From the IMG/VR virus record IMGVR_UViG_3300022707_000476, positions 1-37,620 of that record: 37,620 nucleotides of DNA; one strand, written 5' to 3'. Source of the DNA: a virus. Below, piece after piece: positions 1 to 37,620 of this stretch. The number at the start of each line of letters is the position of its first letter. The stretch's first letter is position 1. The position numbers were made by a program, and so were the translations under genes. The notes beneath the pieces are model-generated. The model was given only the letters and a program-made list of their open reading frames with translations. It had not been told where the DNA came from and made no database searches.

Positions 1-144
1 TACCTCGCATCATTTGCCCATTCTCTTTCTCGACTACGAATCTCTCCTCCGCCGCTTCCTTTGCGCTCATGGAGCCACCTCAGTGAATACTTTGACGCAG
101 GAGAAGTTATATTTTGTTTTGAATTTGATATCGCCCCAGAATTC
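1..144. repeat. Direct terminal repeat, left copy
   Basis: The first 144 bases are identical to the last 144 bases of the window. The repeat lies inside coding sequence: it covers the start of the 134-aa gene (positions 70 down to 1) and the end of the 66-aa gene. It is not placed at an intergenic or terminase-proximal site. The simplest reading is a circular molecule whose assembly overlap was not trimmed. A true short terminal repeat of the packaged DNA cannot be excluded from sequence alone. Confidence 0.95.
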
Positions 145-267
145 ATTCGGGAACTCGGTGCTCATCAGCTCGTAAATAGCATCTCTTCTTGTACGCTTAA
201 CCGTATAAGAAAATACGTGAAAGTAATTCTTAATCACCCATCCGATATGTTTGTACGTCTTACTCAT
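67..267 (-). CDS. Small hypothetical protein (66 aa)
   Basis: No family recognised. The protein is basic and aromatic-rich in its first half (MSKTYKHIGWVIKNYF) and has no membrane segment. The start is supported by GGAG eight bases upstream and by a 4-base ATGA overlap with the end of the YopX-like gene. Its stop overlaps the start of the next gene by ATGA as well; that gene starts at position 70, which equals 37546 across the circle. It is therefore one link in a translationally coupled chain of small early genes. Part of it is duplicated at the far end of the window by the terminal repeat. Confidence 0.75.
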   Translation of the reverse strand: MSKTYKHIGWVIKNYFHVFSYTVKRTRRDAIYELMSTEFPNEFWGDIKFKTKYNFSCVKVFTEVAP

Positions 268-713
268 TCTTTACTCTCCTTGGTTGGGGGAATGACTTCG
301 AGGTAGTTTCTGATGTGATACTTCTCAAGATTACCTTCCCATACGGAATTAGAAAATCTATCGATATCACCAACCTTTGAATGATACTTATTATCTTTGT
401 GAGTGCCTATCACACGCCTAACCCAGCCAAATTCATGCCATTCAACTCGGATCTTGATCTTGAAAAGGAACTGGTTAATAGTACCGACACAATCTTCATA
501 ACAAATATCTTGGCCGTAGACCTCAACACCATTCTTATCCGTCAACCCCGTGAACTGTCGGCGGATGCCAGGATGAGGGTAGGTGCCAAGTTGCCTTGAC
601 CCAAATAAGCTCCCATCGTTGGAAAACTTTTGATATACCCATTGGTTGTTCTCAAGCCATTCTTCTGCCAGCTTCTCACCAGTCTTTGGATCGTGGACAT
701 TGTATTTAGTCAT
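264..713 (-). CDS. YopX-like phage protein (149 aa)
   Basis: The core RQFTGLTDKNGVEVYGQDI (about residues 50-68) is the hallmark of the YopX family, small phage and prophage proteins of unknown function common in early or replication regions. I chose the ATG at 713 because GGAGG lies six bases upstream and the codon overlaps the preceding stop (ATGA). An upstream in-frame start at 776 would add 21 residues with no better ribosome site. The C-terminal half is rich in Trp, Tyr and Lys, as is usual for the family. Family assignment is fairly sure; the role is unknown. Confidence 0.8.
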   Translation of the reverse strand: MTKYNVHDPKTGEKLAEEWLENNQWVYQKFSNDGSLFGSRQLGTYPHPGIRRQFTGLTDKNGVEVYGQDICYEDCVGTINQFLFKIKIRVEWHEFGWVRRVIGTHKDNKYHSKVGDIDRFSNSVWEGNLEKYHIRNYLEVIPPTKESKE

Positions 714-1021
714 TGGGAGCCTCCGGTTATCCAATCTTCCTTTTTTGGAGCCTTGTCCCATAGCATCTGACACCATTGACAGTCCCCTGGGGGGACGTTA
801 GGGATATAATCGTGCTTCTTGCAAAAACCAACAGACTCCATCATTTTCATTATTCGATTCTCCCAACCAGCGAGGCAATACCTGCAATAGCCCCAGCTAG
901 CCTTGCGGTATGGATCCATTTCATGGTCATCGCTGCCTGTAACGTGCCACCCTTCATCCCTGCAACGCTTACACTTAGGATTCTTAGTACCATTCGGTAC
1001 CATATACATCAACCTACTCAT
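710..1021 (-). CDS. Cys-rich putative zinc-binding protein (103 aa)
   Basis: Cysteine pairs are arranged as CKRC (residues 17-20), YCRYC (46-49 region), one Cys-Lys-Lys-His and CQWC near residue 82. This suggests two or three zinc knuckles. The CxRCRDxGWxxxG pattern near the N-terminus resembles phage treble-clef or DnaJ-type zinc ribbons. The start has GGAGG five bases upstream, and it overlaps the previous gene by ATGA. No specific function can be assigned; small zinc-ribbon proteins are frequent in phage early operons and may bind host proteins or nucleic acid. Confidence 0.75.
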   Translation of the reverse strand: MSRLMYMVPNGTKNPKCKRCRDEGWHVTGSDDHEMDPYRKASWGYCRYCLAGWENRIMKMMESVGFCKKHDYIPNVPPGDCQWCQMLWDKAPKKEDWITGGSQ

Positions 1022-1257
1022 CCTCTCACCTCCGGGTTGGCAGGGGTGAGGGTTGATTTCTGATAAGTAGCCACGAACTCAGGAGAAGTTCCGTTAATAC
1101 GAACTATAACACCACCAATATCAAACTCATAATTGTCCCCCTCTCCAGCTGGCACTCGTAATAAAACACCCTCGAACGTGCACGACTCCTGCCATTCAAA
1201 AATATCATTCTTGGTCATAACGATAGAGACCACTTCATTTAGTTTTAATTCAGTCAT
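1018..1257 (-). CDS. Small hypothetical protein (79 aa)
   Basis: No family recognised. The sequence (MTELKLNEVVSIVM and onward) is mainly predicted beta: alternating hydrophobic segments such as GVLLRV, YEFDIGGVIVRI and FVATY suggest a small barrel-like fold. The ATG at 1257 is chosen because GGAGG lies six bases upstream. A frame extension to 1353 overlaps the upstream gene by about 100 bases and lacks a ribosome site. It overlaps the neighbour above by 8 bases and the one below by 4. Confidence 0.7.
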   Translation of the reverse strand: MTELKLNEVVSIVMTKNDIFEWQESCTFEGVLLRVPAGEGDNYEFDIGGVIVRINGTSPEFVATYQKSTLTPANPEVRG

Positions 1258-1498
1258 TGGAAACCTCCATAAATTCATCGGCCATCGAATCGCTGTTCGG
1301 GTATTCATAACCTTCCCGCTTAAAGTCACACGAAAAATTACGACAAGTCTCAACGAATAACTGCCGACGATGTTTCTTGCTTTTAGGATGATCCGGATGA
1401 GGCATTACAGATCCGTCATATCGTCTATCTACCCGTCGATCACACTCAGGGCAGTCATAACTAATTCTGTCACGTTTTCTCGGCCATAGATCACTCAC
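1250..1498 (-). CDS. Small zinc-ribbon-like protein (82 aa)
   Basis: It contains CPEC (about residues 17-20) and a later CRNFSC pair, spaced as a zinc ribbon, within a strongly basic middle (RKRD, RRVDRR, KSKKHRR). The start is GTG at 1498: GGAGG sits five bases upstream and the codon overlaps the preceding stop as GTGA. The longer open frame to 1693 runs through the upstream gene and has no ribosome site. Function unknown; nucleic-acid binding is a reasonable inference from charge and cysteines. Confidence 0.7.
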   Translation of the reverse strand: MSDLWPRKRDRISYDCPECDRRVDRRYDGSVMPHPDHPKSKKHRRQLFVETCRNFSCDFKREGYEYPNSDSMADEFMEVSND

Positions 1499-1740
1499 TC
1501 CGTCCTCCCGGCCTCTGGGGTTGGTGAGCAAACCGGACAGCCCTTCCCAACAGGATAGTAGAACAGTCCACATTGATAACATTGACAATCGGGAACACTT
1601 GACTTCTTTGCGCCGGGTGGAAAAATCAAATAGTACACCCAACACAAAAAATAAGCCAATCCTGTTAAAATTCCCCCAGCCAAGGCTATACAAACCATCC
1701 CAGCGAAGATATATATGATCGCAAGAAATAAACTATCCAT
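1495..1740 (-). CDS. Membrane protein with C-terminal zinc ribbon (81 aa)
   Basis: Residues about 4-40 form one long or two short transmembrane helices (FLAIIYIFAGMVCIALAGG, then LTGLAYFLCWVYYLIF). These are followed by a cytosolic-looking tail with CQCYQC and CPVC, a compact zinc ribbon. A GTG one codon upstream (1743) is also possible; both starts follow a G-rich SD tract. The combination of inner-membrane helices and a zinc ribbon suggests a membrane-anchored adaptor, but no function is known to me. Confidence 0.7.
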   Translation of the reverse strand: MDSLFLAIIYIFAGMVCIALAGGILTGLAYFLCWVYYLIFPPGAKKSSVPDCQCYQCGLFYYPVGKGCPVCSPTPEAGRTE

Positions 1741-2545
1741 CACTCCCCCCTTCCTTTAGGTCGTTCGGTTGTGGGGAGTTAAACATAGGATTGTCTAATT
1801 CAGAGGGGTCAACATACGAATCCTTTGCAAGTTTCCTACTGGTCTTGGCTACCCGCTCACTACGTTCGTTCTCACCCCCCTGCCCTGCATCATCGCTTAG
1901 AGCGAGTGTGTTAAGATCACGCATTCTATCTTGAAGACGGCAATAGACATCTTTGTCATTGACAAACTCTTTGAACGCATCCGATCCATCAAACGAGTTC
2001 ACATAATCACCAAATAAATTGAGATATGTCAGAAGCTCATCTCTTAACCCTCTGAGCCGTTCGACGGTAGCGGTTAGGGCATTAACCTTAGCGGCCACAG
2101 GCCTGGCAGACTTGATGGCAGATATTCGCCACTCTTCCAGCCCTCCCACCCTCTCCTGGCCCTCTGCGAGTCGGGTATCCTTATCGTTCAGAAGGGCAAC
2201 GAGGCTGGATGATTCAAGTTTATTCAAATCTGATACTATTATACGGTTATGGCTATCCCGAATCCAAAAGGCCCCTTCGCCATCCCCCTCCACCCGATAC
2301 TCAGGGGAGCTACCCGCAACTGGCTTGGGAGAGTTCATCTGGCTATGTAAATCGTTATACTTACCACACCATTTGTTCGCTTCTTTTTGAGCTAATTCAA
2401 TCTCAGCCTTCAACGCCTCACGCTCATCGAGGATGGCGAGGAGTGCCTCAAAGATTTCCCTGTAAGCGTGTCGATATGGAGCAAATGAGACTCCCGCATT
2501 CCTCCAGGCATCACGCAACTTCTTTTCTAATGTTCCAGTATCCAT
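1733..2545 (-). CDS. Hypothetical coiled-coil protein (270 aa)
   Basis: Not a recognised family. Residues about 30-70 (ILDEREALKAEIELAQKEA) and about 150-195 look like amphipathic coiled coils. Between them lies a small globular part with FWIRDSHNRIIVSDLN. The C-terminus is acidic and low in complexity (DDAGQGGENE, then PSELDNPMFNSPQPND). The ATG at 2545 has AGGAG eight bases upstream. The short segment between this gene and the methyltransferase locus (2546-2595) holds only this ribosome site and leader. Confidence 0.75.
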   Translation of the reverse strand: MDTGTLEKKLRDAWRNAGVSFAPYRHAYREIFEALLAILDEREALKAEIELAQKEANKWCGKYNDLHSQMNSPKPVAGSSPEYRVEGDGEGAFWIRDSHNRIIVSDLNKLESSSLVALLNDKDTRLAEGQERVGGLEEWRISAIKSARPVAAKVNALTATVERLRGLRDELLTYLNLFGDYVNSFDGSDAFKEFVNDKDVYCRLQDRMRDLNTLALSDDAGQGGENERSERVAKTSRKLAKDSYVDPSELDNPMFNSPQPNDLKEGGSDG

Positions 2546-2595
2546 AGTTCACACTCCTATGTTAATTTCCAGACTCGCTATTATACGTTCAGGGG

Positions 2596-3873
2596 TCATT
2601 CTCTCACCTCAAGAATTCCCGGCACCATGCCGCCATCCCATCCATTGCCAATGGTTTTAAGTCGGTTGGCGCGGTTGGTCGTTTTGGATGTTAGCCTTGG
2701 GATCATCGGTTCTTTCCCCCTGTGCGCTTCTTCCATGCGAGCTTGTTCCCACAACTCCGAGAACAGGTCATTTCTCTCGGTCTCTTGAAAGTGAATTCCC
2801 TGCCACAGAAGGCACATTTCTTTTTCGTTTTGCGACCGGCCCACCTTTTGTCGGCGTTCATCTTCCCATGCCTTGAACGACACGCTGTTGAACAGACCGT
2901 TGAGTTGCGAGTCCGCTTGGGCTGGAACTTCTTGTTGCATACTACACATACCGCTGGCTGGACAGAAACACGGTCCCCCAACTCTTGATGAATTTTGATA
3001 TGATGTTTTTGACAAAGGACCGCTACATTGCTCGGTGCGTTGTTGTTTGGGTTGCCGTCCTTGTGATGTCGTTCCAGGTTCTTTGTCGAACCACATACAA
3101 TACATTTTGTCGCCTTGAACTTTCTTTGGGCTTCCCGATGTCCGGCGTTTTTTGTTCTCATTCAAAGACCTCCATAATTTGAACCCCAATATGCTGATTG
3201 GCTCAAGGGATGTCAAGCCCAAAGGCCAATTCATTAGCCACTCAACCCAACAGGGGTTCAACCGCCCGCCATCTTTCGTAGGATTTACCATTGCACCTAA
3301 CCGGAGATACTTCTTTCCCCCCGACATTTGATACCCCTCTTGATTCAATGCTTCTGGAGTTGGAAACATCCTGACTGCTAGAGCTAGCGTCGGTCTCTTT
3401 GCTGCTCCTGGTGAATCGCTTTGATTGAATCTTGTCTGTACTCCCGCATCGGGGGTAGGCCACAATCCAGAGTCTCTTCCGCTTGTGCCTTGCACCACAG
3501 TCAGACGCCCCGACAATATCCCATTCACAATCGTACCCGTCTTCGGCCAAGTCCCCGAAAATTCGTCTAATGTATCTGTGAGCAAGGAGACCTGGTACGT
3601 TTTCCAGCAGGACATATCTCGGTCGTATGATGCGAATGGCGTCCCTTGTTTCTGGCCAGAGGTTTCGTTCATCGGCCTCGCCAAGCTGATTACCGGCAAC
3701 TGAGAATGGTTGGCATGGGAATCCGGCAGAGAGCCAATCCACTTTTCCAGTAAAGAGTCTTGCGTATCTGGCGTTGAATGTCCGAATGTCATCGAAGATA
3801 GGTGCGTCTCCGAGAACTCCATCTCGTATTCTTGCCCGGATAATTGATCTACAATACTTTTCAATTTCGACAT
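2596..3873 (-). CDS. Overlapping +1-frame ORF with C-terminal methyltransferase-like motif (425 codons)
   Basis: This frame is open for 425 codons. It overlaps the cytosine methyltransferase gene over 3242-3873 and the HNH gene over 2703-3161, in a different frame from both. Recognisable motifs are SCWKTYQ (residues 88-94), FSGTWPKTG (105-113), GLWPTPDAG (136-144), FPTP (170-173), LNPCWVEWLMNWPLG (205-219) and RLKTIGNGW near 402-410. The last resembles methyltransferase motif IX/X, which the other frame lacks. From memory, proteins with WPTP and NPxWVEWLMGxP are often annotated next to phage Dcm genes. An AGGA lies nine bases before the ATG. It could be a separate protein, the C-terminal part of the methyltransferase reached by a frameshift, or partly a shadow; residues about 238-390 are almost certainly shadow of the HNH gene. 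Confidence 0.5.
   Translation of the reverse strand: MSKLKSIVDQLSGQEYEMEFSETHLSSMTFGHSTPDTQDSLLEKWIGSLPDSHANHSQLPVISLARPMNETSGQKQGTPFASYDRDMSCWKTYQVSLLTDTLDEFSGTWPKTGTIVNGILSGRLTVVQGTSGRDSGLWPTPDAGVQTRFNQSDSPGAAKRPTLALAVRMFPTPEALNQEGYQMSGGKKYLRLGAMVNPTKDGGRLNPCWVEWLMNWPLGLTSLEPISILGFKLWRSLNENKKRRTSGSPKKVQGDKMYCMWFDKEPGTTSQGRQPKQQRTEQCSGPLSKTSYQNSSRVGGPCFCPASGMCSMQQEVPAQADSQLNGLFNSVSFKAWEDERRQKVGRSQNEKEMCLLWQGIHFQETERNDLFSELWEQARMEEAHRGKEPMIPRLTSKTTNRANRLKTIGNGWDGGMVPGILEVRE
2703..3161 (-). CDS. HNH endonuclease with two extra zinc ribbons (152 aa)
   Basis: A clear HNH nuclease: CIVC (20-23), LERHHKDGNPNNN (29-41, catalytic His pair 32-33), then LCQKHHIKIH (49-58). Two further four-cysteine modules follow (CVVC with CSTAC; CAFC with CSRSC), typical of free-standing phage homing endonucleases that bind DNA through added zinc ribbons. 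GGAGG lies seven bases before the ATG. The gene sits between the LNPCWVEWLM and RLKTIGNGW coding segments of the methyltransferase locus, so it looks like a homing-endonuclease insertion into that gene. The flanks are too short to hold a group I intron. Confidence 0.88.
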   Translation of the reverse strand: MRTKNAGHREAQRKFKATKCIVCGSTKNLERHHKDGNPNNNAPSNVAVLCQKHHIKIHQELGDRVSVQPAVCVVCNKKFQPKRTRNSTVCSTACRSRHGKMNADKRWAGRKTKKKCAFCGREFTFKRPREMTCSRSCGNKLAWKKRTGGKNR

Positions 3874-3958
3874 AAACTATCGTCCTATAATCTGGAAAGA
3901 TATTTTGAAAGCAAAGCTCACCGATGGCACTACCTGAATATAGAGATACTCCATTCAC
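3242..3958 (-). CDS. DNA (cytosine-5) methyltransferase, motifs I-VIII, C-terminally truncated (238 aa)
   Basis: It methylates C5 of cytosine in DNA using S-adenosylmethionine, probably to shield phage DNA from host restriction. Visible motifs: SAM-binding start SLYSGSAIGELCF (5-17), motif IV GFPCQPFS with catalytic Cys82, motif VI ENVPGL (119-124), motif VIII GARHKRKRLWIVAY (155-168). The frame then stops at WRAVEPLLG (230-238), before motifs IX and X, so it is shorter than a complete family member. After the TGA, the same frame reads VANELAFGLDIP, resembling the usual continuation VANGVPFRVDRL. The start is a GTG overlapping the previous stop (GTGA), with AGGAG eight bases before it. Whether this frame alone gives an active enzyme is doubtful. 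Confidence 0.85.
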   Translation of the reverse strand: MNGVSLYSGSAIGELCFQNIFPDYRTIVYVEIEKYCRSIIRARIRDGVLGDAPIFDDIRTFNARYARLFTGKVDWLSAGFPCQPFSVAGNQLGEADERNLWPETRDAIRIIRPRYVLLENVPGLLAHRYIRRIFGDLAEDGYDCEWDIVGASDCGARHKRKRLWIVAYPRCGSTDKIQSKRFTRSSKETDASSSSQDVSNSRSIESRGVSNVGGKEVSPVRCNGKSYERWRAVEPLLG

Positions 3959-4119
3959 TTCACCCGCTCCTGTTTGACTGTGAGGTTGGTCATCTTATTA
4001 TTGATTCTATCTTTAACCCAGCAAAAGGCTTTCCATAAAACGTACCCCACGCCTGCCAATATCCAGTAAGCAGCTATAAATAAAATTATGCAGCCCCACA
4101 AAAATAATAATCCTGTCAT
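3955..4119 (-). CDS. Small membrane protein (54 aa)
   Basis: Residues about 3-36 are strongly hydrophobic (LLFLWGCIILFIAAYWILAG), giving one long or two short transmembrane helices, followed by a basic cytosolic tail (KDRINNK, KQERVK). The ATG at 4119 has AGGAG eight bases upstream and overlaps the stop of the resolvase gene by ATGA. Its own stop overlaps the methyltransferase GTG start. No function recognised. Confidence 0.65.
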   Translation of the reverse strand: MTGLLFLWGCIILFIAAYWILAGVGYVLWKAFCWVKDRINNKMTNLTVKQERVK

Positions 4120-4715
4120 AGCAATATCTCCTGTTTTTGTATTACCCATTTATTGATCCGCTCTCGATACTCATAGGCCGACTGGCAGCTTATCAGCACA
4201 CCAGGCGGGTTGAACTCGTTAGCCCAGACCATTCCGTCCGGTTCGATTCGCCAGACCGGTTGGTTGTCGTCCCAGAAGAGCACACCATCAGGATAAAGTC
4301 CGAGCACTTGCTTTTTCCTGCTATTACCGAGAGCGTTGTTAATAGCATAATCCATGTTATCCCAATCCGGCTTCTGCGACGGAAACTCCAACTTACACAC
4401 CTTCGACTTTGGCATAAAGAATAGCGTCCCGATCGCCACCGGATGATTCCTTGGGAATGGCTCTAAGTTGTGATCGAACATGAATTGAGTTACCGACCGG
4501 GCAACATGAGCCATCCATTGGCGTTTGTAGCCTTCGTCATACCGCTGCGGCTTAATCTTTCCGGGCACCTTCCGGGTCCGCCAGTCCATATCAATCAGCA
4601 TCGAGTGCTTCCCTCTGGTACTCATTATCTTCTTGGGGAATGGCTGGGGATCTCCCACGACCCGAATTCTCATTAGGCCATCCGTGGCCAACGATGAACG
4701 ATCCTTGTCATACAT
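4116..4715 (-). CDS. rusA: RusA-like Holliday junction resolvase (199 aa)
   Basis: RusA-family enzymes are Mg-dependent endonucleases that resolve Holliday junctions and branched DNA before packaging. The diagnostic acidic cluster is here: KPDWDNMDYAINNAL (about residues 114-128) followed by PDGVLFWDDNQPVW (about 142-155), matching the family DxDN and DD(S/N)Q signature. An N-terminal extension of about 60 residues makes it longer than E. coli RusA. AGGA lies nine bases before the ATG. It overlaps the gene above by 8 bases and the membrane protein below by 4. It follows the two replication genes, a common order in lambdoid-style replication modules. Confidence 0.87.
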   Translation of the reverse strand: MYDKDRSSLATDGLMRIRVVGDPQPFPKKIMSTRGKHSMLIDMDWRTRKVPGKIKPQRYDEGYKRQWMAHVARSVTQFMFDHNLEPFPRNHPVAIGTLFFMPKSKVCKLEFPSQKPDWDNMDYAINNALGNSRKKQVLGLYPDGVLFWDDNQPVWRIEPDGMVWANEFNPPGVLISCQSAYEYRERINKWVIQKQEILL

Positions 4716-5442
4716 CAGATTGAGTCCTTTGGGTCAGTTTCAACGATTCTTGTGAAAGTTGTTCCAACCGACCAGCTACCAGCGGTTGAGTCAGCCGGAT
4801 AACTTCCAGCTCAATAGCCGGAGCCGGGGCGATAGTGGTGCCGTCTGATAGTCTGTTGAGTGTCTTTGTCCCCTCGAGGTAAATTGGAAACCAATTAGAA
4901 CCATCATGATCTATATTTGCAGGACTCAGGTAGCCATTCGCTCGATTGTCCCGTTCATGATATCCCATAAGATGCAAACTGGCCGGCTTAGTCTTGCGCG
5001 CCAAGTGGTAAGCATAGGTCTTTTTAAAATCACGCTCAAACTGAGATATGTGAAACTCTGACCGAACTTCCGTCCCAATGCTAATCCAACCACCTAACGC
5101 ATTGACCGTACAGACCATCGCCGGATCGTCCACAGGCACGATCGATTGATCTGACCCATATCGTATCATCAGTTCACGAAATCGCCTGAGAGCCTCCACA
5201 GCTACCACCTCGCGGTCTTCCGGCGGATCGATAACTTGAATGAATTGGGCAACCGTCGGAAAAGTGTTATAGACATGAGATCGCCTTATCTGAGTTGCGG
5301 CCGAGTCAAAGTCATCCCAGCTATATTGTCGAAGATCACCCCAATACATTGTGATTTGAAAAGCAGTTAGCTTTTTCCGGTACATATCGGCCATACCGGT
5401 TAGGGTTTCTGAGAACTTTTCGAAATGCTCACTGCTTTGCAT
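4708..5442 (-). CDS. DUF6475-like protein, putative helicase-loader partner (244 aa)
   Basis: The N-terminal half reads as helical: MADMYRKKLTAFQITMYWGDLR, then SWDDFDSAATQIRRSHVYNTFPTVAQF. This is the pattern of lambda P-like proteins and of the DUF6475 phage family. The segment PAMVCTVNALGGWISIG (about 126-142) is the most family-like block. It lies directly after the initiator gene with a 14-base overlap, the position where many phages place a protein that loads the host replicative helicase. That role is inferred from position and general similarity; no ATPase motif is present. Confidence 0.6.
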   Translation of the reverse strand: MQSSEHFEKFSETLTGMADMYRKKLTAFQITMYWGDLRQYSWDDFDSAATQIRRSHVYNTFPTVAQFIQVIDPPEDREVVAVEALRRFRELMIRYGSDQSIVPVDDPAMVCTVNALGGWISIGTEVRSEFHISQFERDFKKTYAYHLARKTKPASLHLMGYHERDNRANGYLSPANIDHDGSNWFPIYLEGTKTLNRLSDGTTIAPAPAIELEVIRLTQPLVAGRLEQLSQESLKLTQRTQSDV

Positions 5443-6232
5443 TTTTGGCCGCTTCCTCTCTACGAATCATTTCACCGGCTATCTTGGCATTGCGGGCGGT
5501 TGCGATGGCTTCCGGGGATAGTAGCTCACCTTGGGCCTCTCTGTTCTGATACCCACCCTCGATTATCTTCGTGAAGTATCTGGGTTTCATAATGAAATCG
5601 AAGTCACACCTCCAATTTTCGTGCCCCTCAGTTGGCGGAGTTCGGCCAGCTAAGAAGTCTGAGGCTTGAACCGTGACGAAGAACCGATTCCACCAATCCA
5701 AATTCGGTTGCTGTTTCCACCGAGATTGCATTGTCTTTAATCTGGCACCTTCAATCGACTTGATCTCTGGTAACGAAGTACATATTTCATTGAAAAGATT
5801 CATGATTTTTTGAGCGGGGAAATTACTTTTCTCTGGTCTGGTCTGCTCTAGTCTGGTCTGGTCTGGTCTGGTAGGCTGTAATTTTGTAGCACCCTTGCGA
5901 CGTTTTTGTTGTACCTCTTTTACGTCAAGTTGTTGCCATCTTATGTAGTTAGGTATATCTATAACCACGGTTCCGTCTGCATTAATGTTGTAGGTGATCA
6001 GCATTTCCGCAGCATTAATGCTCAATGCTTGTAGTAACTTCACCGTAGTACGTGCATCGCAGGAGCAAGATTGCGACAATTCTGCAACATTTTTGTACCA
6101 CACTTGACCGTCGTCTCGCTGATCCTTACAGGCCAGAAGCAATTGTAAATACATTCCCCTAGCATTTATTTTGAGCGACAGGAACGTCCGGTTGGTCCGA
6201 AGCGTGGTCCAAAGTTTGAGATATCCAGCCAT
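5429..6232 (-). CDS. Phage replication initiator, O-like (267 aa)
   Basis: Residues about 1-105 look like a winged-helix DNA-binding domain (MAGYLKLWTTLRTNRTFLSL, then KDQRDDGQVWYKNVAEL). Residues about 108-135 are a basic, Gln/Thr-rich linker built of five-residue repeats (QTRPD, QTRLE, QTRPE). The C-terminal part carries RLKTMQSRWKQ, LDWWNRFFVTVQASDFLAGR and CDFDFIMKPRYFTKIIEGGY, typical of phage replisome-organiser C-termini. Such proteins bind origin iterons and recruit the helicase loader. The linker DNA is itself a pentamer repeat tract and may be the origin. The start overlaps the HNH stop by one base (TAATG). Confidence 0.82.
   Translation of the reverse strand: MAGYLKLWTTLRTNRTFLSLKINARGMYLQLLLACKDQRDDGQVWYKNVAELSQSCSCDARTTVKLLQALSINAAEMLITYNINADGTVVIDIPNYIRWQQLDVKEVQQKRRKGATKLQPTRPDQTRLEQTRPEKSNFPAQKIMNLFNEICTSLPEIKSIEGARLKTMQSRWKQQPNLDWWNRFFVTVQASDFLAGRTPPTEGHENWRCDFDFIMKPRYFTKIIEGGYQNREAQGELLSPEAIATARNAKIAGEMIRREEAAKNAKQ
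5831..5875. repeat. Nine tandem pentamers, candidate origin iterons
   Basis: On the plus strand the tract reads as nine pentamers: six are GTCTG, with variants CTCTG, CTCTA and GTAGG. It sits in the linker-coding part of the initiator gene, where lambdoid phages keep their origin iterons. Five-base repeats shift frame each time, so the protein shows a five-residue repeat. It may be an origin, or simply a simple-sequence expansion in a tolerant linker. Confidence 0.6.
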
Positions 6233-6711
6233 TATTTGAATGCCCTGTTTTCGGAGTGACTGATTCTATGACAAGATGGACAAAGCCAAATAATCTCAAG
6301 TGGTTTATTATAGTCTTCGTGATGGGCATGCATCTTTACCTTTTTCGGAGAAATACCGCAATGAGCACAAAGACCTACAATTAATTTACCTGTTGCGATT
6401 GCATATTTAACTTTGCGGTGTGCACGATGAACAATTGGGTTTTGTTGACGGCGTTTTCTCTGTTGGATTGTTCGGCTGGGTTGGTTCACTTTTTGATATA
6501 TATCAATCTGCGGTTTGTTTTTATTTCGCCATTCCGAGTGTATTTTTCGCTGTGTAGTATAGTTCTGGAGATACCATGACTTGCTATACCGAGAACAACA
6601 ACTTTTACACTTCCCCTGCCTGCCTGTTTTCTTGCTCTCATCTTTATGGAAGCTATGTACGGGTAAGGAATCATTGCAGGCCGAGCACTGTATTCGGCTC
6701 CGACTACTCAT
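6232..6711 (-). CDS. HNH endonuclease with N-terminal zinc ribbon (159 aa)
   Basis: An N-terminal zinc module (CSAC at 9-12, CKSC at 35-38) is followed by a basic helical linker. The HNH domain comes next: LCAHCG, then MHAHHEDYNKPLEIIWLCPSCHRISH (catalytic His pair in HAHHEDY, metal-binding Cys and His at the end). This build is common in free-standing phage HNH proteins. I chose the ATG at 6711 because GGAG lies eight bases upstream; the frame extends to 6750 without a ribosome site. It is the first gene behind the promoter at 6826-6854, after a structured leader of about 110 bases. Confidence 0.85.
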   Translation of the reverse strand: MSSRSRIQCSACNDSLPVHSFHKDESKKTGRQGKCKSCCSRYSKSWYLQNYTTQRKIHSEWRNKNKPQIDIYQKVNQPSRTIQQRKRRQQNPIVHRAHRKVKYAIATGKLIVGLCAHCGISPKKVKMHAHHEDYNKPLEIIWLCPSCHRISHSENRAFK

Positions 6712-6733
6712 TATTGCGTCTCCAAAAAGCCGA

Positions 6734-6784
6734 TAGACGGCAGACAACAAACAGTATGTCCGACGTGGGACGTCTGTCCGTCTA
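6734..6784 (-). promoter_or_regulatory. Structured 5' leader of the replication transcript
   Basis: In the RNA, TAGACGG and CAGAC near 6772-6784 pair with GTCTGCCGTCTA at 6734-6745, giving a 12-bp stem with one bulged A. Inside it GTCC (68-71 side) pairs with GGAC around a six-base loop at 6758-6771. The element lies between the predicted transcription start (about 6819) and the HNH ribosome site. A role in attenuation, RNA stability or autoregulation is inference. Confidence 0.5.
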
Positions 6785-6825
6785 AAGGCGATAATTGGTA
6801 TTGTGAAAGAACTATTTGCATTTCA

Positions 6826-6854
6826 AGCTTACCAAAGTTTCAATACTTTGTCAA
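6826..6854 (-). promoter_or_regulatory. Sigma70-type promoter for the replication unit
   Basis: The -35 box is TTGACA (6849-6854), the spacer is 17 bases, and the -10 box is TAAGCT (6826-6831) preceded by TGG, which makes an extended -10. The expected start is near 6819. The spacer is filled by a perfect 6-bp inverted repeat (6833-6850). Confidence 0.75.
6833..6850. promoter_or_regulatory. Candidate operator: 18-bp inverted repeat in promoter spacer
   Basis: CAAAGT and ACTTTG flank a six-base centre, a perfect dyad lying exactly between the -35 and -10 boxes. A protein bound here would block RNA polymerase. No obvious repressor gene is present; the small ribbon-helix-helix-like protein at 12149-12337 is one possible binder. 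The pairing is visible; the regulatory role is inferred. Confidence 0.45.
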
Positions 6855-6869
6855 GTTTTTTAAGCGGGC

Positions 6870-6926
6870 GGGGGACTTTAACCCCCTCGATTAGTATCAG
6901 AATGGGAATGTCGCCTACGGTGGCGA
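6870..6926 (-). promoter_or_regulatory. Two intergenic hairpins after the 71-aa gene
   Basis: Two stems lie between the end of the first early unit and the next promoter. The 6911-6926 stem is TCGCC/GGCGA around six bases; the 6870-6886 stem is GGGGG/CCCCC around seven bases. CGCC of the first can also pair with GGCG just upstream, so the folds compete. Neither is followed by a T-run, so they are not standard intrinsic terminators. They may end transcription with Rho or protect the 3' end. Confidence 0.4.
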
Positions 6927-6939
6927 ACCCGCCTTTTGG

Positions 6940-7155
6940 TTAAACGTCCATATCGGTCTGGTTTGGGTCCACATCCGCATTGGACTGTCTTTCGTTCAGG
7001 ATGTCCTCCGAATACCCAAATAGTTCGTCGGCCTTGACCATGATCTTTTTCATCTCAATTTCGTTTGCTATCGGGCCGGTGACCTTGAGAGAGATTTTCG
7101 TGTGGTGGAAAGTCTGCGACTTGTCCTCCGTGTGGGTGTGTTTTACAACTCCCAT
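6940..7155 (-). CDS. Small hypothetical protein (71 aa)
   Basis: No family recognised. The N-terminus is His-rich (MGVVKHTHTEDKSQTFHHTKIS). The middle has alternating beta-like hydrophobics (ISLKVTGPIANEIEM) followed by a helix (MKKIMVKADELFGYSEDIL). The tail is acidic and Asn/Asp-rich. AGGA lies eight bases before the ATG. It is the last gene of the first early unit. Confidence 0.65.
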   Translation of the reverse strand: MGVVKHTHTEDKSQTFHHTKISLKVTGPIANEIEMKKIMVKADELFGYSEDILNERQSNADVDPNQTDMDV

Positions 7156-7184
7156 TTGTTAGTTCCTTTCTTCGGTTAAATTAC

Positions 7185-7229
7185 CCCCTGACCGGACTGA
7201 TAAACGCACAGCAAGTGCCCAGCCAGGGG
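7185..7229 (-). promoter_or_regulatory. Branched hairpin in the 7156-7234 spacer
   Basis: An outer stem CCCCTG/CAGGGG (7224-7229 with 7185-7190) encloses a smaller GCAC/GTGC hairpin (7206-7218). It lies just before the ribosome site of the 71-aa gene and just after the stop of the 90-aa gene. Possible roles are RNA processing, attenuation or a protein-binding leader. Only the pairing itself is seen. Confidence 0.35.
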
Positions 7230-7234
7230 ACGGG

Positions 7235-7507
7235 TTATTTGTTTACTATCCGATGAAGTGCTAGTGGGTGCATCGGTGGCGTTCTTCTGACAGTATCTTT
7301 CGCCACCCATCCAGAACTTATAACCGTGAAGCCGCTCCCATCTTTATAAAACGCATATAGGGTATCGGAATCACGATAGAAAACGCCCTGATAAATATTT
7401 TCAGGCGTTGGGTCGTTCGGTACTAGCTCCGATAGCGGCCCTATAAGTGACCAAAACAACACAAATACTAATAGCACAAATACGAAAACACCCAATTTAA
7501 TAAACAT
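7235..7507 (-). CDS. Membrane-anchored or secreted small protein (90 aa)
   Basis: Residues about 5-25 are a hydrophobic helix (VFVFVLLVFVLFWSLIG) after a short basic start, so this is an N-terminal anchor or uncleaved signal. The rest is a small soluble domain (NIYQGVFYRDSDTLYAFYKD, then FTVISSGWVAKDTVRR) predicted to be beta-rich and to lie outside the inner membrane. AGGAGA lies six bases before the ATG. No family recognised; early membrane proteins of this kind may act in superinfection exclusion, but that is a guess. Confidence 0.65.
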   Translation of the reverse strand: MFIKLGVFVFVLLVFVLFWSLIGPLSELVPNDPTPENIYQGVFYRDSDTLYAFYKDGSGFTVISSGWVAKDTVRRTPPMHPLALHRIVNK

Positions 7508-7567
7508 CTTCTATCTCCTTTTTCACCTTCCCGAACCGGCATCCCTCACCGGTCCAGGTCGGTATGG

Positions 7568-7801
7568 TTAATTGTTGGCGAGGCCGGGGCCATTCTCCCC
7601 GACACGGCAGCGGTCAACAATCCCGCTCTGCCTCAGAGTCTCATTACCGCTTGGGTCATAGCCTTCGCTCAACCAAGACGTTCCACATTTAGCGTCTCTC
7701 TTGCGCCACTCGCCATTATCATTATTCGGTCTCAATCTCACCCTCAGACCGCATTGAGAGCGGCCCATCGCTGACAGTGGTAAATAGATACTGGAAGCCA
7801 T
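7568..7801 (-). CDS. Doubtful small ORF overlapping the ATPase gene end (77 aa)
   Basis: This frame is open across the otherwise geneless 7568-7721 stretch and overlaps the ATPase 3' end by 80 bases. It lacks a good ribosome site: only AAAGGG immediately before the start. The product is Gly, Arg and Asn rich (LRPNNDNGEWRKRDAKCGTS) with no known domain. It may be a real small gene with a later start, or a remnant. The spacer below it (7508-7567) holds an ACCGG/CCGGT hairpin and the ribosome site of the 90-aa gene. Confidence 0.3.
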   Translation of the reverse strand: MASSIYLPLSAMGRSQCGLRVRLRPNNDNGEWRKRDAKCGTSWLSEGYDPSGNETLRQSGIVDRCRVGENGPGLANN

Positions 7802-9092
7802 CACCCTTTGCCATATCGGCGAATATCCTCTGATTACTTGGACTCAGGGATTCCCAGCGATCAGCCAGAACGACTTTGAATTCTTTGGCCAGAGATCGAG
7901 CGACATCAATACCGAAACGAAGTTGCTCTGATGTCGATAGGTTGTCGATCATCTTGCCGTCAAGTGTGATGTTGTCACCGTCGATAGCCAGTCCCTTGAT
8001 TGGCATATCAACCTTTGACATCAATTCGACCTGAACCCGGTCAACCAAGTCCTTGTAAAGATCGTCCAAGGCTTCGTGACGCTTGGAATCGGCCACCAAT
8101 GATTCTTCCCTGGCCTTGATCTGATCGATCTTCATAACCAACTGTCGGGAAGCGTTGTATTCATCAATCTCCGCCCTGAGTGCGGTAGTATCAGGCTCGG
8201 CATATCCAGCCATCTTTGCTTTTAGAGCCTCGCCCTCAACTTTCACTTCCGCCCGCGCCTTCACGCAGGTTTCTAAATGAGACTCATATTCGCTGATTGT
8301 GTCTTTCAGTTGTTGGATTTTGTTCTCGGTGTCAGCAGTTTGTTTAATAATCAATTCTGAATCATCGCGCAACTTATCCAGAGTATTAACGCCCTGAATG
8401 TGAAGGGCTATCTTATTTTTGGCGTCATCGAGCTTGTCCATCTTCATCGATATATCGAAATCCTTAAACTTCTCAACGTCGAACGTTTCAGGGATCTCGA
8501 GCTTATCCTGTTCGATCGATTTAATCAACCTAGTCAGACCGACATTCTCTTCGGCTCGAAGATCGTACACCTTGGATTTAACCATATCGAGCAAAACCAA
8601 ACCATGAACTTCGTAGTCAAAAGCCGATAGATCGATGAGATCAGCATCGGCCCCGGTAGCCTCTTCCAACTCCGGTTGAGTAATCTTGAAGTCGATAGCA
8701 GAAAGTAACATCTTGCGCCTGGCTCTCTTGTCGGCATCAAAAAACTCGGTAGGGTCAAGCGTACAGGGTCCGAGAATATCCTTAATGAATGCAACCGGAG
8801 TGGTCTTCGCTTGACCGTCAACAACCAGTTTGCGGGTGTCACCTTTTGCCGTGATGGTGCGGCCAATCGATATATTATCGTCAATCTCAATGGTTATTTC
8901 AGCCTGGTCCTCACCGACCATTATCTTGCCGGGTCCAAGCCGACCGGTCCCGAGAACGATCTGGATAGCCTCGAGGATGGCACTCTTGCCAACACCATTG
9001 TTACCCTCTATTTGATTGAACTTCTTTAGGTCCGTGGAAACGAAGTCTTTAATCGCCAAGAGGTTTCTGATCTGTATTTTTGTGAGTATCAT
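7722..9092 (-). CDS. SbcC/RecF-like ATP-binding protein (456 aa)
   Basis: An SMC-superfamily ATPase of the phage recombination type. Walker A GNNGVGKS is at residues 30-37 after the typical start IRNLLAIKDF. A central alpha-helical, coiled-coil region spans about 190-340. The ABC signature LSTSEQLRFG is near 388-397, followed by a degenerate Walker B, KVVLADRWESLS, lacking the classic DE pair. It is far shorter than SbcC, as usual for phage homologues. It lies two bases after the RecT stop and downstream of a Cas4-like nuclease, so it probably helps load or power recombination at DNA ends. Confidence 0.85.
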   Translation of the reverse strand: MILTKIQIRNLLAIKDFVSTDLKKFNQIEGNNGVGKSAILEAIQIVLGTGRLGPGKIMVGEDQAEITIEIDDNISIGRTITAKGDTRKLVVDGQAKTTPVAFIKDILGPCTLDPTEFFDADKRARRKMLLSAIDFKITQPELEEATGADADLIDLSAFDYEVHGLVLLDMVKSKVYDLRAEENVGLTRLIKSIEQDKLEIPETFDVEKFKDFDISMKMDKLDDAKNKIALHIQGVNTLDKLRDDSELIIKQTADTENKIQQLKDTISEYESHLETCVKARAEVKVEGEALKAKMAGYAEPDTTALRAEIDEYNASRQLVMKIDQIKAREESLVADSKRHEALDDLYKDLVDRVQVELMSKVDMPIKGLAIDGDNITLDGKMIDNLSTSEQLRFGIDVARSLAKEFKVVLADRWESLSPSNQRIFADMAKGDGFQYLFTTVSDGPLSMRSEGEIETE

Positions 9093-9094
9093 AA

Positions 9095-10105
9095 TTAAAA
9101 GTCTTTCCCGCTGGTTTCAGGTTGTGGCAATTCGCTCAAATGGCATTCGTAAGCGATCAGCTCGGTTAAGTCACAAGTCCCGAGGTCGGCTTTTTCAAGG
9201 TGCTTCATACGGTAGTCGACAATCTTGTGACCCTTGAGTCCATTAGCCTCTTCGAGCCGATAAATTGAGGTGATAATCTCATCCCTCGAAGGCGGTTCGG
9301 GGCTGGGTTCAGGTTCAGGAGCAACGGCTTGGAGTGGGCAATTCCCCTTTTTGCACTCTTCATCGTGAACATGAGGCGTTTCAGGGGTCTCAGTCGGCTT
9401 AATTTCGCCCGTCTTAGTGTCCACCTCTTCGCTGACAGGCTTATCGTAGGGAATGACCGTCGAAGGATCACCGACCGCCATCTGAGAGGCTGAGAGCGTC
9501 CCTATGGAAGCTGGCTTGTCTTTCGGTCCCATTACCTCAATCTCTGCATAATCGTACATTCCGAGAATGGCGGCAGGAGAATACCTTCTGGCCCCTCTGG
9601 TCAAGGCTCTGGCATAGAGCATATCCTTCGGGGACTTCTTGTAATTATCCTTACCAGCAAACCCAGCTTGCTTGGCATCATCCATCGTGAATTCGGAGAT
9701 ATAATCTACCTTGCCCTTTCTACCAGAGAATTTCAGGTGACAGACATTTTCGTCTGAGTCCACAACGTCGATAATCACCCCCGACCGTTCGAGCTTGGCC
9801 TGTATGAATTGAGCGGAAAAACCAAAGTTGCCCTGTATTACATGAATCACGCTCAGGGCGGTCATTGGCTGGATTCCGTGTTCGTGCCCGTACAGGACAG
9901 TAGCGAAGATTCCAGCTGCTCCACCGGAACCCTTGAACATGGGTGAATTCGCCAGCATAGACGACACCTGCATCAGCGTATTATAGCCAGCTATATCAAC
10001 CGCTTGGATCAGATTAGCGGACCGCTCCTCTTTGATTACCAATTCGGTCGCTATTTCCTCCACGTCAACCACACCTGGTTTCGCGTTCTGTTTCTTGTCT
10101 GCCAT
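9095..10105 (-). CDS. recT: RecT-family single-strand annealing protein (336 aa)
   Basis: The block KKSPKDMLYARALTRGARRY followed by PAAILGMYD (about 155-184) is the signature of the RecT/Bet annealing family, which pairs complementary single strands in phage recombination and repair. GIQPMTALSVIHVIQGNFGFSAQ (about 75-97) is the other conserved part. The C-terminal third is Pro/Glu-rich with a short His/Cys cluster (HVHDEECKKGNC), probably a flexible linker and a partner-binding end. AGGAG lies seven bases before the ATG. Flanking nuclease and ATPase genes complete a recombination module. Confidence 0.88.
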   Translation of the reverse strand: MADKKQNAKPGVVDVEEIATELVIKEERSANLIQAVDIAGYNTLMQVSSMLANSPMFKGSGGAAGIFATVLYGHEHGIQPMTALSVIHVIQGNFGFSAQFIQAKLERSGVIIDVVDSDENVCHLKFSGRKGKVDYISEFTMDDAKQAGFAGKDNYKKSPKDMLYARALTRGARRYSPAAILGMYDYAEIEVMGPKDKPASIGTLSASQMAVGDPSTVIPYDKPVSEEVDTKTGEIKPTETPETPHVHDEECKKGNCPLQAVAPEPEPSPEPPSRDEIITSIYRLEEANGLKGHKIVDYRMKHLEKADLGTCDLTELIAYECHLSELPQPETSGKDF

Positions 10106-10115
10106 TGGATTACTC

Positions 10116-10310
10116 CTATTCGATTAAGTCTTTCAGTTTTACTGTCAAAGTGGTCTGCTGTTTTGGCATCCGGCCGCTTCTAACATGAGGCACCCGACGC
10201 TTTCGAAACTTGAACTGAATTGGCCGGATATAATCAGGCACCGGCTCACCAAGCTTGTCATAAAACGCCCGGATATTGACATAGGCCAATTTACTTACTC
10301 TGGCGATCAC
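10116..10310 (-). CDS. Small basic hypothetical protein (64 aa)
   Basis: No family recognised. The protein is strongly basic (FKFRKRRVPHVRSGRMPKQ) and could bind nucleic acid. It starts at GTG, with GGAGG eight bases upstream, and overlaps the previous gene by 20 bases. It sits between the membrane protein and RecT inside the recombination module. Confidence 0.65.
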   Translation of the reverse strand: MIARVSKLAYVNIRAFYDKLGEPVPDYIRPIQFKFRKRRVPHVRSGRMPKQQTTLTVKLKDLIE

Positions 10311-10632
10311 CAGTCATTCCTCCAACTTCGCTATCACCATACAATTCTTCTATTATGTCGTCGATCACTTTACTTACGCTCTCAATAGTCAGCGTATTCC
10401 CCTCAACTTTCAAAACCGTATAGACTTCATCTTCAACATTAAATTGATCGCCAACCTCGATAGATATACTGTCATCAACAACGATTGTCGTCTCACCTTG
10501 CTTTGGCTTTGCGCTTATCAGGCCGATAAAACCGAGAAGTAAGTAAAGCGCATACAAGAGAGCGCCTACCATACTGACAAGACCTATCCATAAAATCACC
10601 TGGCCTATAATCCCAAACAGAGTATCCATCAT
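10291..10632 (-). CDS. Membrane protein with small soluble domain (113 aa)
   Basis: Residues about 5-40 are hydrophobic (FGIIGQVILWIGLVSMVGAL, then LLYALYLLLGFIGLIS), giving one or two transmembrane helices. The C-terminal part (ETTIVVDDSISIEVGDQFNV to about 95) reads as a compact beta domain. The start overlaps the nuclease stop by ATGA with GAGG just upstream. No family recognised. Confidence 0.65.
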   Translation of the reverse strand: MMDTLFGIIGQVILWIGLVSMVGALLYALYLLLGFIGLISAKPKQGETTIVVDDSISIEVGDQFNVEDEVYTVLKVEGNTLTIESVSKVIDDIIEELYGDSEVGGMTGDRQSK

Positions 10633-11459
10633 TCGTCCTCTTCCTGTGGCATGTAGAACTCACAATCCTTGGTAAATGGGCAGAACTTTTTGGTGCAAAT
10701 CCAGTCACCCGGCCGAGCTGGTGTCAGGACATTGATATCCGTCTTAGCCGCTTCAATCAGCTTTATTGCCTGAATTACTCTGGCAAAAAGAGGCTTGATC
10801 CAATGGTCACTTGGTATCGCTGTGACCGGTCGGGCCTTTGGGGTCTTTAGTTTTTGCAGAACATCGAGCGTCACCGTGGCCGGATAGTGGCCATTCTCAA
10901 CCTTATAAGCCGTGCAATACATCGCCGTTTGAGTTGTCCTAGCTGATTTGATAGCCCCTCGAGAGGACTTCGTATCGTGAATAGCGTCTTCCTCGATCAC
11001 GTCGATCGTTCCGGCAAGGTCTATCGGCTGATCGGTGAGCTCAATCACAAACTGCTTTTCTACTTCGATCGGTCTTAGGTTTGGAGCTATTTCGTTGTAA
11101 TGTAGCATAGACAGCGCAATCGTCTGGTCAAGTGCCGTCTGATAAGTAGTTGTCTCGATCGCCGCCTCTTCTGGAAGCAAGTCGACACCCTTGCTCCATC
11201 GAGCCGCAAAATCCCGTTCGACCACTTCCCGGACGCTGGTAGCCGTTGCCGCTCGCCAGTCGTTTTCCATCATGTGCCGAAGATTAAACTCTACGGCCTT
11301 ATGGAGCGTGATTCCGGTAATCTGGGCAACCGTGTGATCGGTTCTCTCTTCTTTAGGCCAGATGCCAAATCGGTGGCCATATTTGCGCTTGAACTGTTCT
11401 CCGCAACCCGCGAGAGTGTTCAGCATGCTTACATGAAGCTGGGGTTTAGAGCTTACCAT
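10629..11459 (-). CDS. Cas4/RecB-like PD-(D/E)XK nuclease with predicted Fe-S cluster (276 aa)
   Basis: Nuclease motifs are clear: His53, GTIDVI with Asp153, HDTKSS with Asp162 and Lys164, and QTAMY (177-181) as the QxxxY motif. Cysteines at 19 (AGCGEQF) and three near the C-terminus (CTKKFCPFTKDC) match the four-Cys iron-sulfur arrangement of Cas4, AddB and related exonucleases. In phages such enzymes usually resect DNA ends to make the single strands used by RecT, which is encoded three genes downstream. It is not part of a CRISPR system here: no array or other cas gene is present. Confidence 0.87.
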   Translation of the reverse strand: MVSSKPQLHVSMLNTLAGCGEQFKRKYGHRFGIWPKEERTDHTVAQITGITLHKAVEFNLRHMMENDWRAATATSVREVVERDFAARWSKGVDLLPEEAAIETTTYQTALDQTIALSMLHYNEIAPNLRPIEVEKQFVIELTDQPIDLAGTIDVIEEDAIHDTKSSRGAIKSARTTQTAMYCTAYKVENGHYPATVTLDVLQKLKTPKARPVTAIPSDHWIKPLFARVIQAIKLIEAAKTDINVLTPARPGDWICTKKFCPFTKDCEFYMPQEEDE

Positions 11460-11731
11460 AACCTAAGTCCTTTCACGAACTCCCATTGAGATTGAATCGA
11501 TTCAAAGAAGGTTTGACAGGGATCTTGATAGCTTTTACCACAATACCAACTTTCCATAATCCATCCTAAAAATGAGCACGCAAGGTAGAGGATAATAGCC
11601 AAGACGACAAAAAAGAGAACTACCTTAACTATATCGATCCAATAGTCTAAGCTGTATCTCCATCGTGGTTTTGTTTGAATTGTTGGATCATACGGCGGAG
11701 GTAAGTATTCAGGCATTTGATTAGTTGTCAT
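11453..11731 (-). CDS. Single-pass membrane protein (92 aa)
   Basis: A proline-rich N-terminus (MPEYLPPPYDPTIQTKPRW) precedes one transmembrane helix at about 36-57 (VVLFFVVLAIILYLACSFLG). A Cys- and Trp-containing tail follows (WYCGKSYQDPCQTFF), whose two cysteines could form a periplasmic disulphide. It overlaps the gene above by 11 bases. No family recognised. Confidence 0.65.
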   Translation of the reverse strand: MTTNQMPEYLPPPYDPTIQTKPRWRYSLDYWIDIVKVVLFFVVLAIILYLACSFLGWIMESWYCGKSYQDPCQTFFESIQSQWEFVKGLRLW

Positions 11732-11933
11732 TGGGTTTCCTCACAATCGGCTCAATGATGTCCTCGCGATGATTAAAGTTATGCTTAAACTTACAGATAG
11801 AACAGACACCGCCATAGTAGATCACAAACTCACCATCGTTCCAGTAAATCTCATAATCTTCCCGAAACTGCTCGTTGCCTTCGTCGGTATCGGTCTGACA
11901 TTTTGGGCAAGTTCTCCAATTAGTTGCGCTCAC
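11721..11933 (-). CDS. Small zinc-ribbon protein (70 aa)
   Basis: CPKC (9-12) and CSIC (44-47) frame a beta-rich middle (YEIYWNDGEFVIYYGGV), the layout of a classic zinc ribbon. Several phage proteins of this size bind RNA polymerase or DNA, but no specific family is recognised. It overlaps the preceding gene by ATGA. Confidence 0.7.
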   Translation of the reverse strand: MSATNWRTCPKCQTDTDEGNEQFREDYEIYWNDGEFVIYYGGVCSICKFKHNFNHREDIIEPIVRKPNDN

Positions 11934-12127
11934 GGCTGAATCTTTTCTTTGGCCAAGGCGATCATCCGCTTGTAATGATTCATCATGGCGAATAAGTCGC
12001 CAACGTCCGTAAACATGAATTTGATTGCGTCGAGAGATAATTGCTCAACCGGTATATCATGTTTTTCCGAAACCTTACAAAGAGCCTCGTTCAGCTTCGG
12101 GTCATCGATTTTGATTCTGAGATCCAT
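11930..12127 (-). CDS. Small helical hypothetical protein (65 aa)
   Basis: The protein reads as mostly helical (DPKLNEALCKVSEKHDIPVE, then FAMMNHYKRMIALAKEKI) with no known motif. GAGG lies five bases before the ATG. It is the second gene of the first early unit. Function unknown. Confidence 0.65.
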   Translation of the reverse strand: MDLRIKIDDPKLNEALCKVSEKHDIPVEQLSLDAIKFMFTDVGDLFAMMNHYKRMIALAKEKIQP

Positions 12128-12148
12128 ACCAACCTCGTTTGTTAAAAG

Positions 12149-12337
12149 TTAATCTTCTATCTTCGCCAATCCGGTATCAATGCCCTGATCCTTCATGTAA
12201 CGTCTGACAATCCTATCGACGATCTGAGACCGAGAACGCTCTTGCAGGGTAGAACAATCCAAGATGAATTGCGTTATCCCAACTGATCCGGGCGTGTACG
12301 TGAACCCCTTTATTTCGACTGTCTTTTCGTCTTGCAT
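12149..12337 (-). CDS. Small ribbon-helix-helix-like protein (62 aa)
   Basis: A short beta-like start (KTVEIKGFTYTP) is followed by two helices, the second being ERSRSQIVDRIVRRYMKDQG. This resembles helix B of ribbon-helix-helix DNA-binding proteins (RSRSELIREAIRRYL type). AGGAG lies five bases before the ATG. As the first gene behind the strong early promoter it could be a small transcription regulator. The fold call is tentative because the first strand is not the canonical one. Confidence 0.6.
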   Translation of the reverse strand: MQDEKTVEIKGFTYTPGSVGITQFILDCSTLQERSRSQIVDRIVRRYMKDQGIDTGLAKIED

Positions 12338-12379
12338 ATTTTCTCCTGATTCAAGGTTGCCATTAAACTAACATGCCCC

Positions 12380-12408
12380 ACTATAAAAATATATTAAATA
12401 AATGTCAA
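12380..12408 (-). promoter_or_regulatory. Near-consensus sigma70 early promoter
   Basis: A perfect -35 TTGACA (12403-12408), a 17-base AT-rich spacer and a -10 TATAGT (12380-12385). The start is expected near 12373, about 35 bases before the first early gene. This is the best promoter in the window and fits immediate-early expression by host polymerase. Confidence 0.85.
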
Positions 12409-12481
12409 GGCTTTTCTTTTGTCTGGCCATGATTATTTTTATCATACACGGGTGGCCTGTGGAATTCAGAAGGCTAAACAG

Positions 12482-12516
12482 AAAAAGACCCACGCCGCGG
12501 TATGACGACGTGAGCC
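12482..12516 (-). terminator. Intrinsic terminator of the late unit
   Basis: In the RNA an 11-bp stem, with a few G-U pairs, forms between 12506-12516 and 12487-12497 around an eight-base loop, followed at once by five T (12486-12482). It lies about 35 bases past the last late gene and just before the early promoter, so it separates late from early transcription. The 12338-12549 region holds only this terminator, the early promoter and leader. Confidence 0.85.
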
Positions 12517-12549
12517 TTTATGGGAGGGTGTTAACGAACCCCGGGGTTT

Positions 12550-13041
12550 TTATATTGGCACGTAGATTCCAAATGCAGTTACCCAACCACCTTCGAAGTC
12601 ACTCTCTTTATCAAGGGAGAATCTTTTCTTGTGATAGAACCAGCCACCGTAACCCTGACCAAACTGGAAAGCTCCCGCAAAACCCGTAGCCCCAACGATA
12701 TACGCGATAGGCGGTTTACCGTCGCCGGTCTCATTTTGCCATTGTAAGTTGGGTCCAAGTATCGGTCCAATAGATAGGAATGATCCGGGTATGTCGAGCA
12801 GGTAGACGGTCTCGGTATTGATAGTTTTGTCCTCGCCGAAATCCCCACTCACGAATTCCCACAAGTTACCCGTCAACCGGACCCCACCTCCAAACGTGCC
12901 GACGACTTCCTTGTCGTACCGGAGACCGAACATCCAGACCGATTGATTTTCAGCCATAGTCTGGCCAAATCCGGCCGGTGTCAATGCGGTAAACATAAAG
13001 ACCGCAACGAGTGCCGTTAAGATTAACTGTTTTAATTTCAA
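12550..13041 (-). CDS. Exported protein beside lysis genes, outer-membrane-like (163 aa)
   Basis: A clear Sec signal peptide (KLKQLILTALVAVFMFTALT, cleavage near residue 26) precedes a Gly- and aromatic-rich beta sequence (VWMFGLRYDKEVVGTFGGGV, then FGQGYGGWFYHKKRF). The composition suggests a small outer-membrane barrel or periplasmic beta protein. It ends in an aromatic-containing stretch, FGIYVPI. The start is TTG with AGGAGG six bases upstream, overlapping the holin-like gene. As the last late gene it may help lysis or alter the cell surface; both are inference. Confidence 0.7.
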   Translation of the reverse strand: MKLKQLILTALVAVFMFTALTPAGFGQTMAENQSVWMFGLRYDKEVVGTFGGGVRLTGNLWEFVSGDFGEDKTINTETVYLLDIPGSFLSIGPILGPNLQWQNETGDGKPPIAYIVGATGFAGAFQFGQGYGGWFYHKKRFSLDKESDFEGGWVTAFGIYVPI

Positions 13042-13331
13042 GACTTACCTCCTTTTAAGGGATTTTTCTTTTTGGTTTTGAGCATCGAATGGGCCAGTGA
13101 GGATGTCACCGATCCAGTAGAAATGTAGGGCCATAACTCTTCAAAGGGAACGTCCATACCTGACATTTCCTTTGCAAGATAGATAGTACCGGTATTGAGC
13201 AAGATCGATATCATCTGACTGCTGATTGGCCAATCACCTGGAATTTTAGATTTCAGGAATTGAGTAACCGGCACTACGAAAAGAACACTCAACGTAGGCC
13301 AGATCGAATTGAAGAAAAATTCAGGTTGCAT
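13038..13331 (-). CDS. Putative holin (97 aa)
   Basis: Two or three hydrophobic helices (IWPTLSVLFVVPVTQFLK at about 9-26; ISSQMISILLNTGTIYLAKE at about 36-55; a weaker one near 68-84) end in a very basic tail (KTKKKNPLKGGK). Size, topology and position directly after the endolysin gene fit a holin, which forms the inner-membrane hole that triggers lysis. AGGAG lies six bases before the ATG, and it overlaps the endolysin gene by 11 bases. No exact holin family recognised. Confidence 0.65.
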   Translation of the reverse strand: MQPEFFFNSIWPTLSVLFVVPVTQFLKSKIPGDWPISSQMISILLNTGTIYLAKEMSGMDVPFEELWPYISTGSVTSSLAHSMLKTKKKNPLKGGKS

Positions 13332-13758
13332 TTTGTTCTCCTGATTCAGCTTTTCGGGCCGTTGCGTACTGTGAATAATCGCCGGTTTGGTGCGCCCTCA
13401 AAACACCAAAGTGGATATGTTGCTTATGATATATTACATAAAGGAAGTGCTTCGACCAGTGCGAGTTCAGGTAGTTCACAGTCCAGTCAATAATTTCCTC
13501 AGCCATATCTCTCGTTCGAATGTCAAGACAATACCCTGTCAAGTGCCCAGAGAATTCCCAGCCGCCAACCTTTTTGTTATATTCATCTGACCGGTTGACG
13601 CAGGTAATCGTCGGGATATAATTAAACCGACGTTTGAGATCTAAAGACAGTCCAAGCATAACCGCAACCATGAGAGGCGAGAGCCAGTTCAACAATTCAA
13701 CTTCCAACTCCTGAGCGTGATCCGATCCATCATCCTCGTCGAACTTTATTTCCAACAT
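13321..13758 (-). CDS. Endolysin, M15-type peptidase (145 aa)
   Basis: SGHLTGYCLDI (70-80) gives the zinc ligands His72 and Asp79, and HKQHIHFGV (111-119) gives the HxH motif with His114 and His116. This is the pattern of M15 (VanY/L-alanyl-D-glutamate) peptidases used by many phages to cut peptidoglycan peptides. There is no signal peptide, so release probably depends on the adjacent holin. The length fits a single catalytic domain without a wall-binding domain, as is usual for Gram-negative hosts. AAAGGA precedes the ATG by eight bases. Confidence 0.85.
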   Translation of the reverse strand: MLEIKFDEDDGSDHAQELEVELLNWLSPLMVAVMLGLSLDLKRRFNYIPTITCVNRSDEYNKKVGGWEFSGHLTGYCLDIRTRDMAEEIIDWTVNYLNSHWSKHFLYVIYHKQHIHFGVLRAHQTGDYSQYATARKAESGEQNAT

Positions 13759-13776
13759 AGATCAATTCCTTTCATG

Positions 13777-16566
13777 TTAATCGTCGTCTCTATTCCATCT
13801 GGTCAAGAACTGAGGGTAGACTACGGTATCAGAAACAGACACCCGCATCCTATACTCCTGCTTTCGTCCGCCTCTTCGTCGATTGTAGATTGTAATCTCC
13901 CAGAACGTCGAATCGTTTGTAAATATCGAGTTTGGATACATATCGACGATGGCCAAACCTGAACTGTTCGCCTCGGTTTCGCTAACCACCGGTGTAAAAA
14001 TATAATCGGTTCCATCGGACAACAGGCTATCGTTCACCGATACAAGTTCAACTCGAACGAAGGCACCAGACAAGAATGAACCATTCGCCTCTCGTAGATC
14101 GAAAGCGACTTGTGTCAAGCTGCCAGCAGTTCGGAAGACAAAGAGGGTATCCGTACCCGCACCTGTGACTGTGAAGGTATCTATATTATTAGAGTACCCC
14201 GGTTCAGTTGTGAAGATCACCCAATCGTCAGCGTCCAGGTTGAACGAAGCCTCACCGTCGTTATCGGTTAGCTGGAATAGTGGCTGAGAGCTTTGAGCGA
14301 CATTGTTGATATAGAGTGGTGCCGCCCTGAGAGTGGTATCAGGTGACGCCGAACTATCGATTAGAACCCAGACAATAGAAAACGCACCATCACCAGCCGG
14401 ACTGGAAACACTACTGACTTCGGTATCAAGAAATTTCCCAAAGGTGCCGGCGGTTGTATGCCCAGATTGCAACTCATCCCACACGCCATCGACGATAGCA
14501 GAAACCGTCAAGCTCCCCGCCTCACCTTGGAACGATGTAGAATCTTTGAACCTGGCAATGGTATCGCCATCCTCATTGATCGAGGCGATTATGACATTAC
14601 CAGCAACCGTTATTTCGATCACAGTATCTTGGCTGAGTCGTGCAAAGAGATTGTTCAGTAGCATCAACTTGGTGTCGGATGTGTCGGTCAACGATGCTTC
14701 CAAGGCTAATGCTGAAACATCGGCCGTTGCTCCCCATATCTTAGCAGAATCACCGAATGATCCCGCAACTCCGTCACGGGCCTCAAGCAGAGATAACCAA
14801 ATCGAATCAGCAGCAATTTGTCCAACACTTTGAAGTGTATAAGACATATCATCATCTAAACTCGTAAGTGTGCCATTGTTAATAACTTTTACAGCCCCTC
14901 TAACTTCAACTACGCCTGATACAACACTTGCATTAAATGTTAATTGGCCCGATCCAGCAAATGTAAGACTATCAGTAACCCCCTCTCCCATTGAATCAAC
15001 TACTAATGCACCCTGAAAATCTTGGAATACAGCAGATTGTGAAAGTGATGTTCCAAAACTGATAACAGTTCCACCGTCAGGATTCCCTGAAAAACATTGA
15101 TGGAATCTGTAATTAGCAGCGGCAGACATCTTAATCAGCCCATTTAGAGCGCATCCCAAGAAAGCAGAAGCGTTTAAAGTAATATCATTTATCACGCATT
15201 CACGAAACACAACCCTATTAGAGCCAGTGCCTACTCCCGATATTTGTCCCCTGATAAATCTTGCGCCACTAACGGATTGCCCTCCAAGAGCAACTGTATA
15301 TCCAGACCCTGTAAATTCCCAAGTGTCGTAATTTTCATCAAGTGTTATATTAGACCCAGGAAGAAGTCTATAAACTCTAAATCCTTTTGCATCCGCAACG
15401 ATTCTTGCATTTGCCAGTGACCCATCATCAATAGGATTTTCAATTGTTCCGTCAACGCCTACTAAAGCAGTCGTGGATCCGCTTGAGCTAATCCATACAG
15501 CTCCACCCTCATAGCTACCAGTAGAAGTTTCAGAATGAACAATAGCAGGAGTGATGCTATACTCAGTTGTCGCATCTGGAATGGTAAACCATGTTGGTCT
15601 TATATTAGCTGATTGATCTGAACCAGTATAATCAACAATCAAAACGGGAGGCTGTCCTACTCCAGTCCCTCCAACTATTGTTAATCTACTCCCATTATAA
15701 AAATCATCGACAGAAGATACAGTTGGATCACCACCACCAGTTTGTAGTGATATAGTGTTTGATGTATTTGCAGGAACATTATCGCTGGTTCCAGTATGAA
15801 TCGTTCCAGCATCAGACAGTTCACGAATTCTACGACCTAAACTTTTGGCGATATTATGATCGCCACCCGTTAGAACTTCATCTGCAACGGAGTCGGAAAT
15901 AGCCGCCATATCTGCATCTTTAATTCCGACATCATTCGTAACAGTTGTAGTGGTAACCACAGTCCCTATGGTTGTACCAATTAATGATTGGGTTGAAGTC
16001 GAAGCATCAATGTTAGCCCAATCAAGTCCAGCAGTTCCCCCCGCTGATATATCAAGTGTTCGTCCTGCGACAGTTGGTCTTACCCATTTAAGACTTGTGC
16101 TATCAAGTATTTTGACTATAACAGTCAGCAAAGAATCGATTGCCGTGTTGTAATCTCTCGTCTGATAAAGTTGGAACTCACCACGAAAGGGTGTCAACAA
16201 ATCAAGACTGATATCCCAAATATTAACTATATAACTATAAAGACCATCCCTCCCGGCACCGTCGATATTGGCCACTGAAAGTTTCCAACTATAGGTCTCA
16301 AAATTGAATGATCCAGTAGTAGTAATGAGAGAACTGTTGCCGAGCACAGAGTCCTCATACGCTATTGCTCCATTAGGCAAATAAACATGTATGAAGAGAG
16401 AATCTCCGGCGGCCAGGTCAACTAAATTATGACCAGAAGAATCAAGTAGAAAGAACGATGGCGATATAGAATCTGCCGCTGTTGATCCTGTATTATTTAC
16501 TATATTTGCTGATGCTGAGTTAGCCACCAACATCAATGTCAGTATGAAAAGTATTTTTTTCAGCAT
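13777..16566 (-). CDS. Large exported tail-fibre-like protein (929 aa)
   Basis: A Sec signal peptide (MLKKILFILTLMLVANSASA, cleavage near residue 20) opens the protein. The middle carries blocks typical of environmental phage fibres: a VADEVLTGGDHN and GRRIRELSDAGTIHTGTS stretch (about 225-260), FYNGSRLTIVGGTGVGQPP (about 285), GTIENPIDDGS, then a single-stranded beta-helix-like run with DGVWDELQSGHTTAGTFGKF near 695. The C-terminus has carboxypeptidase-regulatory-like beta repeats. Receptor binding is the likely role. A signal peptide on a fibre protein is unusual, and base composition drops inside the gene (about 14.8-16.5 kb). AGGAG lies nine bases before the ATG. Confidence 0.75.
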   Translation of the reverse strand: MLKKILFILTLMLVANSASANIVNNTGSTAADSISPSFFLLDSSGHNLVDLAAGDSLFIHVYLPNGAIAYEDSVLGNSSLITTTGSFNFETYSWKLSVANIDGAGRDGLYSYIVNIWDISLDLLTPFRGEFQLYQTRDYNTAIDSLLTVIVKILDSTSLKWVRPTVAGRTLDISAGGTAGLDWANIDASTSTQSLIGTTIGTVVTTTTVTNDVGIKDADMAAISDSVADEVLTGGDHNIAKSLGRRIRELSDAGTIHTGTSDNVPANTSNTISLQTGGGDPTVSSVDDFYNGSRLTIVGGTGVGQPPVLIVDYTGSDQSANIRPTWFTIPDATTEYSITPAIVHSETSTGSYEGGAVWISSSGSTTALVGVDGTIENPIDDGSLANARIVADAKGFRVYRLLPGSNITLDENYDTWEFTGSGYTVALGGQSVSGARFIRGQISGVGTGSNRVVFRECVINDITLNASAFLGCALNGLIKMSAAANYRFHQCFSGNPDGGTVISFGTSLSQSAVFQDFQGALVVDSMGEGVTDSLTFAGSGQLTFNASVVSGVVEVRGAVKVINNGTLTSLDDDMSYTLQSVGQIAADSIWLSLLEARDGVAGSFGDSAKIWGATADVSALALEASLTDTSDTKLMLLNNLFARLSQDTVIEITVAGNVIIASINEDGDTIARFKDSTSFQGEAGSLTVSAIVDGVWDELQSGHTTAGTFGKFLDTEVSSVSSPAGDGAFSIVWVLIDSSASPDTTLRAAPLYINNVAQSSQPLFQLTDNDGEASFNLDADDWVIFTTEPGYSNNIDTFTVTGAGTDTLFVFRTAGSLTQVAFDLREANGSFLSGAFVRVELVSVNDSLLSDGTDYIFTPVVSETEANSSGLAIVDMYPNSIFTNDSTFWEITIYNRRRGGRKQEYRMRVSVSDTVVYPQFLTRWNRDDD

Positions 16567-16567
16567 C

Positions 16568-17149
16568 TTAGAATTCTCCTAAAATTATTTGTCTTCGTCT
16601 TCTTACCTGTGGGTCCGCTCCGCCTCCGGGAGTGTAGGTTGCATACATCGCGTAGTATCTGCCCTCGTCTTGGAAATGATCCCACGTTGCATCGAGGGTC
16701 GTATTGTTGCTGGTAGAACTACCATCGACGCCATTAGCCTTAAATACCGCAACCCCGCCAACCTCGTCACCAAAAGCGATTGAATAAACAACCCCGGCCG
16801 TTAGAGTTATCGACACGGCATCCGTATCATACCAGACGGACGGACTAGCCGAAGTCAAGAGTATCCCATGAGGTGATCCAATCAACGTAGTATCTCCAGT
16901 AGTTCGATCATAAAGTCCTATATATATAGAATCATTAGAACCACCATCACCTTCTCCGAACAGAGAGAACTTGGTTATCTCATCTCCCGATGAGGCCGTA
17001 TAGCTTTGGTTGTCGTGAGAGTCCATAATGGCATTACCAGCCCCTGTCCCAGACAAACCGAGTCCCGTGGTGTCCGGGTCCGATCCAAAGGTTGCTCCGT
17101 AAGAATCAACCGACAGAATCAGAATCAATAATGGTAGGATATATTTCAT
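16568..17149 (-). CDS. Exported beta-rich protein (193 aa)
   Basis: The signal peptide MKYILPLLILILSVDSYGA is followed by a mature domain of beta strands with Gly, Ser and Thr turns (DEITKFSLFGEGDGGSNDSI, VYSIAFGDEVGG, RYYAMYATYTPGG) resembling a jelly-roll or carbohydrate-binding fold. The end is strikingly basic (QVRRRRQIILGEF). The start is coupled to the preceding stop (TAATG) without a clear SD. It lies directly before the large fibre gene and may be a surface or fibre accessory protein. No family recognised. Confidence 0.7.
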   Translation of the reverse strand: MKYILPLLILILSVDSYGATFGSDPDTTGLGLSGTGAGNAIMDSHDNQSYTASSGDEITKFSLFGEGDGGSNDSIYIGLYDRTTGDTTLIGSPHGILLTSASPSVWYDTDAVSITLTAGVVYSIAFGDEVGGVAVFKANGVDGSSTSNNTTLDATWDHFQDEGRYYAMYATYTPGGGADPQVRRRRQIILGEF

Positions 17150-17649
17150 TATTCTAATATCTTAAACGACCAGCCTGAATCGGACCGGATTATTCTCACC
17201 GTCTGAGTTTTCAGCTTGGTATTGTCGTCACCTGTCACGTACCGAGTGACCAACGCCCATTCGGTATCACCAGTAACACCAGCCGAGATTACATGACCAT
17301 CTATCTGTGGCTCTCTGGTTGCCATAAAGAACTTTACGGATTCGACAAAGCTGATTGCGGGAGTGACAGTCGGATTATATCCATTATCCCAATAGACCGA
17401 ATCAGGACTTTCCACCCAGACGTAAATCGTCCTATGATTCACCACGGACGAATCAGAGGCCAATGCCCAAGTGACTACCATTCCCCACTTGTTGCCGCTT
17501 CGATCTATTTGTGACCCTTTGGTCAGCCTGACCGGATCGCCCACGCTGATAAAGTCTCCAGTCGCAACTAACTCAGCCTGACGTTCTTCGATAGTGGCGG
17601 CCGTTGCAGTAACAGCGAACGCCAGTAAGATTATGGGTATCATTCTCAT
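17149..17649 (-). CDS. Exported hypothetical protein (166 aa)
   Basis: The signal peptide is MRMIPIILLAFAVTATAA. The mature part begins IEERQAELVATGDFISVGDP and continues as beta segments (KWGMVVTWALASDSSVVNH, TEWALVTRYVTGDD, TVRIIRSDSGWSFKIL). AGGA lies seven bases before the ATG. Nothing identifies a family. It belongs to the run of exported proteins between the tail tip and the fibre gene. Confidence 0.7.
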   Translation of the reverse strand: MRMIPIILLAFAVTATAATIEERQAELVATGDFISVGDPVRLTKGSQIDRSGNKWGMVVTWALASDSSVVNHRTIYVWVESPDSVYWDNGYNPTVTPAISFVESVKFFMATREPQIDGHVISAGVTGDTEWALVTRYVTGDDNTKLKTQTVRIIRSDSGWSFKILE

Positions 17650-17670
17650 GTCTTATTCCTGTCTATTAAA

Positions 17671-18075
17671 TTATTTTCTTACCACACTTAAAACAGTCGA
17701 TATTATACAAGATGGTCCTGTCTGATCTGGCAGGAATATCTCATGGATCATACAAATATCAGTCCAGTTCTGAGCTTCGTCGGATGCCCTGACAGCTACC
17801 CAATAATATCCATTGTCTGGAAACTCAACAGACAAATAGGCGGTATCTAAGGTTAATGCAACCTGCGGGGTAATGGTATCAGTTATCATATTCCAATCGG
17901 ACCAACTCGCCAGAGTGTCATCAGTCCAACGCCATTCTATCTGGTAGGCGGTTCCAACAATTCCATCATCGCCGGGGTGGGTGAACTCGATTTCAATGTC
18001 AGTATTTACCGGACCAGCCGACAGACCGCCGAAGCAGAAGATCAGGACGAATATCGTAACCAGTATATGTCTCAT
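17671..18075 (-). CDS. Exported Ig/Fn3-like protein (134 aa)
   Basis: The signal peptide MRHILVTIFVLIFCFGGLSA is followed by one predicted beta-sandwich: IEFTHPGDDGIVGTAYQIEW, ASWSDWNM, then NGYYWVAVRASDEAQNWTD, the typical strand pattern of Fn3/Ig modules. Two cysteines in the last third could form a disulphide after export. It starts right after the previous stop. Possible roles are adhesion or fibre support outside the cytoplasm; this is inference. Confidence 0.7.
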   Translation of the reverse strand: MRHILVTIFVLIFCFGGLSAGPVNTDIEIEFTHPGDDGIVGTAYQIEWRWTDDTLASWSDWNMITDTITPQVALTLDTAYLSVEFPDNGYYWVAVRASDEAQNWTDICMIHEIFLPDQTGPSCIISTVLSVVRK

Positions 18076-18414
18076 TTATTGGCTCTTCTTTTTCTGATTA
18101 AGATCATACAGGACGTCCCTCGTTACCGTTTGAATCATGTCAACTGTCTTTACATGATATAGTATAACGACCCGCCTATCTTCTGAAACGAATCGGTGGA
18201 TTCCATCGGACAATAACCCCGTCTGGATATCACAGGTCGGCCAGACAGGATACTCTTTCATCGTGTTGATCTGTTCTGTCGTGAAACCTTCATACAGCAG
18301 CCGAGTGACCACCTTATTCATGCTGTCTGTTTTAGTTTCAACTTCGCCGGCGTTTGCGGTAATAGCCAAAAGGCAAATCACCATAATTGATAGAATCGTT
18401 TTATGGATGAGCAT
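18076..18414 (-). CDS. Exported hypothetical protein (112 aa)
   Basis: The signal sequence MLIHKTILSIMVICLLAITANA is followed by a mixed helical domain (MNKVVTRLLYEGFTTEQINTM) and a beta part (RFVSEDRRVVILYHVKTVDM). The C-terminus is basic. Its start overlaps the preceding gene by 14 bases, with GGA upstream. No family recognised. Confidence 0.65.
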   Translation of the reverse strand: MLIHKTILSIMVICLLAITANAGEVETKTDSMNKVVTRLLYEGFTTEQINTMKEYPVWPTCDIQTGLLSDGIHRFVSEDRRVVILYHVKTVDMIQTVTRDVLYDLNQKKKSQ

Positions 18415-18679
18415 GAATACTTCCGTTCTCTGTGTGTCTCATTATCATTTGTTTTAATTCATTCTTGCTTACGACCAGAGAGGAATCCATCGCCTCCTGC
18501 CAGTTTATATCCAGGCCATGAGCAACAACGACCTCTGTTAGATTATCTATCCTTACTCCATTATTTTCAATATCACCTGATATTGAATTCAAAACAAACC
18601 CACCGGCCGCACTGACCATGCTAACAAGAGCAATGATCGCCCAATTTAGTAAGGTACTCGTTTTCACGTTGTCAGTCAT
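18401..18679 (-). CDS. Single-pass membrane protein with helical tail (92 aa)
   Basis: One transmembrane helix lies near residues 10-32 (LLNWAIIALVSMVSAAGGFV), followed by an amphipathic tail (GVRIDNLTEVVVAHGLDINW, then VVSKNELKQMIMRHTENG) with a His-rich end. The layout resembles XhlA-like or class III holin accessory proteins, but it sits after the tail-tip gene rather than in the lysis cassette. AAGGG lies nine bases before the ATG. Role uncertain. Confidence 0.6.
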   Translation of the reverse strand: MTDNVKTSTLLNWAIIALVSMVSAAGGFVLNSISGDIENNGVRIDNLTEVVVAHGLDINWQEAMDSSLVVSKNELKQMIMRHTENGSIHAHP

Positions 18680-18691
18680 ATTCGATTCCCT

Positions 18692-21442
18692 TTATCCAAA
18701 AAGTTGTATGCCCACTATCTTAGTTGAATCTTCTAATTGAGTGAGAGATATTGGCAAGAACTGCCTCCCTGACCAACTTGACCCAAATAAAAGAACATGA
18801 GGATCAACAGTAATCGGATCAAGTTCAAACCAATCGCCGAATTCCAGGTCGGCATATAAATAACCAAGAGTTTCGAGTGTAACTACGTTATGCTGGTTTG
18901 ACCAGATGCCATCAGAGCCGACTAAAAATGCTGCAATGGCTGCCGCATGTGTGCCGGCCACATTTTTCCACCGTGCTTTATATTCCTTTAGTCCGAACGA
19001 TGTAATGGAGGCCGCATCGGTAACGGTGTCAATGTCTATGTATTGACCTCTGTCCTCCATCCAACGAGACTCGTAAGTAATATCATTGAATATCTTCTGC
19101 TCTTTCTTGACTGATATCGATCCCTGTTTTATGTGCGAATAAGGGATGACAATCGGGTGCGAACCCCGAGTGGCTGTCGTGGGAGTCGTGTCAGACATAT
19201 CAATCAGCTTTGCTTTACCCGATGAGGAGTATATAAAAGAGAATGTTGATTGTTCGCATAGCTGCCTGATAGCCTTGTTACTGTCCATTGTATTATCATC
19301 ATGGAAATTGATTCGAGCTTCAATCGAAGTATTCTCGGCATTTATAAATGATACCAAATCGATGTCTGCATCAACCAGTCCGAGTTCGTCACGCAGAATT
19401 GATTCGATAATTCCAGCGGGGTCTTTTATAAATTGTCCATCGGCGTAATTACTGGAACGGCCGGTAATCCAGCTACCATATTCACGACCTTCGCAACCAG
19501 CGAATCCATTCTCAACAGTCTTTACTCGATGCCTCATGTTCAAGCGGATGTCGTAAACCCTGATAAGGGTTTCATTTAGCGAAACACCATCCCCCGTATT
19601 GGTTGTCTGGGTCACGTTGGGATCAGTCTCAAATTCCATATATAGGACCAACGGGAACGAGCCCTCTGAATCGATGATACTCGAACCCTCTGCACTATGT
19701 TGTCTCAAGTGAAATGCAAAATCTTCTCTTAGATCAGTCACGCCTTGAGTCTTAAATATCCATTCATCCCCGACTGACCTGGCAGACGTTGAAGAACTAA
19801 AATCGACCGTTATACCAGTCGTGATTGCTTGAGAGGAACCTGTAATCTGCACAGCCTTTTTTCCAAGACCGCTGATCCGAGCAACCCATTCAAACGTGCT
19901 ACTGGACCATGTTCCAGTATCTGTTGCCACAAATGTGTCAAGAAACGTGAATTGAGTTGAAGACCCGACGATCAGGACCGTATGAAATCCGTTGTAGTTG
20001 GTCGTCCCTAATATCGAAACGATATCACCAACAATTAAATTGTGATCTGCGTCCGTGTTAGCATGCACGTTTGCCCCGGCATCGGCAAAGGAACTTATAT
20101 TGCCAGCGGAAGTCCTGTCAATAGTCACGGTGATTTCATCGTCATCCGCCCCTACGTTCGATCCGCCAGATGTCATATCATTTGGACCGGAACCGGCATA
20201 TGTCGGATCAAAAACTGCACTTGATGCCGACCCCTGCCCCCAGAAAACATTGATATCCTGGAGGTTATTATTAACCACAACGGGATCAGTCAGGGTAGCT
20301 CTTTGGTCAGTACCATCCGTTTGCCGATAATAAATGAATGCGTTTTCAAGTGAGAATGTTAAGGCAGCATCGTCGGTCACACACAGCAGTTCCAATATAT
20401 ACTTATTGGCACCACTAATGGTTATTATATCTCCCACATCATTTTCTAAGGGACCACCTGTGACGTGAGTATTGAACGCTACTAATATACGGCAATGGCG
20501 AGAATCACCATCATCGGTTCCCTCATCGATGTAATCTAACAATTCAGCATAGGTAGTACTCTTGCCGTCGAAAGCATTGCCAAGGTTAGTGACATTGGTA
20601 TCGGGGACTGACTGATCGTAAGCCCCACTGTAATCGTCAATTGGCCTAACTCTGGTATTCGCCTCAAAGTTTCTCGGTATAGACGGTGCCCCCGGAAGCA
20701 CAAGAGTAAAGGTTCCCCGTCCAGAATTGTCAGCGTCAAACGTGGTGTCTTCGAGTATTGTGGGATCAAGAAAGCCATTCAATTTAGTATGACTTGCGTC
20801 TATCTGATTCAGTATGTGGTCACTTACTACCCAGGTTGACTCAACATTGTCATCAATTTGAATTGCGACGGCCAGGCCGGTATCAGTTGCATTGTCCACC
20901 GCATAGATAAATTCCCCGTAAACGAGTGGAATTAGTTTTGATCTGTTCGCAGCGGGAGCGGCCGGAAATACTGAACTTATAAGATTCTGCGGCAAGATCG
21001 CAACCGTAGCTTTTGTACTATCGACAGCGCGTAATTGTATTTGATTGACTGAGTAGGCGGGGGATGTCGTAAGTGTACCCACAAACCGCACCAAACAATC
21101 AGAGAGACCAGTAACAAGACCGCCTGCGGCGAGATATAGAGTCACAGTTGCATTTAGAATCGAATCCCATTCATCAGATAGGATGGCACCGGTCCCGAGA
21201 TAATCCGCATTATTTAAAGTCAGACGAACATCTGAAATTCGCCACTGCCGGGTATATAGATCAATCGATTGTGCTATCGATATCCGGCGGGTTAGGAGTG
21301 GGTAAACATGACCATCTGTCAGTTGCATATCTACATCAGAGAACAGCCAGACGGTCGCTCCGTCATCTACCTTGACAATTAGATGCCGATCAGCGGCCGT
21401 GCTCTGCTGGAACGGCGTGAAGGCGGCTGGTCTGGTTAGCAT
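18692..21442 (-). CDS. Tail tip/hub protein (916 aa)
   Basis: Size and position (after tape measure and distal tail protein) fit the central tail hub. The N-terminus (VKVDDGATVWLFSDVDMQL, YPLLTRRISIAQSIDLYTRQ) resembles baseplate hub starts. The C-terminal third, from GIIESILRDELGLVDADIDL through AIRQLCEQSTFSFIYSSSGK to FGDWFELDP, reads like the gp27/gpJ-type hub domain found in siphophages. The middle contains beta-rich insertions. GAGG is seven bases before the ATG, and it overlaps the upstream stop by one base. It has no signal peptide, unlike the genes that follow. Confidence 0.75.
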   Translation of the reverse strand: MLTRPAAFTPFQQSTAADRHLIVKVDDGATVWLFSDVDMQLTDGHVYPLLTRRISIAQSIDLYTRQWRISDVRLTLNNADYLGTGAILSDEWDSILNATVTLYLAAGGLVTGLSDCLVRFVGTLTTSPAYSVNQIQLRAVDSTKATVAILPQNLISSVFPAAPAANRSKLIPLVYGEFIYAVDNATDTGLAVAIQIDDNVESTWVVSDHILNQIDASHTKLNGFLDPTILEDTTFDADNSGRGTFTLVLPGAPSIPRNFEANTRVRPIDDYSGAYDQSVPDTNVTNLGNAFDGKSTTYAELLDYIDEGTDDGDSRHCRILVAFNTHVTGGPLENDVGDIITISGANKYILELLCVTDDAALTFSLENAFIYYRQTDGTDQRATLTDPVVVNNNLQDINVFWGQGSASSAVFDPTYAGSGPNDMTSGGSNVGADDDEITVTIDRTSAGNISSFADAGANVHANTDADHNLIVGDIVSILGTTNYNGFHTVLIVGSSTQFTFLDTFVATDTGTWSSSTFEWVARISGLGKKAVQITGSSQAITTGITVDFSSSTSARSVGDEWIFKTQGVTDLREDFAFHLRQHSAEGSSIIDSEGSFPLVLYMEFETDPNVTQTTNTGDGVSLNETLIRVYDIRLNMRHRVKTVENGFAGCEGREYGSWITGRSSNYADGQFIKDPAGIIESILRDELGLVDADIDLVSFINAENTSIEARINFHDDNTMDSNKAIRQLCEQSTFSFIYSSSGKAKLIDMSDTTPTTATRGSHPIVIPYSHIKQGSISVKKEQKIFNDITYESRWMEDRGQYIDIDTVTDAASITSFGLKEYKARWKNVAGTHAAAIAAFLVGSDGIWSNQHNVVTLETLGYLYADLEFGDWFELDPITVDPHVLLFGSSWSGRQFLPISLTQLEDSTKIVGIQLFG

Positions 21443-22245
21443 CAGAAGACCTCGCCGTCTGGTATAAATGGCAACTGCTTCAAAGTGAACGCTGGCCGAT
21501 AAATCTGTTCGGAAATCATCTGTTGCGATAGGTTGTCGCTGCCAAATCTCATCAATCTATCGTCCTCGCCATCTTGAATAACGATCATAGGGAACCGGCG
21601 ACCTTTACTGTCAATGAAAGCATCCTGCAACGCCGTGAAATCCGTCTGTTCGATGAGGTACATCTTGGGATCGATGTCGATTGAATTGCTATTGACGCCC
21701 CTGATAAACTCTCTACCGCCTCCTGCGCTTGCGATCCTGTTGAAAAACATCTTAGAATCGTTCTTGGGCAGGTTGGACGATTTGGTTATGGTCTGTTTTT
21801 GAGTCAAAAAGAAACCACCAATATCGGGGATATCACCGCTGCCACCATAAGTATATATTATTCTCCAAAATCTTTTAGATACGGGAGTGGAGTCTTCTCC
21901 AATCTGCAAAGGAAAGTCAGAAGTTAGGTCAGGAAATACGGTCGTCTGCAATGTTGTGGATGAATAGGCACCGTCGTCATTGTCGTCGCTTTCTAGTACA
22001 TATTTATTACCAACCTGAAAGGTTACACCGAGATAGTTACGGACCCAAATAGCAATAGCATCCACCTGCTTAACCTGTCCGAGATCTATATCAATCGTCT
22101 GTTGAGCCGTCGAAGTGGCCCGCCAGGCAGTATCAGGATTATAATCGAAAGCATTCTCGATAGGGAAGCCAGCGGTCTCAGATGTAACGGCTGTGACCGA
22201 TGCTTTCAGGAGTGGACCCATAGTATGCAAATCAAGCGAAGGCAA
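21442..22245 (-). CDS. Distal tail protein with discoidin-like domain (267 aa)
   Basis: The first part (PIENAFDYNPDTAWRATS, then QTIDIDLGQVKQVDAIAIW) is characteristic of F5/8-type C (discoidin) domains, which bind glycans or lipids. The remainder (RRFPMIVIQDGEDDRLMRFG, QIYRPAFTLKQLP) looks like a siphophage distal tail or baseplate protein. The start is TTG at 22245, supported by GGAGG eight bases upstream; an ATG 24 bases downstream has no ribosome site. It overlaps the tape measure gene by 14 bases. It probably sits at the tail end and may contact the cell surface. Confidence 0.7.
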   Translation of the reverse strand: MPSLDLHTMGPLLKASVTAVTSETAGFPIENAFDYNPDTAWRATSTAQQTIDIDLGQVKQVDAIAIWVRNYLGVTFQVGNKYVLESDDNDDGAYSSTTLQTTVFPDLTSDFPLQIGEDSTPVSKRFWRIIYTYGGSGDIPDIGGFFLTQKQTITKSSNLPKNDSKMFFNRIASAGGGREFIRGVNSNSIDIDPKMYLIEQTDFTALQDAFIDSKGRRFPMIVIQDGEDDRLMRFGSDNLSQQMISEQIYRPAFTLKQLPFIPDGEVF

Positions 22246-24277
22246 TAGGTGATCCTCCCGTTATGTTCTGATCGTCGATGTTAAATCGTCCGAAGCCATC
22301 AAGATTGGCCTGCTCAAGGGCTGGTATTAAGTCATTCCTAACAAATTCCGTGCTTGTGACCGGTCCATTGAAGTTCACTGTTATACCTCCCCCACCGCCA
22401 TTAGACGAAGCGGGAGAAATTGACTCAGATATGACATTCGAAACAGCCTGACCGAAGCCCGGAGCACTTAGGGAGTTAGTCAGCCCACTCATAAATTCCC
22501 GACCAAAATCCTCACCATTACGTCGCGCAAAAGCATCGTTGATAGGGTTGTCGAAACCGAGAGCTTCTTTACCTCCCTTAATAGTACCAGCGGCAGCGAG
22601 AGCAGGGCCAACGGTCGCTCCGAGGGATAATGCTGCCATCGCCGCAACGGCACTCCATATAGAATCAGCAAGTTTCTGCGCGGCGAATGCTTCGGCGAGA
22701 AATGCAGCGGTGGCGGTGGCTGCGGCAACGGCGACAGCCACATTAGCCCCAGCTAGTGCAAAGGTCGAAACGGTCAATTCATCCTCTTTCTTTTTTCCAA
22801 TTACGGTCGTTGCAATCCAGGTGAACAATGCGACAACTGCGGTTTTGACTAAACTACGAACGATAGACTTACCAATATCCTCAAATGTCTTTTTTATATT
22901 GGTGGCCATGTCATTCGTATTGAAAATCAACCCCTGAGTAATTGTGTCGAATATCTCAAGGACCGAGTCCTGTAATAGCGACCACTTCTCAATCCAATCG
23001 TCGACCATCATTTGTGTCTGTTCAGCAGACACCAAAGCGAGTTCCTCAATCTCTAACTCAAGGTCAGACATGGTCTGTTCCAGCAATTTCCAAGCGGGGA
23101 CACCCTCTTCGACCACCTTGACCGAAGTGTCACCTATAACCTCTTGCAGAGCTTCAAGATTGATTGACACAGCTTGAGTCTGATCCCTCATTTCGGCCAA
23201 TCTTCGGTTGTAATCTTCAACGGCAAGAGCGGCCAAATTACCTCTGTTTTGAATTCTCGCAAAGGCTTCTGCACTATCTTCCCCTATTTTTATAATTTCA
23301 CCCCTCGCCACGAACGTAGCGTCCGTTAGCTGACCCATTTGTAGAGAGGCTTTGACCAAATCAATCGTCGATATCTTTGGCCCTGCTATTTGTTCAAGTT
23401 GAAATCGGAACTCCCTTATCGATATAAGACCAGTATCAAGTTGGCCAATGAGATCGTTTAGTCGATCCGTCCACAGCTTAGTATTATCTGAGGCCGCTTT
23501 TAACTCTCTACCTGTTTCATCTAACGGGGCACCAAGAGCCGATACTGCACCGAGCAGATCCCCAAAGAAAAGAATTACCGACTTACCTGTATTTACCAAG
23601 TCGATGAATATAGTGAGCACAACCTGTAACGCTGGCAACAGGAGTCGGAAGATATCCTCTTTGAGGTCGCCAAATCTCTCCCCCAAAACCTTCATCTGGA
23701 CAGAGAATGATTTTGCTACATCCTTGGCCGCACCGCCGAACTTCTGAGTAATCTGCTCAATAGCTGCCGCAAACTTTTCGTTCTTGGGAATAGCCTCATC
23801 GATGATAATACCATACCGGCTCAGAGTTGAGGTATATCCAACCTGGGCCTTTGAAATAAGATCAACCGCCGATGATAGAGAGATACCAGAGCCAACAGCC
23901 AGATCAGTAGCAACTCGCATTTCCTCTTTGGCCTCTGAAATTGACGCTCCAAAATCAATGAACTTCTGTATTCCCTTTGCAACGACCTCATCAGAAACAC
24001 CGGTGAGCGTTTGCATTTCATCCGCAAACTTTCGTATTTCATTTAGTCCGTTGGTTACCTCGATGTTATGTCGCTTCAAGGCACCGGCAACAGCCAGCCA
24101 TTGACGTTCACTCTCAGCACCAACGTCAACAATATCGCTCAGTATATCAAAACCAACCTTCAACGTCGCCAAGGCGGCAGCTATACCGAGCAGATTATTC
24201 TTCAACCCGGCAAACGCCGATTTAGTCTTATCCTTAGCATTGATGACGATGTTGACGTTCTGATTAGTTGTTGGCAT
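22232..24277 (-). CDS. Tail tape measure protein (681 aa)
   Basis: A long, mostly helical protein with the usual start VNIVINAKDKTKSAFAGLKN, coiled-coil segments, hydrophobic stretches near 475-575 (VKTAVVALFTWIATTVIG, VAVAVAAATATAAFLAEAF) and a Gly-rich end. It sets tail length; at about 0.15 nm per residue, 681 residues predict a tail of roughly 100 nm. It starts inside the end of the chaperone frameshift ORF (14-base overlap), as in lambda G/GT-H. The start has only a weak SD. Confidence 0.88.
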   Translation of the reverse strand: MPTTNQNVNIVINAKDKTKSAFAGLKNNLLGIAAALATLKVGFDILSDIVDVGAESERQWLAVAGALKRHNIEVTNGLNEIRKFADEMQTLTGVSDEVVAKGIQKFIDFGASISEAKEEMRVATDLAVGSGISLSSAVDLISKAQVGYTSTLSRYGIIIDEAIPKNEKFAAAIEQITQKFGGAAKDVAKSFSVQMKVLGERFGDLKEDIFRLLLPALQVVLTIFIDLVNTGKSVILFFGDLLGAVSALGAPLDETGRELKAASDNTKLWTDRLNDLIGQLDTGLISIREFRFQLEQIAGPKISTIDLVKASLQMGQLTDATFVARGEIIKIGEDSAEAFARIQNRGNLAALAVEDYNRRLAEMRDQTQAVSINLEALQEVIGDTSVKVVEEGVPAWKLLEQTMSDLELEIEELALVSAEQTQMMVDDWIEKWSLLQDSVLEIFDTITQGLIFNTNDMATNIKKTFEDIGKSIVRSLVKTAVVALFTWIATTVIGKKKEDELTVSTFALAGANVAVAVAAATATAAFLAEAFAAQKLADSIWSAVAAMAALSLGATVGPALAAAGTIKGGKEALGFDNPINDAFARRNGEDFGREFMSGLTNSLSAPGFGQAVSNVISESISPASSNGGGGGITVNFNGPVTSTEFVRNDLIPALEQANLDGFGRFNIDDQNITGGSPIAFA

Positions 24278-25012
24278 TCTCTATCGCTTTCAGTTTCTTG
24301 ATGATATGAATCTCCGATTCAATCACGTCCACTGCACTAACCCAAAAGGCAGGGAGATTAAAGTATTCCCCCGGCGTTCTGAGATTCTTGATTCCACCTG
24401 TTGCTCCGAACATTCTCATAATATCATTCGTGTCCCGATCTACTAACCCGAGCGGACAGAGATTGATTTGGATTACAGTGTGATAAACCGTTGACATACC
24501 AGAGACCTCTTTGGACTGAGCATCCTCTACGGCTTTCCACCAAGTTTCTCTTGTTGCCTTGATATCGCAATTCTTATCTCCAAGATTTACTTCATTGGCC
24601 TTAGAAAAGCACTGAGTAAAGTTGCTGCCTACTCCGCAATGCTCGTGTGTTCGCCCGCCGCCGTACCAGGCGAGTCCGACGGCGAGTCTGAGTTTTTTGC
24701 TTTTTTCTCCAGTACGTCTGACTGAGTTATAATCGCACCCGCCAGACCCAGAAAGTCTTTGAGGCTATCGAGCCTAAGAAGAAGTTCCATCGTTATCTCT
24801 TCGTCAATGCCCTCAATACTCTTGATTTTGGGAGCCATGAATTTGGCTAGTGGTTTCAATGGAGTTGCCGACGGATCATCCGTATTCACCAGTCCTTGAA
24901 GATCTATCTGCTCCATTACTGTGAGCGGATAAATGTCTACATAAGTAGGCTCGCCATCGTCCCAAATTGCAACCGTGGTCGTTTCCTGTAAATTGATTAG
25001 CTTGAAAGCCAT
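24264..25012 (-). CDS. Tail assembly chaperone frameshift product, GT-like (249 aa)
   Basis: This is the predicted -1 frameshift fusion. The first 107 codons of the 127-aa chaperone are read to the slippery heptamer A AAA AAC (24692-24698). Translation then continues in the -1 frame for 142 codons to 24264. The -1 frame is open from the slip site onward, although its first ATG is only at 24497, so the downstream ORF lacks an independent start near its true beginning. The extension (LAWYGGGRTHEHCG, ETWWKAVEDAQ, then MSTVYHTVIQINLCP) looks like real protein. In lambda the G/GT pair chaperones the tape measure during tail assembly. Confidence 0.78.
24629..25012 (-). CDS. Tail assembly chaperone, G-like (127 aa)
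   Basis: The in-frame product of the chaperone gene between tail tube and tape measure. The N-terminus is beta (FKLINLQETTTVAIWDDGEP, VDIYPLTVMEQIDLQ) and the middle helical. After the slippery site the zero frame adds only about 20 low-complexity residues (SDSPSDSPGTAAGEHTS) before the stop, typical of gpG-like tails. Position, size and the slippery site identify it; sequence similarity to lambda G is not evident. Confidence 0.82.
   Translation of the reverse strand: MAFKLINLQETTTVAIWDDGEPTYVDIYPLTVMEQIDLQGLVNTDDPSATPLKPLAKFMAPKIKSIEGIDEEITMELLLRLDSLKDFLGLAGAIITQSDVLEKKAKNSDSPSDSPGTAAGEHTSIAE
24692..24698 (-). promoter_or_regulatory. -1 ribosomal frameshift site A AAA AAC
   Basis: Zero-frame codons GCA AAA AAC give the heptamer A AAA AAC of the X XXY YYZ class. 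It falls 20 codons before the zero-frame stop, and the -1 frame is open for 142 codons beyond. A nearby run at 24700-24706 is not a canonical heptamer. Confidence 0.75.
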
Positions 25013-25033
25013 GTTTACACCCGTACCTTTCGT

Positions 25034-26074
25034 TTAAAACCCTCTATCTATATCGTTAGCTATAATGATGGTCGCCGGAGAAGTGTCTTTGTCAAGGCCG
25101 TACAGTTCCCCGACAAGGACAGCACTCATCACGCCATCGTAATCTCGTTCCACATCCTCAGTTAATTTGCCATGAATGGCAATGTCGAAATCACCGTCAT
25201 CGGTCCCAGGGGAAGCGTTGCCGTATCCGATATTGATATCGATCGCCGTACCTGCGGCAGCGTTCACAAAGGCCGTCATCGTGTTGACGTCGTCCTGAAT
25301 AGGGATATTAAAAGTGCCGCCTCGTTCGGTGATACCATAGTTTTCAAACTCACCATTATCCTGTCCACACTTCATAAGCGTCTGGCTCAGAACTATCGTC
25401 CAGGCATTCTTTAGAGCCACGGTCTGAGCACCGGCCCCGAAATCAATAGTCTGCCGATCGGCATTGGCGTAATGGAAGCCAGCCGAATTAAATCGGGTCC
25501 ATGTACCGGATGGATCGGAGGTTCCATCAATAGCCCCTCTGGCCACCATGTCACAAGAAAAACTGATCTTGCCGGATGGCTCACAGCTAATCGTCAACTG
25601 CTGACAAATCGAGTCGGCCGCTTTTCTACTCCTCGAGGCGGTAGGATGACGGCTGAACACGGTGTAAAAGAATCCAGCATCAGAACTAAAGTCCGGTTGC
25701 TGAACAGCACCATCGACCGGAATGTCGAAGGTTTTTCCGAATGGTGACAACGCATCCTCAACGACGTTCTGGAAAAATGCCGCCAACAATAAATCAAGGA
25801 ATTCCTGCCTGACCGTTGGGATGACAATCGGGAACTCCGGCATGGATTCATTTGTATCGACCAGAACATTACCGTCGTGCATAAACCGAGTGCCATTGGC
25901 GGCAGGGTCTTTGCGAACGTTCAACGCATTCTTGAGGCTGAAATGCTCGCTTTGCAACTCCGCCCCATTATTGGCGGTAATCAGGTCCACACTATCAAGT
26001 TCGGCAGTGCCAAATACAGACTGGAGCACTATACCATATTGTTTCTCTGATCCTACTAAGGCTATATTAGCCAT
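25034..26074 (-). CDS. Major tail tube protein (346 aa)
   Basis: A beta-rich protein of a size common for siphophage tail tube proteins. It lies between the tail terminator candidates and the chaperone. Typical parts are VGSEKQYGIVLQSVFGTAEL at the start, QLTISCEPSGKISFSCDMVA near 170 and DIAIHGKLTEDVERDYDGVM near 300. The C-terminal third could be an added Ig-like domain. The start overlaps the previous stop by one base (TAATG). The call rests on order and composition. Confidence 0.72.
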   Translation of the reverse strand: MANIALVGSEKQYGIVLQSVFGTAELDSVDLITANNGAELQSEHFSLKNALNVRKDPAANGTRFMHDGNVLVDTNESMPEFPIVIPTVRQEFLDLLLAAFFQNVVEDALSPFGKTFDIPVDGAVQQPDFSSDAGFFYTVFSRHPTASRSRKAADSICQQLTISCEPSGKISFSCDMVARGAIDGTSDPSGTWTRFNSAGFHYANADRQTIDFGAGAQTVALKNAWTIVLSQTLMKCGQDNGEFENYGITERGGTFNIPIQDDVNTMTAFVNAAAGTAIDINIGYGNASPGTDDGDFDIAIHGKLTEDVERDYDGVMSAVLVGELYGLDKDTSPATIIIANDIDRGF

Positions 26075-26307
26075 TACTTACCACCTTCCAATATGACCAG
26101 ATCAAGCTCGATCAACCGTTCGGCAATGGACCGGGGTAACTCAATCGTTTCGCCAAGTTTAAGTTTACGGAAATCATTTATTGCAATTCCGAATTTCTTC
26201 TGAGCGTTACAAGCTGGCCACGTTGTAGTTCGCGGCAACCCGGTAACCTTAACTTTGCCGGTAGTCTTAGGCTTTGGATCTTCTGTCTTTTCTGTATTAT
26301 TAGTCAT
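26074..26307 (-). CDS. Small tail-region protein (77 aa)
   Basis: A charged N-terminal stretch (MTNNTEKTEDPKPKTTGKVK) precedes a small domain with LKLGETIELPRSIAERLIEL. A comparable EEAERL unit occurs in the 108-aa protein after the capsid gene, suggesting a shared small fold. ATG 26307 has AGGAG seven bases upstream and is preferred over the in-frame start at 26334. Function unknown. Confidence 0.68.
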   Translation of the reverse strand: MTNNTEKTEDPKPKTTGKVKVTGLPRTTTWPACNAQKKFGIAINDFRKLKLGETIELPRSIAERLIELDLVILEGGK

Positions 26308-26308
26308 A

Positions 26309-26791
26309 TTACGACTCCTGTGGATAACATACATAAACTTTGACGATGGTAATCACCTCAGCCCCCATAGTGGCAGACTCTGAGAATTCTTGCTGATTGG
26401 TTATACTTTCAATGTGTTCAATCCAAAACGGGTTAGGTGGTGTCTTGAATCTGAACAGATTTGATTCTAATTTATTTGCAACCCCTTCGGCCAATCTCAT
26501 GGTATCCCGTTCTTCGAACCGATCCCCGATGTATGCCGTGTGGACCCGACAAGAACAAGCCATCGTCCATTGTAAAGCAGGGCCATTCTCAACACCTTCG
26601 AAGGTAGTTCTGGCGTCAACGATCTCTACGGTGACGGCATTCAGTTCCAACCTGGCGACCTTATGGCTGTCGTAGACAAAAGAAAAGATCGGATCGAAAC
26701 CGCTGGCAATGGTGGTCTTTAGCTCATTCATAAGCGTCACGATATCGTCCCGGGCGTTATCTGCGAATTGGATTCCTACGACATCAGCCAT
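26309..26791 (-). CDS. Putative tail terminator/completion protein (160 aa)
   Basis: Beta-alpha pattern with LELNAVTVEIVDARTTFE and a late VITIVKVYVCYP strand. It lies immediately before the tail tube gene region, where siphophages keep tail terminator or head-tail joining proteins. GGGGAG lies six bases before the ATG, and it overlaps the gene above by one base. The next gene (148 aa) is of similar type, and I cannot tell which one caps the tail. Confidence 0.55.
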   Translation of the reverse strand: MADVVGIQFADNARDDIVTLMNELKTTIASGFDPIFSFVYDSHKVARLELNAVTVEIVDARTTFEGVENGPALQWTMACSCRVHTAYIGDRFEERDTMRLAEGVANKLESNLFRFKTPPNPFWIEHIESITNQQEFSESATMGAEVITIVKVYVCYPQES

Positions 26792-27237
26792 CAGTAACTC
26801 CCCTTCGGTGTCCAGTAGAGCACCTGGAACGTTCCACGGATGACGCTCTGTTTGCTATCAGTGATCCGGTAAGTTGGCATTTCCATCCAGAACATTGCCA
26901 GTCCATTAGCACCTAAATCCGGGTCTGAGTTCGCAAATTGCTTGAGGGCGGCCACCATGTCATTGCTGTCGCGTTGTAGGGATTCATGGGAGCCGCCGTT
27001 GAGATATCCGGTAACCGTTATCGTTATCGCAAACCGATCGTGAGTACCGTCGGCAACAACCTGCTCTTCGGTCCCCTCTTCGTTGACCATCAGAAGTGGT
27101 GTCTGGCCCTTGAACTTATTTAGATAGTCTTCATCGAAGGGCTTTATATCAGCCACGTTGACCGAATAGGCGTCATCGTATTTGATATCCTCAATGGCCA
27201 GTAGGATATTAATGATTATGTCGTTGCGAATGGACAT
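26791..27237 (-). CDS. Putative tail terminator or minor tail protein (148 aa)
   Basis: It begins with a helix (SIRNDIIINILLAIEDIKYD) followed by PLLMVNEEGTEEQV and a strand FAITITVTGYLNGG, the pattern of gpU-like tail terminators. The C-terminal part (VIRGTFQVLYWTPKGSY) is beta. The start overlaps the stop of the 59-aa gene (TAATG). Role inferred from order and fold-like pattern. Confidence 0.55.
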   Translation of the reverse strand: MSIRNDIIINILLAIEDIKYDDAYSVNVADIKPFDEDYLNKFKGQTPLLMVNEEGTEEQVVADGTHDRFAITITVTGYLNGGSHESLQRDSNDMVAALKQFANSDPDLGANGLAMFWMEMPTYRITDSKQSVIRGTFQVLYWTPKGSY

Positions 27238-27416
27238 TAGATATGTTTTTTATCCTGATTTATTAAATACATATTTCCCTTCAGGAGCCAGACGCCGAGC
27301 TGAATTAGAACCTTTGCCACGGCAACCCTAAAAGCAAGGCGACGGGACATGCGCGCAGTGATGGTCAACGTGCATTCAAAACTGCCGCTCGGAATATCTC
27401 TTACTATTACAGTCAT
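27237..27416 (-). CDS. Very small gene in head-tail region (59 aa)
   Basis: A short ORF fills the 27238-27425 gap. It starts MTVIVRDIPSGSFECTLTIT, continues with ARMSRRLAFRVAVAKVLIQL and ends QDKKHI. AGAGG lies five bases before the ATG, and its TAA overlaps the next ATG (TAATG), so it is well placed to be translated. The second half could be an amphipathic helix. Small genes of this type are common between neck and tail genes; function unknown. Confidence 0.72.
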   Translation of the reverse strand: MTVIVRDIPSGSFECTLTITARMSRRLAFRVAVAKVLIQLGVWLLKGNMYLINQDKKHI

Positions 27417-27425
27417 TTTAACCTC

Positions 27426-27848
27426 TTATTTGAACGGCTTTAAGATCGCTTTATCGATAGCGGCCAAAGCAGCCTTTCCTTTATCTCGCCAGGTTGGACC
27501 AACAAACGCGTAAGCTTGCATTTTCCTCGTTCCAAACTCCAGAAATTTATCATACTTAACCCGGGCACCGATTATCAGAGCATTGCCTACTGTCAATGCG
27601 AAGCGGATGGACGAACGTAGCCGGTTGGTCACGACACCGGGGAAATCGTTAGAACGGCTGAATGCCGCACCCCCTTTGGTTCTTTTCCTGCCCGGACCGG
27701 ATACCTTCCGTTTCATATCCCGTTCAAGGATGACACCGGCCGACCGCATGCCCTTTTTGATATTAGTCGGGAGCGCACGTTCGAAGCCTTTCATCGTCCC
27801 GACCACTTGCTTCATCCCAGAAACTTCTATTGTGACATCATCGGCCAT
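27426..27848 (-). CDS. HK97 gp10-like neck/tail completion protein (140 aa)
   Basis: It resembles the HK97 gp10 family: VEVSG-like start, GMKQVVGTMKGFERALPTNI, basic middle (RDMKRKVSGPGRKRTKGG), and the characteristic YDKFLEFGTRKMQAYAFVGP near 105-124, including the conserved EFGT(R/K)M. These proteins join head and tail. ATG 27848 is preferred (AGGA upstream, 11-base overlap with the connector gene); the frame extends to 27887 without support. Confidence 0.82.
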   Translation of the reverse strand: MADDVTIEVSGMKQVVGTMKGFERALPTNIKKGMRSAGVILERDMKRKVSGPGRKRTKGGAAFSRSNDFPGVVTNRLRSSIRFALTVGNALIIGARVKYDKFLEFGTRKMQAYAFVGPTWRDKGKAALAAIDKAILKPFK

Positions 27849-28446
27849 AGGACGGATTCCTATTGTTATCGAGTATCCGCTTAACATCTTCTGGGATCTT
27901 CGATAGATTTATAGTCACACTACGATCCACCAACGACTCAGCCTCAACGCCCTCTTGGCCTTCGGCCTTTTTCATCGACCGTTGAACGAGGACACAGGTA
28001 GCTTGCTTGACATCTGATTTGATATCTCTCAAAGCAACACCATAATCGTAAGTGATCCGCCAGTTATCTTCGCCATCGGTAAACCGTGTACCATCGTTGA
28101 AAAAGATACGGCCAATCTGTAATTGGACCGCTCGGGTAGCCTCAGAGGTTGTCAGTTCCTCCCAGCTAATACCGTTCCACTCTTCGATCTTAATTGCGGT
28201 CGTATCTTCATTGATCGGAATGTTGCGAGTATAGTAATCCTTTTCACCATCACCATCCAACAGTTCAACCAGCCCGGTTGCGGCCCTGAACAGTCGATCA
28301 CAATATCCCTCGATGAATTCAGAAACCATGTTGATGTAAAGATTCACCTGGCTTTCGGATATCTGGGTATCGTCCTTATCCTCACCGATGAACTCGATAT
28401 AGGTCCCATAATCGATCAGTGCGTTGCTGTTCAGTTTGTGGGCCAT
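27838..28446 (-). CDS. Head-tail connector, gp6/adaptor-like (202 aa)
   Basis: Helical N-terminus (ISESQVNLYINMVSEFIEGY, CDRLFRAATG), a central beta part (NEDTTAIKIEEWNGISWEE, then WRITYDYGVAL) and a helix SDVKQATCVLVQRSMKKAEG match head-tail adaptor proteins that sit under the portal (Ad1/gp6 class). The GV(A/P)xxIKxAxxxLV-like segment is the clearest family trait. The SD is weak; the gene starts three bases after the preceding stop. Confidence 0.78.
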   Translation of the reverse strand: MAHKLNSNALIDYGTYIEFIGEDKDDTQISESQVNLYINMVSEFIEGYCDRLFRAATGLVELLDGDGEKDYYTRNIPINEDTTAIKIEEWNGISWEELTTSEATRAVQLQIGRIFFNDGTRFTDGEDNWRITYDYGVALRDIKSDVKQATCVLVQRSMKKAEGQEGVEAESLVDRSVTINLSKIPEDVKRILDNNRNPSYGR

Positions 28447-28448
28447 GA

Positions 28449-28775
28449 TTATCTAGTGACGTCAGGGGTCATATCTCCTGTGATACTGGGCTGGATATCC
28501 TTGTCACCGGTTTCATCGTCGGCCGTGGAATCTGCCTGATCCGTCTTATCGGCGGCCTCAGATTGAGCTTTAGCATTTGCCTCATCCTCTAAGGCTTTCT
28601 TCTCTTTCTTATAAGCCGCCGAGTTGGTGTCGACAATCTCGAACCGGTCGGGGAAGTCCTTGACCAAACGCTCAGCCTCTTCGATCTTGACCTCAGTACC
28701 AATCTTCATTTCACCGGGACCGGAAAAAGCAATCTCACCCGTGTATTTCTTGCCAGTAAATTTCAGAACCTTCAC
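28449..28775 (-). CDS. Small protein after the capsid gene (108 aa)
   Basis: A compact N-terminal domain (KVLKFTGKKYTGEIAFSGPG, VKIEEAERLVKDFPDRFEIV) is followed by a disordered, acidic, Ala/Asp-rich tail (DEANAKAQSEAADKTDQADS). I choose the GTG at 28775: CCTCC on the plus strand gives GGAGG six bases upstream, whereas starts higher up lie within or next to a hairpin. Possibly a small capsid-associated protein, by position only. Confidence 0.7.
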   Translation of the reverse strand: MKVLKFTGKKYTGEIAFSGPGEMKIGTEVKIEEAERLVKDFPDRFEIVDTNSAAYKKEKKALEDEANAKAQSEAADKTDQADSTADDETGDKDIQPSITGDMTPDVTR

Positions 28776-28795
28776 AATGAACCTCCGCTTAATAA

Positions 28796-28817
28796 GCGGG
28801 GTCAATCAAGACCCCGC
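28796..28817 (-). terminator. Perfect 8-bp hairpin after the capsid gene
   Basis: GCGGGGTC and GACCCCGC pair around a six-base loop in the 28776-28856 spacer. The sequence after the stem is TTATTAAG, not a strong T-run, so it is at best a leaky terminator or attenuator; it may also stabilise the capsid mRNA 3' end. Confidence 0.5.
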
Positions 28818-28856
28818 ATTGATTTCAACAGTTTACTATATCGCTATCAATTCTCT

Positions 28857-30383
28857 TTAGCTGGTAGCTACGTTGAATATCCAGTTGACCGAAGTTACTG
28901 TACTAGATGGAGTGAACGTAGGTTTGAAGTCCAGTCGCTTGAAGGCAACCATATTCCAGACATCGTTAATGTTGTCCCGCTCAGTCAGAACTTCGACACC
29001 ACGGCGAATACCGCGCAAGAACATATCGGTATTACAGTAGATGAAGACAGTCCGATCTACGGTAACATTATCGAAGATACCGACAGCGTTGAGATCGTCA
29101 TCAACAAATTCGCTTTCGATAACTGGCACGTTGTAGATTCGACCGAGTTCACCCTGGAGCACGACAGCGTTAGGGCCGTACTTATCGAGGGTCTGGAAGT
29201 TCTCCATTTCGTCTTTATTCAGCAAGCGGAGCAAATGCCCCTTAACCGAACAGAAGATTCTGAGATCGGCAGCGGCTCGTCCATACTTACCCATCTGCCC
29301 ACGGCAAGTGGTGTGTTTAGTCTCATTATGGGTTGAGCCGTCGACGCCAATCACTGCGTCCGCACTACCACTGTTGATGGTCTGGAAGATAGCATGGCGT
29401 AAACCATCGAAAGCCTTACGGAAATCAGTCGATGCAAGTGCTCTACCCGAATCGAGATCAGCGTCCGCACCATCGTTCCCGTTGATAATCGAACGATCTT
29501 CGGAACGTGCAATGGATCTGGTGATCCCCTTCATGTAAAGAGGCATGACAGCAAAGGCGGCATCCTCAGTCAACTCGGTAGAAATCTGATAACGACCACG
29601 GGCCTTTTTCGATATCAGGGTCATATCACCAGAAGAATAGGTTTCTTCGTTCGAATCGAACCCACTAACAAGTGTGATCTTTTCGCCAATCAGCTTGGCA
29701 AAAGTATCACCGTCATCGGTATCGATTTCCATTGTTTTGGCTGTCATCTGGACCTCTTGGAACTGACTAGCCACCAATGTTTCTTGCCTGATATCTTCAA
29801 TCAGCGATCCAGAGAAACCGATAGGAACCCACTCTTCACCTTCACCAGCGGTCTCGGTATCCATCGCCTTAGCGAAAGCTGAGGCGCGTTTGAATAGGTG
29901 AAGACTCTTACGACGCTCGATCTTATCGATCTGGTGATATTGACCGCCGTTATTTCTGGAGGCACATTCCAGCATGATGTCGATACCCATGATATCGTCG
30001 TTCATCTTTTGAAGACAAATTAACTGATCCGCTTGTACCGACGGCACGGTCCCCCGAATGACCGACGGCTCAAGCATGACCAATTCCTTGATCGTACCTG
30101 GTAGAATGTTTCGATCAACGATGACATTCTTCTTGGCTTTCAGGGTTTTGATTTCATCTTTCAAATCATTGTACGCCTTTGAGAAGTCAGCGGTAACATT
30201 CTCGATCAGAGTCTTGACGTCGCCCTCTGATAATTGAGGCTGACTGGCGATCTCGGTTAGCTGCTTTTCTAACCGAGCCAGCGTTTCGAACTTCGGTCCG
30301 AGTTCTTTTGTGGTGATCTCGGTTTGGTCTTTTATCGCCTTGGCGATTGTGACCTCAACATCTTTTTGCAGTTCTGGATCCAT
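28857..30383 (-). CDS. Major capsid protein with scaffold-like N-terminus, from internal start (508 aa)
   Basis: A second start inside the fusion gene: ATG at 30383 (MDPELQKDVEVTIAKAIKD) with AGGAG exactly seven bases upstream. The first 100 or so residues are a coiled-coil scaffold or delta-type domain (KELGPKFETLARLEKQLTEI). The rest is an HK97-fold capsid (EEWVPIGFSGSLIEDIRQET, FKRLDFKPTF at the end). This would supply the bulk capsid subunit, as the lambda Nu3/C nested genes do for scaffold. Structure typical of HK97 gp5; internal initiation is inferred from the ribosome site. Confidence 0.75.
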   Translation of the reverse strand: MDPELQKDVEVTIAKAIKDQTEITTKELGPKFETLARLEKQLTEIASQPQLSEGDVKTLIENVTADFSKAYNDLKDEIKTLKAKKNVIVDRNILPGTIKELVMLEPSVIRGTVPSVQADQLICLQKMNDDIMGIDIMLECASRNNGGQYHQIDKIERRKSLHLFKRASAFAKAMDTETAGEGEEWVPIGFSGSLIEDIRQETLVASQFQEVQMTAKTMEIDTDDGDTFAKLIGEKITLVSGFDSNEETYSSGDMTLISKKARGRYQISTELTEDAAFAVMPLYMKGITRSIARSEDRSIINGNDGADADLDSGRALASTDFRKAFDGLRHAIFQTINSGSADAVIGVDGSTHNETKHTTCRGQMGKYGRAAADLRIFCSVKGHLLRLLNKDEMENFQTLDKYGPNAVVLQGELGRIYNVPVIESEFVDDDLNAVGIFDNVTVDRTVFIYCNTDMFLRGIRRGVEVLTERDNINDVWNMVAFKRLDFKPTFTPSSTVTSVNWIFNVATS

Positions 30384-31004
30384 AATAATTCTCCTGTTAC
30401 TCCCCGGCTTCCGGGATGTGTAAAACTTCAATGTTAAATTATGTTCTTTTGCTTCTCTTACGAGATCGGCATTCTTTATCGGATCAACCGTTTCAATGGT
30501 CGCGCCCAAATGAGCCGGTGATGGCACTAGCGAAGTTTCTATCAATTCCTGCTCAATGAAGTGTAATCCGCCCTCTTCCATAACCGTGAACTCAATTGGA
30601 TTGAATCCGACCGAATAGGCCCGGTAAACCCCGGCCTTGACCAACAGAGCCACATCCTCGCCTTGCTTCGTTCCATAGATTACGTTGCGACCGAACAAAC
30701 CCTCTTGACGAATCTCGATGTCTGTCCAGATCCCGAGCAGGATAGTGCGCCAGTCGTGGTTGAACATGAACACCGGGTATTTTAGAAAGTTTTCAATTCG
30801 CCATCCGCTCGGTTCAACGATATCCCCCATGCGATCAACTCCACCGCGAGACATCCAGCCCTCTGTTGCCAGAATCGGCGTAATGGACTTATCAGCCCAA
30901 TCAGGCGTGATAGACATGAACTTCTGGACAACATCAATATCGGATTTCTTTGGTTCTCCGATACTCTCTATCCCGCCCGCGATATGCCTCATCCGGTTCT
31001 TCAT
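28857..31004 (-). CDS. Prohead protease-major capsid protein fusion (715 aa)
   Basis: Residues about 30-205 are an HK97-type S78 prohead protease: WMSRGGVDRMGDIVEPSGW, FMFNHDW (likely catalytic His), AYSVGFNPIE, and QELIETSLVPSPAH (likely catalytic Ser). Residues 208-715 are scaffold-like region plus HK97 capsid. HK97 itself uses separate genes. The join (about 190-207, KFYTSRKPGSNRR) looks like read-through of a former spacer, and an internal ribosome site there restarts translation. The fusion could arise naturally or from one base missing in the assembly. Capsid and protease calls are firm. Confidence 0.85.
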   Translation of the reverse strand: MKNRMRHIAGGIESIGEPKKSDIDVVQKFMSITPDWADKSITPILATEGWMSRGGVDRMGDIVEPSGWRIENFLKYPVFMFNHDWRTILLGIWTDIEIRQEGLFGRNVIYGTKQGEDVALLVKAGVYRAYSVGFNPIEFTVMEEGGLHFIEQELIETSLVPSPAHLGATIETVDPIKNADLVREAKEHNLTLKFYTSRKPGSNRRIIMDPELQKDVEVTIAKAIKDQTEITTKELGPKFETLARLEKQLTEIASQPQLSEGDVKTLIENVTADFSKAYNDLKDEIKTLKAKKNVIVDRNILPGTIKELVMLEPSVIRGTVPSVQADQLICLQKMNDDIMGIDIMLECASRNNGGQYHQIDKIERRKSLHLFKRASAFAKAMDTETAGEGEEWVPIGFSGSLIEDIRQETLVASQFQEVQMTAKTMEIDTDDGDTFAKLIGEKITLVSGFDSNEETYSSGDMTLISKKARGRYQISTELTEDAAFAVMPLYMKGITRSIARSEDRSIINGNDGADADLDSGRALASTDFRKAFDGLRHAIFQTINSGSADAVIGVDGSTHNETKHTTCRGQMGKYGRAAADLRIFCSVKGHLLRLLNKDEMENFQTLDKYGPNAVVLQGELGRIYNVPVIESEFVDDDLNAVGIFDNVTVDRTVFIYCNTDMFLRGIRRGVEVLTERDNINDVWNMVAFKRLDFKPTFTPSSTVTSVNWIFNVATS

Positions 31005-31007
31005 CGA

Positions 31008-31574
31008 TTATCTGCCCTGGGTCTTGACCGTGATCTTGTAATTTATGCCACCGTCTGCGGAAACAATGGCCGCAGTCGAATCCATTAAGATCGACCTTAT
31101 TCTCATGTAGGTTTTGTCAATTAGGGATGAATCGGACAGGGTGAAGAATGTATAGTCGGCATTGAGTGCGGCACCGCCAACATGAATCACATCCGTTTTA
31201 ACAGAATAAATTATTTTGCTGGGAGTACCACCAGATTCGGCAGTGAAGAATTCAACGTAAACACTATCTTCTGTGGTATCTGGAACTTCACCACCGCCCC
31301 CAAGATCGAACGAGATATACTCGATCACATACCATCCCGTCACCGTATTGTACCTATCGGCATCTGTGAAGGTCATCAGTTCGGTGCTGCTATTGGTCGG
31401 CGTTGTGAAAGTATCTACCACCGTTGCTGCATCAACAGACTTAAACCAGAAGAACGACTGCTGTTGTTTCGAAGGCGTCGGCCGGTCAGCATACGCCTGG
31501 TCGGGACTGAATACGGTTCCGATCAGAGCCAAGGCAACGACCGTCATAACTGTTAGGAATACTAATCTTTTCAT
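31008..31574 (-). CDS. Exported protein inside the head module (188 aa)
   Basis: The Sec signal MKRLVFLTVMTVVALALIGT is followed by an AYA cleavage motif near residue 29. The mature domain is beta-rich (VDTFTTPTNSSTELMTFTDA, TGWYVIEYISFDLGGGGEVP, YMRIRSILMDSTAAIV) with a conserved-looking TEDSVYVEFFTAE segment. GGAG lies seven bases before the ATG. It sits between portal and protease-capsid genes, an odd place for an exported protein; no family recognised. It may be a cell-surface or superinfection protein expressed with the late genes. Confidence 0.72.
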   Translation of the reverse strand: MKRLVFLTVMTVVALALIGTVFSPDQAYADRPTPSKQQQSFFWFKSVDAATVVDTFTTPTNSSTELMTFTDADRYNTVTGWYVIEYISFDLGGGGEVPDTTEDSVYVEFFTAESGGTPSKIIYSVKTDVIHVGGAALNADYTFFTLSDSSLIDKTYMRIRSILMDSTAAIVSADGGINYKITVKTQGR

Positions 31575-31586
31575 GGTGTTTCTCCT

Positions 31587-33680
31587 TTAAGTGACATCAA
31601 CTGGTATCATTGTACATCTGCAATTTATTACATTTTCAGGGCTCCCGCTTGGGTCGGACGGAAAGGCCATCAAATCATCACCAACAAGAAATTTCTCATT
31701 AGCTTTGACCTTTTGACCGTCGGCAATAATGTGATCCATCCTGGTTTCACCATCGAGGACGGCAACCCACTCTTTGCCGAGACCAGCCTGTGAATAAGCC
31801 TCTGAGGCACCGCCGTTGACCATGCCGTTCATTTCGGTTCTGGCGATCCTCATTGATCGGTTGTGATCGAGCTTCTTGTCGGTCCAACCTGCATACAGAC
31901 TTCGTAAGTTCTTCGATATCTCTTGAATGCTGTCGCCTCGTCCGAATCCAGAAGTGAGCACTTCCCGTACTTGCGCCTGCGAAAATCTGTTTATCTCAGT
32001 CAGCTTCAAAGCAAAGTTCTCCGCCATTACTTGAACCCTTGGATCAGTCGAATTAAAATCGATTGGTAGGTCGAAATCAGAAACGGCAGCATTGCCGCCA
32101 GCTTCAACAGATTGTTTAATCGCAATGCCGGTTTGTTGGATCAGAATATCATTCTCTTCGATAAGATTGAATAGCCGATCAGGTATCTCATTATTGCCAT
32201 CCTGTTTGCCAACGTAAAGCTCCAAGACTGACATCATCTTTCCTTCACCGGTGATCTCTCTGAGTCGTTCAATCAGGCGATTGATCTGGCCGTTCAGGTA
32301 AGCAATTATGATCTTCTGGAACCGCTTCTCGTTCTTAGTCAGAAGATCCTCGTGTCGTTCTCGTTGCTCGTTCTCACCGGCTTTGGTTAGAGTCCGGGTG
32401 CCTGGCTCAAATCTGATCTGTTTAGTTTCCTCATTGTCCGCTGGCGGCGTCAACATGAATCCCGCCTGTGGAGTGAAGAATTCGTTACCGCCTTCGTCAT
32501 CTTCGACCGGTTCATAACCGAGCTGCTCACGCATTTCGTTAAAGGTCAATGCTTTGTTTTTCCATTGATCCATGATCCGCTTGGATTTCTCGTTGATATC
32601 TTCTTGTAGGCCAGTTACAAGTTTCCGGTCGTATTTAACTCGCCATTCATCGCCGAATCGTGGCTTGACAAACTGGAAGTTCAAGGCCGTCTCGATGGAA
32701 CGTCGATATGGCTCAACAGCCGACCGCTCGTAGACTTCATCCTGTTTATTTGCGTTGGCATAGCTGGCTCCATCCAAGACACCGATCTTGATTGGTGGTA
32801 CTCGATAGGCTGCTAAGACTTTTCTCATAACCCGATCGTCAATTTCCTTGGGTATTAGATCTTTCAGCGCGCCACTTAGGCGGGAAACGCTCATCCCCTG
32901 ATCGGTTATTATCGATTTGAATTGGTTTTTTGGACCTTCGTAAGATGTACGAATTTGCTTGGCTATCTTTTTTCGTGTCGCTTCGTCAAGTTTCTGGTCG
33001 GTCGAGACAATCAATCCTGCCATTGCGTTATTGCGGAAAAAGTTATTCAGGTAGAGATCCAAATTAAGATCTGTCAATATGGAAGTACGAACCACCTCGC
33101 TTGGTGGGAGACCGTAATACTCACCACTCGGGTTAATCAATTTCAGATGCACCACGTCACTGACTTCATCTGTATTAACTTTCGCACCGCCGTTGCTGAT
33201 CACATAGCCAGTGATACGGCCCATAGAATCGGCCTTAACCTTCACCCAATCCGGTCGGGCATAATAGAATTCGTTATCGGTTTCGTCATAGATCATATAT
33301 GAATCGCCAGCAGACAGCAGGCCCGCCACCCAACGTTCGGTCAGGTGATCCCACGTCTCGGCACTGGTATTGATCTTATGGAATAATTCGAATAGTTCAC
33401 CCTCTGTCTGGGTTATCCAGACCTGCTCACCATCGATTGTTTCCCGTCTCTGGACATCGAGCGGAGTAGATCCAACGTCCCTGGCAATACAGGTGATCGC
33501 CGCATAAGCATAGACGTTGACCATGTAAACTTTAAGATGAGCCTGTGTATCCGAAGTATGAGGTTGTTCGTCATCAAATCCTGAGTTGACTACATGGAGT
33601 GCGCCAATCGGGTTCTCTTTCTGGATCAGACTGAGTGCACGGCTAAACCGCCATCTACGTAATGCTTCAAAGACATTCAT
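31587..33680 (-). CDS. Portal protein fused to MuF-like head morphogenesis domain (697 aa)
   Basis: Residues about 1-420 are an HK97-type portal: VYAYAAITCIARDVGSTPLD, WDHLTERWVAGLLSAGDSYM, VSRLSGALKDLIPKEIDD, and an ERSAVEPYRRSIETALN stretch. The C-terminal part from about 540 is a MuF/SPP1 gp7-like domain: REVLTSGFGRGDSIQEISKN, RSMRIARTEMNGMVNGGASE, and the ending ENVINCRCTMIPVDV. The portal is the DNA channel at the head vertex; MuF domains aid head assembly or are injected. Start at 33680 overlaps the terminase stop (TGATG) and gives the usual MNVFEALRRWRF start; the frame extends to 33734. Confidence 0.86.
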   Translation of the reverse strand: MNVFEALRRWRFSRALSLIQKENPIGALHVVNSGFDDEQPHTSDTQAHLKVYMVNVYAYAAITCIARDVGSTPLDVQRRETIDGEQVWITQTEGELFELFHKINTSAETWDHLTERWVAGLLSAGDSYMIYDETDNEFYYARPDWVKVKADSMGRITGYVISNGGAKVNTDEVSDVVHLKLINPSGEYYGLPPSEVVRTSILTDLNLDLYLNNFFRNNAMAGLIVSTDQKLDEATRKKIAKQIRTSYEGPKNQFKSIITDQGMSVSRLSGALKDLIPKEIDDRVMRKVLAAYRVPPIKIGVLDGASYANANKQDEVYERSAVEPYRRSIETALNFQFVKPRFGDEWRVKYDRKLVTGLQEDINEKSKRIMDQWKNKALTFNEMREQLGYEPVEDDEGGNEFFTPQAGFMLTPPADNEETKQIRFEPGTRTLTKAGENEQRERHEDLLTKNEKRFQKIIIAYLNGQINRLIERLREITGEGKMMSVLELYVGKQDGNNEIPDRLFNLIEENDILIQQTGIAIKQSVEAGGNAAVSDFDLPIDFNSTDPRVQVMAENFALKLTEINRFSQAQVREVLTSGFGRGDSIQEISKNLRSLYAGWTDKKLDHNRSMRIARTEMNGMVNGGASEAYSQAGLGKEWVAVLDGETRMDHIIADGQKVKANEKFLVGDDLMAFPSDPSGSPENVINCRCTMIPVDVT

Positions 33681-35386
33681 CAGACAAAGGATATCATAGG
33701 TAAAGAGTGGCACATATCGTGAGCTATCCGGCAATAGTTATCAGCATGCTGGTGGTGATCTTCTGATTTAGCCCAAACGAACTTGATCTTGCCAGACGCA
33801 TTCTCTTCCTGGACCCGGGTACTGGCACACATCATGCGAGCAAAATCTCCACCGTCCTGATTCTTGTAATCACGAGGTAGCTCGACCTTTTTGTCAATAT
33901 ACCATTGCATCGATTCATCAAGGGAGGCAGTCCGTTTGACGCGAATGGTCTGTGATACATAGTCGGGTTTCATTTCCTCATCACCTGTATCTGGTATATT
34001 ATAATAGCAGACAAACCAGCCAGGATGAGCCTGAACCCACTCCAATGCGGCATGGTGCTCAGGTTCAGCGTCAATCACACCTCCGGTCATTCCGAAGCGT
34101 TTGACCATCATGCTAAGTTCATGCCAATCCGGCACTGTACCGGTGAAAACCTTTCGCCGCTTTCCACTGACAACCTTTTCGATGTGAAGATGCAGACGAG
34201 CACCAACATCGACCCCGCCGTAAGTGCCCTTTGCGGACATCGGCATTTCGTAATCAGCAACACAATTCTTTAGAATGTCGTCTGTGAACTTGGCACCCGA
34301 CCCGGCATAAGTCCGGCTAAGTATATTATTCTCAAACCGTTGTAGCCGAGTGTGGTTGCCCTGGGCCTTATTAAACGATGCGAAGGTTTCGTTGATGACC
34401 TGCCGTGGCTGTCCAATATGATCATTGCCAGGGAAGCCGAATAGACGATCGATATCATAACCACTGACATCCCTACCGGGGTACTCTTGGACCCATTCAC
34501 CCGCAGCTAATCGATCCATTGGCCTGTCACAATGGCGGCAGACAGGACCGGAATCCTGTCCACCACCGGGCATGTAACGCAAAGAATAGGAAGAATCATC
34601 TTCTTTTCGAACAAAGTTTATTAGCCAGTCGAGCCGCTGCCACTCATTGCAATGAGTGCATTTGATATACCAGAATTTCTTGTCAGACAATTCAAATTCT
34701 TCATCAATTCCGAATCCTGAAATGGTAGGGTTGCCAATCTTGCGCCATATTTCACGCTCCGCTCCAAGAGTTCTATCCTCGCCGTAAACCATCCCTCGAA
34801 CGTCACACAAATCAAATTCGTCATAGATCATAACATCAGCGTTGAATTCGTGGAATGTACTCTTACCGCCGGAGCCGACAAATGCCCAGGTCTGGCCGTA
34901 AATCGTTTTGAGTCCTTTGGCGTCGACCGCCTTTTTATGCAGGCTGAAATTGGCATGATATTCGGGGACTCTGGGAACAAGGACATCGAACCGGGTGGTT
35001 ATAAACCGATTTCGAATTTCCCTGTCCGGCAGAACGTACATTCCAGAAAGACCCTGCTGGGCCAGGCAGAATAGGTCACAGAGTGCCCATTCGGATACCC
35101 CTGTTTTGGTAGATTTCTTGCTTACTATCTTGTTGGAGTGGTCCAGGTATAGAGCGATCATCCAAGGCCGATTGTCGAATCTCATCCGGTCGGCTTTGAG
35201 TGGCCGATGGATATATTCAGCAAAGGCCATCCGTGGAAAGTCTACATATAGCTGCGCTGCCGCCTGCCGTTCGCTCGGATCAGTTATCGATAGGATCGAG
35301 GCGGGGATGTTGACTGGCGGTCTTGTAGATGGCTGAGAGTCGTTGGAAACGCTCGTTGCCACTTCCTGATCCAGTTCCGTTGCCAT
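33680..35386 (-). CDS. terL: Terminase large subunit, GpA-like (568 aa)
   Basis: The packaging motor. A Walker A-like SKKSTKTGVSE (about 89-99) and Walker B with DVMIYDEFD (about 184-192) form the ATPase. A zinc module with CTHC and CRHC (about 243-290) is typical of the GpA type. Nuclease-domain acidic residues appear in GGVDVGARLHLHI, GGVIDAEPEHH and HADNYCRIAHD. I choose ATG 35386 because GGGAGG precedes it. The frame extends to 35476, but that adds a spurious membrane-like leader. The gene overlaps the small-subunit gene by 107 bases, unusually long. Confidence 0.87.
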   Translation of the reverse strand: MATELDQEVATSVSNDSQPSTRPPVNIPASILSITDPSERQAAAQLYVDFPRMAFAEYIHRPLKADRMRFDNRPWMIALYLDHSNKIVSKKSTKTGVSEWALCDLFCLAQQGLSGMYVLPDREIRNRFITTRFDVLVPRVPEYHANFSLHKKAVDAKGLKTIYGQTWAFVGSGGKSTFHEFNADVMIYDEFDLCDVRGMVYGEDRTLGAEREIWRKIGNPTISGFGIDEEFELSDKKFWYIKCTHCNEWQRLDWLINFVRKEDDSSYSLRYMPGGGQDSGPVCRHCDRPMDRLAAGEWVQEYPGRDVSGYDIDRLFGFPGNDHIGQPRQVINETFASFNKAQGNHTRLQRFENNILSRTYAGSGAKFTDDILKNCVADYEMPMSAKGTYGGVDVGARLHLHIEKVVSGKRRKVFTGTVPDWHELSMMVKRFGMTGGVIDAEPEHHAALEWVQAHPGWFVCYYNIPDTGDEEMKPDYVSQTIRVKRTASLDESMQWYIDKKVELPRDYKNQDGGDFARMMCASTRVQEENASGKIKFVWAKSEDHHQHADNYCRIAHDMCHSLPMISFV

Positions 35387-35786
35387 TACCGTTGCCTCCC
35401 AAATCAAGATGGATATGAGTATCACCACGGTCAGCGTTCGCAGACAGATTGCGCCTAAGCTCTTGTAATTCTTCATAATCTTTTGCCTGTAATCCTTGGC
35501 CCTGTAAGAACCTCATGGTTACTTCCGGGTGTCTCTCTTTGAGTAGATATGCCAGAGATTCAATAGCCAACGGAACCAACCCGGCCATTCGTGGCCTAAA
35601 GTTATCTACGTCAAAGTTTTTATGGAGGAATTTGTTGACTCGTTTTCGGTAGGCTGTGACCGTGTTTCTGCAAACTCCGAGTTTGTCAGCTGTGGCCTGT
35701 GCAGAGACGCCGCAGATCTGATCAGCGTAAACAACGGCCAAGTCGCTGGTTAGCTCGATCTTTTCAACTTTATCTTTTGTGCACAT
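35280..35786 (-). CDS. terS: Terminase small subunit (168 aa)
   Basis: A helix-turn-helix region (TADKLGVCRNTVTAYRKRVN, about 46-65) fits a small terminase that binds the packaging site. A central helical part (IESLAYLLKERHPEVTMRFL) probably oligomerises. A Gly/Asn-rich stretch (GGNGNGNGTGSGSGNE) precedes the C-terminal peptide that would contact the large subunit. The ATG at 35786 has GGAG seven bases upstream. The frame also starts at 35828, but that ATG lies at the predicted transcription start and has no ribosome site. Confidence 0.78.
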   Translation of the reverse strand: MCTKDKVEKIELTSDLAVVYADQICGVSAQATADKLGVCRNTVTAYRKRVNKFLHKNFDVDNFRPRMAGLVPLAIESLAYLLKERHPEVTMRFLQGQGLQAKDYEELQELRRNLSANADRGDTHIHLDLGGNGNGNGTGSGSGNERFQRLSAIYKTASQHPRLDPIDN

Positions 35787-35837
35787 TTCGCAACTCCGGC
35801 TGTCGTTTTGGCATGTCTTTTCTGCCATGTTTACCGG

Positions 35838-35866
35838 ATAGTCAGAAGTTATTTACATTTTGTCAA
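35838..35866 (-). promoter_or_regulatory. Candidate late promoter
   Basis: A perfect -35 TTGACA (35861-35866), 17-base spacer and a weak -10 GACTAT (35838-35843) lie just upstream of the terminase genes. The weak -10 suggests dependence on an activator. TGC-containing repeats spaced 9-11 bases apart (35876-35919) lie directly upstream. The 35829-35927 spacer holds nothing else. Confidence 0.6.
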
Positions 35867-35927
35867 GACTTATTTTGCAGAAATGGTGCAGAATCGTGCT
35901 TTGTGTGCAATTTTGGTGCTATCAGTC

Positions 35928-36245
35928 TTACCGTTTTCTTGGATCTCTATCTTCTATAACATAGTCTGGCTTAATTGGTTGTGGCCTGTTCAGGTATTTT
36001 GTCATACGAACTGTAACATTTTGAATTCTTGAAGAATAGCAGCAACCACATACCCATATTCCAAAGTGATCTTTTTCCCTGCTGGTTTTTGATCGACAAT
36101 CCAAGCAAACATACATTCTTCCGTTTCTGGTATCAGCCTGAAACTGATCCACTAATTTCAGGCATTGAATACTGCTTGCTATATTCAGACGTGCAGCATT
36201 TGCAACAGTCAACCCAATTCTAATCATTCGATGTAGCTTTGTCAT
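35928..36245 (-). CDS. Zinc-ribbon-like protein before the late promoter (105 aa)
   Basis: A helical N-terminus (MIRIGLTVANAARLNIASSI) is followed by a zinc ribbon (CLDC and CGCC, about 47-69, around KTSREKDHFGIWV) and a basic tail. The start has no strong SD. As the last gene before the late promoter it could be a late-transcription activator, which are often small zinc-finger proteins; this is inferred from position only. Confidence 0.6.
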   Translation of the reverse strand: MTKLHRMIRIGLTVANAARLNIASSIQCLKLVDQFQADTRNGRMYVCLDCRSKTSREKDHFGIWVCGCCYSSRIQNVTVRMTKYLNRPQPIKPDYVIEDRDPRKR

Positions 36246-36258
36246 ATCGTGGCTCGCA

Positions 36259-36453
36259 TCAATTTCTCTCCCGCCTTAACACCTGTCCAATAAACTCTAT
36301 CACGGCTTCACGTTCATCAATACCTAAATGAATATGATTAGGAATTGTGAATAGTGAACCATTCAAACGCACCCTCCGTTGCGAACCCTTATTATCCCAC
36401 ACGTAATGCAGTGTTCCTGCTGATTTGTGTTCATTGAATTCTTCTAATGTCAT
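36259..36453 (-). CDS. Small hypothetical protein (64 aa)
   Basis: No family recognised. Begins MTLEEFNEHKSAGTLHYVWD and continues with RVRLNGSLFTIPNHIHLGID and a C-terminal helix REAVIEFIGQVLRRERN. AAAGG lies nine bases before the ATG. Located between two small conserved genes in the region preceding the terminase. Confidence 0.62.
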   Translation of the reverse strand: MTLEEFNEHKSAGTLHYVWDNKGSQRRVRLNGSLFTIPNHIHLGIDEREAVIEFIGQVLRRERN

Positions 36454-36477
36454 ATTTCAGTGCCTTTCGGTTAAACA

Positions 36478-36502
36478 AGTCCCGGCCGTTGTGACCGGGA
36501 CT
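36478..36502 (-). terminator. Perfect 8-bp hairpin in the 36454-36573 spacer
   Basis: AGTCCCGG and CCGGGACT pair around nine bases, followed in the RNA direction by TGTTTAACC, a short interrupted T-run. It is a plausible weak terminator or attenuator. No convincing promoter or further ORF is seen in the rest of this spacer. Confidence 0.45.
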
Positions 36503-36573
36503 GTGGATAGTATGTTGTTAGCATTCACTTCAAGTTGCCGGAGGTGCCCGCGGTTCGTTGTTCCGAGGAATCA

Positions 36574-36780
36574 TTAGGTTACAGGTATAGAAACTATTGT
36601 CAACTGTGATACGTCTACCCACTGATCCGACTGTGGCCTACCGTCTTTCAACACCGTCGGTGTCACGCAAGCCCTGTCGGCTCCGTGAAGGTAGGTAGTA
36701 AGCGACACGACGGTGCCCTCAAACCCAGTAACCTTGTCTTTGACGATGTTGCCAACGCCTACTTCGAATTCATGTTTCAT
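36574..36780 (-). CDS. Conserved small phage protein (68 aa)
   Basis: The pattern VGNIVKDKVTGFEGTVVS, YLHGADRACVTP, then DGRPQSDQWVDVSQL matches a widespread small phage protein family of unknown function, predicted to be a small SH3-like or KOW-like beta barrel. AAGGG lies four bases before the ATG. The call rests on recalled similarity, not a search. Confidence 0.7.
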   Translation of the reverse strand: MKHEFEVGVGNIVKDKVTGFEGTVVSLTTYLHGADRACVTPTVLKDGRPQSDQWVDVSQLTIVSIPVT

Positions 36781-36781
36781 T

Positions 36782-36913
36782 TTACCCTTTCAGGTTTTGA
36801 GTTATGGTTTTTCCGACCAGGTGGATCTCCGATCGGACGTTGTAGTTATGTTTGAATACTGACAGCTCGAACGGCAGAGTCAGCAGGATTAGTAGTAGGA
36901 CGATAATTTTCAT
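36782..36913 (-). CDS. Tiny membrane or signal peptide-like protein (43 aa)
   Basis: A 43-codon ORF (MKIIVLLLILLTLPFELSVF, then HNYNVRSEIHLVGKTITQNL) with GAGG eight bases upstream and a stop one base before the next gene start. The first 18 residues are a strong hydrophobic segment. The spacing and ribosome site suggest it is real. Confidence 0.6.
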   Translation of the reverse strand: MKIIVLLLILLTLPFELSVFKHNYNVRSEIHLVGKTITQNLKG

Positions 36914-36962
36914 CCTTTCATCCTCTCTGGTAGCCGAGCCGCTAACTTCGGTTGCTTATTGG

Positions 36963-37145
36963 TCATTGGATTGTTACTTTCGTAATCGTCTTCTGACCTG
37001 CCTTATTCAGGCTATACAAAAACGCAATCCGGCTTACAAGATCACAATAGTTTTTAAATACCTCAGTTTTAGTGGTTAGTATATCGCAGTAGGTTAGAAC
37101 AAAACCGTTCTCTGCTTTCTCTATTTGCATTCGGTCACTAATCAT
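36963..37145 (-). CDS. Small hypothetical protein (60 aa)
   Basis: No family recognised. MQIEKAENGFVLTYCDILTT is followed by a helical part (VFKNYCDLVSRIAFLYSLNK). The beta start, with YWEVFxNYxxLxxRIxxxL spacing, resembles small phage proteins of unknown role. It overlaps the preceding gene by ATGA; GGAG is nine bases upstream. Confidence 0.65.
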   Translation of the reverse strand: MISDRMQIEKAENGFVLTYCDILTTKTEVFKNYCDLVSRIAFLYSLNKAGQKTITKVTIQ

Positions 37146-37546
37146 TTAATCCCACTCCATTTCTTGATTGCGTTGTCGAAAGACTGATCTATAATAGACA
37201 TTGTTACTGTATATCTTGCCTTTTCTCCCCTGGTTGAGATATTTGCCTTACTCTCGACCCAAAGATTTATTGCTTTTGTCATCTTTACCTGCACCTCTTC
37301 CAGGGCATCGACAATGGCGGTGGAGATGATCTTTTCCTTTGCGAAAAATTCAAGAAATTCAGCATGACTCTGAGCGTGACCAATGTCGTCGAAGAAAACG
37401 GGAGACATAAACCCGCACATCTCACCATTAACTATTCTTCTTTCTCCCATAGGCAAGCTGTCTCTAACAATATAATTACCTCGCATCATTTGCCCATTCT
37501 CTTTCTCGACTACGAATCTCTCCTCCGCCGCTTCCTTTGCGCTCAT
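37142..37546 (-). CDS. Hypothetical protein spanning the circle junction (134 aa)
   Basis: No family recognised. An N-terminal part (RFVVEKENGQMMRGNYIVRD, GFMSPVFFDDIGHAQSHAEF) precedes a helical C-terminus (VDALEEVQVKMTKAINLWVE). The start (position 70 in the left repeat copy) overlaps the 66-aa gene stop by ATGA, with GAGG seven bases upstream. The first 23 codons are repeated at the left end of the window. Confidence 0.7.
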   Translation of the reverse strand: MSAKEAAEERFVVEKENGQMMRGNYIVRDSLPMGERRIVNGEMCGFMSPVFFDDIGHAQSHAEFLEFFAKEKIISTAIVDALEEVQVKMTKAINLWVESKANISTRGEKARYTVTMSIIDQSFDNAIKKWSGIK

Positions 37547-37620
37547 GGAGCCACCTCAGTGAATACTTTGACGCAGGAGAAGTTATATTTTGTTTTGAAT
37601 TTGATATCGCCCCAGAATTC
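37477..37620. repeat. Direct terminal repeat, right copy
   Basis: Exact copy of positions 1-144. Joining the two copies gives a 37,476-bp circle in which the 134-aa and 66-aa genes are intact and correctly overlapped, which supports circular closure. Confidence 0.95.

Follow-up and report, generated by a model that had tools for sequence, protein, structure and literature searches.

The locus described here most probably (we put the probability at roughly 0.8) encodes a cytosine-5 DNA methyltransferase of two subunits, alpha and beta, which are read from overlapping genes and together make up one active enzyme. It lies in the IMG/VR virus record IMGVR_UViG_3300022707_000476, the whole 37,620 bases of which were analysed and are called the window below; three minus-strand ORFs (alpha, beta and an HNH endonuclease gene) are packed there into 1.36 kb. 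Computation shows selection on both the alpha and the beta frame, a switch of the conserved frame at the target slot, the order of the methyltransferase motifs, relatives in which the two halves are fused, and, for the alpha of one relative, a modelled structure whose slot is disordered. On the best reading, the layout is akin to those of M.AquI and M.EcoHK31I, but nested, modular, widespread and, in the window, three frames deep.

PHROG matches for ten large ORFs of the window include terminase, portal, major head protein, RecT and replication initiator. The alpha ORF (positions 3242 to 3958; this and all features below are on the minus strand) encodes 238 amino acids from a GTG start, and the beta ORF (2596 to 3873, 425 amino acids from an ATG) is +1 relative to it, both at the places given by the first-pass annotation. 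Alpha matched PF00145 of Pfam over residues 2-200 (E 3.3e-35) and carries, in order, motif I, motif IV with PCQ (SAGFPCQPFS, including the catalytic Cys, 3701 to 3730), motif VI with ENV (LLENVPG, 3590 to 3610) and motif VIII with RxR (GARHKRKRLWIVAYP, 3452 to 3496), which makes it the catalytic half of a cytosine-5 DNA methyltransferase. In an alignment of 167 sequences, the P, C and Q of motif IV were each conserved at 1.00. As read before, this frame has motifs I-VIII and neither IX nor X; it is ended by a TGA created within the beta codons for WVE of WVEWLM, and beta runs on for 646 nt past this stop. Beta is composed of an N-domain, WPTP-type modules, motif IX, an insert that is the shadow of the HNH gene, and motif X. 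The first target-slot module starts with GLWPTP (3451 to 3468), in part on the same bases as alpha motif VIII, and the second with MFPTP (3355 to 3369); motif IX (GGRLNPCWVEWLMNWP, 3223 to 3270) includes LNPCWVEWLM, and the motif X-like RLKTIGNGW pointed out earlier is part of NRLKTIGNGW at 2638 to 2667. The pairs of shadowing peptides reported for the two frames (beta GLWPTP with alpha RLWIVAYP, EKWIGSLPDSHANHSQ with KVDWLSAGFPCQPFS, and LNPCWVEWLM with VEPLLG-stop-VAN) were reproduced. The two readings matched separate PHROG families, phrog_363 for alpha and phrog_1008 for beta (E 8.6e-18), both named 'DNA methyltransferase'; beta also matched phrog_26627 (E 2e-7).

A tblastn search with beta returned 74 phage records, and a plasmid tblastn search returned 12 records. 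The six regions first fetched all had a methyltransferase reading in frame -1 on the same bases, with the N-terminus in another frame in one of them (L006). Which reading is annotated differs among the fetched loci: only the +1 reading in L001 and L003, only alpha in L002 and L004, and both in L005. At the level of records, the +1 reading alone is annotated in SOVA965 and phPA-G, alpha alone in S72, S9-5, ABMM1 and BUCT711, and both in Bloom and K1ind2. To avoid bias, we sampled relatives by an alignment of the methyltransferase frame only, taking the best 80 of 599 viral and the best 80 of 578 bacterial candidates, and called a locus open if its +1 run took up 85% or more of the codons between motif IV and the stop of alpha. 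The suspicion that this is a recurring double-coded gene was borne out, as the +1 frame was open in 77 of the 80 viral and 50 of the 80 bacterial relatives, with the reservation that the loci form related groups, so that 77 of 80 does not stand for 77 independent events. The viral loci below the threshold were L039, L049 and L081; L005 and L006, from the first six phage loci, fell below it as well. The 167 loci collapsed into 18 clusters at 50% identity, 10 of them open, and the alpha and beta frames of the 132 open loci overlapped by a median of 829.5 nt.

Relatives with a whole methyltransferase frame and a broken +1 frame, which the first-pass annotation had regarded as evidence against double coding, do exist. 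Seventeen of the 167 loci, used by us as a negative set, had a +1 run of less than 65% of the span. Fused enzymes, in which the methyltransferase frame has taken over the C-terminal half, are further relatives of this kind. As 13 of the 17 closed loci lacked both a PTP and a WVEWLMG-like pattern in the +1 frame, and three had a PTP match only (L039 was unscored), they look like members of mostly other methyltransferase groups.

We confirmed that the openness of the +1 frame is more than chance. The part of the window in which beta overlaps alpha has no +1 stops, against 3.5 expected from synonymous shuffles (P 0.003). When synonymous codons were shuffled within each alpha gene of 87 loci, 383 +1 stops were expected and 119 were observed, while the +2 frame appeared normal (1001 observed, 937 expected). 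In 196 neighbour ORFs of the same loci, the +1 stops numbered 1707, against 1724 expected, and 15 of these ORFs reached P 0.05 for the longest run; these normal counts rule out a general codon or dinucleotide bias of the genomes. The depletion extended along the whole overlap: 16 stops against 119 expected in the alpha N-terminus, 1 against 118 in motifs IV-VIII, and 2 against 74 in the target slot, where these counts omit the 21 of 87 loci in which motif VIII could not be located by pattern, and the last is that of the 44 loci with a motif X pattern too. With one locus per 50% identity cluster, the 10 open clusters had 2 stops against 31 (the lowest of 200 shuffled totals was 21), and the eight closed clusters had 89 against 112. 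The depletion in the 87 loci, the normal neighbour ORFs and the dereplicated counts rule out a chance shadow.

Codon usage in the relatives pointed to constraint on the +1 protein. Where the IX region of alpha has conserved residues, their codons were fixed to suit N, P, V, L, M, G, P and W in the +1 reading (GAA in 75/76, CCC in 84/86, GGT in 63/64, GCT in 68/69, GAT in 74/75, GGG in 106/112, GCC in 75/75 and GTG in 69/72 cases). At one column of this region, the alpha residue varies among D (74), H (18), N (17) and Y (1), with the last two bases constantly AT, the start of the beta Met codon. Codons fixed for +1 residues were also present further upstream, for Y-D (columns 189-190) in the N-domain segment that reads YDRDMSCWKTYQ in the window (3592 to 3627), and for T-W-P (columns 255-257) in FSGTWPKTGTIVNG (3520 to 3561). 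Over motifs I-VIII of the open loci, the most variable codon position was position 3 (129 of 161 columns), and in the IX region it was position 1 (10 of 16 columns); in the IX region of the 17 closed loci it stayed position 3 (41 of 51 columns). A codon test over all columns, at an equal n of 35, gave a modest difference, with a mean chi2/df of 3.5-5.4 for the open and 2.6 for the closed loci, the ranges overlapping when the 17 strictly closed loci were used; this weaker result indicates that the constraint is concentrated at particular sites.

The frame that is best conserved changes along the gene. In 900 random pairs, drawn from those 63 of the 132 open loci that have a locatable slot, motifs IV-VIII were better conserved in frame 0 in all 900, and in the target slot the +1 frame was best in 732 pairs, frame 0 in 110 and the +2 frame in 58. 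Taken together, these computations show that both frames are under selection and that the frame under selection switches at the target slot. It is thus extremely improbable that the methyltransferase has decayed and that its shadow ORF is due to chance, one of the three options offered by the first-pass annotation. The alpha of the window does stop before motifs IX and X, as would be expected of decay, but the +1 frame contains the C-terminal parts, and among relatives this frame is recurrently open, constrained in its codons and favoured in the slot. The option supported instead is that of two proteins from one DNA stretch.

What the second protein may be is indicated by actinophage genes in which the two halves are joined. 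A single frame with both motif VIII and the WVEWLM part, which the first-pass annotation had proposed to look for in related phages, was found in three of them: ShiLan gp70 and Derg gp4 contain the whole enzyme in one frame (motifs I-VIII, LPTP modules, IX and X), and Papez gp46 contains I-VIII, a short slot without a module motif, IX and X. By their sequence, these three enzymes identify beta as the putative C-terminal half of the same methyltransferase. In the +1 frame of the window, motif-like IX is followed by X, in agreement with the single-chain versions by motif and order, although Pfam and PDB give this half no significance. Pfam covers the fused enzymes only to about motif VIII; the beta proteins tested against Pfam hit no meaningful family (the best matches, unrelated, had E 0.09-0.16), a beta profile found no PDB sequence below E 1, and PADLOC assigned beta to no family. 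The profile of the beta IX-X part aligned, in its IX- and X-like parts, to a plant DRM methyltransferase at a below-threshold E of 0.15, alongside a pilin at E 0.14. The beta motif resembles the canonical LTPRECxRLMGFPD segment, with the same spacing.

The slot of beta contains one to five WPTP-type modules, which recur at different positions among divergent loci. All 105 module pairs tallied were in the beta frame, a partly circular count, because the pairs were picked by beta-frame similarity. A search blind to alpha used a DNA pattern for NPxxWVEWLMG, and 80 of its loci were analysed. The catalytic PCQ motif was in frame -1 in 55 of the 80, and beta was open past the motif in all 55; an alpha reading was recognised by eye in 14 more (69 of 80 in all), in one of which, L179, it begins only from motif VI, at the contig start. 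The remaining 11 consisted of 9 contig edges and 2 loci with an internal frame slip. In none of these 80 IMG/VR loci was the catalytic motif in the same frame as WVEWLMG, which disposes of standalone or same-frame WVEWLMG genes there; single-frame genes were found only in actinophage records.

The loci with the catalytic motif in frame -1 could be sorted into two forms. Form B comprises 108 of the 134 loci: alpha has motifs I-VIII and motif X, and beta, which mostly stops near the alpha end, has the slot and motif IX. In form A (9 of 134, including the window), alpha stops once past motif VIII or at the shadow of IX, and the slot, IX and X belong to beta, so that the sole motif X found is in beta; by pattern, 17 of the 134 fit neither form. 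Form A pairs of actinophages are annotated as two methylase genes that adjoin or overlap briefly (Catdawg 6/5, Vash 32/33 and Jamun 39/40, and in the same style ExplosioNervosa 83/82 and Eagle 78/77). These pairs have +1 stops further upstream, which indicates that deep nesting is not universal.

It could be argued that beta is an overprinted protein with a function other than methylation, for example a regulator or an anti-restriction protein, as its N-domain has no recognised fold and Pfam did not match it. However, ShiLan, Derg and Papez have the C-terminal part of beta joined to motifs I-VIII within a single frame, the beta of form A carries the only motif X found, and the catalytic half lies upstream in frame -1 in most WVEWLMG loci, all of which makes such a function quite improbable. 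In support of beta as the missing half of alpha, the model of the alpha of one relative (L073) had 10-residue block mean pLDDT values of 82-98 over residues 1-170, of 37-56 over residues 171-280, which are the slot and the IX shadow, and of 66-93 over residues 281-307, which are motif X. The best matches of this model were M.HhaI and M.HaeIII, over about 168 columns, and the alpha profile aligned to M.HhaI only to residue 185; among the 60 chains listed, one (3qv2) spans profile positions 3-285. The low pLDDT of the slot and the end of the M.HhaI alignment at 185 suggest that alpha, as modelled, is without a folded target-recognition domain of its own. Beta alone was modelled poorly by AlphaFold (mean pLDDT 56.9, pTM 0.25).

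The C-terminal half could also be reached by a programmed +1 frameshift after motif VIII, giving a single-chain methyltransferase, another option of the first-pass annotation. Single-frame fused homologues exist, and the alphas of form A, that of the window included, end shortly past motif VIII or at the shadow of IX. However, a frameshift does not require the +1 frame to be open upstream of motif VIII, yet stops are strongly depleted in both segments there, and codons upstream of VIII are fixed for +1 residues; this openness and protein constraint would be left unexplained. Furthermore, 40 of the 132 open loci share the position of the first +1 ATG, at -72 codons relative to motif IV, and the alpha of the commoner form B has its own motif X. 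We thus consider a frameshift unlikely, and separate initiation of two overlapping subunits the preferred reading. The start sites agree in part with this reading. Among the 132 open loci, 21 alpha genes begin with ATGAATGAG, with the beta ATG four bases after the alpha ATG, 18 have a variant of this start, 13 have ATGTG, in which the beta ATG overlaps the alpha GTG, and 80 are other or unclassified. A Shine-Dalgarno-like match of at least 4 bases precedes the first +1 ATG in 80 of 129 open loci, a count made with no control, and is lacking in 49. In the window, beta starts from an internal ATG, and the ribosome-binding site ascribed to it earlier is there as an AGGA upstream (context ...ataggacgatagtttATG), but it is weak and Shine-Dalgarno-like only.

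The HNH ORF (2703 to 3161, 152 amino acids), overlooked in the first-pass annotation, occupies the third frame in the interval from beta motif IX to motif X, with GGAGG upstream of its ATG. It is homologous to phage HNH endonucleases by its PHROG matches (phrog_1271, E 8.5e-15; phrog_15471, E 4.8e-11), its Pfam match being only below the cut-off. A homologue with 52 of 117 residues identical is present at the same place, between beta IX and X, in one relative, L046. Across the HNH gene, the beta frame has no stops in the window, against 7.8 expected, and none in L046, against 7.4, and none of 5000 shuffles was as low in either case. We compared 14 other HNH relatives, none of which is in a confirmed alpha/beta locus: 13 showed no significant depletion in that frame (P at least 0.066), and in one, L301, the frame at offset +2 was depleted too (1 stop against 7.3). 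Because of this depletion outside alpha/beta loci, the three-frame argument is strong but is not proof. L301 itself was rejected as a third stacked case, as its catalytic-motif match was false. A catalogued intron behind the HNH insert was likewise rejected: an Rfam scan of 2400-4200 gave one match, to a lncRNA region, below the gathering score (E 0.24).

With beta as a separate subunit, the system would probably work as follows. Alpha, read in frame 0, would fold as the SAM-binding catalytic domain with motifs I-VIII and without a folded target-recognition domain. Beta would be translated from its own start within alpha and would supply motif IX and the modules for target recognition, and in the window motif X as well; the two would then assemble into one active DNA-methylating enzyme, in which the WPTP modules may recognise DNA. 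The role of methylation is probably protection from host restriction. The putative homing-type HNH endonuclease gene sits between beta IX and X in the third frame, with beta kept open across it.

A two-subunit cytosine methyltransferase is a known kind of enzyme. M.HhaI, the best solved-structure relative of alpha over motifs I-VIII, differs from a split pair in being a monomer with its own target-recognition domain, IX and X in a single chain. The genes of M.AquI overlap only briefly, and M.EcoHK31I, to which M.EaeI is related, has the gene for its small subunit within that for the large one, in a different frame. It is rare, and contested, for two conserved proteins to overlap at length on the same strand in DNA phages and bacteria. 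ShiLan gp70 agrees with the split pair in its LPTP modules, motif IX (FSEWMMGWPAGWV) and motif X and in their order, but has them all in one frame and one protein. According to PMC3404938, M.AquI divides its motifs between two polypeptides, I-VIII and IX-X; M.EcoHK31I has I-VIII and X in the large subunit, in which its predicted target-recognition domain was also placed, and only IX in the small one; and when M.SssI is split between its motif VIII and its target-recognition domain, the fragments complement one another. M.EcoHK31I is termed naturally split in PMC3439449. Compared with these descriptions, the window and the 8 other form A loci share, by motif, the I-VIII / IX-X partition of M.AquI, but differ from it in the long frame overlap, and form B has the motif partition of M.EcoHK31I. 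The window differs from M.EcoHK31I, as that enzyme is described there, in three respects: motif X is in beta, so that the large subunit lacks it; it is the beta frame in which the target slot is conserved, whereas the predicted target-recognition domain of M.EcoHK31I is in the large subunit; and a third-frame HNH gene is added. The literature searched, mostly that outside subscription journals, gave no account of widespread nested alpha/beta coding, of selection on the slot in the beta frame or of a three-frame stack.

We lean towards the view that such loci form a large unrecognised phage and bacterial class of nested pairs, with a catalytic frame 0 and a modular target-recognition +1 frame. 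Exchange of WPTP modules would change the specificity, with alpha reading through them as a disordered linker, and the HNH gene in the third frame of the window and L046 would make three selected proteins, one in each of the three frames of a single strand. The overlap recurs in divergent lineages and passes the stop-depletion, codon-constraint and frame-switch tests. As records annotate now alpha and now the +1 reading, methylome-to-gene assignments and host-specificity predictions may miss half the enzyme. The finding would unite the layouts of M.AquI and M.EcoHK31I as two forms of one arrangement, and would offer a natural system in which to study split methyltransferases.

Both readings are annotated as DNA methyltransferase genes in Escherichia phage K1ind2, where the +1-frame gene (1114-1911) is nested within the one in frame 0 (1026-1955). 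In two other relatives, L187 and L200, a frame slip close to a glycine-rich stretch separates the N-domain of beta, the +1-frame protein, from its remainder; this slip may be either a sequencing error or a genuine frameshift site. A different layout was found in the marine phage record L006, in which motif I of alpha, the frame-0 catalytic half, lies in the beta frame, the remaining alpha is in frame -1, and a stop precedes beta. Either a frame slip or a rearranged start could account for it.

The WPTP-type modules of beta were also encountered away from their usual slot. As L192 and L237 carry a +1-frame module of the WPT/WSTP type 5' of the catalytic PCQ motif, modules may be inserted at other places in beta. 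The beta frame of L007 has a module of the WPSP type in the interval from motif IX to motif X, which in the window is occupied by the HNH gene (2703-3161, minus strand). A second ORF in the window (6232-6750, minus strand) appears HNH-like on visual inspection, with the pattern CSAC...CKSCCSRY...CAHCG...HAHHEDYNKP. Outside any confirmed alpha/beta locus, the offset +2 frame of the HNH gene in L301 (2375-2905) contains 1 stop versus 7.3 expected from synonymous-codon shuffles, and this shortage suggests that another overlapping ORF is possibly present there.

The actinophage ShiLan enzyme gp70 (L310) is fused, with the methyltransferase in a single frame. Its +1 frame (502-1671) retains a beta-like N-domain and LPTP modules, which extend over and past motifs VI-VIII. 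It looks as if this content were a remnant of the split alpha/beta form, or as if a second product were made from the gene.

Follow-up and report, generated by a model that had tools for sequence, protein, structure and literature searches.

The window, which is the whole IMG/VR record of 37,620 bases, carries a protease–capsid fusion (W) that, judged from its own sequence and those of its relatives, very probably holds a nested in-frame gene (probability about 0.85). The two products would be a 79.9-kDa protease–delta–capsid protein and a 56.5-kDa delta–capsid protein. The sequence-only reading had described one 715-codon ORF with an AGGAG spaced 7 nt from an internal ATG and a TAA in the −1 frame 13 bases ahead of it, and all three are found exactly as placed. 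Its proposal that nested starts yield both protease–capsid and free capsid is strongly supported by the conservation of the internal start. The features of the locus are as follows.

28857..31004, minus strand: protease–delta–capsid fusion ORF (715 aa, 79.9 kDa; ATG at 31004)
30480..30878, minus strand: S78 prohead protease domain (aa 43–175; from Pfam, alignment, and predicted fold)
30384..30479, minus strand: disordered linker (aa 176 to about 207–209; pLDDT mostly below 50)
30397..30399, minus strand: −1-frame TAA, judged a chance stop (TTA on the plus strand; 13 nt 5' of the ATG)
30391..30395, minus strand: AGGAG Shine–Dalgarno (SD) site inside the ORF (CTCCT on the plus strand; spacing of 7 nt to the internal ATG)
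30381..30383, minus strand: internal in-frame ATG, Met208, the putative free-capsid start (CAT on the plus strand; from conservation and homology with split relatives)
28857..30383, minus strand: putative nested gene for a free delta–capsid precursor (508 aa, 56.5 kDa)
29952..30383, minus strand: delta (built-in scaffold) region, end approximate (long helices from residue 210)
28857..29951, minus strand: HK97-fold capsid (nearest solved structures, the T5 and DT57C capsids)

Profile searches identify both halves of the fusion. S78 (PF04586) matches aa 79–172 with 26.5 bits, above the Pfam gathering cut-off of 21; Phage_capsid (PF05065) matches aa 393–514 with 38.2 bits against a Pfam cut-off of 24.2; and the capsid model TIGR01554 scores 39.6, above its curated cut-off of 27.5. 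The score for TIGR01543, the HK97 family prohead protease, is 43 bits and falls below the curated equivalog cut-off of 59. Within the protease, D57, H83, G91, S131, E156, and S158 are invariant in an alignment with 22 fused relatives, and H83 and S131 are presumably catalytic by analogy with the S78 family. The AlphaFold2 model of W is of modest confidence (mean pLDDT 60) and predicts a protease fold at aa 43–175, a disordered linker, and a long helix from residue 210. The predicted delta helices span residues 210–254, 260–297, and 322–351, which places Met208 at the border of linker and delta helix, two residues ahead of the helix start. The capsid part resembles the T5 and DT57C capsids in both fold and profile comparison, and the match to the T5 pb8 precursor profile starts within the delta region of W.

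The surroundings of W have features of their own. Between portal and protease lies a 188-aa ORF (31008–31574, minus strand) with a signal-peptide-like N-terminus (MKRLVFLTVMTVVALALIGTVF...), unusual in a head cluster and with no match in Pfam or PHROGs. A 715-aa ORF (31587–33734, minus strand) likewise joins the portal to Mu F-like minor head domains, a second head-module fusion of a kind common to GBK2-like phages. Two large ORFs of the tail region (13777–16566 and 18692–21442, minus strand; 929 and 916 aa) have no Pfam or PHROGs match.

The evidence for a second start is the conservation of its ribosome-binding site in many phages that are only distantly related. In W alone, the internal site comes first among the 28 in-frame ATG/GTG codons (p = 0.033 by synonymous shuffle). 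Across 41 fused ORFs from IMG/VR in 23 clusters, the best SD-start pairs of the linker zone have summed SD energies of −154.9, against −93.6 ± 10.9 in synonymous shuffles, none of 300 of which was as low. Read singly, the linkers carry AGGAG, AAGGA, or AAAGG 6–10 nt ahead of the Met that opens the delta region, while the encoded residues vary. An independent scan of bacterial genomes, for which the expectation was set beforehand, covered 21 fused ORFs in 12 clusters and bore the expectation out; 92% of these clusters have an internal start at −5 kcal/mol or lower, compared with 17% of other in-frame ATG/GTG codons. The shuffle excess is smaller in this set (−98.5 versus −79.6 ± 7.7), where recurring residues such as KEG and KG account for the reduction. 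Among Enterobacterales, linker sequences and lengths differ, yet the AAGGA-like site stays.

The same result is obtained by a rule blind to the SD, which takes the first in-frame ATG 22–60 codons past S78 in 29 clusters defined at 60%. Such an ATG is present in 27 of the 29 clusters, where about 60% would be expected, and an SD core precedes 24 of these 27 as opposed to 54 of 449 (12%) other in-frame ATGs (Fisher 1e-17). The cores fall in codon phases 0, 1, and 2 (6, 9, and 9 cases) and encode many different dipeptides; it is therefore the nucleotide motif that is kept, not a peptide. Fused relatives that lack the internal start, which the sequence-only reading would have counted against nested starts, do occur as exceptions to the majority that keep it: L017 has neither ATG nor SD at the border, and in L127/L128 the Met is kept but no SD precedes it. 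The internal site of L064 is weak, and L008 and L076 use GTG. Taken over all clusters, sequence conservation demonstrates selection for a ribosome-binding site and an in-frame start at the domain boundary.

An SD-ATG could also persist for a short divergence as the unused leftover of a former capsid gene, with a single polypeptide made and then self-cleaved. Self-cleavage could indeed supply free capsid, and fused and split states do interchange in the protease tree, with 12 changes, at least five of them forced by starred branches, although one forced change is owed to a truncated contig, and truncated contigs such as L072 carry state labels that cannot be relied on. That tree is built from few columns, and with W on a long branch its placement is unsure. 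A candidate fusion in Moraxella, Mcat1, was rejected and has two genes. Among relatives with separate genes, L009–L016 and L019–L023 have a protease ORF with a long acidic C-terminal extension that is perhaps a scaffold part. A leftover is nevertheless unlikely, because a neutral remnant would decay, whereas here the site is retained in every codon phase although the linkers around it have diverged beyond recognition.

The sequence-only reading had also raised a recent base loss or a one-base assembly error that joined two ordinary genes in the genome of W only. This account draws on the −1-frame stop just 5' of the SD-ATG, directly ahead of which that frame reads FNIEVLHIPEAGE; the other off-frame at the join stops at once too, so the −1-frame stop is unremarkable. 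Linker comparisons point both ways: against L008 the −1 frame of W scores 25.5 and the true frame 10.5, whereas against L021 the true frame fits better (24.5 versus 13), the linker being too short and variable to decide the frame. Both explanations are rejected because the fusion is shared by relatives, not because of linker similarity. Searches of IMG/VR with the protein of W alone, and likewise with the terminase, gave no match, and the nearest relatives come from a scan with W and L008: L124 (41% identity), L125 (36%), L126, which is L008 (33%), and L127/L128 (32%). These five contigs represent four relatives, L127 and L128 being separate assemblies of one of them. All four are fused in frame, L127 and L128 in the same frame, as are all relatives of the W subfamily. 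Both L002 and L003, relatives matched through the portal, are fused in frame as well and have an SD-ATG where the two parts meet, and in-frame protease–capsid fusions number 65 ORFs in 29 clusters (60% clustering) overall. The fusion is therefore old, and inheritance by W of an old fusion is the simplest account of these sequences. A recent loss or error would require W to split and then fuse again, and is very unlikely. The further suggestion that ribosomes use both frames finds no support either, the −1 frame being without sign of selection.

Least likely is that the SD-like site, lying as it does at the predicted domain boundary, merely slows ribosomes there for protease folding and starts nothing, since properly spaced in-frame starts are enriched past linker SD cores, out-of-frame ones are not, and split relatives start at the same Met. 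An in-frame start follows 5–11 nt past the SD core at 27 of 62 linker cores versus 75 of 745 elsewhere; out-of-frame starts show no linker excess (2/62 versus 63/745), and initiation is therefore favoured over pausing. In the split relatives L106 and L109, the only possible start of the capsid gene, preceded by an SD, is the homologue of the internal Met in fused relatives. The N-terminus there is MATYxEQIAAxE, compared with MKTYAEQIAALE at the internal Met of fused relatives. RNA around the internal site shows no unusual folding (z of −0.10 and −1.39), no promoter was found between the two starts (a single upstream match is within chance), and no Rfam match or tRNA was found.

In the nested-gene reading, ribosomes starting at 31004 would make the protease–linker–delta–capsid fusion, and those starting at the internal AGGAG-ATG (30383) would make delta–capsid alone. 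Most of the shell would be built from free subunits, with which the fused subunits may co-assemble by way of the delta and capsid domains that both have. A limited copy number of protease would thus be enclosed in the procapsid, where it would probably cut away delta and linker. The dose of protease would be set by initiation. SD strength in W is −4.4 at the 5' start and −7.4 at the internal start, the internal Met in this comparison being hand-assigned. A consistently weaker 5' start was considered and rejected; the Enterobacterales show the reverse, and several relatives have a 5' SD stronger than the internal one, so the product ratio is unreadable from SD strength.

Nested genes of this logic have precedents. 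In lambda C/Nu3, an in-frame nested gene gives a long protease form and a short form sharing its C-terminal part; the partner domain builds the protease in, and the short product is the scaffold. Herpesvirus UL26/UL26.5 follows the same long/short logic but with a separate transcript. W resembles lambda C/Nu3 in apparently having a ribosome-binding site of its own for an inner in-frame start and in the common C-terminus; it differs in that the short product would be a shell protein with a delta scaffold domain and HK97-fold capsid, rather than a scaffold that is removed. In T5 and DT57C, the closest solved capsids, the capsid precursor (pb8) likewise bears a delta domain, whereas in T5-like phages protease and capsid are two genes.

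Fusions of this kind are already known. Protease/major capsid protein fusions are described in Arthrobacter phage clusters AM, AU, and AN (PMC5513430), and protease/capsid fusions in Paracoccus prophages (PMC6536676) and thaumarchaeal proviruses (PMC6563490). Like W, these and the NF045541-type fusions encode the protease and the HK97-fold capsid within a single uninterrupted ORF. The NF045541 model itself (cut-off 525 bits) has no match to W at E 0.001 and gives L002 51.2 bits. Unlike W as read here, the published fusions are treated as single proteins in description or annotation, and the passages covered in those papers (PMC5513430, PMC6536676, PMC6563490) mention no internal start. No report of an internal start in protease–capsid fusions was found in the open-licence literature, a scope that does not prove novelty.

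The arrangement reaches well beyond W. The fusion and its internal SD-ATG occur in Rhizobium phage RHph_X2_26, E. coli phage JLK-2012, and Salmonella phage FSL SP-016. Among 5,426 complete E. coli genomes, 1,242 carry the E. coli form, there under the annotation phage major capsid protein, and the site is kept in the diverged alleles of this relative that were examined. In a small sample of fusions from alphaproteobacterial genomes that match NF045540, with a ClpP-like protease, SD-ATGs again stand where the two parts meet; examples are AAGGAGGcacccATG in L135 and AAGGAatccgacATG in L143. L135, L143, L138, and L139 are fusions or long ORFs in which the SD-ATG lies at the end of this unrelated protease, which suggests convergence. 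In L144, the ClpP-type protease ORF crosses a strong AAAGGAGG-ATG and then leaves the capsid frame, the pair being out of frame.

It is likely that head protease–capsid fusions generally keep an internal ribosome-binding site, so that one gene gives two capsid forms with the dose set by initiation rate, and that it evolved with no fewer than two unrelated protease types (S78 and ClpP-like) and was missed in annotations, including that of the E. coli gene. Such an arrangement would explain how a protease can be welded to the capsid without a protease on each shell subunit. If it is general, a common phage gene whose annotation gives a single protein makes two, with consequences for proteomics, heterologous capsid expression, and gene calling.
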